Positions 1 through 42,370 of a stretch of DNA of 42,370 bases are shown in pieces (positions within the stretch are counted from its first letter, which is position 1; each line of letters starts with the position of its first letter). The notes beneath the pieces were generated by a model that ran no database searches, was not told the origin of the DNA, and saw only the letters and a program-made list of their open reading frames with translations. Source of the stretch: a virus; the IMG/VR virus record IMGVR_UViG_3300020183_005653, positions 1 through 42,370 of that record, one strand, 5' to 3'. The position numbers and the translations under genes are program-made.

Positions 1-1
1 T

Positions 2-583
2 GCTCAAGGTGCAACGGGCGCGCAGGGTGCAACGGGCGCGCAGGGTCCACAAGGAGACGCTGGTGCTACGGGTGCACAGGGGGCAACCGGAGCAACGGGG
101 GCACAGGGACCGCAAGGTGCGACAGGTGCCCAAGGGGCAACCGGCGCAACTGGTGCACAAGGACCACAGGGTGATGTGGGACCACAGGGATCAACGGGTG
201 CTCAGGGTGCGACGGGAGCAACTGGTGCGCAAGGACCTCAGGGTTCAACCGGCCCTCAGGGCGCTCAGGGCGATGCAGGACCCCAAGGAGCCACGGGTCC
301 TCAGGGAGCAGCAGGGCCACAGGGTCCGCAAGGGGCAACGGGCTCACAGGGAGCCACGGGAGCCACGGGAGCCACGGGTGATACTGGTGCGACTGGGGCA
401 ACTGGTCCGCAAGGTGCACAGGGGGCGACAGGGCCACAGGGAGACACAGGGCCACAGGGCGCAACTGGAGCAACGGGAGCGACCGGTCCACAGGGTTCTA
501 CTGGAGCAACCGGACCACAAGGCGCGCAAGGCGCAACTGGAAGTCAGGGCGCGCAGGGGGTTCAGGGGGCGACAGGACCCACA
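2..583 (+). repeat. Collagen-type Gly-X-Y coding repeat
   Basis: This is a degenerate tandem repeat with a 9-base period and higher-order units of 27 to 45 bases, built from ggtgcaacgggc-like and ggaccacaggg-like blocks. It encodes about 194 residues of perfect Gly-X-Y triplets in the fibre frame. Such DNA is prone to slippage and recombination, so triplet number probably varies between related phages. Open frames on the opposite strand here follow from the three-base periodicity and are not genes. Confidence 0.9.
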
Positions 584-2416
584 GGGTCGATAGATGACCT
601 ATCAGATGTTGCTATAACAACGCCAGCAACTGGTGATTTCCTTAAATACAACGCAGGAACCTGGGTCAATGACCCAATCAATTTAGGGACTGACACTGTT
701 GGAAACTATGTAGCCGATGTTACGGCGGGAACTGGAATTAGTGTTTCCCATACCCCTGGCGAAGCATCAAGCGCTGCCGTATCTCTTTCGAATACAAGTA
801 TTTCACTTAACGGAACATCCATTTCATTGACGAGCGCTGGTTCGCAAACAATTACTGCAGCAGCCGGAACACTTACCGGAACATCACTTAATTCAACGGT
901 TGTTTCCTCAAGCCTCACCTCGGTGGGGACAATTGGTACGGGAGTCTGGCAAGGAACCGCGGTTGGCGTAGCATATGGCGGAACTGGCGCCACAGATACC
1001 GCCACCGCGCGCAGCAACCTGGGTCTTGCTATTGGCACCAATGTTCAGGCCTACGATGCAGAACTGGCAGCGCTGGCCGGGTTAACAAGCGCAGCCGATG
1101 CTTTGCCATATTTCACTGGCTCTGGAACTGCCGCAACGACTACGCTATCTTCATTCGGACGTTCGTTAATAGACGATGCCGACGCGAGCACTGCACGCAC
1201 AACACTTGGTCTTGCTATTGGAACAGATGTTCAGGCATATGACGCCGACCTTTCGGCTATCGCCGCCCTAACCGGCTCTTCTGGTTTCCTTAAAACGAAT
1301 GGTTCTGAAACGTGGACCATTGACACGGCTACGTATCTCACCTCATCAACTGGCGTTACGACCGTCAATGGAAGTAGTGGTGCGATTACGAATGTCGCCC
1401 TGACTACCGGAACACTAGGGCAATTTGCCGCCACGACATCATCAGCACTGGCTGGGGTTATATCTGACGAAACCGGTTCCGGCGCACTGGTATTTGGAAC
1501 ATCACCAGCAATTACAACCAGTTTGACCACGGGTAGTTCTTCGTTTGACCTCATCAACACAACGGCAACTACGGTCAACTTCGCGGGAGCCGCAACATCG
1601 CTAACGATTGGCGCTACAAGTGGAACAACTACCGTTCGTAATGACTTGACTGTTACCGGAAATATGACCGTCAATGGTACGACAACCACAATTAACGCAA
1701 CAACAATAACTGTTGACGATAAAAATATTGAACTCGGTTCCGTTGCCAGTCCAGATAACACAACTGCCGATGGCGGTGGAATCACACTAAAGGGCCTTAC
1801 AGACAAGACGCTCACGTGGGTTTCGGCAACAGCAGCGTGGACCTCGTCGGAGGACTTTAATCTCGTTTCTGGCAAAGTTTATGAGATAAATGGAACTACC
1901 GTACTAAGTTCCTCAACGCTTGGTTCTGGAGTTACTGCCTCAAGTTTGACTTCGGTTGGAACAATCACCAGCGGTACGTGGTCAGGTTCGTTTGGAGCAG
2001 TCTCCGGAGCGAACCTAACGAACCTGACAGCCGGGAACCTTTCTGGGACAATTCCCGCAGCAGTAATGGGCAACTCGTTCCAGGTTACTGGAGAGTCTGG
2101 CGACAATACAGTTACTGCAAACAGCACCGCAACTGTTGTCGACTCAATGACGGCAAGCGGCGTTCTGGCAATTGAGTACACCCTTCGCTTGACGCAGGGC
2201 AGCAAGCGTCGATTGTCAAAAATTCTAGTTAACCCCAATAGCGCGGATACTGATGTTGACTTTGTTGAGTATGCGGTTATTGAAACTGGTGGCTCAATTA
2301 GTGGTGTTTCCGTCACTGCAGATTACTCAAACCCGAACTTTAGGCTGCTAATATCTGCCAGTGATGCAGCAACAACTAACGTAACTGCAAAACTTCAGAA
2401 GTTTGTGATGGTATAG
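2..2416 (+). CDS. Collagen-like tail fibre protein (5' end outside window)
   Basis: The reading frame is open from the first bases, so the N-terminus lies outside the window; 804 residues are visible. About the first 195 residues are uninterrupted Gly-X-Y triplets dominated by GPQ, GAT, GAQ and GST, the pattern of a collagen triple helix. Then follow Ser/Thr/Gly-rich beta-type fibre modules: two copies of an 'AIGT-VQAYDA-L' segment (near 1027 and 1213) and a '[12 protein letters not shown]' / 'DDKNIELG' module common in large tail fibres. The C-terminus is a compact domain after about 2080. It is probably a trimeric receptor-binding or side fibre. The next gene starts two bases after its stop, so it heads a fibre operon. 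Pro occupies only the X position and Thr is common in Y, which matters for modification by the oxygenase and glycosyltransferase downstream. The family call is firm; the exact fibre role is inferred. Confidence 0.85.
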
Positions 2417-2418
2417 TC

Positions 2419-3246
2419 ATGGCTGCCAGAACATTTCAAGTTTCAGATGACCTCAACATTGACGGACGCACAATTGATTTGCAGGGCACAACCACCACAA
2501 ACCAAGTACTCACATATTCAACATCAACGGGTCTTTTTACTCCGTCATTAGAAACACCGGTCGGCACAGTTGTAATGTACGGAGGAAGTACGGTGCCTAT
2601 CGGCTGGCTTCTGTGCGACGGTCAACAGGTACTTAGCAGTTCAGCGCTAGGTCAAGTTCTCGGAACTAAATACAACACTGGCGGAGAAACTGCTGGAAAT
2701 GTTCGAGTACCAGACTTTGTAAGCCGACTTCCAATTGCCACAACACTCGCAACAACAACGGTGCAAAATACATCAACAAGTTCCGTCGTTACGCACAACC
2801 ACCAACACACGGCAACTTATGGGACTGACGGTTCTGCCGTTTCACTAGCACATTCTCACAATCAAAGCGGTGGACCGAGCATAGATCACAACCACTCCAT
2901 CAACTCCGATAAAGGCAACCACAGCCACGGAGGAAACATGGGAAGCGGCGGCGCAGCGCATATTCACAACACCGGTTACAAGCAAGGAACTAACGTAAAC
3001 CAATTTACAGGTTACTCAGACTCAAATCACACGCATGGTCTCAACTCAGTTAACGCAAACCATTTTCACAACAGCGTGGGGTTTAGCAACAATCACACGC
3101 ACGGGGCGATTGCTGCTACCTCGCTGAGCCATGCGCACACACATAACGCGGTCACCCTACAGTCCTCTGGTCAAAACACTAGTATCGGTAATCATGATCA
3201 CGGCACAATGACGGTCATGCAAGCACTGTTTATCATAAAGACCTGA
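2419..3246 (+). CDS. Tail-collar-domain fibre protein, histidine-rich (copy 1)
   Basis: 275 residues. After a short N-terminal segment comes a phage tail-collar domain (about residues 48-105) with the hallmark 'PVGTVVMYGG', 'GWLLCDGQQ' and 'GNVRVPDF'. From about residue 120 to 260 the chain is very rich in HNH, HSH and HTH pairs, like the metal-binding distal needle of T4 long and short tail fibres, where iron is held between HxH motifs. It ends in the short hydrophobic 'ALFIIKT' that is echoed in the two following genes. It sits two bases after the collagen-like fibre and six before copy 2. Likely role: fibre tip or short-fibre protein. The family call is strong; metal binding is inferred from the HxH pattern. 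Confidence 0.85.
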   Translation: MAARTFQVSDDLNIDGRTIDLQGTTTTNQVLTYSTSTGLFTPSLETPVGTVVMYGGSTVPIGWLLCDGQQVLSSSALGQVLGTKYNTGGETAGNVRVPDFVSRLPIATTLATTTVQNTSTSSVVTHNHQHTATYGTDGSAVSLAHSHNQSGGPSIDHNHSINSDKGNHSHGGNMGSGGAAHIHNTGYKQGTNVNQFTGYSDSNHTHGLNSVNANHFHNSVGFSNNHTHGAIAATSLSHAHTHNAVTLQSSGQNTSIGNHDHGTMTVMQALFIIKT

Positions 3247-3252
3247 TTCACC

Positions 3253-4071
3253 ATGGCCGTATCCGATTTCATCATCCCAACGACGCTCACCACATCGGGA
3301 GTAGTGATTGACCCGACGGGTGCTATCAACAATGCCGCACTGATGTATAAAACATCTAGTGCCGCGTTTGTGGCAACCGAGCGTGCGGTGCCAGTAGGTA
3401 CGATTCGAATGTTCCCAAGCGTGTCAACGCCTACCAACTACATAATCTGTAACGGCCAGTCGTTAGCGAGAGTCGGAACTTACGCTGCGCTCTTTGCCGC
3501 CATTGATACAAAGTACGGGTCAGTAGACGGAAATAGTTTTTCCCTTCCTAATCTCAGTAACGCAGTTTTTCCGTACGCCAGCAACACAAACACCTCACTA
3601 ACAATAGCAATCAATATTGGCGGAACAACCGCTACGGTGGACCATAGTCATACCTTCCCTATCACGCTTACTGAAGGGTCTGGTAGCACCGGACATAACC
3701 ATGATTCAGGCGGCGCAGGAGAATCAGCCTTCCACTCTCACCAATGGACCAGCGGAAACCAAAGTGGCGGTAGTCATTCACACAACCCATCAAGTAACTC
3801 TACATCGCATGACCACACATTCGTTCGTAGTAATTCTGGTGGAAATGATCAAACTACTAATGCGTCCGGAAACCACAATCACGGTATTGGAGGGCCATCA
3901 GGCAATCATAACCATAACGCCAATCTTGGCGATACTCATTACCACTCGACTAGCTCAGCGGGCGGAGATCATTCGTCTCACAACTACCAGATGACCAGCA
4001 ACACAACAACCCAGCAACACGACCATAGTGGCAATGTGACCGGCATTTGGTTTTACATCAGGTATCAATAA
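3253..4071 (+). CDS. Tail-collar-domain fibre protein, histidine-rich (copy 2)
   Basis: 272 residues with the same architecture as its neighbours: an N-terminal connector, a collar domain ('PVGTIRMFPS', 'YIICNGQSLA', 'FSLPNLSNAV'), then a His/Gly/Ser-rich distal region full of HSH, HNH and HDH pairs, and a C-terminal 'IWFYIRYQ'. The collar part is more divergent than copies 1 and 3, which resemble each other closely. The stop overlaps the next start as TAATG, so the two are translationally coupled. It may form a hetero-oligomeric tip with the other two, or provide an alternative receptor specificity. Confidence 0.83.
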   Translation: MAVSDFIIPTTLTTSGVVIDPTGAINNAALMYKTSSAAFVATERAVPVGTIRMFPSVSTPTNYIICNGQSLARVGTYAALFAAIDTKYGSVDGNSFSLPNLSNAVFPYASNTNTSLTIAINIGGTTATVDHSHTFPITLTEGSGSTGHNHDSGGAGESAFHSHQWTSGNQSGGSHSHNPSSNSTSHDHTFVRSNSGGNDQTTNASGNHNHGIGGPSGNHNHNANLGDTHYHSTSSAGGDHSSHNYQMTSNTTTQQHDHSGNVTGIWFYIRYQ

Positions 4072-4886
4072 TGGCTGAGTCAACTTTTCGCACACCATCA
4101 ACAGTACAAGTTGACTCAATTGAGGTTGATATTGCCTCGCCAGTCGACGGTCAGGTTATTCTCTACAACGGCACTAAATATGTCGCCGGTTATCATGTTC
4201 CAGTTGGAACGATGGAAATGTGGGGTGGTTCATCAACGAGCGTCCCACATGGCTGGCTTCTGTGCGATGGCCAACAGGTACTTAGCAGTTCGACACTAGG
4301 CCAGGTCCTAAGCACTAGATACAACACTGGCGGAGAAACTGCTGGACATGTTCGAGTACCAAATATGTCCGCCGTAATCCCAATTGGTATTGCCAGCGGT
4401 GCTAATGCTGGAACAACAACGTTTAGTTATGCTGCTCAAACAAGTGTACATACACATTCTGCCTTTACTGCCACTAATGCTATTGGTACAAATGTAGACG
4501 GCGGAAACCATGACCACACCTACCAAGCCGGTGGAGACCATCAACATTCGCTAAATGCATCTGACTATACCCATCACCATTCAACTAACGCTGTATCAAA
4601 CGTGCACAGACACGAGGTACTGTCAGCGACTGGAGCTAATGCTAACACAGGGTTTACGGCACATGCCTTCAACGATCATGGTGCCACAAGCGCCGATAAC
4701 GCGTCTCATGAACACTCCAGCGGAGTCCAAAACCATGGCCACGCCCACACCGTGACTGGCAATGCGACCCAAAACACCCATAGCCATCTGTGGTCCAATA
4801 GCGCTAATACCCCAACAACAAGTAATGCCGGACAGCACACCCACTCGGTTAGTGTTGTATCAATCTGCTTTATCATCAAGTCATAG
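4071..4886 (+). CDS. Tail-collar-domain fibre protein, histidine-rich (copy 3)
   Basis: 271 residues from the ATG that overlaps the previous stop (TAATG); an upstream TTG at 4047 is open but less likely. The collar domain ('[19 protein letters not shown]', then 'GHVRVPNMSAV') is nearly the same as copy 1, including at DNA level, while the His-rich distal part ('HTHSAF', 'HDHTYQ', 'HQHSLN') differs. It ends 'ICFIIKS'. This arrangement fits duplication followed by divergence of the tip, or domain swapping for host range. Confidence 0.83.
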   Translation: MAESTFRTPSTVQVDSIEVDIASPVDGQVILYNGTKYVAGYHVPVGTMEMWGGSSTSVPHGWLLCDGQQVLSSSTLGQVLSTRYNTGGETAGHVRVPNMSAVIPIGIASGANAGTTTFSYAAQTSVHTHSAFTATNAIGTNVDGGNHDHTYQAGGDHQHSLNASDYTHHHSTNAVSNVHRHEVLSATGANANTGFTAHAFNDHGATSADNASHEHSSGVQNHGHAHTVTGNATQNTHSHLWSNSANTPTTSNAGQHTHSVSVVSICFIIKS

Positions 4887-4894
4887 GAGTCATT

Positions 4895-5611
4895 ATGCTT
4901 GAAGTTCACCCAACACATGAGTACGGAATGGGCTACTACTTCCGTGAAATTGGCCTAACCGACCGGCGTGGCCTATTTAGTTTCTGTAAAGCAGTTCAAA
5001 ACTTTCGCTTTGAAGCAGACATTGATGAGAAAACAAATGCGCCTTTTAATAGGTGCGACAATGGTGCACCGAGAAATTTCTATCTACCCAGCGGATTCCA
5101 CGAGTGGAATTACGATACCGAGAGATGTTCCTGTGGCTCAACAGACAAGCCATATGGAACAACCAATGACCATTACACGTGCTTGACGCACTGCAAAGTA
5201 TTTCGTGTGCCGATTCAAACTGAAAAAGGCTTTATCGTTTTTCTTGAATACTTTAATTCAGCAAACGAAGCTAATAGCATGGAGCATTCGGAGTGTAACG
5301 CCCGAACACTGCAAGAATTATTCCGTGGAATTCTTGAGTGGGCTTGGGTGCATGAGAACATGGGAAATAACGAAGAATTGGCAGTTGTTGCTAGTGAATT
5401 CGTTGAAGAAATTCAAATCCCAGAAGACATTGAAAATTGGCTGTGGACCTCCGTCCCAGACCAAAAAGTCGCCAGATATCTGCGCGGCCTCACGAATGCG
5501 CGTATGCGTGCCCCACTATCAGATATACCGGATATGTCGGACGAATTTAATGAATGGGTAGAGGACCTCATTATTCATCGACCAACTATTTGGCCATATG
5601 GTCCCAGGTGA
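4895..5611 (+). CDS. Phage protein of unknown function, paralogue of the next gene
   Basis: 238 residues. The start is supported by TAGGAG five bases upstream. I recognise no family. There is no signal peptide or membrane segment. A 'CSCGS' and 'CLTHC' pair lies in the middle (about residues 68-93), which could be a small metal site. The C-terminal third matches the next protein: 'LEWA', 'AVVAS-F-E', 'RYLRG-TNAR' and a P-S-I segment line up with 'LEWA', 'AVASKQFFE', 'RYLRGDDNAR'. It lies between the fibre tips and the oxygenase/glycosyltransferase pair, so a fibre chaperone or assembly role is possible but unproven. Confidence 0.75.
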   Translation: MLEVHPTHEYGMGYYFREIGLTDRRGLFSFCKAVQNFRFEADIDEKTNAPFNRCDNGAPRNFYLPSGFHEWNYDTERCSCGSTDKPYGTTNDHYTCLTHCKVFRVPIQTEKGFIVFLEYFNSANEANSMEHSECNARTLQELFRGILEWAWVHENMGNNEELAVVASEFVEEIQIPEDIENWLWTSVPDQKVARYLRGLTNARMRAPLSDIPDMSDEFNEWVEDLIIHRPTIWPYGPR

Positions 5612-6517
5612 ATGATGGACATTTCTCACTACGAATACATCTATCCAGCTCTTCACGACATGAGTGCTGTTCGCTCAAATGAGTTTCATAAAGTTGACTA
5701 CACCGCAACTAAACTGTTTAACACAGCAAATAGCAAACTATTGTCCCCCGACTTCTATGGTGTCTTTCACGATGATCGAGGCAATCTGTTTTTAGGGCTT
5801 ACGAGAATAATCAGGTCGTACAGTTTAATTTTGACCTATCAAGAAACTGACTACCACATAAACTGTACGTATTACGACGAGGTAAAACACTTGCTTGACT
5901 GGGCGCCGTCTAGCACGCAAGGGATTTTTCAGTTTGTTGGTTCTGAACCAATGGCAAATTACGACCCGGCTAGATGCGATACCGGACGAAGAAATGTACC
6001 GTCAACATTTTTGCGACCCGGTCAGGTTGCCGCCGGGGTTGGTAATTGCTTGAAGCCAGTTAGTCAATCTGATATTGAATCAATCTTCGTACTTCTCTCA
6101 GTAGATAGTGTTGGTCATCTGTTGTATTGCAAGTATTACGCTGGCCAACATGATGACAATGAAAACTTTGTTCTCAACGAAGGCGACCTGCCCGCTGCTT
6201 CGAGGAGCATTTTTCCGTTACTAAAACTTATGCTTGAGTGGGCTTCAATGACAGATGAACCGTGGAACTCAACCGAAAATGTGGCTGTTGCGTCAAAGCA
6301 GTTTTTTGAGAAACTAGGAATGCCGGATGCTGTCAAGAACAGTATTGAGTCCCAAGGACCAATGCATATCTATCGATACCTTCGCGGGGACGATAACGCT
6401 CGCCAGCAACCGCACAGCTCAGAAATTAGTCCAATTGACGACTTGACTAAGTCCTGGCTTAAGACTAAGATGCTGTATCCTAACGTCATGATGTTTTATC
6501 GAGCGCTGACAAACTGA
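5612..6517 (+). CDS. Phage protein of unknown function, paralogue of the previous gene
   Basis: 301 residues; the ATG follows the previous stop directly, and a second ATG three bases on is equally possible. Unknown family. The shared C-terminal domain (about residues 200-285) contains 'LEWA', 'AVASKQFFEKLG' and 'RYLRGDDNAR'. The middle 'RCDTGRRNVPSTF' echoes 'RCDNGAPRNFYLPS' in the neighbour, so the similarity probably extends over most of the chain. Soluble, with no repeats. Tight spacing indicates one transcript with the fibre genes. Confidence 0.75.
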   Translation: MMDISHYEYIYPALHDMSAVRSNEFHKVDYTATKLFNTANSKLLSPDFYGVFHDDRGNLFLGLTRIIRSYSLILTYQETDYHINCTYYDEVKHLLDWAPSSTQGIFQFVGSEPMANYDPARCDTGRRNVPSTFLRPGQVAAGVGNCLKPVSQSDIESIFVLLSVDSVGHLLYCKYYAGQHDDNENFVLNEGDLPAASRSIFPLLKLMLEWASMTDEPWNSTENVAVASKQFFEKLGMPDAVKNSIESQGPMHIYRYLRGDDNARQQPHSSEISPIDDLTKSWLKTKMLYPNVMMFYRALTN

Positions 6518-6524
6518 GGAGAAT

Positions 6525-7166
6525 ATGAGACCGAAAGATTACGGCAACGGAATCATCTTTTACGAGCAGGGACTGAGTGATGAATTATGCGACACGGTTT
6601 GGTCGTTTTACTACAACAATCTTGACATGGCTCGGCCTGGTGTAACAATTTCAGGCCAAAGTTTGACGCCAAGTGGCGAAAAGTGGAAGAACACAATGGA
6701 TCAGGAAGGCCACTGGAATGATCCAGAAACTGATGCGTCTGTCAAAGCGGAGCGTTCACGCATTGATGAATTGATTTACCAAGAACTGCGACCAGTAGTT
6801 TCAGAATATCTGAGTAGGTTTAAGTACCTTAACGAGGCGTCAGGAATAGCGGATACAGGCTACCTGTGGCAAATGTACAGACAGAATAACGGGTACTACC
6901 GCGAACATGTTGATGGCCAACAGTGGGTATACCGGGTACATCGACGAGTTGGGGCCATTGTCTGCTACATCAACACTGTTGAAGAAGGTGGCGAAACTTA
7001 CTTTCCCTATCAAGACGTCAAAGTCAAACCCCAAAAGGGCGGGGTTGTTGTATTTCCGGCACACTGGATGTATCCACATGAGTCCTTGTTGACGGTGTCT
7101 TCGGACAAATTGATCCTCAGTTCATTCCTTGAATGCCAGCCAGAGTTTCACGTGCACCCCGCATGA
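6525..7166 (+). CDS. 2-oxoglutarate/Fe(II) oxygenase, prolyl-4-hydroxylase-like
   Basis: 213 residues with a GAGGAG ribosome site. The C-terminal half is a double-stranded beta-helix oxygenase: iron ligands H128-x-D130 in 'YREHVDG', the distal H185 in 'MYPHES', and a basic residue K195 ten residues on for the 2-oxoglutarate carboxylate. 'EEGGETYFP' and 'KGGVVVFP' are typical of the P4H branch, which hydroxylates prolyl or other side chains using O2, Fe(II) and 2-oxoglutarate. Placed directly after collagen-like and collar fibres and overlapping a glycosyltransferase, it may modify the fibre proteins; other protein or small-molecule substrates remain possible. Confidence 0.85.
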   Translation: MRPKDYGNGIIFYEQGLSDELCDTVWSFYYNNLDMARPGVTISGQSLTPSGEKWKNTMDQEGHWNDPETDASVKAERSRIDELIYQELRPVVSEYLSRFKYLNEASGIADTGYLWQMYRQNNGYYREHVDGQQWVYRVHRRVGAIVCYINTVEEGGETYFPYQDVKVKPQKGGVVVFPAHWMYPHESLLTVSSDKLILSSFLECQPEFHVHPA

Positions 7167-7936
7167 TTTCCGTCATTACGCCTACATACAACACCCCCCA
7201 GGAAATTCTTGCCCGTACTTGGGCTTCCCTAAAATCACAAACATTCACAGACTGGGAATGGGTTGTTTGGGACGACTCAACAAACAATGAAACCTGGCGG
7301 CAACTATATGGCTTCTGCGCCGACGAACGCTATAAACTTACCATGCACCGCTCTCACGTTCACTCTGGTTCCATCGGAGAAGTAAAGAGAAACGGATTCA
7401 TGGTTGCCAAGGGAGACATTCTTGTCGAACTGGACCACGACGATGAATTGATGCCAGATGCCCTCGCTCTTATCAATTCCGCGTTTTCTGATAATAGCGA
7501 CGTTGGGTTCGTCTACTCAGACTGGTGTGAAATCCTCCCCGATGGTCAGTCTGGGCGCTATCCCAACGGCTGGGCATTTGGCTACGGAAGTGACTACTGG
7601 GACACCGAGGCGGGAGTTTGGGCGATGCGTGCGCCAGAACTCAATACCGTCACAATGAGACATATTGTTTCTGCCCCCAACCATGTACGCGCCTGGCGCG
7701 CCGACGTCTACCGAGCACTCAATGGACATGACTGGAACCTGAAGGTTGCGGATGATTATGACCTATGCGTGAGAACGTTCCTCAAGACGCAGTGTTGCCA
7801 CATTCCCAAAATGATTTACAAGCAACACATTTCGCCCAAAACAGCACAACGTCAGCACAATGCCCTAATACTGAAAAATGTAGATTTCTTGGCAGAGCAA
7901 TACAAGACAGAGCTAGACATAAGGTTCAATAAATAG
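7163..7936 (+). CDS. Family 2 glycosyltransferase (GT-A fold)
   Basis: 257 residues from the ATG that overlaps the oxygenase stop as ATGA; an in-frame ATG 30 bases upstream (7133) is an alternative. The start 'MISVITPTYNTP' is the classic GT2 nucleotide-sugar-binding strand, followed by 'SLKSQTFTDWEWVVWDD'. A DxD-type metal motif lies at 'LDHDDEL' (about residues 90-96), and 'RAWRADVYRALNGHDWNLKVADDYDL' is acceptor-site-like. Soluble, with no membrane helices. Translational coupling to the oxygenase suggests sequential modification of one target, such as O-glycosylation of the fibre; modification of another phage or host polymer is possible. Confidence 0.85.
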   Translation: MISVITPTYNTPQEILARTWASLKSQTFTDWEWVVWDDSTNNETWRQLYGFCADERYKLTMHRSHVHSGSIGEVKRNGFMVAKGDILVELDHDDELMPDALALINSAFSDNSDVGFVYSDWCEILPDGQSGRYPNGWAFGYGSDYWDTEAGVWAMRAPELNTVTMRHIVSAPNHVRAWRADVYRALNGHDWNLKVADDYDLCVRTFLKTQCCHIPKMIYKQHISPKTAQRQHNALILKNVDFLAEQYKTELDIRFNK

Positions 7937-7943
7937 ATTGTTA

Positions 7944-7972
7944 TTGTAAAATAGCCGCACCTTTGATACAGT
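7944..7972 (+). promoter_or_regulatory. Candidate sigma70-type promoter for the envelope/lysis operon
   Basis: TTGTAA (7944-7949), a 17-base spacer and TACAGT (7967-7972). The predicted start, near 7979, leaves a short leader holding the strong AAGGGAGG site at 7984-7991. It lies in the only gap between the fibre operon and the PA14 gene. TACA-type -10 boxes recur at other phage gene starts in this window. Confidence 0.45.
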
Positions 7973-7997
7973 AGTAATGTATAAAGGGAGGCACATG

Positions 7998-10085
7998 ATG
8001 CTTGTAGGGCGTCACCATCGTTGTGGTCTGTGGGGTTTTTGGCTTATTTGTCTTTTAGCTTGGTTTGCTCCCGCCCATAGCGCTGCCTCGATTGCCGACG
8101 GGCTTAAGGTAACCGTTTACAACAACTTCGGCTACAACACTTCACCTCCGCTACCTACGGTAAGCGGTCGTCCGGTCGCTGGCACCACCACCCTCACTCA
8201 GATTAATCAGAACTTTGACAGCGCACCGCTATTCAACATGGAAGAAGACTTTATTGTTAAGTATGAAGGTCACATAACCTTGCCCGTGACTGGCTCGTTT
8301 AGGTTCCTGCCCGCCGCAGATGACGGAACAAAACTCTATGTAGACAATGATTTAATAGACAATAACTGGTTTGACAAGGGCGGCTGGGGTAACCCGTCAC
8401 AATACGTTTCCTTTAGTGCTGGAGTCTCCAAGCCAATCACATATTGGTATTACGAAAATGGTGGCGGAGCCAGTACGACCCTCTACTGGGATATAGGTTC
8501 GGGATGGCAGATAGTCCCCGCATCTGCTTTTACACAGAACGCTGTTGTACCAACCACGACAACTACAAGTACTACAACTACAACGATAGCCCCATACTTT
8601 AACCCTGTTCAAAATCTCACCGCAGTAGCGAACAACGATGGAAATGTTGTTCTGAATTGGGATGCCCCAACACCAAGCAATACTGCTCCATATATGTACA
8701 ACATTTCGTTTGTTGACCTCGTTGATGAAGCAGAAACTGGTGGTTGGGGGGTGTGGACATACGCCGCAAACACCTCATACAGCCTCGGTCCGTGGATGTG
8801 GCCTGGAACAACTGGATACGGACCAGTGAGATTCAAGATTCAGGCAGGGACAGCGCCGTGTGTCGGAGAGGGTGAAGGGTCTTGCATGTACGGACCTGAA
8901 GCAACTGTTGATGCCGTGGTGATTGATCCCACTCCGCCTACCACAACAACTACTACAACTACGACAACCACTACTTCTACTACCACAACAACTATTCCAG
9001 AAATTCCGGAAACCACAGAACCAATTACCGATATTCCTCCAACTGCCACGCTTCCAGAGATCCCAACAACTACAGAACCTTTTATTACACCTCCTTCTGC
9101 TACACTACCTGAAGTACCAGATGATACCGATGGAGGTCCTGATGGAGGAACCGGAAGTTCAGTTGCCACAACGTCACCCGAAACAACCGTACCTCAATCA
9201 GCCCCAGAAGAAGAAACGCCAGACACGACGCCCGATGTACCGATAGAAGGGCCGGATACGTCCGCAGTTATCGACGACATACTTTCCGGTGACCTATCGC
9301 CCGAAGAACTAGCGAGCGCCATCAATGATGCGCTTACTAACGCAGATTCCGAAGAAGAACTAGTCGCAGTAGCGGCTGACCTACTTACGTCAGACATTGA
9401 TTCGGAGCAGTTTGCTGCCGTCGTGGCCGAAGTATTCAGCCAAGACCTATCTGATGAGGCACTGACAGAATTGGTATCTGCGGTATTTGTACAAGAACTG
9501 TCTGATGAGGAAATCGCCGCAGTTGTCGACCAGGTATTTACTGCGGACATCAGTGATGAAGTATTTGCGGAAGTTCTTAATACGGTCTTCGAAGAACCAC
9601 TTAGTGACGAGGCATTTAATTCGGTCATTGATGCGATCTTGGATGAACCAATTTCTGATGCAGCGTTCGATGAACTAGTTGATGTGCTCGGCAGTGACAA
9701 CGTTTCCGATGAACAGGTCGCTGCCGCAATTGACTCAATTATTGAGAATGGCCTAACCGAAGAACAGTCATTGAGCATTGCCACGAGCGGAGCAGTTCTT
9801 GAGTCAATTACCGGCGACCAGGCTACGGAAATCTTCAGCACTGTCCCTATTGATGATATTTCAGATGGGGAGGCCGCCGCGCTGGTTGAGGCAGTCCAGG
9901 ACGCCCCAACTGAAGTCAAGGAAGCCTTTGAGGAAGAGATTAATATTTTTGCTGCCGGGAATGTGGATACATACGTTCCACTTGGTTCCAACATACCCGT
10001 TGGCCAGAGACGTGTCCTGATTGCCGCCGCGGCAGTTGTTGTTTCTGCAGCACCGGGTGCTGCATCAAGAAAAGGGAGAATATAA
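7998..10085 (+). CDS. Secreted PA14-domain surface protein with acidic 17-residue repeats
   Basis: 695 residues from the ATG six bases after AAGGGAGG; ATGs at 7977 and 7995 are in frame but poorly spaced. Order of parts: signal peptide ('WLICLLAWFAPAHSA', cleavage near residue 29); PA14/GLEYA-like carbohydrate-binding fold (about 33-175; 'AADDGTKLYVDN', 'YWYYENGGGA', 'TLYWDIG'); Thr-rich linker; fibronectin-III-like domain (about 200-300); a second Thr/Pro/Glu linker; about eleven acidic 'SDE' repeats; and a C-terminal hydrophobic stretch with a basic tail. It looks like a host-type wall-associated adhesin carried by a phage. It precedes the holin/endolysin genes and shares their transcript. 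No sortase motif was found. Confidence 0.8.
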   Translation: MLVGRHHRCGLWGFWLICLLAWFAPAHSAASIADGLKVTVYNNFGYNTSPPLPTVSGRPVAGTTTLTQINQNFDSAPLFNMEEDFIVKYEGHITLPVTGSFRFLPAADDGTKLYVDNDLIDNNWFDKGGWGNPSQYVSFSAGVSKPITYWYYENGGGASTTLYWDIGSGWQIVPASAFTQNAVVPTTTTTSTTTTTIAPYFNPVQNLTAVANNDGNVVLNWDAPTPSNTAPYMYNISFVDLVDEAETGGWGVWTYAANTSYSLGPWMWPGTTGYGPVRFKIQAGTAPCVGEGEGSCMYGPEATVDAVVIDPTPPTTTTTTTTTTTTSTTTTTIPEIPETTEPITDIPPTATLPEIPTTTEPFITPPSATLPEVPDDTDGGPDGGTGSSVATTSPETTVPQSAPEEETPDTTPDVPIEGPDTSAVIDDILSGDLSPEELASAINDALTNADSEEELVAVAADLLTSDIDSEQFAAVVAEVFSQDLSDEALTELVSAVFVQELSDEEIAAVVDQVFTADISDEVFAEVLNTVFEEPLSDEAFNSVIDAILDEPISDAAFDELVDVLGSDNVSDEQVAAAIDSIIENGLTEEQSLSIATSGAVLESITGDQATEIFSTVPIDDISDGEAAALVEAVQDAPTEVKEAFEEEINIFAAGNVDTYVPLGSNIPVGQRRVLIAAAAVVVSAAPGAASRKGRI
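8548..8997 (+). repeat. Two ACA/ACC trinucleotide tracts encoding Thr-rich linkers
   Basis: Runs of acnacnacn triplets at about 8553-8587 and 8936-8996 encode poly-Thr linkers on either side of the fibronectin-III-like domain. They are low-complexity, slippage-prone DNA. The flexible and possibly O-glycosylated linkers match those of the LPITG protein and of the secreted lysozyme-fold protein at 20151-20705. Confidence 0.7.
9285..9912 (+). repeat. Acidic repeats with about 17-residue period (SDE-x-hydrophobic)
   Basis: About eleven to twelve imperfect copies of a unit like 'SDEALTELVSAVFVQEL' lie head to tail in the PA14 protein. The central copies are exactly 17 residues (51 bases), and flanking ones vary. 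Each copy begins with SDE, SDA or DSE and carries Val/Ile/Phe at fixed spacing, suggesting a chain of short amphipathic helices. The high Asp/Glu content is compatible with divalent-cation binding or an extended stalk. Confidence 0.75.
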
Positions 10086-10294
10086 TGAAATTAGTCAAGA
10101 AGTTTTTTAATTTGCTCTGGGACTCGATCACCGAGATGAACTGGACATTGTCAGGAACGATCCTCGTCTTGATCACCCTGAGTGGACCAACACAATCAAT
10201 AGGACTGAAGATTTTCATTGCGTCAACTATTATTAATATCGCTCAAATAATGCTAACTAAACACAGGGAGTCGAAAGAGAAATCTGACACATAG
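10085..10294 (+). CDS. Small membrane protein, holin candidate
   Basis: 69 residues; the ATG overlaps the previous stop as TAATG. A basic, amphipathic N-terminus is followed by two hydrophobic segments ('LSGTILVLITLSG' and 'IGLKIFIASTIINIAQIML') and a highly charged tail 'KHRESKEKSDT'. Size, topology and a position immediately before the endolysin are typical of holins. At least three other small membrane proteins in this operon compete for that role, so the call is tentative. Confidence 0.6.
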   Translation: MKLVKKFFNLLWDSITEMNWTLSGTILVLITLSGPTQSIGLKIFIASTIINIAQIMLTKHRESKEKSDT

Positions 10295-10296
10295 GG

Positions 10297-10302
10297 TATA
10301 AT
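10297..10302 (+). promoter_or_regulatory. Perfect -10 box (TATAAT) before the endolysin
   Basis: A TATAAT hexamer in 'agggtataattttt' lies 31 bases before the endolysin start, just after the preceding stop. No convincing -35 was found at the expected distance, so it would need an activator or an alternative sigma factor, or it may be chance. Confidence 0.3.
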
Positions 10303-10332
10303 TTTTCAGCAATCCGTATTTGGAGGATGATG

Positions 10333-11145
10333 ATGATTTACCCCTATATCAAGCTTGTTGTGCCCACCGCCCTAAAGGCGCATAAAAATGGTCAATTGCC
10401 CGCGAACCTTCTTGCCAAGGTTAAAACCGGCGGCCAGATGTATGCCCCCGTTGCCGAGCAGTTCAATAAGATGTACGACGCTGCCCTCGCTGCCGGACAC
10501 AAACTTAAGAATGTTGGCGACTACCGCTCATTTGAGGGACAGCTGTCTATGTTCATGGACCGCTATACCACGACCGACCAGGGGCGCAAGCCACAGGTGA
10601 CGCGCCAGTATCAGGGCAAGACCTGGTATCTCAAGCCGGGCAAGGCCCCTTCGGCTGCACCGGACCCGACCGGCCTAAAGGGTTCTAATCACGGCTGGGG
10701 GCTCGCCATCGACCTCGGCTACGAGGCTGGCGGAAAACTACAGTCAATGGGCGGTGCCTGTTTCGAATGGATGTGTGCCAACGCCCCTAAGTGGGGCTTC
10801 TATCTACAGACCGGCGATAAGAACTCCAAGGAATTTGAAGCATGGCACTGGCAGTACTGCCTCGGTGACGCCGCACCCGATGGTTCCGTAGCCGCGCCCA
10901 CGGAGGCAATCGCGCCATCTGGCGGTTCAGTTGAGGCCGGTCCGATGGAGTTTAAGTACCCGGGAAGCCCGGTCAAGAAGGGCTCAAAGGGACCCGCAGT
11001 CATGCTGGTTCAGGCAATTGTTGGTGCTAAGGCTGATGGCGACTTCGGTCCTGGCACTGAAGCAAAAGTCAAGGCATGGCAGAAGGCAAACGGCCTGAAG
11101 GATGACGGCATTATCGGTCCTGTCACATGGGACAAGATGTTCTGA
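10333..11145 (+). CDS. Endolysin: M15-type peptidase plus peptidoglycan-binding domain
   Basis: 270 residues from the third of three consecutive ATGs, chosen because GGAGG at 10322-10326 is six bases upstream. Residues about 60-178 form a VanY/D-Ala-D-Ala carboxypeptidase-like M15 domain with the zinc signature H120-x6-D127 in 'SNHGWGLAIDL' and H172 in 'EAWHWQY'. After a Pro/Ala linker, residues about 208-270 form a PG_binding_1 domain ('GSPVKKGSKGPAVMLVQ', 'GDFGPGTEAKVKAWQ', 'GIIGPVTWDKM'). It should cleave wall peptides after release through the holin. There is no signal peptide, so export is holin-dependent. Its codon choice is more GC-rich than its neighbours. Confidence 0.9.
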   Translation: MIYPYIKLVVPTALKAHKNGQLPANLLAKVKTGGQMYAPVAEQFNKMYDAALAAGHKLKNVGDYRSFEGQLSMFMDRYTTTDQGRKPQVTRQYQGKTWYLKPGKAPSAAPDPTGLKGSNHGWGLAIDLGYEAGGKLQSMGGACFEWMCANAPKWGFYLQTGDKNSKEFEAWHWQYCLGDAAPDGSVAAPTEAIAPSGGSVEAGPMEFKYPGSPVKKGSKGPAVMLVQAIVGAKADGDFGPGTEAKVKAWQKANGLKDDGIIGPVTWDKMF

Positions 11146-11165
11146 CATAAAAATAAAGGGGCAGT

Positions 11166-11366
11166 ATGAAAATTAAAATATTGCTACTTTCACTAGCAGC
11201 AATTTCTTTAGGAACACTTTCGTCATGTGGATACGACGGAAACTTCAGATACTCATGTCAGGACCCCGACAACTGGGAGAACGAAGAATGCAATCCTCCC
11301 GCATGCAAGGTGACGGGGACCTGCACGGAAGACATTCTTGGATGGACCGAAGAGGGTGGCCAATGA
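11166..11366 (+). CDS. Small Cys-rich lipoprotein
   Basis: 66 residues with an AAAGGGG ribosome site. The N-terminus 'MKIKILLLSLAAISLG' plus the lipobox 'LSSC' (Cys21) predicts a lipoprotein anchored outside the membrane. The mature part is about 45 residues, acidic, with five more Cys that could form disulfides. Unknown family. In a lysis operon it could be an outer lysis factor or a superinfection-exclusion lipoprotein; neither is shown. The next gene overlaps its stop. Confidence 0.7.
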   Translation: MKIKILLLSLAAISLGTLSSCGYDGNFRYSCQDPDNWENEECNPPACKVTGTCTEDILGWTEEGGQ

Positions 11367-11650
11367 CGAATAAACGCAGGTACACGGAAGAAGAACTTGA
11401 TGCTCGTCTTAAGTTTGTCATTGGATGCATTCTTGGTTCAGTGCTACTAACCACAACATTGGCCATCCTCTACGCACTCATTTTTGTGACTCAGCCGATT
11501 GGGGCCCAGGCCGAAAATGACAAGATGTTCTTTGGGGTGCTTTCGAATGTGGCTACCTTCATTACGGGCACACTTGCTGGATTGATGATTCAGGGTCGCG
11601 GGAAAAGAGTTTCGGAAGAATCTCAAAACACAGAAACAGCCGAAGAATGA
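11363..11650 (+). CDS. Small two-helix membrane protein, holin or lysis candidate
   Basis: 95 residues; the start is the ATG overlapping the lipoprotein stop (ATGA), with GAGGGTGG upstream. It has a charged N-terminus ('NKRRYTEEELDARLK'), helix 1 'FVIGCILGSVLLTTTLAILYALIF' around residues 18-41, a short loop, helix 2 'VLSNVATFITGTLAGLMIQG' around 60-79, and a charged C-tail. This is holin-like topology. Translational coupling upstream and downstream places it in a four-gene chain of small envelope proteins. Confidence 0.65.
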   Translation: MTNKRRYTEEELDARLKFVIGCILGSVLLTTTLAILYALIFVTQPIGAQAENDKMFFGVLSNVATFITGTLAGLMIQGRGKRVSEESQNTETAEE

Positions 11651-11826
11651 TTGAGGTTGTGGTTGCCCTAATTGGTGCCGTAAGCATCATTCTCGTCGCC
11701 CTGGTAGAAAAGGGTCGTCGCGAGAATAAAACTGACCACAATATTGTTCTTGAATCACTGTCACGAATTGAGACCAAAGTTGATGGTCATATCAATGACC
11801 ATGCGAAGGGCGAATTTGATCAATAA
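11647..11826 (+). CDS. 59-residue single-pass membrane protein
   Basis: The ATG overlaps the preceding stop as ATGA. The product begins with one membrane helix ('MIEVVVALIGAVSIILVALV'), then a basic turn 'EKGRREN' and a soluble amphipathic tail ending 'HINDHAKGEFDQ'. One N-terminal helix with a cytoplasmic or external coiled tail is seen in minor phage lysis proteins and antiholins. No family is recognised. Coupling by start/stop overlap is the main evidence that it is translated. Confidence 0.6.
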   Translation: MIEVVVALIGAVSIILVALVEKGRRENKTDHNIVLESLSRIETKVDGHINDHAKGEFDQ

Positions 11827-11858
11827 TTTGTTGTGCAATAAGTTAAAGGGGAAAATAA

Positions 11859-13229
11859 ATGAGGGCATTACGTCGTGTCTTATTATGTCTAATCGGTGCT
11901 TTTGGTTTGCTTGGGATGGTATCTTCGCTATATTCGACGCCACAAGCACCCGCTTACGCGACAAGTAGTGGCGGTGGCCCAATTGTTCTTGATGGCATGG
12001 ACCCTGTTTGCCATGCTGCTTACGGCGAGAATACCGACCAATACATTGCCAAAGTAGTTAAGAGTGTGTACGACCAGTCGTCTATGCCTGGCAATAATGG
12101 CAAAATTGCCATCCTTGGCATAGCAAGTATCACCAATGCTGGTGGATGTGGGAATAACTGGAATACTCTTTTATCTACGAAATTTCTTGCCGGGTTCTCA
12201 ACTGCCCCAACAGTCCAATTCGTTACTACGACAACCGAACTTAATGCATTTTTTGCAACTGGGATTACCTCCGATTCACCACGTATGATTTGGATTCCAG
12301 ACGATTGGGGACGCAGTGCTTCCGTCAATACGATTTTCACCTCCAACGCCGAAAAGATTGCCGACTTCGTCAACTCTGGGGGCGGACTTTTTGCCAGTTA
12401 CAACCCATATGGCTGGTTAACCGCCCTGCTCCCAAGCGCGGTGTTTAATGACGGTGGTTGCAATGGCGGGCCGGAGGCCACCGCCGATGGAATAGCCGAC
12501 TTTGGTCTAAGCAATACAATTGTCGCCGCGTGTTGGCACGGATACTTTACCGGCAATGTGGGGACGCTAAAGACGCTGGTTGATTACCCGTACCCATCGG
12601 CCTCTTCTTCACGTAAGGCAGTTTCTATCGGTGGCGGCGAAGTGTCTCTGCCTAGTTCGTTAACGCTCACAATAAGCCCAGAGAACCCACCTGCGGGAAC
12701 CCCCTTGACCATTACGGCGACCGCACAAACTATTGCCGGGGTGCCCCAGGCTGGAGTCACGATAAGTGTGGTTGTAAGCACTGGTCCAGACGCAGGGCAG
12801 ACATTTACTGCAACAACTAATTCATCGGGCGTGGCAACAATTACAATAAATACTTCATCTGTTGGTACAAACGTCTATACGGCGACAGCAACTGTCAACG
12901 GCGTGGTCAAGACCGTATCAACGACAGTCACCTGGGTTGCACCGCCCACCACTACAGCAGCACCCACGACGACCGAACCCCCAACCACGACGACCGAACC
13001 CCCAACCACGACTATCGCCCCAATAACCACGGAACCAACATTGGCTACAACCCCAGGGACGACCACGCAAGCTCCGGCAGCCGCACCAACTGACGAACAG
13101 CAATCCCCGTCAATACTTCCAATTACTGGAAATCGGCTCCATGTAAAGTGGATCCTATTTATTATTTCTCTACTCATTTCTGGAATAATAGTTAGAAGCA
13201 CCATAAATATCATGGGGAGAAAAAAATGA
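11859..13229 (+). CDS. Sortase-signal (LPITG) surface protein with Ig-like domain
   Basis: 456 residues, AAAGGGG ribosome site. Parts: signal peptide (residues 1-34, 'LLCLIGAFGLLGMVSS', ending near 'APAYA'); a globular domain of unknown family (about 36-250) with four or more Cys; a bacterial Ig-like (Big-type) domain (about 268-358; 'AGVPQAGVTISVVVSTG', 'TTNSSGVATITINT'); a Thr/Pro/Glu stalk with 'TTTEPPTTTTEPP'; and a complete wall-sorting signal, LPITG (420-424; 13116-13130), a hydrophobic helix and a basic tail 'GRKK'. In Gram-positive cells sortase would link it covalently to peptidoglycan. It lies among lysis genes yet looks like a host-cell surface protein, perhaps altering the surface of the infected cell. 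Confidence 0.8.
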   Translation: MRALRRVLLCLIGAFGLLGMVSSLYSTPQAPAYATSSGGGPIVLDGMDPVCHAAYGENTDQYIAKVVKSVYDQSSMPGNNGKIAILGIASITNAGGCGNNWNTLLSTKFLAGFSTAPTVQFVTTTTELNAFFATGITSDSPRMIWIPDDWGRSASVNTIFTSNAEKIADFVNSGGGLFASYNPYGWLTALLPSAVFNDGGCNGGPEATADGIADFGLSNTIVAACWHGYFTGNVGTLKTLVDYPYPSASSSRKAVSIGGGEVSLPSSLTLTISPENPPAGTPLTITATAQTIAGVPQAGVTISVVVSTGPDAGQTFTATTNSSGVATITINTSSVGTNVYTATATVNGVVKTVSTTVTWVAPPTTTAAPTTTEPPTTTTEPPTTTIAPITTEPTLATTPGTTTQAPAAAPTDEQQSPSILPITGNRLHVKWILFIISLLISGIIVRSTINIMGRKK

Positions 13230-13477
13230 AATTTTCAAATAATATGAAACCAGTCCTTTACAGGATTTTGGCTACCTTTACTGTATCTGGTCTGGGTGTT
13301 GTCGGCGCTGGAGCAATCACCAATATCCCACTGTGGAAAGCAGTCATGATGGCCGGTTTTGGCAGCGTCGCACAGGTGATCGAAGGTTTAGCCAGAGCAT
13401 ACCTAAATGACGGTACAATATCTCCAGAGGAAATGGAAGCCGTATTTCACGAAGCTGAGGACAATAGCACGGCGTGA
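13226..13477 (+). CDS. Holin candidate, r1t-like
   Basis: 83 residues; the start overlaps the previous stop (ATGA). Two hydrophobic segments, 'ILATFTVSGLGVVGAGAI' and 'LWKAVMMAGFGSVAQVI', with an 'NIPLWKAVMMAGFGS' turn are reminiscent of the r1t holin family (short protein, Gly/Ala-rich first helix, conserved W-A-A-F pattern). The C-terminus 'ISPEEMEAVFHEAEDN' is acidic and soluble. Of the small membrane proteins in this operon it fits a known holin pattern best. Confidence 0.6.
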   Translation: MKFSNNMKPVLYRILATFTVSGLGVVGAGAITNIPLWKAVMMAGFGSVAQVIEGLARAYLNDGTISPEEMEAVFHEAEDNSTA

Positions 13478-13481
13478 TACG

Positions 13482-13892
13482 GTGAGTTCCTCAACGCCAG
13501 AAATGTGGGCGAAAAAGATAAATCTCAACAAAGGACGCCGGGTGGCCGATCAGATACATGACAGCGAGATGCTGTGGAACAATGACGGTCATCGAATTTT
13601 CTTGCGCATTGTCAAGTCTGAGCTGGAAGTCTACGACGTAGCTTGCCCACACATGGGTTCCACGGAGGCGGCGTGCTATTCGCCACGACATGGGTGTGCC
13701 GTAAAATACTTCATTCAGCGTTTCGGCATGGATTGCAACGTAGGTTCATGTATGGCTAATGAAGTTCTGGATATTTGCTGGTCCCTCGTTGGCGACATCA
13801 CCGACCTGGACGAGTCCCAACTATGGTTTGTTCCACTGAATGACGAGGTATTCCACGCTTGGATGCAATCCCGTATGGGTGGAAATAATTAG
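13482..13892 (+). CDS. Cys-rich phage protein of unknown function
   Basis: 136 residues from GTG at 13482, four bases after the holin-candidate stop; ATG 13503 is an alternative, and neither has a clear ribosome site. The centre holds six Cys and two His: 'DVACPHMGS', 'ACYSPRHGCAVKY', 'MDCNVGSCM'. It looks like a metal-binding fold but not a Rieske centre, whose CxH and CxxH spacing is absent. Soluble. It ends convergently with the minus-strand regulator genes, overlapping by four bases. Confidence 0.65.
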   Translation: MSSSTPEMWAKKINLNKGRRVADQIHDSEMLWNNDGHRIFLRIVKSELEVYDVACPHMGSTEAACYSPRHGCAVKYFIQRFGMDCNVGSCMANEVLDICWSLVGDITDLDESQLWFVPLNDEVFHAWMQSRMGGNN

Positions 13893-14143
13893 CGAGAGTC
13901 TGAACTTCTTGACTTCAGGGCATTGGCATAAACTGCCTCTACGCCACTTTCAGTAATAACCCATTTACCATCATCGCAGACACTTAGATATCCCAGCCCA
14001 ACGAGCAAATTTGCCGAGCGCCTGACCTTGGCTGGTCCATCGAAAACTCCCAAAATATACGTAATGTCCGACTCAGCGAACGGCTTACGTAACATTTTAG
14101 CCACCATTAGTAGGCTATGAGTGTTTGAATCCTTTTTGAACAT
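13889..14143 (-). CDS. Winged-helix-like small regulator
   Basis: 84 residues. The layout is helix-helix-'RRSANLLVGLGYLSVCDDGKW', that is, a recognition helix followed by a beta-hairpin ('LGYLSVCDDGKWVIT'), which suggests a winged-helix DNA-binding domain. It overlaps the preceding minus-strand gene by 29 bases, so an internal start (Met13 or Met16) is possible. Probably co-transcribed with the neighbouring regulator and controlling the divergent promoter. Family not named. Confidence 0.6.
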   Translation of the reverse strand: MFKKDSNTHSLLMVAKMLRKPFAESDITYILGVFDGPAKVRRSANLLVGLGYLSVCDDGKWVITESGVEAVYANALKSRSSDSR

Positions 14144-14444
14144 GATCGAAAAATTCCTTTAAGGCGATAAAGTCTTGATGATTGTGGAGAGCGGACAGAT
14201 TTACCTCGTACTGGTTACGTCTGCCAACTTTTTGTGTATTCACGATACCGAAATTTTGTAAATTTGCAACCGCTTTTTCAATTGCCGCCTCCGATACGCC
14301 AAGAGTCACAGCCATCGCGACCTGCGTCATGCCTGGGTCTAACGTGATCAACATCAGCACCTTCATATTGGTCGACAGGATGGACGGCTTGCTAGTGTAT
14401 TCATTATCGCCAGACCACAGTCTTAACAAATTGTCAATGCTCAT
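14115..14444 (-). CDS. MarR/ArsR-like winged-helix transcriptional regulator
   Basis: 109 residues. Preceded by GGGGTAGAG five bases before the ATG. Residues about 25-80 form a winged helix: 'MKVLMLITLDPGMTQVAMAVTLGVSEAAIEKAVANLQNFG' (helix-turn-helix), then the wing 'IVNTQKVGRRNQYEV'. It is transcribed away from the 14529 gene across an 84-base region with a palindrome, so autoregulation plus control of the divergent early genes is the simplest model. Confidence 0.7.
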   Translation of the reverse strand: MSIDNLLRLWSGDNEYTSKPSILSTNMKVLMLITLDPGMTQVAMAVTLGVSEAAIEKAVANLQNFGIVNTQKVGRRNQYEVNLSALHNHQDFIALKEFFDHVQKGFKHS

Positions 14445-14485
14445 TGATCTCTACCCCAAACTCCGCGTATGATCCTTATTCGAGG

Positions 14486-14513
14486 TTACACCAAGTGTAC
14501 TCCTAGATAGATA
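14486..14513. promoter_or_regulatory. Divergent promoter/operator with palindrome TACAC-CAA-GTGTA
   Basis: A perfect 5-3-5 inverted repeat at 14487-14499 overlaps a minus-strand -10-like TACACT (14494-14499 read in reverse) and a plus-strand -35-like TTACAC (14486-14491, 16 bases before TAGATA 14508-14513). One bound dimer could block both directions. The minus-strand promoter has no good -35. The site sits exactly between the winged-helix gene and the rightward operon. Confidence 0.45.
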
Positions 14514-14528
14514 ACCAACGGAGGGGAT

Positions 14529-14798
14529 ATGCTGTCGGATAAAATTCTTCTGCTGCAGCAAAATGGTGGAACGGCGAAGGCCTGCAAATTTGCGGTCATC
14601 GCTGGTGCCATGTCAGAAAACGACAAAATTGCACTCGTTGACGCACTCGTAACTCAGTCGGTGTCGTTGCGAGCACTTGAACGTCTACTTGCCGACGAGG
14701 GTACACCGATTGGGCGTGACTCTCTCACGACAGCACGTATTTGCGCCACGAACACCAAGAGATGTAAGTGTGGATTTTTCGCAGGGGAGACAGAATGA
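14529..14798 (+). CDS. Small phage protein, possible DNA-binding
   Basis: 89 residues with a strong GGAGGGG site. A helical protein: 'ENDKIALVDALVTQSVSLRALERLLADEG' reads like a helix-turn-helix start, followed by 'GRDSLTTARICATNTKRCKCGFF' with a CxC pair. No family recognised. It is the first gene rightward of the divergent operator, and its stop overlaps the phosphoesterase start, so the two are coupled. Confidence 0.6.
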   Translation: MLSDKILLLQQNGGTAKACKFAVIAGAMSENDKIALVDALVTQSVSLRALERLLADEGTPIGRDSLTTARICATNTKRCKCGFFAGETE

Positions 14799-15976
14799 GT
14801 CTTTCGGGTAAAATTAACGAAGAAAAAAGCAAAGAAGCCAAAGCCAAAACATTGGGAGCAATCGCTGATTTACTCGCATCCAAGAATATCGACATTGACG
14901 AAGTCGGGGATATCAAAAGAATATCCATTTACCAGTCAATGCTCAAAGACGAGAACGGCGATGCCCAGGTAGTCGATCTCGCCGCCATTCAAATTTCCCC
15001 CAAATGGGAATCCGGGCCCGAGTGGCAGATAATTCAGCGTGGTCCCGAGATTAAGCTCCCGAAAAATACGTCATCACCACGCACATCAGACTCATTCAAG
15101 ACATGCGTCGTTGTTCCCGATATCCAGTTCGGTTATTACCGCAACAAAGAGAGCTGCCTGGAGCCAACCCACGACGAAGAGGCAATTAGTGTTTCGCTGA
15201 ACGTCATCAAGTACCTAAAGCCAGAGTTGATTGTTTGTGTTGGTGACAACCTCGATCTTCCAGAAATGGGGAAGTACGTCACCTATCCGAGCTATGCGCT
15301 TACCACGCAGGCGACGATTGACCGTGCGACAACTTTTTGCGCGGAAATGCGCCACGCTGCCCCCAATGCGCAGATCGTCTGGCTTGCCGGAAATCATGAA
15401 GAACGCATGCCCAAGTACATCGTTCAGAATGCTGGTGCCGCATATGGTCTTCGAAAGGGCAATACGCCCGACTCTTGGCCCGTTATGTCCGTTCCTTACC
15501 TGTGCCGAATGGACGAGTTCGGCGTAGAGTACAGACCAGGATATCCGGCATCAGACATTTGGGTCAACCAGAAGCTTCGCATTATTCATGGCGACCGTGT
15601 CAAGAGCTCTGGATCCACGGCTCACGTTTATCTGAACGCAGAGAAAAGCAGCGTGATTTACGGACACATACACCGTATCGAATGTGCGTTCAAGACACGC
15701 GAAGATTGGGATGGGCCACGGACAATCATGGCCGCGTCCCCTGGGTGTTTAGCACGGATCGATGGGGCGATCCCCAGCACCAAGGGCGGCGTTGATTTGG
15801 ACGGACGACCACTGACGCGCCACGAGAACTGGCAGCAGGGTCTGGGGATTGTAATGTACGAAGACAGCGGTGATCATAAGTTCTCATACGAATGCATGCC
15901 TATCTACTCTGGCTGGGGTATGTTCCGTGGCAAAGAGTTTATTTCATCTCAGCGGCAGGCAAATCAGGTCTCCTGA
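14795..15976 (+). CDS. Calcineurin-like metallophosphoesterase
   Basis: 393 residues from the ATG overlapping the previous stop (ATGA) with GGGGAGA upstream. The N-terminal 100 residues are a charged helical region and linker. The catalytic domain shows the family metal motifs in order: D109-I-Q111 in 'VVPDIQFG' (usually DxH; here Gln), G150-D-x-x-D154 in 'GDNLDLP', G199-N-H-E202, H265-G-D267 and G290-H-I-H293. Such phage enzymes hydrolyse phosphodiesters or phosphomonoesters; many sit near replication or terminase genes. The His-to-Gln change in motif I may alter activity but occurs in some members. Its target is unknown. Confidence 0.85.
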   Translation: MSLSGKINEEKSKEAKAKTLGAIADLLASKNIDIDEVGDIKRISIYQSMLKDENGDAQVVDLAAIQISPKWESGPEWQIIQRGPEIKLPKNTSSPRTSDSFKTCVVVPDIQFGYYRNKESCLEPTHDEEAISVSLNVIKYLKPELIVCVGDNLDLPEMGKYVTYPSYALTTQATIDRATTFCAEMRHAAPNAQIVWLAGNHEERMPKYIVQNAGAAYGLRKGNTPDSWPVMSVPYLCRMDEFGVEYRPGYPASDIWVNQKLRIIHGDRVKSSGSTAHVYLNAEKSSVIYGHIHRIECAFKTREDWDGPRTIMAASPGCLARIDGAIPSTKGGVDLDGRPLTRHENWQQGLGIVMYEDSGDHKFSYECMPIYSGWGMFRGKEFISSQRQANQVS

Positions 15977-15977
15977 A

Positions 15978-16640
15978 ATGACAACCATTGTCGGCATATG
16001 TGGCGACGGTTACGCCGTTCTGTGTGCCGACAGTCGTATATCGACAGTTGATCCTGATGGTTACACATCGAGCATTCAAACCCTCCCATCGTCAATGCCA
16101 AAGATTGCCTCCGTTGGCTCGTACCATATTGGGGTCTCCGGCGATGTGAGGGCCATCAACATCGTTACATACGCATTTCAGCCACCAATGCCACCCCCGT
16201 CACTGCGCGGTAAAAAGTTAGATGAGTTTTTTACTACGAAATTCATACCCGCCCTTCGGTCGTGCTACGAGACAAATGGCTACTCCTACGTGCCCCCGGA
16301 CTCAAACATTTCGCGTTCAATCGAAGCTGGATCTACCCTCTTGGTTGCGATAAATCGCGTCATCTATCAGGTGGATAATGATTACTCGTGGTTTTCTGAC
16401 AGTGGTGGAGTTTATGCCATTGGTACGGGGGCCGCGTATGCATTAGGTGCGCTAGGGATTCTGTGCCCCAAACTACAAACACTCCAGCAGGCAAAAAAGA
16501 ACGCAATTAAAGCGATTGCGGTTGCGGCAAAAAATGACCCCCATAGCGGTTATCCATACAATGTTGTTTTTCAGGAAGCGTCAATGGCCACCCCATCGAC
16601 ACGGACAAAGGTAAATGGAAAACGAACAAAATCAGAATGA
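15978..16640 (+). CDS. HslV/proteasome-like Ntn hydrolase
   Basis: 220 residues. Removal of Met1 would expose Thr1: 'TTIVGICGDGYAVLCADSR' aligns without gaps to the N-terminus of HslV and proteasome beta subunits, with the nucleophile Thr1 and Asp17 in register. A Lys at position 41 of the mature chain ('SSMPKIASV') may stand for catalytic Lys33, offset by a longer loop. 'HIGVSGD' and 'YAIGTGAAYALGALG' match the core strands and the Gly-rich helix start, and 'AIKAIAVAAKND' matches the following helix. The fold should form oligomeric rings with inward threonines. No HslU, ClpX-like or Mpa-like ATPase is nearby, so it would borrow a host unfoldase or act alone. Only one base separates it from the phosphoesterase. 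Confidence 0.75.
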   Translation: MTTIVGICGDGYAVLCADSRISTVDPDGYTSSIQTLPSSMPKIASVGSYHIGVSGDVRAINIVTYAFQPPMPPPSLRGKKLDEFFTTKFIPALRSCYETNGYSYVPPDSNISRSIEAGSTLLVAINRVIYQVDNDYSWFSDSGGVYAIGTGAAYALGALGILCPKLQTLQQAKKNAIKAIAVAAKNDPHSGYPYNVVFQEASMATPSTRTKVNGKRTKSE

Positions 16641-16920
16641 TTCAGTAAACGCATGGATGGACGAAGCATCCTGCAAAGGAAAAACGGTAATGATGTTCCC
16701 CAAAGAACATAAAGACATTACTTACATCGTGGCAGCTAGGGCGATGTGTGCAGAATGTCGGGTCAGGGAACAATGTCTGGAGTACGCCCTTGAGTTCCCT
16801 ACGGTAGATATGCACGGAGTTTGGGCGGGTCTCACTAGTAGGCAATTGGCAGCTGAACAGAGGCGTCGTGGTATTTCTCCGTCTAGACCAACCTTGGCGC
16901 AAATGTGGGGCTACGAATGA
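16615..16920 (+). CDS. WhiB-family iron-sulfur regulator (1)
   Basis: 101 residues; the ATG overlaps the end of the hydrolase gene by 26 bases. It has four Cys in WhiB spacing: one in 'EASCKG', then 'CAECRVREQCLEYAL', followed by the G-V/I-W-G-like turn 'HGVWAGLTSRQ' and a basic C-terminus 'EQRRRGISPSR'. WhiB proteins bind a [4Fe-4S] cluster and contact the principal sigma factor to alter promoter choice; they are found in Actinobacteria and their phages. This is the earliest of three in the window. Confidence 0.9.
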   Translation: MENEQNQNDSVNAWMDEASCKGKTVMMFPKEHKDITYIVAARAMCAECRVREQCLEYALEFPTVDMHGVWAGLTSRQLAAEQRRRGISPSRPTLAQMWGYE

Positions 16921-17114
16921 AAAAAGAATTACTGACTCCAGAAGAACAGACATTTCTCTCTCAAATGATTGTCCATCACGACATGGCGGTGAAAATGTCT
17001 AAGAAAATGCTCTTAAGTGTAGATTCGCACGACGTCGAGTCGCTGTGTTACTCGATAATTCAGAATCAGGTAAATGAGATTGCGCTGATGAAACAAATGC
17101 TCAGGGGGGCCTAG
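16917..17114 (+). CDS. DUF305-like small protein
   Basis: 65 residues from the ATG overlapping the WhiB stop. 'FLSQMIVHHDMAVKMSKKML' followed by a helix ending 'IIQNQVNEIALMKQML' reproduces the DUF305 pattern (MIxHHxxAVxMA ... I..QxxEIxxM..WL) in a minimal single-module form without the usual signal peptide. The paired His and Met residues suggest metal binding, as proposed for the family. It ends convergently with the next gene, overlapping by four bases. Confidence 0.65.
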   Translation: MKKELLTPEEQTFLSQMIVHHDMAVKMSKKMLLSVDSHDVESLCYSIIQNQVNEIALMKQMLRGA

Positions 17115-17371
17115 TTGTTTCTAGTTCTACGCACGTAATCATCGTAGGTGATCCCTCGTGGAGATTCACCACACGGGTATTTGGCATACTCGGTATCAGC
17201 AAGAACCCTACACACTTCGCACTCAACGAATGTTCCGATCCCACTTACTGAGTATCGTTCGTCCATATCGATTACGCGCCATGTATGGCTATCGTAATTC
17301 TTCATAACCTGCTCTTGGCTGCCCTTGAAGGGCGGGCAAATCTTAATGATTCGACTGAGGAAGCGGGACAC
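17111..17371 (-). CDS. Small Cys-containing protein of unknown function
   Basis: 86 residues from GTG, supported by GAGGGGGG seven bases upstream; an internal ATG (17305) would give 64 residues. 'CEVCRVLADTEYAKYPCGE' holds a CxxC plus a later Cys, resembling a small zinc ribbon. The N-terminal 22 residues are basic and moderately hydrophobic. It lies 18 bases after the stop of the upstream gene, so it is co-transcribed. Confidence 0.55.
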   Translation of the reverse strand: MSRFLSRIIKICPPFKGSQEQVMKNYDSHTWRVIDMDERYSVSGIGTFVECEVCRVLADTEYAKYPCGESPRGITYDDYVRRTRNN

Positions 17372-17389
17372 TACTTTTCCCCCCTCGGT

Positions 17390-17809
17390 CTACCTCGCAG
17401 CATCATCGCCCATTTCCTGATTCATGGATACGATTTCATCAGCAATAATATTTGCGTATTTTCTGCGCAGTCGCCATACCTTCTTGTTCATCTCATTCAT
17501 TGTTGAGCTGCTACGAGCTTTTAGGATGATTTGATCATCATAAATACCATGCCGCTTAAATAATGCGTTATTGAAGTCCGAGGCCTCGAAGATTATGTCA
17601 GATATCCACCCGCCACGAATATCAATCTGCATCATCAGTTCGCAAAGTCCACCTTGACCGAATTCTTCATAAATGCGAGCAACCAGAATTCCGCACAAGG
17701 AAGAACGATATATCGAGTCAGCATCACGGTTTTGGCTGATGAATTCTCCAAGGAAATTTAGCAGGTCAGCTCTTGAGAATTCATTGTCATCTTCGTCTTC
17801 AAAGTTCAT
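17390..17809 (-). CDS. Phage protein of unknown function
   Basis: 139 residues, helical and acidic at the N-terminus ('NFEDEDDNEFSRADLL'), basic in 'NKKVWRLRRKYAN'. No motif recognised, no membrane helix. It follows the DUF932 gene after about 43 bases and precedes the GTG-started small gene by 18, suggesting one transcript from the DUF932 promoter. Confidence 0.6.
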   Translation of the reverse strand: MNFEDEDDNEFSRADLLNFLGEFISQNRDADSIYRSSLCGILVARIYEEFGQGGLCELMMQIDIRGGWISDIIFEASDFNNALFKRHGIYDDQIILKARSSSTMNEMNKKVWRLRRKYANIIADEIVSMNQEMGDDAAR

Positions 17810-17852
17810 AGCTGCCCACCCCTTGCGGAAGAATGACGCTTGACTAATTGTC

Positions 17853-18902
17853 TCACGAATATCGTCCGGCCATTGAAAGGATTAAAGTCTGAGCTTCTTC
17901 CTTTTTTCTAGACACCCACGAAGTGGGGTCCATGGACGAGGCTGCCCTGTCCTCTGGGGTTGCGTCACGGAAATGATCAAAATATTCAACAACGGCGTTG
18001 TATGCCGACCACCCATTAAACCCAAAGCCGCTAGCATTTTTTTCAGAGACATAAAGGGCACGAATAATCTCACCTACATCGTCACGATTTTTCTTTTGCC
18101 TGGCGCTCTCATTTGTCTTGGCGGAAAACATCTCGCCAATAAAAGAGTCGAATCGACGGGAAGAAATAGGCATGGGAATTCTGAGCATTCTCTCTGCTGT
18201 TTCGGTAAAATCTCGTGCCCATTTTGTTGATATTTCCAGAACAGCCTGAGCTTCACTTACGACATTGTCTTGATTTTTTGTATGACGTGCAGTAAATATT
18301 CGTAAAGATGATTTCAGCCCTGCGTTAACCGTATTTTTGCAAACGGCCCTGACCGAGGTATTGGCATAGGTTATGGGGGTCTTGCCGTCATGACCATTTC
18401 GAACGAGCAAATACCTTTCCATTTTGTCGTTGACCCCCGTTGGATCAAGCACAAGTGGACCCAGGTCGATTGATGCGAAAAACTCACGACCCCCATTGGT
18501 CACCCCGCAGGTATCGACGACAGCATCGCCCGAGCTCGCCCCGACAATTTCTAAAGCGCGATTCAGGCAATCGGCATTTTGCTGCACCACGTAGCGGGTA
18601 CCAACAGTAGACAGCGCATCGTAGGTTCCATCGCCATTCACCCGAACCGTGGCACGACTATCGTCCACAATTAGCGGAGCATGATTGCCGTCACCGTCAA
18701 CAACATAAATCACGTTTCCGTTTTCGTCCACTGCGGCAACCCTGGTCAAAACAACCCGGAAATCCGCCCCAGCAGCCCTCAGCATCTCCGATGAAGTCTG
18801 AAGGCCAGTCATTGGTGTCCCAATGCGATGCCAGGGTATCTCGACGTCCGAGTAGGCCATGCGAACCTTGCCAGCTCTCGTTTTATCTAGGCCGTGAGAC
18901 AT
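17853..18902 (-). CDS. DUF932 (phage/plasmid-like TIGR03299) protein
   Basis: 349 residues from the ATG with GAGGAG nine bases upstream; the frame stays open further but lacks a ribosome site. The start 'MSHGLDKTR' and then 'IPWHRIGTPM' are hallmarks of the DUF932 family, followed by 'TRYVVQQNADCLNRALEIV', 'GREFFASIDLG', 'YLLVRNGHDGKTPITYA', 'SVRAVCKNTVNAGL' and 'FNGWSAYNAVVEYFDH'. The family occurs in many phages and plasmids; its biochemical role is unknown. It has its own promoter and appears to be expressed strongly. Confidence 0.8.
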   Translation of the reverse strand: MSHGLDKTRAGKVRMAYSDVEIPWHRIGTPMTGLQTSSEMLRAAGADFRVVLTRVAAVDENGNVIYVVDGDGNHAPLIVDDSRATVRVNGDGTYDALSTVGTRYVVQQNADCLNRALEIVGASSGDAVVDTCGVTNGGREFFASIDLGPLVLDPTGVNDKMERYLLVRNGHDGKTPITYANTSVRAVCKNTVNAGLKSSLRIFTARHTKNQDNVVSEAQAVLEISTKWARDFTETAERMLRIPMPISSRRFDSFIGEMFSAKTNESARQKKNRDDVGEIIRALYVSEKNASGFGFNGWSAYNAVVEYFDHFRDATPEDRAASSMDPTSWVSRKKEEAQTLILSMAGRYS

Positions 18903-18934
18903 TGCAGCTCCTCTGGATGAATTCAGATAGAAGA

Positions 18935-18963
18935 AGTGTACACGTGCCAGATAGCTCATACAA
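18935..18963 (-). promoter_or_regulatory. Promoter for the DUF932 transcript
   Basis: Read on the minus strand: TTGTAT (18958-18963), a 17-base spacer, TACACT (18935-18940). The predicted start near 18928 leaves a 26-base leader that contains the GAGGAG site. The -10 lies within a GTGTACAC palindrome. It shares the TACACT -10 with the ssb candidate promoter. Confidence 0.55.
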
Positions 18964-18980
18964 GCCGTCAATAGGCAATA

Positions 18981-19145
18981 TCAATCTTTATTAATATTTA
19001 TCTCATCTAGTAGCTTTTGAGCAGACAACCATTTTGTTCTCCACAGCCTTGCCTCCTCTTCGCTATCCCACAGACGAGGAGCAGTTACGAGGCGCCAGGC
19101 GATATAGCCTGTAGCCACACCACACAAGTAAAAAAATAGGCACAT
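18981..19145 (-). CDS. 54-residue membrane-anchored micro-protein
   Basis: ATG five bases after GGGGGCG. The product starts with a hydrophobic segment 'MCLFFYLCGVATGYIAW' and continues with a strongly charged tail 'PRLWDSEEEARLWRTKW', then 'LLDEININKD'. Composition is protein-like to the stop. It fills what otherwise would be an empty 345-base stretch upstream of DUF932 and runs in the same direction. No homologue known to me. Confidence 0.5.
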   Translation of the reverse strand: MCLFFYLCGVATGYIAWRLVTAPRLWDSEEEARLWRTKWLSAQKLLDEININKD

Positions 19146-19209
19146 GTTCGCCCCCAGTCACGCAGCAGATCAATAAAATTGCAATATATGCAAACAACAA
19201 ATAATACAT
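19063..19209 (-). CDS. 48-residue hydrophobic micro-ORF overlapping the next in another frame
   Basis: ATG with CGGAGATC upstream. 'MYYLLFAYIAILLICCVTGG' is a plausible membrane helix and 'IFLLVWCGYRLYRL' a second. It overlaps 83 bases of the 54-residue ORF in a different frame. Either one of the two is spurious, both are made, or a frameshift joins them. Evidence is limited to start signals and composition. Confidence 0.3.
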   Translation of the reverse strand: MYYLLFAYIAILLICCVTGGEHVPIFLLVWCGYRLYRLAPRNCSSSVG

Positions 19210-19247
19210 TATTGATCTCCGCCAAGCGGTATGCACTTAGTAATAAA

Positions 19248-19550
19248 TTACAAATTGCTTTTCTTTAAGGAATTATAAATTGTGACCCGAGAAACACCAA
19301 GCCTCTTTGAGAGGTATGTAGCAGCGCCCCTTAGTGCGAAAAAGCCCATAGCGTCAAGTTCGCGTATCATTTTTGAGTATTCCGCGGGCAACATCGACGC
19401 AAGCGGTTTACCAAACTTCTGCTCATGCGCATCGACGATTACCCTGCGAGCCTCGTCGAGTGATTTTACGCGAGTTCCACAAACCTCTAGTGAGTTTATG
19501 ACTTGAGTCGACACCGCACGTCCCTTTGATTGGCTTTCCGCATAATACAT
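19248..19550 (-). CDS. Helix-turn-helix regulator, YheO/DauR-type HTH
   Basis: 100 residues with AGGCGAAG before the ATG. The C-terminal 40 residues 'DAMGFFALRGAATYLSKRLG' followed by 'VSRVTIYNSLKK' match the YheO-type HTH (HTH_22) pattern: G-F-x-x-R-G-A ... L-G-V-S-R-x-T-x-Y. The N-terminal half lacks the usual PAS-like sensor and instead has a helical segment ('DEARRVIVDAHEQKFGKPL'). Probably a DNA-binding switch for the minus-strand genes around it. Confidence 0.7.
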   Translation of the reverse strand: MYYAESQSKGRAVSTQVINSLEVCGTRVKSLDEARRVIVDAHEQKFGKPLASMLPAEYSKMIRELDAMGFFALRGAATYLSKRLGVSRVTIYNSLKKSNL

Positions 19551-19628
19551 CTTCGCCTATGGTCGGTCAAGCGACAGGGCGCTTTTCCATTACGTATCGC
19601 CCCAAAATTGGGATGCGTATTCTGCTGC

Positions 19629-20141
19629 TCAGCAGCGAGTAGCCCAGGGACGCCAGCCACACTTATTGCGCTCTTGGCTGTAGTTCCACATGGCAAGTCC
19701 GGCACGGAGGTTGACTTCGGGATTAAACAGATCATCACAATTATTAAGGATTCCCTTTGCCTGAAGCCAGCCGGTCGGATTGTATTTATTTTTTCGGCAC
19801 CAGTAGCCATTGATTTGCATCAAACCACGACTTCCGCCATTGGGGTCGGTTTTATTGAGTGATTTGATTTTGCAGCGGCTTTCACGATGAATGATGTAAC
19901 TCAACTTGGGCCATTGGGCCTCAGACCAGCCAACAGCAATAGCAAGGTCGTGCCACTCCCCGCACTTGCCATGGACAAGGCGTGCCAGTCCCGTCCAATC
20001 AACCCCGGAAAGGTCAATGGGCTGAGTGCTGTTGGTGACGCTGATGGCTTTCGCCTTATGCCAATCAACATCACAGGTGGCAACGGCAAACACTAAAATG
20101 GTGAGGAAAATGCTAACAACGAACCGTCTTGCGTTTTTCAT
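19629..20141 (-). CDS. Secreted lysozyme-fold (SLT-like) protein, copy 2
   Basis: 170 residues. The N-terminus 'RRFVVSIFLTILVFAVATC' is a signal peptide; the Cys could be a weak lipobox, but Thr at -1 is unusual. The domain (about 45-170) has the lytic-transglycosylase-like catalytic Glu87 in 'IIHRESRC', then 'SRGLMQINGYW', 'LFNPEVNLRAGLAMW' and 'CGWRPWATRC'. It would cleave glycan strands of peptidoglycan. It lies ten bases after a paralogue with the same 'IxHRESRC' and 'LQIN-W' motifs. Confidence 0.75.
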   Translation of the reverse strand: MKNARRFVVSIFLTILVFAVATCDVDWHKAKAISVTNSTQPIDLSGVDWTGLARLVHGKCGEWHDLAIAVGWSEAQWPKLSYIIHRESRCKIKSLNKTDPNGGSRGLMQINGYWCRKNKYNPTGWLQAKGILNNCDDLFNPEVNLRAGLAMWNYSQERNKCGWRPWATRC

Positions 20142-20150
20142 AACGCCCCC

Positions 20151-20705
20151 TTATTTACATGAATAGGTTTTGTACCACGGGGCAAACCCGCACCCACGAT
20201 GAACGTCGAACCACACATACATCTCCCAGGCCCAGGCAAAGTTGTAGAAGGGCATATTTACGTACCCCTGATGCCCGTACTTGGACTCAATTTCGTCAAG
20301 CCACACCTTGTTGATTTGTAGTGGTCCGCTGTCGGAGCCGTTCCAGTCGGGGTGACCAAAAATGACGTTTCGACAACGAGACTCACGATGGGCAATCGTG
20401 AGTATTTCTGGCAATAGGGCGACAGGCCAACCAGCAAGATGGGCGACCCCGGCCCATTCTAAGCAAGGGACATCGGCGGGGATTGCCAACGCAAAAGACA
20501 AGAACTCCAGAGGAGATATCGCGACAACCGTGGTTGTCGTGGGGGCAACAGTTGTTGGCAGTGTCGTTGTGGTAACGGCACGAGCAACAGTTGTTGTCGT
20601 TGTGGACACGACGCTGGGTTCCTCCTTTCCAATGGCGCTGACTCCGATTGCGGAACCAAGGATGACGATGAGAATAGGAAGAAAAAGCCTCAGCGGATGT
20701 TTCAT
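20151..20705 (-). CDS. Secreted lysozyme-fold (SLT-like) protein with Thr-rich stalk, copy 1
   Basis: 184 residues, GGAGAC ribosome site. Parts: an N-terminal signal/anchor ('LRLFLPILIVILGSAIGVSA'), a Thr-rich stalk (about 33-61, 'TTTTTVARAVTTTTLPTTV'), and a lysozyme-like domain (about 65-184) with catalytic Glu108 in 'IAHRESRC', 'GPLQINKVW' and a final 'GCGFAPWYKTYSCK'. Its domain parallels the downstream copy. If the N-terminal helix is uncleaved the enzyme would be membrane-tethered. Its own promoter and minus-strand location separate it from the endolysin operon. Confidence 0.75.
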   Translation of the reverse strand: MKHPLRLFLPILIVILGSAIGVSAIGKEEPSVVSTTTTTVARAVTTTTLPTTVAPTTTTVVAISPLEFLSFALAIPADVPCLEWAGVAHLAGWPVALLPEILTIAHRESRCRNVIFGHPDWNGSDSGPLQINKVWLDEIESKYGHQGYVNMPFYNFAWAWEMYVWFDVHRGCGFAPWYKTYSCK

Positions 20706-20782
20706 ATGTCTCCAGTGTTCGGCGGATACGGCTGGAGACTTGGTGTGCCTCCGTATGAACGGGTTGCCCCATTACCGTACGA

Positions 20783-20811
20783 ATATTACCATCTGATTAC
20801 AGTTGCGCAAC
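20783..20811 (-). promoter_or_regulatory. Promoter and GTTGCGCAAC palindrome before the lysozyme-fold pair
   Basis: Minus strand: TTGCGC (20805-20810), a 16-base spacer, TAATAT (20783-20788). The -35 is the core of a perfect 10-base palindrome (20802-20811), a possible operator. The leader to the ATG is about 70 bases. Confidence 0.4.
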
Positions 20812-20855
20812 CCCTTGACGGTGCAAAAATCACAAATTAATGTATTGACCTGGTG

Positions 20856-21113
20856 TTATTGGTCGAGAAATTTTTCTAAAAGTTCAACATATTGGCCGAA
20901 CTTACCCGTTGCGGTGAACGATTCACCGTCTTCAGACACTCCGCAGCTCATGGAAAATGAGAATACCAAAAAATCTGCGATATCTTGACATGTCTCCATT
21001 TGTGCGTCTTTTTCAGCATCACTCAGGTTACCCAAGTCCAGTGTTGCGTACGCAAAAAGAGCTCCAGCAATGTTGTTTGCCACTGTTAAATTCGCTTCAA
21101 AGTTCTCGCTCAT
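20856..21113 (-). CDS. Small acidic protein of unknown function
   Basis: 85 residues, helical, acidic, no membrane segment. 'ENFEANLTVANNIAGALFAYATLDLGNLSDAE' is an amphipathic stretch, and the C-terminus is 'GQYVELLEKFLDQ'. No family recognised. It is transcribed divergently from ssb, about 190 bases away, and is separated from the lysozyme-fold pair by about 150 bases with a new promoter, so it is likely a single-gene transcript. Confidence 0.55.
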   Translation of the reverse strand: MSENFEANLTVANNIAGALFAYATLDLGNLSDAEKDAQMETCQDIADFLVFSFSMSCGVSEDGESFTATGKFGQYVELLEKFLDQ

Positions 21114-21158
21114 ACTCCGACTTTAACACTACGGCGACCGATGTCAAGTCGTGCCAAA

Positions 21159-21202
21159 TTATGTAATGTATGAATTGTCGCTACACTAGTCTCGTATATT
21201 TT
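21159..21202 (+). promoter_or_regulatory. Candidate ssb promoter region
   Basis: Two overlapping readings: TTATGT (21159-21164), a 17-base spacer, TACACT (21182-21187); or TTGTCG (21175-21180), 16 bases, TATTTT (21197-21202). Both precede an AGGAGG at 21216-21221 that is too far from ssb to serve it. The leader is about 100 bases. Confidence 0.4.
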
Positions 21203-21266
21203 CAGTGATTCCGCTAGGAGGACTTGCTCCAACGTTTTTGAGTAAGTAATGTTCCGACTCATCGAG

Positions 21267-21282
21267 TTGGGGCGCGCCCCAA
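21267..21282. promoter_or_regulatory. 16-base perfect palindrome in the ssb leader
   Basis: TTGGGGCGCGCCCCAA lies 20 bases before the ssb ATG, inside the leader. As RNA it can form a 6-bp GC-rich hairpin with a CGCG loop; as DNA it is an uninterrupted palindrome. It could be an operator, or a translational control site bound by SSB itself. Confidence 0.45.
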
Positions 21283-21302
21283 AAACACAGAAAGAGATAA
21301 CA

Positions 21303-21749
21303 ATGAGTCAATCACCCGCGACGATCATCGGCAACGTGACCGATGACCCGAAGCTCACGTTTACTGCGGACGGCAAGCCACGTCTGGCATTTTCCGTAGC
21401 AGTTAATCACTATTGGACCGATGCGTCTGGCGACAAGCAGGAGAAGGTTTCCTATATCAACGTCATCGCGTGGCGCTACCTGGCCGACGACTCAGCCAAC
21501 GTTCTGGAAAAGGGCGTAGGCATCATCGTTACCGGTCGCCTGGAGCAGCGCTCCTGGGAGGACAAAGAAACCGGAGCAAAGCGGTCTATCGTCGAGTTGG
21601 TCGCAGACGCCATAGGCGTTCAGACGCGCTCGATTGATTCCTTTGAGCGCAAGCGTCGCAGCAGCCCGGACGGCCAGCAAACCAAGAAGGCCTCAGCGCC
21701 ACGCCAGGCTGCTCGCCAGGTCATCGAAGAGGACAGCGAGCCGTTCTGA
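21303..21749 (+). CDS. ssb: Single-stranded DNA-binding protein
   Basis: 148 residues from the ATG with AAAGAGA upstream; an upstream in-frame ATG (21249) would add 18 residues encoded by the palindrome and is less likely. OB-fold landmarks are in order: 'TIIGNVTDDPKLTFTADGKP', 'AFSVAVNHYW', 'SYINVIAWR', 'VLEKGVGIIVTGRLEQRSWE', 'SIVELVADAIG'. Then a basic/Gln-rich linker and the acidic tip 'EEDSEPF', the conserved SSB C-terminus that recruits replication proteins. It protects ssDNA at the fork. A strong terminator follows. Confidence 0.93.
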   Translation: MSQSPATIIGNVTDDPKLTFTADGKPRLAFSVAVNHYWTDASGDKQEKVSYINVIAWRYLADDSANVLEKGVGIIVTGRLEQRSWEDKETGAKRSIVELVADAIGVQTRSIDSFERKRRSSPDGQQTKKASAPRQAARQVIEEDSEPF

Positions 21750-21800
21750 TCTCCACCACACATCGATAATTCCCCTCAGAGAGAAGGAATCGATAGCAGG

Positions 21801-21824
21801 GCCCGCCAGAAATGGCGGGCTTTT
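21801..21824 (+). terminator. Rho-independent terminator after ssb
   Basis: An 8-bp GC-rich stem (GCCCGCCA / TGGCGGGC) with a GAAA tetraloop is followed directly by TTTTG. It lies 51 bases after the ssb stop, isolating ssb from the primase operon. Confidence 0.88.
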
Positions 21825-21867
21825 GCTTGTCCGAAATAGGCTCCACCAGTCGTGTATTCTTTGCCCA

Positions 21868-22323
21868 ATGAGCGGACGTCGTCAAGCACCAAAGCGTGCC
21901 ATCATCACGATTAACAAAATCGGCTCATGGGGCTCGGTGAGATATGAACATCAATTGGAGTGCGGACATTCCGAACTATTGCTGCGGGCATCATCGGCCA
22001 AGCGTATCGCGTGCTCAGTTTGCCTGTCTTTTAAAACCTCAAACCAGCAAATCAAAAATTCTGATGGACGAGAAGCAGAGCTCGCTAATGCTCCGGCCAT
22101 TCCATCGAAATACTTTGATGCGCGACTTGATTTCGATGACTCCATCAGCGAAGATGAAATTCTGGTGCGACGTGTTGCTGCGGAGATTGCCGCACTGCTC
22201 GGCATTCCGGTAGACGCAGTCAGCGTCAATACGGACGCTGCATCAGGCCGATTGACGATCACATCAGCATACATATTTCTTTCAGCCAAAGACATAGCAC
22301 GACTTACGAACGTGAGGGGATGA
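21868..22323 (+). CDS. Zinc-ribbon phage protein of unknown function
   Basis: 151 residues. The N-terminal half has a likely zinc site: 'LECGHSELL' then 'RIACSVCLSF' (CxH + CxxC). The C-terminal half ('DEILVRRVAAEIAALLGIP', 'TITSAYIFLSAKDIARL') is an alpha/beta fold of unknown family. No ribosome site was seen. It leads an operon with the second WhiB and the primase-helicase. Confidence 0.65.
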   Translation: MSGRRQAPKRAIITINKIGSWGSVRYEHQLECGHSELLLRASSAKRIACSVCLSFKTSNQQIKNSDGREAELANAPAIPSKYFDARLDFDDSISEDEILVRRVAAEIAALLGIPVDAVSVNTDAASGRLTITSAYIFLSAKDIARLTNVRG

Positions 22324-22324
22324 A

Positions 22325-22645
22325 GTGGGGGAACAAATTCAATATCCGCCGACTGGTGGCTCCTGTGTCGGGCAACCGACCCACTGGTGGTTTCCAAATT
22401 TTTCAAATCGTCAGCCGGTTGAAGAACGGAAACAGGCACAGCGTGACGCCAGCAAGGCCGTAAGCATTTGTAACCAATGCTCAATTCGACTGACATGCCT
22501 CGACTACTCATTGGAATGGGAGCCGTTTGGGATATGGGGTGGCATCCCGGAGATTGAGCGTGAAAAGTTGCGCAAATCTTTAAATATAAAAATGAAAAGA
22601 CCAACTATTCAGGACGTATTGGGGGTCGGCAATCGTGCTTTATAA
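22325..22645 (+). CDS. WhiB-family iron-sulfur regulator (2)
   Basis: 106 residues from GTG, with GAGGGG five bases upstream inside the preceding gene's end. Cys pattern: 'GSCVGQPTHWWFP', then 'ICNQCSIRLTCLDYSL', then the 'GIWGGIPEIER' turn, fitting the WhiB consensus closely. The C-terminus carries a short basic 'NIKMKRPT'. It is sandwiched between a zinc-ribbon gene and the primase, whose start it overlaps by 11 bases. Confidence 0.9.
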   Translation: MGEQIQYPPTGGSCVGQPTHWWFPNFSNRQPVEERKQAQRDASKAVSICNQCSIRLTCLDYSLEWEPFGIWGGIPEIEREKLRKSLNIKMKRPTIQDVLGVGNRAL

Positions 22646-24455
22646 CACGCAAGAGTTTCTCTCACGCCTGGACGGAGTCATGAAGACGTCCAATGGCTGG
22701 GACGCGCGTTGTCCTTGCCGAAATGATGACAAAAACCCTTCCCTGTCTGTCGCCGAAAGAGATGGGGTCATTCTCGTTCACTGCCACCGGGCGGGCGGAT
22801 GTACGGTTGACCAAATTGCCGCTTCGGTTGGTCTAACAATAAAAGATTTAATGTCCCCTGATTCATCTCGCGAATGGTCACCGACTGAGAATGACCGCTG
22901 GAAGCCGAAATCATCTCGTCCACTCAAAATTGAAGAGCCGCAAAAATTAAAGTTAGTGGCAATATACAACTACGTCTCAGAGCACGGTGAGTTGCTATTT
23001 CAAAAAGTTCGATACGTAAAGGAAGACGGAAAAAAAACCTTTCGCCAACGTCGTCCAGATGGAAGAGGTGGGTATAGCTACAAACTAGAGGACACGCCCA
23101 AGGTCCTGTACAACCTGCCGCAAGTTATGCGAGCAAAAGAAAATAACGAAACAATTATAGTTGTTGAGGGCGAAAAAGACGCAGACACGCTGACTGCCCT
23201 TGGTCTTTGTGCGACCACGATGCCGGGCGGTGCTGGTAAGTGGCTCGACATTCACACCCGGGTCTTGGCTGGCGCAACAGTTGACGTAATTGCCGACAAT
23301 GACGAGCCAGGGCGAATCCATGCCGCCCACGTTATTGACGAATTACGAAAAGCTGGCACCGATGTACAGGGTTGGGTATGTCCGCACAAAAAAGATATTA
23401 CCGACTTCCTTGAAAATGGTGGTCAGATGAGTGAGCTAATTAATTTTGACGAATCTAGCGCAACGAAGGGTTCGGAAACCAGCGAATCAAGCTTAATTGA
23501 GGAACTTGCTGATGAAGATTCTGACGAAAACTTTGAGGAGGTGTTCCCAACTAAGGCAGATGAAATGCTGTCAAAGATTAAGTCGCTCCTGATTGACGAC
23601 GGGTCAACGCCTCTTCGCACATTGACAAAAGTCTCCCTGTTGGCATCATCTGCGCTGTCGGAGTCTTTGACAAACGACGGACGCCTTGTTGATTGGCATG
23701 AGTTCGTTAAAGAAGAGACTGATGATTCTTATGATTGGCTTATTCCTGATCTTTTGGAGAGGCGAGAGCGGGTCATTTTGGTCGCAGCGGAGGGCGTGGG
23801 TAAGACGATGCTTGCAAGGCAGGTTGCCATTCTTCCATCTTGGGGGGTTCATCCCTTTACGTTCGAGAGGATAAAACCCATCACAACACTCTTTGTTGAC
23901 CTGGAAAACCCTGAGCGCATTATTCGCCGCACATCGCGGGCGATTCACGGCGCAGCAATGTCAATGAATTACGCTATGCGGTCCCAATCACACTTGCTCA
24001 TGAAGCCAGACGGCCTCAACTTGCTTTCTTCCGCTGACCGCCTATATCTCGAAACCCAACTAGAGCTCATTAAGCCAAGCCTTTTGGTTCTCGGTCCCAT
24101 CTATAAGGCCTTCCTGGACCCCGGGAACAAGACATCTGAATCAGTAGCGGTTGAAGTGATAAAATATCTTGACACTATTCGCGTTGCGTTCGGTTGCGCC
24201 CTTTGGCTAGAGCATCACGCCCCTCTTGGTGAGTCAATGACTAGCCGGAATTTGCGACCGTTCGGATCAGCGGTCTGGTCGCGTTGGCCTGAATTCGGTC
24301 TATCTTTACAACCAGATGCCACAAGTGTGGGAGAATGTGTATATGACGTTCGCCATTTCCGTGGTGAGCGCGATGAGAGACGTTGGCCCACCAAAATGAA
24401 GCGAGGCAAAAAGTGGCCTTTCGAACCACTTGAATTCCGGGCGGTGAACAGATGA
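22635..24455 (+). CDS. Primase-helicase: zinc finger, TOPRIM and RecA-like ATPase
   Basis: 606 residues, GTG start with GGGGGTC upstream. Order: a CHC2-like zinc-binding module (about 20-60; 'ARCPCRNDDKNPSL', 'HCHRAGGC'); a TOPRIM domain (about 170-260) with catalytic E178 in 'VVEGEKDADT' and D221-x-D223 in 'IADNDEPG'; an acidic linker; and a RecA-like AAA_25 ATPase (about 360-600) with Walker A 'AAEGVGKT' (384-391) and Walker B-like 'TTLFVDLENP'. The layout resembles phage gp4-like primase-helicases and RepA-type helicases. It should prime and/or unwind at the phage fork, with ssb and the HARP helicase as likely partners. Confidence 0.85.
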   Translation: MLYNTQEFLSRLDGVMKTSNGWDARCPCRNDDKNPSLSVAERDGVILVHCHRAGGCTVDQIAASVGLTIKDLMSPDSSREWSPTENDRWKPKSSRPLKIEEPQKLKLVAIYNYVSEHGELLFQKVRYVKEDGKKTFRQRRPDGRGGYSYKLEDTPKVLYNLPQVMRAKENNETIIVVEGEKDADTLTALGLCATTMPGGAGKWLDIHTRVLAGATVDVIADNDEPGRIHAAHVIDELRKAGTDVQGWVCPHKKDITDFLENGGQMSELINFDESSATKGSETSESSLIEELADEDSDENFEEVFPTKADEMLSKIKSLLIDDGSTPLRTLTKVSLLASSALSESLTNDGRLVDWHEFVKEETDDSYDWLIPDLLERRERVILVAAEGVGKTMLARQVAILPSWGVHPFTFERIKPITTLFVDLENPERIIRRTSRAIHGAAMSMNYAMRSQSHLLMKPDGLNLLSSADRLYLETQLELIKPSLLVLGPIYKAFLDPGNKTSESVAVEVIKYLDTIRVAFGCALWLEHHAPLGESMTSRNLRPFGSAVWSRWPEFGLSLQPDATSVGECVYDVRHFRGERDERRWPTKMKRGKKWPFEPLEFRAVNR

Positions 24456-25090
24456 AAGACAACACACCATCAGTAATGACGAAAGAGTTTCTTGCCGAAA
24501 GAGATTCCCGCATGCTCAAAATGCGACAGGGCGGGATGGCTGTTGCCGACATAGCAAAACGTTTCGGTGTTTCGAGCGGCGTCGTGCAGAAGGCCATCAA
24601 TAGGCAGCTAGAAAAACTAAATAGAGAAACAATGCTCGCCTATCCGGAGGTCCTGAGGATGGAGTTGGAGCGACTAGATAGTCTCCAGGCCTCTATTTGG
24701 CCGTTGACCCAGCACCGTAAGGTGCGCATGGACGATGGTACCGAAGTCCAGGTCGAGCCAGATCTTAAGGCGATTCAGCAGGTTCTTTTAATCATGGATA
24801 GACGGTCCAAGCTACTTGGGATGGACAGAAGCAATCTCAGTATTCAGATGGACGTAACAACCCAAGACAATATCAAATCAACTCTTGTGGGCGAAACCGC
24901 AGCGGCCAATCTGGAAACCTTCAACCCAGAAGCGGAAGCAAGGGCACTGCTGGAATTAATGGGTCGATCTGGAATTATTTCATCACAAATAGTTGGCGAA
25001 TTGCTTTCACCCAAAGATGTTATCGTTGATGCAGAGGTAGTAAGTGAAGTAGAATCGCGCCCGGAGGCAGACAATCATGTCGAACGCTGA
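24452..25090 (+). CDS. Helix-turn-helix protein, terminase-small-subunit-like
   Basis: 212 residues; the ATG overlaps the primase stop (ATGA). N-terminal HTH 'RQGGMAVADIAKRFGVSSG' then 'VVQKAINRQ', a long helix ('LRMELERLDSLQASIWPL'), and 'IMDRRSKLLGMDRSNL', a phrase typical of small terminase subunits and related phage DNA-binding proteins ('RRxKLLGLD'). The C-terminus is acidic and helical. No large terminase follows here, so a replication or recombination role is also open. Confidence 0.65.
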   Translation: MKDNTPSVMTKEFLAERDSRMLKMRQGGMAVADIAKRFGVSSGVVQKAINRQLEKLNRETMLAYPEVLRMELERLDSLQASIWPLTQHRKVRMDDGTEVQVEPDLKAIQQVLLIMDRRSKLLGMDRSNLSIQMDVTTQDNIKSTLVGETAAANLETFNPEAEARALLELMGRSGIISSQIVGELLSPKDVIVDAEVVSEVESRPEADNHVER

Positions 25091-25400
25091 GAATACGGAA
25101 CCAGTGGATAATTTGGAGCAAGCAATGTACGACATTGCCGAGAGTATGGACCACTCGATTTCGACAAAGATTTCAGGGGACACACCGGCAGATAAGCAGG
25201 TCCTGGTTAGGACGACTGATGATGATAGGGAGCGCTGGAAGCAAGCAGCGCAGGCGCGTGGACTTAGTCTCGCAGAATTTTTGCGCAACACCATAAATGA
25301 AAAAGTCGTAGAAATATTAGATTGCGCGCACCCCTTGGATATGCGCAAATCTTACCCATGGTCAGAATTTTGTCTTCGTTGCAACCGACGCCTCCGTTAA
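25077..25400 (+). CDS. Ribbon-helix-helix protein with C-terminal zinc knuckle
   Basis: 107 residues, overlapping the previous gene by 14 bases. Residues about 42-82 ('KQVLVRTTDDDRERWKQAAQ' then 'ARGLSLAEFLRNTINEKV') are a ribbon-helix-helix domain as in Arc/CopG regulators. The tail 'CAHPLDMR' ... 'EFCLRCNRRLR' gives C-x-H plus CxxC, a possible zinc knuckle. The same two-part layout recurs at 35025-35366. Confidence 0.7.
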   Translation: MSNAENTEPVDNLEQAMYDIAESMDHSISTKISGDTPADKQVLVRTTDDDRERWKQAAQARGLSLAEFLRNTINEKVVEILDCAHPLDMRKSYPWSEFCLRCNRRLR

Positions 25401-25708
25401 CTTCTTCCGAATTAGTCGATGAAGGTGTTAATTTCATAATCACAGGTCCGCCTCATCGGTCGCCCAAGGATAATGGAACCGAAGATCAGGTCGGGCCAGG
25501 AAGCGGAGTCGTGTGGCCGCAGTACCTAATACAAACCCTGTCACTAATGCCGCCCACTTCAGTCGTAATGTACTGCTTTGCTTGCGAGGTCTACTGGGCT
25601 AGAAATAGAAGCGATGAGCCAAGTTCTGTCTTGTGCTGGAACTGCGATATGGTCGGAGTCACGATTGCAGAGGGAATTATTGACGCAAATATTCGTCTTG
25701 TTCGGTAG
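25358..25708 (+). CDS. Small double-CxxC protein of unknown function
   Basis: 116 residues if ATG 25358 is used, overlapping the previous gene by 43 bases; a TTG at 25322 is also open, and neither has a clear ribosome site. The C-terminal half carries 'YCFACEVYW' and 'LCWNCDMVG', a two-knuckle zinc-ribbon spacing. The N-terminal part is Pro/Ser-rich. It ends convergently 36 bases from the Gene-88 protein; no terminator hairpin was seen between them. Confidence 0.5.
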   Translation: MVRILSSLQPTPPLTSSELVDEGVNFIITGPPHRSPKDNGTEDQVGPGSGVVWPQYLIQTLSLMPPTSVVMYCFACEVYWARNRSDEPSSVLCWNCDMVGVTIAEGIIDANIRLVR

Positions 25709-25744
25709 TGGTGAGCTGAAAAAACTCGTCGTCGGACAGCGGGT

Positions 25745-26473
25745 TCATAGGTCGCTCATTGTTCGTCCGTCGAATCGTTTGTTGGCAACCGGAAGGTTGT
25801 TAGCAACGATGCCGATCTTGTTGCTTGGCGCGCAGACAGCCAGTAGGTCGTTGTCGGACTGGTCGTAGTATCCGGCCTTGGTCAACGCTTCGAGCGTCGG
25901 AAACACGTCGGCGTGGCGGTCGGTGTTTCGGTCGATCATGTGGTCTTGTTTCCCGCCGTACGAGTAAATCACGCGAAAGTTGGTTGGCAGTCTGGTGTTT
26001 TTTAGCATGTCGACTTCTTTGGTGTAGGCGTAGAACATTACGTCTTCACAGTCTTCGGCCAGGTTAATCCATAGTTGTAGGTAGTCCTCGGAAAAGAAGT
26101 CTCCGGCATCGTGGATTCGAACTGCTACACCGCCGTCAGCGATCCAGCCTGCCAGCCATTCGTCGTTGGGGTCGTGGTCAATTTGTGTCGGTTTACCGGT
26201 GGGGCGCATTCGTTTGTGAGCGAGCTCAATAGCCATTTCGGTCTGCCATTTTTTCGGTGTTTCCAGCACCATCATCAGGTTGGCGAGGTGTTTGCGTCGC
26301 ACGTTGCTGAAGGTGTAGGTGCCAAACTTTGCGTAGCACACTCGGCCGCAGGCTAGAGCGTTAGGACAGCAGTTGAACCGTGTCCCGTCGCCGAGATCAA
26401 CGACGTGTGCTGGGATTGTCCAGTTCCACACGCCAACACGGCGTAGTTCGCTATTCTGTGTCAACAGATTCAT
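25745..26473 (-). CDS. Gene 88-family phage protein
   Basis: 242 residues. 'CPNALACGRVCYAKFGTYTF' with four clustered Cys, then 'NVRRKHLANL' and 'WQTEMAIELAHKRM', match the mycobacteriophage Gene-88 family (PF17338 as I recall it); 'VRIHDAGDFFSEDYLQLW', 'FYAYTKEVDM' and 'VIYSYGGKQD' continue the pattern. The Cys cluster could hold iron-sulfur or zinc; the activity is unknown. GGGGGCGG serves as ribosome site. Its DNA is visibly richer in GT/TCG words than the genes around it, suggesting a different origin. It is the last gene of the minus-strand run. Confidence 0.8.
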   Translation of the reverse strand: MNLLTQNSELRRVGVWNWTIPAHVVDLGDGTRFNCCPNALACGRVCYAKFGTYTFSNVRRKHLANLMMVLETPKKWQTEMAIELAHKRMRPTGKPTQIDHDPNDEWLAGWIADGGVAVRIHDAGDFFSEDYLQLWINLAEDCEDVMFYAYTKEVDMLKNTRLPTNFRVIYSYGGKQDHMIDRNTDRHADVFPTLEALTKAGYYDQSDNDLLAVCAPSNKIGIVANNLPVANKRFDGRTMSDL

Positions 26474-26519
26474 GCGGTTCCGCCCCCGACGGCTCGTAAA
26501 CCGGTTTCGAGAGGAATGA

Positions 26520-26675
26520 TCACCACTTGTCCAGTGGGCATGTCGCCGTTGGGATTCGGGTTTTAACTTTCATGAAACAACCACACTCCTTGCACTGCCT
26601 GGTCGGTTTGTAGAACCTGTCACAATCGAAACAAATCGATAGGCGCTCAGCAGAAATTTTTTTATTCGAGAGCAT
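26520..26675 (-). CDS. 51-residue zinc-ribbon protein
   Basis: Start chosen at ATG 26675 with GAAAGG upstream, one base after the previous stop. 'ICFDCDRFYKPTRQCKECGC' followed by 'FMKVKTRIPTATCPLDKW' is a compact zinc ribbon (C-x2-C ... C-x2-C-x-C ... C) seen in many tailed phages with a 'CP..KW' ending. Proposed elsewhere as transcription-related; role uncertain. Confidence 0.75.
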   Translation of the reverse strand: MLSNKKISAERLSICFDCDRFYKPTRQCKECGCFMKVKTRIPTATCPLDKW

Positions 26676-26676
26676 T

Positions 26677-27030
26677 TTAGGCCTTTCTTTTGTGGTTAAA
26701 ATGTCTTTCCCATGGCGATACATAATCATTTTCGGTTACTGGCCCATGATCGGAAAACTGTAGAATAATAGCACGGAGAGTTTCATTTAGGCTGCGCCCC
26801 TCAACGTAGTCCTTGTGTCCGGGCCTCATATAAGAAACAATACTTATAAGCTCAATATTATTTCCATTATCTGGTGGTTTGACAACAGATAGCCTCATCA
26901 GTGCTTGTTCGACGTTCCAATCAAGCTGCCAAATTCGTCCCATATACTCCATGCGAGTTGCCACAAATGATTCTTGGTATTCTGGCGATAGTGACGCCAC
27001 CGTTATTTTTTGTTCATCATCTGTCGTCAT
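26677..27030 (-). CDS. Phage protein of unknown function
   Basis: 117 residues; the ATG overlaps the stop of the previous minus-strand gene (ATGA). Soluble and mixed alpha/beta ('WQLDWNVEQALMRLSVV', 'IELISIVSYMRPGH', 'LNETLRAIILQFSDHG'). The C-terminus is basic ('RHFNHKRKA'). No family recognised. It is coupled on both sides, indicating it is translated with its neighbours. Confidence 0.6.
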   Translation of the reverse strand: MTTDDEQKITVASLSPEYQESFVATRMEYMGRIWQLDWNVEQALMRLSVVKPPDNGNNIELISIVSYMRPGHKDYVEGRSLNETLRAIILQFSDHGPVTENDYVSPWERHFNHKRKA

Positions 27031-27107
27031 GGCGCCACAAAAAACCCAATCAGAAAACAGACTCCGCCAAAAGCTGCGGCCAACCCAAGCCACACGAGTT
27101 TTTTCAT
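27027..27107 (-). CDS. Possible nested 26-residue membrane peptide
   Basis: CGGAGG lies six bases before an ATG in the same frame as the 105-residue gene. The product would be 'MKKLVWLGLAAAFGGVCFLI' plus 'GFFVAP', one membrane helix with a basic N-terminus. It may be an independent micro-protein, a second product of the same frame, or chance. Confidence 0.35.
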   Translation of the reverse strand: MKKLVWLGLAAAFGGVCFLIGFFVAP

Positions 27108-27344
27108 TTTAAACCTCCGTTGTCCTTGGTGATTCAACAGATCGCTCAATTTAGGATTCTCTCCATAGATGTTAATTGTCTTCGAATCTCCATCTATCAC
27201 AAAGTCCGGAATTACCTGCTCTTGTAAAAGTAGTATATCCATAAGTTCGCCGCACATAACGTCTAAGCGCCGTCGAGCGTGTGGTTTGTCAAGGGATTGA
27301 TCCATGAGTTTGCAAATGTAGTCTTCGAGTATCGCTAAGTGCAC
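27027..27344 (-). CDS. Small protein with C-terminal membrane helix
   Basis: 105 residues from GTG 27344; ATG 27305 is an alternative. A soluble helical part ('ARRRLDVMCGELMDILLLQ', 'VIPDFVIDGDSKTINIYG') is followed by a C-terminal membrane segment 'KKLVWLGLAAAFGGVCFLIG'. The GTG lies where transcription from the promoter at 27351-27379 should begin, so leaderless translation is plausible. An internal ATG with a near-ideal ribosome site (27107) could yield the membrane segment alone. Confidence 0.55.
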   Translation of the reverse strand: MHLAILEDYICKLMDQSLDKPHARRRLDVMCGELMDILLLQEQVIPDFVIDGDSKTINIYGENPKLSDLLNHQGQRRFKMKKLVWLGLAAAFGGVCFLIGFFVAP

Positions 27345-27350
27345 ACCAAA

Positions 27351-27379
27351 TAATTACCACGTCATGGGACGGGTGTCAA
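27351..27379 (-). promoter_or_regulatory. Consensus promoter on the minus strand
   Basis: TTGACA (27374-27379), exactly 17 bases, TAATTA (27351-27356). The predicted start is at or within a base or two of the GTG at 27344. It is the best sigma70-like match found in the window and would drive the last four genes of the minus-strand run. Confidence 0.7.
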
Positions 27380-27588
27380 TTTTGCCTCAAAAAGAGATGA
27401 AAAGCCAATCCCCCAAGTACCGCTCCAGCTATTTCAGGACCAAAAGAGCTTTGCGTAGTGAGTCGACGAATGCTGGTGCTTATTGTTTTCCGCTTTTTGC
27501 GAATAGCAACAAGATCGTAGATAAGGATAAATAGGGCAACCGACACTGGCCCAAAGACGACGTCAGGGTCACGCTGTTGTTTCTTCAC
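27376..27588 (-). CDS. Small two-helix membrane protein
   Basis: 70 residues from GTG 27588; TTG 27597 adds three. Two hydrophobic segments, 'VVFGPVSVALFILIYDLV' and 'IAGAVLGGLAFHLFL', flank a basic loop 'IRKKRKTISTSIRRLT'. Similar small proteins with 'TIS..' loops and a 'GG.A.HLF' ending occur in actinophages. Overlaps the upstream gene by 20 bases. Confidence 0.55.
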   Translation of the reverse strand: MKKQQRDPDVVFGPVSVALFILIYDLVAIRKKRKTISTSIRRLTTQSSFGPEIAGAVLGGLAFHLFLRQN

Positions 27589-27823
27589 TAGAACCAATCA
27601 ATCCATAATCAATTGCCCTACGCCGCTCATGTGTCCTGATCCCATCACAAAATGAACAGATCGGGGGACAGTGCCTTCCGTCGTGCGTGAGCGTCAGTAA
27701 GTATGCTAAATTATCAGCATTATCGACTTCGTCTGCGTATTTACGTTTTTCCGACAATAGAAGGTCTTCGAGCTCGAAAATCCTCGCACTCAATTCGCGG
27801 ACACGAGAAACAAGCTCACTCAT
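27569..27823 (-). CDS. Coiled-coil/zinc small protein
   Basis: 84 residues, GGAAGAG upstream. The N-terminal half is a coiled coil ('VSRVRELSARIFELEDLLLS' with heptad-spaced Leu/Ile). The C-terminal half has 'DGRHCPPICSFCDGIRTHERR', an H-C-C-C-H cluster that could bind zinc. Its start overlaps the end of the previous gene by eight bases. Function unknown. Confidence 0.6.
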   Translation of the reverse strand: MSELVSRVRELSARIFELEDLLLSEKRKYADEVDNADNLAYLLTLTHDGRHCPPICSFCDGIRTHERRRAIDYGLIGSSEETTA

Positions 27824-27998
27824 TGTCGGACTCTTCCCGAGCTCTCTCGAATGATGCCAGACCCTTCCTAATGCGGATATTTTCCCTTGTCATCACCATG
27901 CGGCGAAGAATATTTCTCGCTTGCTCTTCTGTGATATTCTCAGGATCAGCGCCGATCAGCGCCGCAGCCTCATCTATTGCGCTAAGTTTCTTGTCCAT
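27816..27998 (-). CDS. 60-residue helical protein of unknown function
   Basis: GAGGTGATG precedes the ATG. 'LSAIDEAAALIGADPENITE' then 'EQARNILRRMVMTRENIRIR' reads as two or three helices, perhaps UBA- or HTH-like in size, with an acidic end 'REESDNE'. No family recognised. About 50 bases downstream of the H1-like gene, in the same run. Confidence 0.55.
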   Translation of the reverse strand: MDKKLSAIDEAAALIGADPENITEEQARNILRRMVMTRENIRIRKGLASFERAREESDNE

Positions 27999-28050
27999 GT
28001 CATCACCTCTGCCGTCATATTATATACGACAATACTGCGAGGATTGGCGC

Positions 28051-28470
28051 CTACTTGGAGCGCTTGAAAAGACCAAAAAGGCGCCGGATTCGGCTCTTCT
28101 TCTTGAAATTTTTTCTCACCGGAGCATTAGACGCCAGTGAATCCGCAAACTGCTTGCGGACTGACTCCGGTGGTACCGATCCGGTGGCGGCCGAAAAAGA
28201 AGTATTCGACGGAATCGCGGTCGGCGCAAAAACGCCTGAGCTGACCGTCACCTTCGAAGCACCTCCATTTGTGGAAGTAGGGTTGGCGACAGCCTGAGAC
28301 TTTACCGCGGTCTGGGATTTATGGCCAGCCTTCTTGCTTGGGCGGTCGGGCTTTTGGGCTGGAGTAGCCTTTCCCGCGGATTTCTCTTTAGACTTGGGCG
28401 CTGCCGTCTTCTTGGTTGGGGCAGGCTTCTTGGCAGTTGCCTTCTTTGGGTTTGTCTTCTTGCTGGCCAT
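28051..28470 (-). CDS. Histone H1-like Lys/Ala/Pro-rich basic protein
   Basis: 139 residues from the ATG with AAGGAGATGAT upstream; the longer open frame beyond it is a shadow of the divergent gene. Residues 1-75 are built from 'KKATAKKPAPTKKTAAPKSK'-type repeats like histone H1 tails and actinobacterial nucleoid proteins (HU/Lsr2 tails). Then a Ser/Thr-rich middle and a second basic cluster 'RKNFKKKSRIRRLFGLFKRS' at the C-terminus. Strongly basic throughout, hence probably DNA- or RNA-binding: phage DNA compaction or silencing of host chromatin. It is the first gene of the minus-strand run. Confidence 0.65.
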   Translation of the reverse strand: MASKKTNPKKATAKKPAPTKKTAAPKSKEKSAGKATPAQKPDRPSKKAGHKSQTAVKSQAVANPTSTNGGASKVTVSSGVFAPTAIPSNTSFSAATGSVPPESVRKQFADSLASNAPVRKNFKKKSRIRRLFGLFKRSK

Positions 28471-28479
28471 ATCATCTCC

Positions 28480-28509
28480 TTGACTATGTGTGTCGGCAGT
28501 AGATACTAA
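28480..28509 (+). promoter_or_regulatory. Promoter for the rightward gene at 28553
   Basis: TTGACT (28480-28485), an 18-base spacer, TACTAA (28504-28509). It lies in the divergent gap next to the H1-like gene. The leader is about 37 bases. Confidence 0.45.
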
Positions 28510-28552
28510 TAGCACACCCTCCTTCCCTGCTGCAACTATTGGATGTACTAGT

Positions 28553-29200
28553 ATGCATTTAATGAACACGTATCCAGACCCCATGAGCAAAATGGCACTA
28601 TGCATGAGCGCCGCACAACTAGCAAAAGAATCATTTGTTGATGAGTTTGGTATAGGCGAGGATCTTACTTTCAATTTTTTCGGGTGGAGCGAGAATAAAT
28701 TGGTTATTGTAGCGCAGTTGCGCCAAGAATTTGCTGTGGTCCCATTGACTAAGCGACTGATGTTATCGTCAGCGGTTTTGGCCCACATGCGACATGGATG
28801 GGCAATAGACGCGATAAGCATTGTCGCCGAAGGATTTGAGACACTCGACAAAAACTCCCTGGACGGCCGTGAACTTTCGGTTGCTTTTGTGGAAGAGGAT
28901 AATTTAGTAAAAGAATGCATTACAGTTACACATTGCGAACCCAACGAAGTCACGTCTTCCCTGGAAGTTCACTTGGCTTCTGTCACATATAGCTATGCGC
29001 TGGGCAGGGAGGTACATTGGGGTGGTCCAATAGGCTTTGTCAGTGGAGCCGACGTGGTGTTAAAAAATTCACCTCTCCCGAAAATGCTTATCGACTGCTT
29101 GACGGCTGATCACCCCAACGAAATAACAGACGATGAGATAAATTCATCAGTTGAGGCTATCAAAAAGATGGGCTTCAATGTTCAGGAGTTCGTGGCTTGA
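28553..29200 (+). CDS. Phage protein of unknown function
   Basis: 215 residues from ATG 28553; an internal ATG at 28562 is equally possible, and no clear ribosome site was found. Mixed alpha/beta and soluble: 'GIGEDLTFNFFGWSENKLVI', 'VPLTKRLMLSSAVLAHMRHG', 'AISIVAEGFETLD', 'SLEVHLASVTYSYALGREVH'. No motif recognised. It stands alone between the divergent promoter and the tRNA. Confidence 0.65.
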   Translation: MHLMNTYPDPMSKMALCMSAAQLAKESFVDEFGIGEDLTFNFFGWSENKLVIVAQLRQEFAVVPLTKRLMLSSAVLAHMRHGWAIDAISIVAEGFETLDKNSLDGRELSVAFVEEDNLVKECITVTHCEPNEVTSSLEVHLASVTYSYALGREVHWGGPIGFVSGADVVLKNSPLPKMLIDCLTADHPNEITDDEINSSVEAIKKMGFNVQEFVA

Positions 29201-29225
29201 CCACAAAGTTCATTGTGCATAATGT
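29197..29225 (+). promoter_or_regulatory. Promoter for tRNA-Ile
   Basis: TTGACC (29197-29202), exactly 17 bases, TAATGT (29220-29225). Transcription would start near 29232, four bases before the mature tRNA. The -35 overlaps the stop of the upstream gene. Confidence 0.65.
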
Positions 29226-29235
29226 TTGACAACAC

Positions 29236-29308
29236 GAGCCAGTAACTCAGTGGTTAGAGTAGCATTCTTATAAAATGCAGGTCGCGGGTTCAATTCCCGT
29301 CTGGCTCA
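29236..29308 (+). tRNA. tRNA-Ile, anticodon UAU
   Basis: A full cloverleaf by eye: a 7-bp acceptor stem GAGCCAG/CTGGCTC, D-stem ACTC/GAGT, anticodon stem GCATT/AATGC with loop CTTATAA (anticodon TAT), a 5-base variable loop, T-stem GCGGG/CCCGT with loop TTCAATT, and discriminator A. CCA is not encoded. UAU reads AUA directly, a codon bacterial hosts usually read with lysidine-modified CAU tRNA and use rarely when GC-rich. It likely supports AUA-containing phage genes. Confidence 0.9.
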
Positions 29309-29331
29309 CTATTATCTTGTAAAATTTGAGC

Positions 29332-29646
29332 ATGGGATACTTCTTCGACTACCTCAATGGCTCCGGTGCTCGCGGAGATGGCTACAGCATAATCAGGGCA
29401 GATCGAGAGCCGTGCCCCGTATGTGGGCACCCAACAGGGGATTGTGCTGGTGAAAAACAGATCGACCACGTTGTCGGATTTGATTTCAATACCAACATAG
29501 CAACTCCAATGTATTTTTTGGAAGAAGATTATTGGGAGGAGCGCGACATCACTCCATACACTCGTGCTAAGGTGCTCGTTCATAGGAGGGGGACCAGTAT
29601 TACAAGGGATGAGGCAATAAGAATTGGTTTACTAAAACAAGATTAG
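29332..29646 (+). CDS. Small Cys-containing phage protein
   Basis: 104 residues from ATG 29332. 'EPCPVCGHPTGDC' is a zinc-knuckle-like cluster near residue 28-40; the rest ('VVGFDFNTNIATPMYFLEED', 'TPYTRAKVLVHRRGTSITRD') is unassigned, ending in a helix 'EAIRIGLLKQD'. No ribosome site; TAAAAT (29320-29325) ends six bases before the ATG, compatible with a leaderless transcript. Confidence 0.6.
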   Translation: MGYFFDYLNGSGARGDGYSIIRADREPCPVCGHPTGDCAGEKQIDHVVGFDFNTNIATPMYFLEEDYWEERDITPYTRAKVLVHRRGTSITRDEAIRIGLLKQD

Positions 29647-29649
29647 TTT

Positions 29650-29655
29650 TACAGT
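29650..29655 (+). promoter_or_regulatory. Possible nrdJ -10 box (TACAGT)
   Basis: TACAGT with TTTACT 16 bases upstream, in the 79-base gap before nrdJ. The leader also has GAAGGAACCTTC (a palindrome including the AGAAGG ribosome site, around 29711-29722) that could form a short hairpin. No cobalamin-riboswitch-like structure fits in this gap. Confidence 0.3.
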
Positions 29656-29725
29656 AGACAATTTCATTATTTTGTCCTGAGGTAAACTGGGTCCTCCACG
29701 AATTGCACACAGAAGGAACCTTCCG

Positions 29726-31675
29726 ATGGCTCGCATTAACGATGATTTTGTCCGTTCATATTCAGAACAAACACCGCCATGGGGATTCAATGGTATGGGT
29801 GAAATTGTTTTCTTGCGCACCTACAGTCGCAAGAAAGAAAATGGCGACACTGAGTCATGGCCGGAAACAATTCAGCGTGTCATCAATGGCGCTATTGACA
29901 TTGGCGTGCCCTATACACAAGAGGAGGCGGAGCGACTCTTTGACCACATGTTTAACCTTCGTTGCTCATTCTCCGGTCGGTCACTGTGGCAGTTGGGTAC
30001 TCCGCTAACACACAAGTTCTCTGGAACGAGTCTTAACAACTGCTATTTCACCAATATTGAGAGCATTGAAGACTTTGAACTCCTCTTTGACTACCTCATG
30101 CTCGGTGGTGGTGTCGGCTTTTCGGTTGAGCGTTCAAAAATTCATGAACTGCCCAAAGTCAAGACGGGCGTATCAATCACACACGAACGCTCCAACGATG
30201 CCGACATCATTGTCCCTGACTCGCGTCAAGGCTGGCGTCGCCTACTTCACGCTGTCCTGAAGTCATACTTTGAGACTGGTAAGTCGTTCTCGTATTCAAC
30301 AATCCTGATCCGCGAGTACGGAGCTCCGTTGAAGACCTTCGGTGGCACTGCGTCTGGCCCGGGAGCGCTCATTGAGGGGATCGCTGATATCTGCAAGATT
30401 TTTGAGAACCGCGTGGACTATGAGAAAAAGCCCCCCGAAGGCAAAAAGTTACGCTCCATTGATGTTCTGGACATCTGCAACATCATTGGTCGCATTGTTG
30501 TTTCTGGCTCAAGTCGTCGTTCAGCACAAATCGCGATTGGTGACCCCGACGATGTTCTCTTCCTTCGCGCGAAGAACTGGTCAACCGGAACCGTCCCGGC
30601 ATGGCGAGCAAACTCCAACAACAGCATTTATGCAGACAACTTCGGAATGATTCAAAAAGAGCTGTGGAAGGGCTATGACGGCTCTGGCGAACCATATGGC
30701 CTCGTAAATCGTCGTTTGGCACGCAAATATGGTCGCATCGGTCAGGCAAAGCCAGACCATACCATTGAGGGATACAACCCTTGCGCCGAAATCGCACTGG
30801 GTGATGGCGAGTCATGCAACCTCTCCACCATCTTCCTGCCCAACATTGATTCTCTAGAGCAACTGACCGACATCTCGTACCTTCTCTACAAGACGCAGAA
30901 GCAGATCACGCGCCTGAACTATCCATACGAGAAGACTACGAAGATCGTCCAGAAGAATGCTCGCCTTGGTCAGTCGATCACCGGAATCCTTCAGTGCCCT
31001 GCAGAGAAGATCACTTGGCTTGACCCTGCCTACAAAGCACTTGAAGCACTTGATTCCGCGTACTCCAATGAAAATGGTCTCCCCGTATCGGTACGTCTCA
31101 CTACTGTTCAGCCTTCTGGGACACTATCGCTACTCCCGGGCGTAACTCCAGGAATCCACCCAGCATTTGCTCAGTATTACATCCGGCGTGTTCGCTTCGG
31201 TTCGTCTGACCCGTTGGTGGATGCGTGTCGCAAGCGAGGCTACAGGGTTCAGTACGACGTTGGCATTGACGGACGTGAAGACCACACACGCTTTGTCGTT
31301 GAGTTCCCATGCGAATCCCCAGAAGGTTCTGTTCTCGCAAAGGACATGACTGCTGTGGCTCAGTTGGAGTGGGTAAAGAAGATGCAGACCGAGTGGGCAG
31401 ACAATGCCGTATCAGTAACCGTCTATTATCGCAAGGAAGAACTTGCGGAAATCAAGGACTGGCTTTCCAAGAACTACGATGATTCCGTAAAGTCGGTGTC
31501 GTTCCTCCTGCATACCGACCACAACTTCCCACTGCCCCCATACGAGGAAATCACCAAAGAGGCGTACGAGAAAATATTGAGCAAAATTGATTTCGGCGTG
31601 TCGCTACATCGTCCGGCATTCGACGGCCTGGTCGAACTTGACGATTGTACGACAGGTGCGTGTCCTATCAAGTGA
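29726..31675 (+). CDS. nrdJ: Adenosylcobalamin-dependent (class II) ribonucleotide reductase, monomeric
   Basis: 649 residues, AGAAGG ribosome site. Family landmarks: 'RCSFSGRSLWQLGTP', 'LNNCYFTNIE' (substrate-side Cys), 'LMLGGGVGFSVERS', 'GYNPCAEIALGDGESCNLS' with the radical-site residues N351, C353 and E355, 'TVQPSGTLSLLPGVTPGIHP', and the redox tail 'CTTGACPIK' (Cys641, Cys646). This matches the single-chain RTPR type that reduces ribonucleoside triphosphates with B12 as radical source, needing no oxygen and no small subunit. It supplies dNTPs for replication. The cofactor must come from the host. Confidence 0.95.
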   Translation: MARINDDFVRSYSEQTPPWGFNGMGEIVFLRTYSRKKENGDTESWPETIQRVINGAIDIGVPYTQEEAERLFDHMFNLRCSFSGRSLWQLGTPLTHKFSGTSLNNCYFTNIESIEDFELLFDYLMLGGGVGFSVERSKIHELPKVKTGVSITHERSNDADIIVPDSRQGWRRLLHAVLKSYFETGKSFSYSTILIREYGAPLKTFGGTASGPGALIEGIADICKIFENRVDYEKKPPEGKKLRSIDVLDICNIIGRIVVSGSSRRSAQIAIGDPDDVLFLRAKNWSTGTVPAWRANSNNSIYADNFGMIQKELWKGYDGSGEPYGLVNRRLARKYGRIGQAKPDHTIEGYNPCAEIALGDGESCNLSTIFLPNIDSLEQLTDISYLLYKTQKQITRLNYPYEKTTKIVQKNARLGQSITGILQCPAEKITWLDPAYKALEALDSAYSNENGLPVSVRLTTVQPSGTLSLLPGVTPGIHPAFAQYYIRRVRFGSSDPLVDACRKRGYRVQYDVGIDGREDHTRFVVEFPCESPEGSVLAKDMTAVAQLEWVKKMQTEWADNAVSVTVYYRKEELAEIKDWLSKNYDDSVKSVSFLLHTDHNFPLPPYEEITKEAYEKILSKIDFGVSLHRPAFDGLVELDDCTTGACPIK

Positions 31676-31690
31676 AGAGGGAAGCGAATA

Positions 31691-31738
31691 ATGCTGACCG
31701 ATTTGGCCCAGGCTGAGTTCGACTGGCTGCTTAAGTAA
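31691..31738 (+). CDS. Possible 15-residue ORF after nrdJ
   Basis: An ATG with GAGGGAAGCG upstream encodes 'MLTDLAQAEFDWLLK' and then stops. It is short and amphipathic, 15 bases after nrdJ, and followed by an AT-rich hairpin. It could be a micro-peptide or chance. Confidence 0.25.
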   Translation: MLTDLAQAEFDWLLK

Positions 31739-31754
31739 AGATAAATACTTTATT
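31732..31754 (+). terminator. Weak AT-rich hairpin after nrdJ
   Basis: AAGTAAAG, a 7-base loop and CTTTATTT form an 8-bp stem with one G-U pair, followed by AGTTTTC. It is weak by energy but well placed between nrdJ and the next promoter. Confidence 0.3.
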
Positions 31755-31773
31755 TAGTTTTCTATATTCAGAC

Positions 31774-31802
31774 TTGACGGCAGCAACACGTGTTCGTATC
31801 AT
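31774..31802 (+). promoter_or_regulatory. Promoter for the third WhiB operon
   Basis: TTGACG (31774-31779), exactly 17 bases, TATCAT (31797-31802). The predicted start near 31809 leaves about 10 bases before ATG 31819, containing GGAGGG. Confidence 0.6.
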
Positions 31803-31818
31803 TGCCTTAGGAGGGAAC

Positions 31819-32178
31819 ATGGGTTCACCAGCATTTTTCAAAGATGCCCTTTGTCGTGGATTAGATCCGGGTCTGTTTTATTTGGAGCCCGGTGACCCTG
31901 GAATCTCTACGGCGATAGCGGTATGCAGAGAGTGTCAGGTAAGAATGGAATGCCTGATTTACGCCATCGACTCAAATGAAACAGAGTTTGGAATCTGGGG
32001 CGGAGTTTCGCCACGTCTCCGTCGCCCCACGAAATCTAAGGCGACCATTACTAAGGTTGGCGATGAGATTACCTCCCGTGAAGCCGAAGAGGCAAGAAAA
32101 GCATCACTACGAAAAGCCTTTCAGCTAGGAGGCGGAGCCGAACCCGGAGCGAAACTCGCCTCCGAACGGGATATATAA
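31819..32178 (+). CDS. WhiB-family iron-sulfur regulator (3)
   Basis: 119 residues from ATG 31819, four bases after GGAGGG; a TTG at 31774 is open but lies in the promoter. Cys pattern: 'DALCRGLDPGLFY', then 'VCRECQVRMECLIYAI', then 'FGIWGGVSPRLRR'. The C-terminus is longer and charged ('EITSREAEEARKASLRKAF'), unlike the other two copies. Its stop overlaps the deaminase start (TAATG), so it is the promoter-proximal gene of a nucleotide/DNA-metabolism operon. Confidence 0.9.
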   Translation: MGSPAFFKDALCRGLDPGLFYLEPGDPGISTAIAVCRECQVRMECLIYAIDSNETEFGIWGGVSPRLRRPTKSKATITKVGDEITSREAEEARKASLRKAFQLGGGAEPGAKLASERDI

Positions 32179-32618
32179 TGCTTTCTACTTCAGAGCTGAA
32201 GTGGCTAACCTATGCCGTAGACGAGTGCTCCAATGCGTCTCACTCCCAGTGGAGGGTTGGTGCTGTTCTGGTAAAGGGTGGACGTGTGCTTTCCGTTGGC
32301 GTCAACAGATACAGGAATCATCCGTCTAAGGTCGAAGTGGGGGATGTTTCTTACCACGCCGAAGAGGTGGCCATGCGCAAAGCCGGGGACCCATCTGGAG
32401 CAACAATATATGTTGCGCGACTCACCAGGAGCGGAGAAATAGGCTTAGCCAGACCATGCGCCAGATGTCAGGCTATGCTCATTGAGAACGGGGTCTACAT
32501 GGCAATATGGACAGAGCCTACGGGTTGGGGAAAATCACGAATTAGCAGGTTGATACATGAGCGGTATTCAGAGAAATCAGAACGGCCAGCAGGCATCCAC
32601 CCTCTACTTGCTCGATGA
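32178..32618 (+). CDS. Cytidine/dCMP-deaminase-family protein
   Basis: 146 residues, coupled to WhiB by TAATG. Zinc-dependent deaminase motifs: 'SYHAEEVAMRKAG' (H-A-E, with Glu as proton shuttle) and 'ARPCARCQAML' (P-C-x2-C). 'SQWRVGAVLVKGGRVLSVG' and 'NRYRNHP' are the usual preceding strands. It probably converts dCMP to dUMP for thymidylate synthesis, complementing nrdJ; free cytidine or nucleic-acid deamination is not excluded. Confidence 0.8.
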   Translation: MLSTSELKWLTYAVDECSNASHSQWRVGAVLVKGGRVLSVGVNRYRNHPSKVEVGDVSYHAEEVAMRKAGDPSGATIYVARLTRSGEIGLARPCARCQAMLIENGVYMAIWTEPTGWGKSRISRLIHERYSEKSERPAGIHPLLAR

Positions 32619-34539
32619 TTTTCTTGTCCTTGATTTCCCATTTGATGAATCTCGGGTGAATCAGATAAAGAAAATCCAAGGAGCTAAATGGGATAAGCTC
32701 GGAAAAGTTTGGCGAGTGCCAGTTTCAAGCCTTGAACGTGCTCGCGAATTCGCGCTACAGCACGATTTTCAAATTAGCAACGAGGTGCTGGCCTTCAATA
32801 TGCCCTTACATCTAAACCCCGGTGATGGCATCAGTGTCGACGGCGACTATTTTATACTTTCATTTAAATACGACCAAGTAATGGTTCGATCAGTAAAGCA
32901 GATTGATGGAATTACATGGGACGCCGATACGAAGGCGTGGAGGGCTCCACTTTCCGCTTCTCAATCCGTTATCAAATGGGCAAACACTTTTCGTCAAGAG
33001 CTCAGCGATGATGTTATGAGTGTCGCTAACGGAATTGTGGCCGAACTTTCTGCCCTCCGTGAGGCAAGTCGATCCACTGATGCTGAAATTAATATAACTA
33101 CACTCAATGGGTCGTTGCTTCCCTATCAGCGTGCGGGTATTGCCTATGCCGCCAATGCGCGCAGATCCTTTATTGCTGACGAGATGGGTTTGGGCAAGAC
33201 CCTGCAGGCGATGGCCACCCTTGAGTACCTTCATCAGGATTATGAGAACTTCAATGGATTTCCCTCATATCCAGCAGTAGTCGTATGCCCACCAAATCTG
33301 GTTTTAAACTGGAAAAATGAATACAATAGATTTTTCCCAGAACGCATTGTTGAAGTTTGCCTCAACCGCAAGCAGATTCCTATGTTCGGAACATACGACG
33401 TTGTCGTTATCGGGTATAGCAATCTGGCCGCATGGGAAAAGAATTTAATGAAACATAACGCATATGTTTTTGATGAGTCTCATTACTGTAAATCAATGGA
33501 CGCGCAACGAACTAGGGCCGCCCGCAAAATCGTCAAATCCGCATCAGCATCTGCTGTTGTGTTGTGTCTAACGGGGACACCAGTGACAAATAGGCCAGCA
33601 GAATACGCCCCACAGTTAGATATTATTGGGCGTCTAGATAAGTTTGGTGGATTGTGGGGTTTTTATCGAAGGTACTGCGCGGCCTACAGAGACAAGTGGG
33701 GGCAGTGGCACCTCGAAGGCAACTCGAATCTAGAGGAACTCAACGACAAGCTTCGCTCAACATGCTATATACGACGCACAAAAGACCAGGTCATGCAAGA
33801 CCTACCCCCAGTTGTCCATAATCCACTTCTGGTTGATGGCAACCCTTCAATTATGAAGGAATATTCGCGAGCCCAGGCAGATATCGTAAACTATCTAGTT
33901 GAGCAGGCCAAGAGGATAGCCGCAGAAATGGGACTTCCTGTTGGTAATGCCGCAGTAAAGGCAAGACTAAAAGCGGAGGCCCACGACCATCTTCTCCGAA
34001 TAAGTGTATTGCGAAAAATCGCCGCCAAAGCAAAAATGGACATGGTTCACGAGTGGATTGACGAACGTATCTCTGAGGGACGCAAGGTAGTTGTTGCGGC
34101 ACATCATCGAGAAATTGTGAATGAACTTGCAGACAAATATGGTGGTCTCAAGATACAGGGACAAATGGATGTTCAAACCGTCGAAGACATGAAGTACAAA
34201 TTTCAAACAGCTTCATGCGAAGATGCGCCTGTCATCGTTCTGTCTATTCAGGCAGCAAAGACCGGGCATACACTCACTGCTTCTCAAGATGTTCTTTTTG
34301 TTGAATTACCGTGGACACCCGCCGACGTAGACCAGACATACAGCAGGTGTCACAGAATTGGGCAAAAAGGTTCAGTCACCGCAACCTACATGATGACCAA
34401 TGGGACCATCGACCAAGAAATATATTCACTAATCGATAAAAAACGATCTGTTATTGATATTGCCGTTGACGGTGATACAGTATTTGATTCAACGGATGCA
34501 ACAAACATTATATTTAGTTTGCTGGATTCTGCCCCCTAG
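32557..34539 (+). CDS. SNF2-family helicase with two HARP-like repeats (SMARCAL1-type)
   Basis: 660 residues, overlapping the deaminase end by 62 bases. The N-terminus has two HARP-like repeats: 'NQIKKIQGAKWDKLGKVWRV' (about 35-54) and 'RSVKQIDGITWDADTKAWRA' (about 112-131). Helicase motifs: 'LLPYQRAG' (Q/I region), Walker A 'ADEMGLGKT' (207-215), DESH box (306-309), 'LTGTPVTNRP' (motif III) and 'QTYSRCHRIGQ' (motif VI, S596-Q603). In eukaryotes this arrangement anneals RPA-coated ssDNA and reverses forks; phage and bacterial relatives probably remodel stalled forks or recombination intermediates. It may act with the phage SSB. Confidence 0.88.
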   Translation: MSGIQRNQNGQQASTLYLLDDFLVLDFPFDESRVNQIKKIQGAKWDKLGKVWRVPVSSLERAREFALQHDFQISNEVLAFNMPLHLNPGDGISVDGDYFILSFKYDQVMVRSVKQIDGITWDADTKAWRAPLSASQSVIKWANTFRQELSDDVMSVANGIVAELSALREASRSTDAEINITTLNGSLLPYQRAGIAYAANARRSFIADEMGLGKTLQAMATLEYLHQDYENFNGFPSYPAVVVCPPNLVLNWKNEYNRFFPERIVEVCLNRKQIPMFGTYDVVVIGYSNLAAWEKNLMKHNAYVFDESHYCKSMDAQRTRAARKIVKSASASAVVLCLTGTPVTNRPAEYAPQLDIIGRLDKFGGLWGFYRRYCAAYRDKWGQWHLEGNSNLEELNDKLRSTCYIRRTKDQVMQDLPPVVHNPLLVDGNPSIMKEYSRAQADIVNYLVEQAKRIAAEMGLPVGNAAVKARLKAEAHDHLLRISVLRKIAAKAKMDMVHEWIDERISEGRKVVVAAHHREIVNELADKYGGLKIQGQMDVQTVEDMKYKFQTASCEDAPVIVLSIQAAKTGHTLTASQDVLFVELPWTPADVDQTYSRCHRIGQKGSVTATYMMTNGTIDQEIYSLIDKKRSVIDIAVDGDTVFDSTDATNIIFSLLDSAP

Positions 34540-34576
34540 GGTTGCATCGTTGTTTTTTGGCGCTAACATGGCCCTG

Positions 34577-34639
34577 GGAGGTCACCCCTACCTCCGCGTG
34601 CGTTGAGCCCCTGCCCACCCCCCTCCGCGGCAGGGGCTC
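34577..34639. terminator. Two tandem GC-rich hairpins between convergent genes
   Basis: Hairpin 1: GGAGGT / ACCTCC (34577-34582, 34590-34595, loop 7). Hairpin 2: an 11-bp perfect stem GAGCCCCTGCC / GGCAGGGGCTC (34605-34615, 34629-34639, loop 13). There is no T-run after either on the plus strand. It sits between the helicase stop and the minus-strand stop at 34645, so a bidirectional terminator is likely. The patch is far more GC-rich than its flanks. Confidence 0.6.
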
Positions 34640-34644
34640 CGCAT

Positions 34645-35028
34645 TTACGTCAGTGATTTACAAAAGACCATAGTTACATCTAATTCGTTCGCTTGTTGTA
34701 TTGCTGCGACAATCTCGGAATCGAAAAAATCAGTTGGCGCAATGTTGACAGATTTGATTTCGTATTCTTGGATCAGATCAAAAATGGTTGCGATTATGTC
34801 GTGACCAGACTTCGGACGAGAAACGATAATTTTCTGATTATTTAGAGTAGTAAAAACCAATCCCGCTTCGGGAAAACAGTTCGCCAAAAACATCATCTGG
34901 GCTACTTGACAAATATCTGGAACAGCAATAGTCGCCTGTTTTGGGGCATTACCACTGTCGTCTACGAAAAATACTAGAGCATCAGCCGGATTAGAAAACA
35001 CAGATACATCTTTTATATCGATTTTCAC
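34645..35028 (-). CDS. Small phage protein of unknown function
   Basis: 127 residues from the GTG that overlaps the upstream stop (GTGA), with GAGGATC upstream; a TTG at 35046 is less likely. An alpha/beta protein: 'SNPADALVFFVDDSGN', 'QATIAVPDICQVAQMMFLAN', 'GLVFTTLNNQKIIVSRP', 'HDIIATIFDLIQEY', 'AIQQANELDVTMVFC'. No motif recognised. Coupled to the ribbon-helix-helix gene. Confidence 0.6.
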   Translation of the reverse strand: MKIDIKDVSVFSNPADALVFFVDDSGNAPKQATIAVPDICQVAQMMFLANCFPEAGLVFTTLNNQKIIVSRPKSGHDIIATIFDLIQEYEIKSVNIAPTDFFDSEIVAAIQQANELDVTMVFCKSLT

Positions 35029-35366
35029 TTGATCCTCACATTGCAAGTTTCACAAAACTCCATATTTTGAAATTCACTTACAACCATATCGCATGATAGT
35101 TTTCCGCATGGCATTAGAACTTGCTCACCCCTCAAGTATGCTTCCAATTCTGTCCTAGTATCAGGGACGGCGAACTGAGCAGAACCAGGCTGAGGAATTC
35201 CGCGCTCAGAGCGCATGTGTTCCCAGACGCAATACATTACATACTGTGAAAGCGGCATTTTGTGTTTTCGCGCAGCGTCTACTATTTCGTTTTTAACCGA
35301 CCCCTTGACCCGTAGGACAATATTGCATAAGTGATTTATGTGTCTAGTCTTTGAAGCCTTTTTCAT
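35025..35366 (-). CDS. Ribbon-helix-helix-like protein with C-terminal Cys knuckle
   Basis: 113 residues, AAGGA upstream of ATG. 'NIVLRVKGSVKNEIVDAARK' then 'HKMPLSQYVMYCVWEHM' fits a ribbon-helix-helix domain (strand, helix, turn, helix). The tail 'CGKLSC' ... 'MEFCETCNVRIK' carries two Cys pairs; its end resembles 'SEFCLRCNRRLR' of the 25077-25400 protein. Probably a DNA-binding regulator, perhaps of the giant gene upstream of it. Confidence 0.6.
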   Translation of the reverse strand: MKKASKTRHINHLCNIVLRVKGSVKNEIVDAARKHKMPLSQYVMYCVWEHMRSERGIPQPGSAQFAVPDTRTELEAYLRGEQVLMPCGKLSCDMVVSEFQNMEFCETCNVRIK

Positions 35367-35403
35367 CCAATTAGTCCTTAGCCAGGTTCGTCAACATCAT
35401 TAA

Positions 35404-35433
35404 ATTACAACATCCAGGTCGCGTAATTAGCAA
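35404..35433 (-). promoter_or_regulatory. Candidate promoter for the 35366-34645 gene pair
   Basis: Minus strand: TTGCTA (35428-35433), an 18-base spacer, TGTAAT (35404-35409), in the 91-base gap after the giant gene. Confidence 0.35.
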
Positions 35434-35457
35434 ATAAAATACTTGATGTGCTTCTAT

Positions 35458-38400
35458 CTATAAAACTCTCAAAACGCGCTCTTTAAACATTTCAATAAGC
35501 GATCCGGTTGTAAATACATCGCTATCAAACATTCTCAATATGAAGTTGGGCGATAGCCTCCACCAGTATGGTGGTGTCATCATCGCACTGCGATAATCCA
35601 CTGCACTGTGCGGCACAGCATTTTCTATGAACCAATTCGGTTGCCCTTGGTGAATCCCAACACTGACGCCGCCTTCATACTCTGGGTAATTTTCTGGAAC
35701 TTCAACTTTGGCCAAATACGCTACTCGCCTATCGACCGCATCCGCAGAGTAATGACGACCACCAGGGAAGATACGAGTCTCATAGGTGTCTGATCCATTG
35801 TGTTGTCGCCCAACATCACCTAGTGCTTTAACAACATCACTGCTATTTGAATTATCTGCCGCCAGATTGACAACTTTTCCACTTTTCATTGGGATTACCA
35901 GCGGCTCGCCTGGCTTGGGCGTCAGGTAGGTGTCGACGGCATATAGGTTGTCAAGTGATCCAGGATTTGCGTCCAATACGTCACGTAGTGGTACGATAAT
36001 TACGTAAGTATCTCCATCAACAGTCCTCATCTCATGCGGCTGAGCAAGATGATTTAGCGCGAAGTGGATTGTCTCTCTCTGCACAACGTCAACGAGCCTT
36101 CCCGTGATTGGGTCAATCATTGGCTTGCCCGTATTTCGGTCGATTGGCGAATATTCAGACACAGGACGTAGAACAATGTTCCCGCCTTCATCAAATGTCG
36201 GCTGATAAGACGTTTGGTGTACCAAAAAAAGATCGTCTATTCCTGCTGGACGGAAAATGGCTTCGCCGTTGGCGGCGCTGCCCGCATTCACCAAATAATC
36301 GGCACCATCATATTTCCAGTTAAAATCTTGTGGATCATCGCCCATGAACGATAGCAGATTTAATTTCTCTTTCTTTCGTTCCTGGATCATTTTCTCACGA
36401 GCAACTGAAGCTAGACGCTCAAGCTCCTGCATCGCCTCGACGTCACCGCGTGATGCCGAATACAGTAAGGCTGCAACCAGACCAAGATTTTTATTAGTGC
36501 CGTCAGATTCGATCCCCTGTCCCTGCATGGCGTCAAAAAATATCCTTGCATACGATTGTCCCAGTGAGGAATCTGCGCCGTGTCCAGTTATCAGGTATGG
36601 GTTGACCGGAATAATCTCAACGTCTTCGTCTACGAAGTCTGGATCAAACCTCCCAAGACCCTTGGTGCCAAATGCGATACGTTTGCCGTCAACATCATAA
36701 ACCGGCAATGAATACTGAGAAGTGGCGTCCCTAGTCGGGTCAGGGACCCCACCCTCATTGGGATACCATTGGCTAAGTTGCGCAAATTCAAGGGAGTCCA
36801 GTACTTCGATTGGCTTGTTGCTGACTTTGCCAATGCGCGTCTGTGACTTACTACCACTGTTGACTTCGTTCCCTTTCGTACTCCTGAGGCGCCGTAATCC
36901 GCCGAGACCATCAGTCACGGAGCGAACAACATCTAGCGGTAGATCAAACTCTCTACTGAGCGATGCCATGGTGTCGGTATCTCGTAAATTATTTTGCACA
37001 TGATCTGCTAAATCCTGTTCTGCGCCTTGGGCACGATTGACTTTTCGCCCAGATGCTTTTGCGCCAGAAGCAGCACGCAAACTTCTAAGACCACCGAGTT
37101 TCTCAGACTCATATTTAACAAGATTTTCCGAGAGACCGAATTCATCAGCCAGCGAAGCAATAGTATCTTCTTCTCTTAGACTAGTAGTCAAGCGTTCACG
37201 CAATGCGCTAGTTTGCGGTCCGGACGGACGCGACGCTGTTGATTCACTTACACCAGAGTTCAATCTTGTTCTATTGCGAAGCTTTCTCAGACCACCGAGT
37301 TTATTAACTAGATAAATTGCCCCACCAAACGTTACACCGAATTCACTAGCAAGCGATTCTATTGTGTCGGTATCACGCAAGGAGCTGGTCAGATGCTGTT
37401 CAAGCTTTTGTATTCCCTCATCTGCTGTCCGATTACTATTTGGCACAATGCCCCTATCGGAACGCAGCTTACTAATTCCACCCATCCTATTAATAATCGA
37501 CCGAGCCCTTCCCACCGGCATATTGAATCTTTTGGCCAAAGATGAGGCAGTATCATCGGAACTTAATCCTTCTAATAGATAGTTTTCGAGCTCCGATGTT
37601 CCAGTCAAACGCTGCTGACCACGATTTCCTATCTTTATTCCACGATTCCGCCTAAGTTTTGGAAGGCCGCCCATTCGTAGAACTATGTTTTGTAATTCCT
37701 GTGGCGAAATATTGAACCTCTCAACAATCGTTTCAATTGTATCTTCGCCTGTTAAATCGTTTGCCAGATATTTTTCGATGTCTGTTCTCGAAGTACGCGA
37801 CTTACTGCCGGGACCGATTTCAATTGGCGAATCGACCATGTCGTCGTCTGGGCGCGACTCAACGTCCAAGACCGTACGCGCGATACTGTCCAACCCCTTC
37901 TTTCTTGCAGCAATCGAAACAGCATGACTAATCAAGTCTTGGGCCAAATTAGATATTTCATCATTATCTTCGTCCAAGTCAATAAAGTTGTCGTCAATCG
38001 TAACGTAGTATCCAACGTCACTAATCAGATTATTAATTTGATATACCGTGTCCAGTAGCGACTTTGTACTTGGTGCCAAAATCAACATTTCTCTAAGTGC
38101 CCTTGTGTCAACATTCAGCATTTCTAAAATGTTGCCCATTTCATCATCTGTAAAGTTAAATTGCTCAGATATGCGGCTGCGGTTCCCAGTCATTTCAAGC
38201 CCGATGATTTTCTTTGCAAGTGAAGACGCTTGTCTGGCGATATCGGCTGTTCGATGATTCTCAATCATTAAGCCAAGCGACTTAGTAATCTCCCTGATCT
38301 CGGCATCTATGCCTTCGCCTATATCCTCAAGCTGCGAGTGTCGAGCATCATTTTCTTCAAACATTTCGTCATCGATATCTGAAAGCTTTGATTCGAGATA

Positions 38401-41400
38401 TCTAAGTTGATCTTCAACGTTTTTTCGTGCCCGAATCAGGTCCTTAATCCTTTCGATCACCAGATCGCCACGACCACGACCCACGTCGGACATAGTTCGC
38501 GCAGCTACGGAAGCAATACGCGAACTCGTTTGACTTCTAGAACCACTGACCGAAGAATCCGTTCGGTTTTGCTTTGCAGACATCTCCGCAATAAGGCGTT
38601 TAAATGGAGACCGAGGAAATGGTCTGGCCAGATTGTTTATTGGATCCTGAACAACAATCTCACCGCGCCTACGCGACCGCTCTTCACTCTGCTGGGCAGC
38701 AATATCCCTTTGAGCTGCGTTTAACTCAAAATCAGCAGTCGTTTTTTCCAAACTAGCTTCGTCTTCGTTTTTCTGGCGCTCGCCTTCTGGGCGCAGGTTC
38801 ACCCCTCTGGCCCTCAGCACGTGGTGGGGGGCGGTTTCGGCCACTACGTCGGATAACAAAGAGTCAGAAGATGCGTTCAGTGGAATCGTTCTGCTGGTCT
38901 TGGACTTACTTCCATTAATCGGTCGTCCATTTTCATCACTTGGATCAATCAGTTCGATGAGTTCAGAACTTGAGACCCTTGCGTACAGCGATGGGCTATC
39001 AAAAAAAAGGTCACCGTCGTCAATCTCCTCACGGATATCTTCAAGGTCTGAATCGGGCAAATCGGATTTCGATGCTGTATCGACCTGGAGATTAAGAAGA
39101 CGTGTCCTACTAAATAATAGATCAATCAGCATTCTTTTTTTATCTTTTTCGCTAATATCAGGATTATGGTAAACCCTGCGCGCAGCACCAACCATAGCCG
39201 CCCATTCGCCATGTCTATCGAAGCTACGACCAGTTGCCAGATGTTCGAATACGTCATGTGTATTGAACATAGGATCAAACATGCGCGCTAAAACCATGTC
39301 AAGAATATTTTGTGGTATCTGCCATTCAATCTTCCCCGTCAGGAAGATCGCTATTGGACTTACTGCGTTGGACTTCCCATCTTCAGTTAACAGGCCCCCG
39401 GCTGGAAATAGTTCATCAAACAATGAGCCATAGTTGAACCCAAGCCTTGCCCCTGAAGCATATTTCCAAAACGACAGGGCCCACTCATGTGAGTCATCAT
39501 CTGGATCTCTATCCCCGAATTCCCGCAATTTTTCTATCATTGCCCGTATTTGATCCACTGAAGGTGCTTCTACCTTGGACCAATTTCTGTCCATTGGAAT
39601 ACCTGTTGAATACAGGGGGTGTGGATCAAAGGTAATCATCGGTATTCCATTGGAGGAAATAGATACCTTAAACGATTTGAGCATTTTTAGAGCCTGCTCC
39701 GTTGAAAGACCAGGATGAGTCCACTCCGGAACTTCTCCCCGCTCAAGCATGTTGATTACTGATCGAATAGTGTCCAGGCTTTCCGGCAAGGCATCTGAAA
39801 GAATTTTCTTCTGTTCGGGAGTAAGGTCTGTTCGATCTAGGTCAAATGCGGCTTCTTGGCCTATTAATTCAATCGGACCGCTGGGAGCACCAGACCCGTT
39901 AAGGTGATGTCGTGCGGTTTCTGCTGATATCGCATCAATCTGCTCGGCGCTAAAGTCGCGCATTGGGGTGGAGCGACCGGTGGTTGATTTGCTTCCAACT
40001 ATTGATGATTCTTCATCACGAGGTGGGGAAAAATATCGAAGCAGTTCCTCCCCAGTGAATGCTGCAGATACGTAACCGCGTGAGGGTTTGTTGGATTCAG
40101 AAGTTAGTTGCCTCAATCTGTCGAATACGTCTCGTATTCTTCTGCGTGCTAATATTTTGCGGTCGCGTCGTTCCGGGCTGGATTCTTCGGCATCATATGG
40201 TCCGAATGCTTTAGTAAATTCCGTATCGAGTTCCGTTAAAACTAGACCTATCACGTTTGGCAGATAAGACAAGATCGCAGCAGCATGTGCATTTTTTTCT
40301 CCTTCAGTGGCATCTGGCCCAGGATCAATAGAGTCAAATAGGCCGAGAGCAGCAGCCCACTCCCCGTGTCTATCAAATCCTCGACCCACCGCAAGATGCT
40401 CTGTGGAGTCGTGAATACCCAGAGTTCCGGCTTCTGGATACAGGATTGAGGTTATAATCATGGAAATTACGGAATCGGTGCTAAATATGTTTCCTATCTC
40501 TGGGGCATAATCTAAAATCAAACCCATGTTTTTGCTCTTTAGTGCATTTTCACTTCGTATTTTACGCGTCTCTTCTGCTGATAGAGACTCACCGCCCTCT
40601 ATCGGGAAAGCCTCTTGCATTGTTTCAAGATATTTTTTAATACGTACCGTAGGCAAAGTGCTCATAGCGATTTTGCTTTCATTTTCTCCTGAGGGGAAAA
40701 AATCCTCATCAGGACTCATGAACGAAGTACGATTGTCTATTTCGTCAAGAAAGCTCTCCCACACCTCAATACCCGGTACCAAAACACCTCCATAATCACG
40801 ACCAGGCGGAACAAAGCGAGAGAGCACTGGATGGGGCATGAATGAAATCATGGGTGTCCCATTTGGGGAAATGGAAAGTGATATGGACTCAAACATCTGA
40901 ATTGCTTCTTCACGCGAAATACCGGGCGTATCCATCTCGATATTTGGATCCTTCAGTAAGCGCAGCAGGGCTTCAACCCTCTTGATGTCCCCCATTAACT
41001 GATTACTAGCTATTGCTTTTTCCGCATCCGTCAGTTCAAGGTCGGTAAAAATTTTCTCTATGTCGCGACCAATAACCGGATAGGAGTCGGTTCTTGATTT
41101 AGAACCATCAATATGGTGATTTGGAATTTCATCGACTATCTGTTCAATGTCTGCATTGTTTATCTTATTTATGCTTTTGATTTGTTTTGTCGTTGACTTG
41201 CTGCCATTGATGTACTGACCATCTTCATCGCGTGGATCAATAAAGTCAAGAAATTCGTCTAATGTCCCAAAGGTTCTCATTAATGTTTCTGTATTCATTC
41301 CCCTTAGTCCACTACGCAGGCGTTCGGCTTCTTCCTGGATCGGAGCCTTAGCCTCCTTTAGGAGATCTGGATCATCTATACCGAGATCGTTAATAGATGA

Positions 41401-42369
41401 TTCAACCCACTTATTGATTTGCATACCGAGAAAGGCACTCAAATTACTAAAAGCAAAATCATGGACTACTGCTGACATTATTTCTTCATCGGTTGGGTTA
41501 AATAATGTCGATGGATTATTTTTATCTGAGGCCATGAATCTGCGAAGAATTGCGGTAAATGTACGTTCGCTAACTCCGAACTCCTCAATCAACTCATCTT
41601 TTGTTTTTGTAGTCTTTGGATTGTTGATCAGGTAACTAAATAGTTCGCGAGCTCCTTCTAGCTGTCGCCGCATTTCGTTCATTCGTGCCAAGCCAGCAGC
41701 CCACTCCCCGTTTCTATCAAATCCTCGACCGGTTGAAAGATGATCCTGGCCATCATGCTTCCCCTGTCCGCCATAGAACGAACGTATAAGTAATGCGATG
41801 GGGTTATCCGCATATAGGTCTAAAACGGCATAGTCGACACCAAGAGAAATGGCAAGATCGTAAAGTCTTTCAGTATCCTTTGGGTCGACATTCCCACCAA
41901 TGGATGGAGATATTAAGTCGGCTAGCGAGCTAACAAAGTTCGTATATTCTTCCTGTTCTAGGGTTTCACGTACCGGAATATTCTCTGATTCTGCTATTTT
42001 TTGCAAAAGCTCATCGATCTGATTAATATCCAGTATCTCCACACTTTGATAGTCCCTGTCACCCGAATATTTTGCATAGTACGGATGTTTCTTAAACGAG
42101 ATCATCGGAATTCCGTTTTGCGAAATAGCGAGAGATATTGACTCCAACATTTCGATGGCTTCAGACTTTGTCAAATACGGGAAAATATCTTCAGGAACCG
42201 AATCCTGTTTCAGGGCCTTCAATAATTGTGTTGCCATCTTGACGCTCAATCTCAATTGATCTCGGGCAACCTTCTTTTCGTCATCGGTCATCTCTAGGTC
42301 ATCGAGGATCTCATCAACGGGGCGCTCTAATACCCGGTAGCGATCTGTCCTAGACCGCGAGCCAGCCAT
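35458..42369 (-). CDS. Giant repetitive phage protein, possible polyprotein (start uncertain, at window edge)
   Basis: 2303 residues to the ATG at 42369, one base from the window end; the true start may lie outside, because residues 3-8 already form a GSRSRT signature like the internal ones. Parts: three homologous modules (about 1-390, 422-790, 825-1153), each with 'ISxNGxPMI-F--HP' and the motif 'H--GR-FDR-GEWAA'; linker blocks with GS[KR]SxT and HH motifs; a coiled-coil-rich part (about 1280-1515); five HTH-like repeats (about 1527-1833); and a C-terminal domain (about 1845-2303) with 'VHQT', 'IHFALNHLAQPHE' and 'GGVSVGIHQGQPNWF'. No signal peptide or membrane helix. It could be a virion-injected or head-maturation polyprotein; I cannot assign a family. 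Confidence 0.8.
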   Translation of the reverse strand: MAGSRSRTDRYRVLERPVDEILDDLEMTDDEKKVARDQLRLSVKMATQLLKALKQDSVPEDIFPYLTKSEAIEMLESISLAISQNGIPMISFKKHPYYAKYSGDRDYQSVEILDINQIDELLQKIAESENIPVRETLEQEEYTNFVSSLADLISPSIGGNVDPKDTERLYDLAISLGVDYAVLDLYADNPIALLIRSFYGGQGKHDGQDHLSTGRGFDRNGEWAAGLARMNEMRRQLEGARELFSYLINNPKTTKTKDELIEEFGVSERTFTAILRRFMASDKNNPSTLFNPTDEEIMSAVVHDFAFSNLSAFLGMQINKWVESSINDLGIDDPDLLKEAKAPIQEEAERLRSGLRGMNTETLMRTFGTLDEFLDFIDPRDEDGQYINGSKSTTKQIKSINKINNADIEQIVDEIPNHHIDGSKSRTDSYPVIGRDIEKIFTDLELTDAEKAIASNQLMGDIKRVEALLRLLKDPNIEMDTPGISREEAIQMFESISLSISPNGTPMISFMPHPVLSRFVPPGRDYGGVLVPGIEVWESFLDEIDNRTSFMSPDEDFFPSGENESKIAMSTLPTVRIKKYLETMQEAFPIEGGESLSAEETRKIRSENALKSKNMGLILDYAPEIGNIFSTDSVISMIITSILYPEAGTLGIHDSTEHLAVGRGFDRHGEWAAALGLFDSIDPGPDATEGEKNAHAAAILSYLPNVIGLVLTELDTEFTKAFGPYDAEESSPERRDRKILARRRIRDVFDRLRQLTSESNKPSRGYVSAAFTGEELLRYFSPPRDEESSIVGSKSTTGRSTPMRDFSAEQIDAISAETARHHLNGSGAPSGPIELIGQEAAFDLDRTDLTPEQKKILSDALPESLDTIRSVINMLERGEVPEWTHPGLSTEQALKMLKSFKVSISSNGIPMITFDPHPLYSTGIPMDRNWSKVEAPSVDQIRAMIEKLREFGDRDPDDDSHEWALSFWKYASGARLGFNYGSLFDELFPAGGLLTEDGKSNAVSPIAIFLTGKIEWQIPQNILDMVLARMFDPMFNTHDVFEHLATGRSFDRHGEWAAMVGAARRVYHNPDISEKDKKRMLIDLLFSRTRLLNLQVDTASKSDLPDSDLEDIREEIDDGDLFFDSPSLYARVSSSELIELIDPSDENGRPINGSKSKTSRTIPLNASSDSLLSDVVAETAPHHVLRARGVNLRPEGERQKNEDEASLEKTTADFELNAAQRDIAAQQSEERSRRRGEIVVQDPINNLARPFPRSPFKRLIAEMSAKQNRTDSSVSGSRSQTSSRIASVAARTMSDVGRGRGDLVIERIKDLIRARKNVEDQLRYLESKLSDIDDEMFEENDARHSQLEDIGEGIDAEIREITKSLGLMIENHRTADIARQASSLAKKIIGLEMTGNRSRISEQFNFTDDEMGNILEMLNVDTRALREMLILAPSTKSLLDTVYQINNLISDVGYYVTIDDNFIDLDEDNDEISNLAQDLISHAVSIAARKKGLDSIARTVLDVESRPDDDMVDSPIEIGPGSKSRTSRTDIEKYLANDLTGEDTIETIVERFNISPQELQNIVLRMGGLPKLRRNRGIKIGNRGQQRLTGTSELENYLLEGLSSDDTASSLAKRFNMPVGRARSIINRMGGISKLRSDRGIVPNSNRTADEGIQKLEQHLTSSLRDTDTIESLASEFGVTFGGAIYLVNKLGGLRKLRNRTRLNSGVSESTASRPSGPQTSALRERLTTSLREEDTIASLADEFGLSENLVKYESEKLGGLRSLRAASGAKASGRKVNRAQGAEQDLADHVQNNLRDTDTMASLSREFDLPLDVVRSVTDGLGGLRRLRSTKGNEVNSGSKSQTRIGKVSNKPIEVLDSLEFAQLSQWYPNEGGVPDPTRDATSQYSLPVYDVDGKRIAFGTKGLGRFDPDFVDEDVEIIPVNPYLITGHGADSSLGQSYARIFFDAMQGQGIESDGTNKNLGLVAALLYSASRGDVEAMQELERLASVAREKMIQERKKEKLNLLSFMGDDPQDFNWKYDGADYLVNAGSAANGEAIFRPAGIDDLFLVHQTSYQPTFDEGGNIVLRPVSEYSPIDRNTGKPMIDPITGRLVDVVQRETIHFALNHLAQPHEMRTVDGDTYVIIVPLRDVLDANPGSLDNLYAVDTYLTPKPGEPLVIPMKSGKVVNLAADNSNSSDVVKALGDVGRQHNGSDTYETRIFPGGRHYSADAVDRRVAYLAKVEVPENYPEYEGGVSVGIHQGQPNWFIENAVPHSAVDYRSAMMTPPYWWRLSPNFILRMFDSDVFTTGSLIEMFKERVLRVL
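36873..37791 (-). repeat. Five HTH-like repeats in the giant protein
   Basis: About five units averaging 61 residues, each with the form 'L---L--[DE]DT--SLA--F-[LMV]' then 'LGGL--LR'. Examples: 'LRDTDTIESLASEFGVTFG' and 'LREEDTIASLADEFGLSEN', each closing with 'LGGLRKLR' or 'LGGLRSLR'. The helix-turn-helix spacing resembles sigma/transposase-type HTHs, so a five-fold DNA-binding array is plausible. Confidence 0.7.
38913..39996 (-). repeat. Giant-protein module C
   Basis: Third module (residues about 792-1153), ending at GSKSKT (38896-38913). Core: 'SISSNGIPMITFDPHP' and 'HDVFEHLATGRSFDRHGEWA' (around 39198-39250). Divergence between modules is well beyond DNA-level similarity, so the triplication is old. 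Confidence 0.75.
39996..41106 (-). repeat. Giant-protein module B
   Basis: Second module (residues about 422-792), from GSKSRT (41089-41106) to GSKSTT (39979-39996). Core: 'SISPNGTPMISFMPHP' at nearly the same distance from the opening signature as in module A (81 versus 82 residues) and 'HDSTEHLAVGRGFDRHGEWA' (around 40358-40408). Confidence 0.75.
41205..42369 (-). repeat. Giant-protein module A
   Basis: First homologous module (residues about 1-389), between signatures GSRSRT (42346-42363) and GSKSTT (41188-41205). Core: 'AISQNGIPMISFKKHP' (NG at residues 85-86) and 'HDGQDHLSTGRGFDRNGEWA' (around 41699-41750). Confidence 0.75.
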
Positions 42370-42370
42370 C

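Follow-up and report, generated by a model that had tools for sequence, protein, structure and literature searches.

The giant gene of the window and its junction tags

The window analysed here, a whole stretch of 42,370 nucleotides, comes from an IMG/VR virus contig of metagenomic origin in which open reading frames (ORFs) were called mechanically. At its far end lies a giant ORF whose N-terminus is cut by the window end. The full gene is found on the near-identical contig L003 (4646–12019), where it encodes 2,457 residues and has a GTG start after GGAGG. The true start is thus 154 residues upstream of the window ORF start, and the added residues include MVYVDITGAIDGDGDGIVFD (from L003). The ORF, the short tags repeated along it and the units that they delimit are listed below in order of residue number.

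35458–42369, minus strand: giant ORF, 2,303 residues in the window
41206–42369, minus strand: unit M1, an HDxxxHxxxGRxFDRxGEW module with the phrog_3170-type motif, residues 1–388
42346–42363, minus strand: tag 1, GSRSRT, residue 3
41188–41205, minus strand: tag 2, GSKSTT, residue 389; opens a 33-residue spacer with HH at 418
41089–41106, minus strand: tag 3, GSKSRT, residue 422; closes the spacer and opens module 2
39997–41106, minus strand: unit M2, the same HDxxxHxxxGRxFDRxGEW module, residues 422–791
39979–39996, minus strand: tag 4, GSKSTT, residue 792; opens the second spacer, HH at 821
38914–39897, minus strand: unit M3, the same HDxxxHxxxGRxFDRxGEW module, residues 825–1152
38896–38913, minus strand: tag 5, GSKSKT, residue 1153; opens the third spacer, HH at 1182; low-confidence flank in the AlphaFold2 model
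38527–38544, minus strand: tag 6, GSRSQT, residue 1276
37810–38544, minus strand: helical/coil domain unit, residues 1276–1520; kept in L010 behind the same tag
37792–37809, minus strand: tag 7, GSKSRT, residue 1521
36856–37809, minus strand: unit of five helix-turn-helix (HTH)-like repeats, residues 1521–1838; weak, partial Pfam LysM match
36838–36855, minus strand: tag 8, GSKSQT, residue 1839; L038 has LSSG at the homologous junction
35461–36855, minus strand: C-terminal domain unit, residues 1839–2303; homologous units in LSSG and GFAS giants and in another G003 giant

All eight GS[KR]SxT copies listed in the earlier note on this DNA are present at exactly the residues it gave (3, 389, 422, 792, 1153, 1276, 1521 and 1839), where 0.008 copies would be expected by chance from composition. 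Its HH pairs at residues 418, 821 and 1182, each 29 positions after the tags at 389, 792 and 1153, are likewise exact. The three linkers that contain them are not independent as it had supposed: they are paralogous 33-residue spacers, one after each duplicated module. HH was rejected as a signal of its own, since its fixed spacing reflects duplication of a single spacer. In relatives, the spacer recurs, often with a tag on both sides, with or without HH.

The three modules have the core HDxxxHxxxGRxFDRxGEWAA in common. The module core also occurs in phrog_3170 and in the stand-alone gp103 of Bixzunavirus, which is encoded between capsid and tail genes. The helical unit, the five HTH-like repeats and the C-terminal domain are each opened by a tag. 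Structure prediction of the junctions, which the earlier note had recommended, was carried out with AlphaFold2 for module 3 and its flanks; the core stretches are ordered (pLDDT 83–95), and the tags and linkers are of low confidence.

Searches of Pfam, PHROGs and NCBIfam with the window giant returned only weak or partial matches; those in Pfam are weak HTH and LysM matches, with no recognised effector or peptidase domain among them. A LysM identity was rejected, as the Pfam match covers 16 residues. Fold searches with the module and with the C-terminal domain gave no match below an E value of 0.001. The best ADP-ribosyl-type fold match of the C-terminal domain is Tpt1 (E 0.56), a lead only. 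Neither the window giant nor one GFAS giant had a match in annotated phages, at default or strict limits.

Lineage tags in related giants

A profile built from the three modules matched 45 viral loci, and forty-odd related viral contigs encode giants of 1,600–4,250 residues with the FDRxGEW module. A search for other GSKSxT giants with alignment of their junctions, suggested in the earlier note, was fruitful: GSKSxT is kept in the nearest relatives, and L010 and L020 carry 11 and 8 GS[KR]SxT tags, respectively. Most other giants have a different junction tetrapeptide, namely, G[FL]AS, LSSG, STRS, SSRS or GLSS. In relatives, one tag is repeated up to 12 times per giant versus ∼0.2 in shuffles, for a tag set first spotted by eye and selected post hoc; when spaced 4-mers were searched for without guidance, these tags again came out as the top word in most giants. 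Three related contigs together have 48 GS[KR]S tags, and position 6, which was not part of the search, is T in all 48. Conservation is limited to about six residues, which fits the footprint that a protease site or a short linear motif might leave.

Counted genome-wide, GS[KR]S occurs 30 times in G003, G[FL]AS 28 times in G006, STRS 35 times in G014, and LSSG 23 and 17 times in G007 and G005, respectively. The tags of other lineages number 0–4 per genome, and tags are nearly absent from small ORFs. The 17–35 copies of the lineage tag on each relative's contig are spread over several giant ORFs, including a tape-measure-like protein; in each of its five orthologues, a variable linker around residues 585–680 contains the tag of the respective lineage. 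The linkers are rich in S, T, R and K, and modules duplicate and move between giants. In many tagged giants, a leader motif of the DxDGDGxVxxxTPFxRP type precedes the first tag.

The earlier note had tied its reading to homologues keeping the signature along with the domains. Most of them lose GSKSxT but have a different tag at the same junctions; L039 and L051 have the module and two leader motifs and no repeated junction tag. No repeated tag was found in the stretches examined of DSL-LC01, Gordonia DalanDe, Chidiebere, GMA6 and one Bixzunavirus.

Replacement of the tag is best seen between G003 and G014, whose MCP and TerL are 88.6% and 84% identical and whose tags are GSKS and STRS, respectively. 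Five of the seven alignable tags lie within 15 residues of a tag of the other genome, four of them at offset 0 (0.077 expected for each); since three of the five mapped tags match one and the same G014 tag, the number of independent sites is smaller than five. At some homologous junctions, the other genome's tag is absent. The window giant provides a further case in its C-terminal domain, which begins GSKSQT-RIGKV where L038 has LSSG-RIGTV. Most genes of the window are also present in G004, and the core genes include many with ∼45–80% identity to those of LSSG and GFAS phages. These comparisons indicate that the tag copies within a genome have changed together.

The codon strings of the tag copies are nearly all different, with Ser alternating between TCN and AGY. 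A DNA-repeat origin was rejected because the codons differ from copy to copy, and the synonymous variation indicates that selection on the tag is at the protein level.

The relatives' giants contain RNase_T, NUDIX, DUF3626, pentapeptide-repeat, weak PI3K-like and HTH domains. All Pfam domains checked sit between tags, and none spans one. In Faith1/Moostard, an entire Lclasvirinae gene of 239–240 aa is the counterpart of the tag-bounded unit 1950–2203 of one G003 giant. A single-domain relative of the module occurs in Micromonosporaceae ORFs of 219–249 aa (L108–L123; HDVFGHAASGRGFDRHGEEAAW...ETRGQNC), one of which was searched against Pfam and gave no match.

Head operon, prohead protease and candidate peptidases

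Five genomes include a head region, and in all of them the portal gene is followed by the S78 prohead protease gene, the tagged giants and the MCP gene. Most tagged giants lie between the portal/S78 genes and the MCP gene, and most genomes have one further giant outside this stretch. The window giant is of the latter type; the head operon of the window phage is absent from the contig, and its context is known from relatives. S78 forms an ORF of its own (474–491 aa) in G014 and G003; G005–G007 have it fused to a tagged chain. The earlier note had proposed looking for a phage protease gene beside the giant; relatives do have such a gene there, a candidate tag cutter at most.

S78 was our first candidate for the tag cutter and was downgraded. 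In the five genomes, the lineage tag is missing from the MCP, whose N-terminal site is EFK[SA]L without exception, and the S78 domain is nearly identical across all tag lineages. S78 is therefore unlikely to have switched specificity together with the tags.

In most lineages, an invariant EFK[SA]L or SFKA[ML] site occurs in MCP, in S78 and in some head-operon proteins (among others, G003, 20901–22214 and 64520–65992; G006, 47443–48870 and 67285–73599). It is likely a prohead protease site, the FK[AS]L site being defined by a short pattern. The DSL-LC01 MCP as query had no match in the relatives; PF05065 did match.

HExxH motifs occur almost only in tagged giants (G003, G005, G006, G007, G009 and G014); the window giant has none. 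As judged from these motifs, the predicted embedded peptidases are better candidates for the tag reader than S78. Another candidate peptidase is encoded in the window (15870–16640, plus strand), where an HslV/proteasome-like Ntn peptidase gene was recognised by eye (MTTIVGICGDGYAVLCADSR). Homologues are present in G004, G005, G006, G007 and G009, and DSL-LC01 annotates an HslV gene.

Proposed processing of the giants and its alternatives

We propose that the giants are head-associated polyproteins of polyvalent-type cargo that are cut at lineage-specific tags, and we give this reading a probability of about 0.58. The earlier note had placed the tags at junctions of separable units and had offered processing or docking as their role; all findings fit this, with cleavage as the step that we infer. 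The giants would belong to an actinophage-like virus clade known from metagenomes, and each would be a chain of cargo units that fold independently, some of them polyvalent-type enzymes and DNA-binding modules. Disordered linkers would join the units and carry one short tag fixed within the phage lineage (here GS[KR]SxT). The tag would have a trans-acting reader protein that evolves in step with it. Most probably this reader would be a protease and would split the chain into its units, either before or after these are delivered into the host. The putative metallopeptidases with HExxH motifs that are embedded in the giants are candidates for it, as is, with lower likelihood, the S78 prohead protease. 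The N-terminal leader with its DxDGDG...TPFxRP motif may target the chain to the head. Such a co-evolving, trans-acting reader would explain why the tag is shared, why it is swapped and why it is constrained. More tentatively, at somewhat below even odds, several cargo chains per DNA phage may be cut at one tag by a co-evolving protease, making the tag a lineage-private processing code.

A special case of the same explanation, whose confidence overlaps with that given above, is that S78 itself cuts the tags with a broad specificity, x-x-[KRAS]-[SG]. S78 adjoins or is fused to tagged giants, a K/R/A-S step is common to the tags and the conserved FK[AS]L sites, and there is a precedent in SPN3US gp245, which has 14 sites in nine proteins (PMC10052503). 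However, a conserved broad enzyme with an invariant capsid site would not predict lineage-specific fixation of all copies, and we regard this version as unlikely.

Alternatively, the tags could be docking or packaging motifs on an uncut chain, and a structural receptor, evolving along with the tag, would hold the units in the head or pass them through the tail. A short, lineage-fixed motif in several giants and the tape-measure-like protein would fit a binding site equally well, and the tagless MCP and the constancy of the S78 domain agree with this. We nevertheless favour cutting, because the tags are placed at junctions outside every checked Pfam domain, are sometimes paired round the 30-residue spacer and stand on chains that also carry predicted peptidases, all of which is more natural for cutting sites; docking seems to us rather improbable. 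That the tags have no reader at all and are mere flexible linkers, or were left behind when modules were shuffled from one giant gene to another, suits the linker composition and the mobility of the modules but is very doubtful, given that nearly all synonymous sites differ among copies, that constraint covers about six residues only and that different tetrapeptides are fixed per lineage while the flanks vary.

Proposed polyproteins of this kind resemble several known systems. Polyvalent proteins, which occur in phages and conjugative elements, are giant multidomain chains with effector-like enzymes and embedded metallopeptidases, and release of their domains has been proposed; P1 DdrB undergoes processing ahead of its packaging, and an operational analogy to RNA virus polyproteins has already been drawn (Iyer et al. 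2017, PMC5512222). The tagged giants of relatives combine many different domains, and their HExxH motifs, if they mark active peptidases, would match the peptidase proposal for polyvalent proteins; the window giant has neither a recognised effector domain nor a peptidase domain. The observation that bears on delivery into the host cell is the place of tagged giants in the head operon. In contrast, the parts of that paper considered here do not describe a short tag that recurs at every junction of all giants in a genome and is exchanged between lineages.

Prohead-protease maturation, as in SPN3US (gp245), T4 and phiKZ, relies on one short motif in many virion proteins and on N-terminal leaders (PMC10052503). 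A short shared motif and leaders are also found here, with the protease gene in the same operon. Whereas the cuts in SPN3US mostly remove N-terminal propeptides, here up to 11 tags separate units inside the chain. The head-operon location expected of prohead-protease substrates is found in five genomes, but giants of the window type lie outside that stretch, and the MCP does not share the lineage tag.

With RNA virus polyproteins, the giants have in common independently folding units between repeated short motifs, and the junction motif does lie at the boundaries of separable units. Here, however, the virus is a DNA phage with several separate giants per genome, and the cutting is presumed. 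Mycobacterium phage Astraea gp103 (phrog_3170/Bixzunavirus gp103) shares the HDxxxHxxxGRxFDRHGE core and is encoded in the virion structural region, but it is a stand-alone protein of 433 aa without a tag.

Head proteins with a common protease motif (SPN3US, PMC10052503) and polyvalent proteins are thus already known. A limited open-access set of literature on phage polyproteins contained no description of such a tag, shared by a genome's giants at their junctions and exchanged wholesale between close relatives. If our reading is correct, the tags would allow uncharacterised giant phage proteins to be divided into functional units, would make it possible to predict the proteins that go into the virion and could be used to trace the enzyme responsible for reading each of them. 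The concerted replacement of dozens of sites per genome would be a rare natural experiment in protease–substrate co-evolution, and whether polyvalent proteins are polyproteins would come within reach of one mass-spectrometry experiment.

Some further features were observed in the window and its relatives. A TAREQFEML-PW segment at the N-terminus is common to Bixzunavirus gp102 and gp103 (L006, 12522–15702) and may be a leader for head targeting. A tail-sheath-like gene was recognised by eye in this clade, which is therefore probably contractile-tailed. The window also contains a collagen-like GxxGxx ORF of tail-fibre type (2–2416, plus strand), open at the window start, and a tRNA-Ile gene with anticodon TAT (29236–29309, plus strand).
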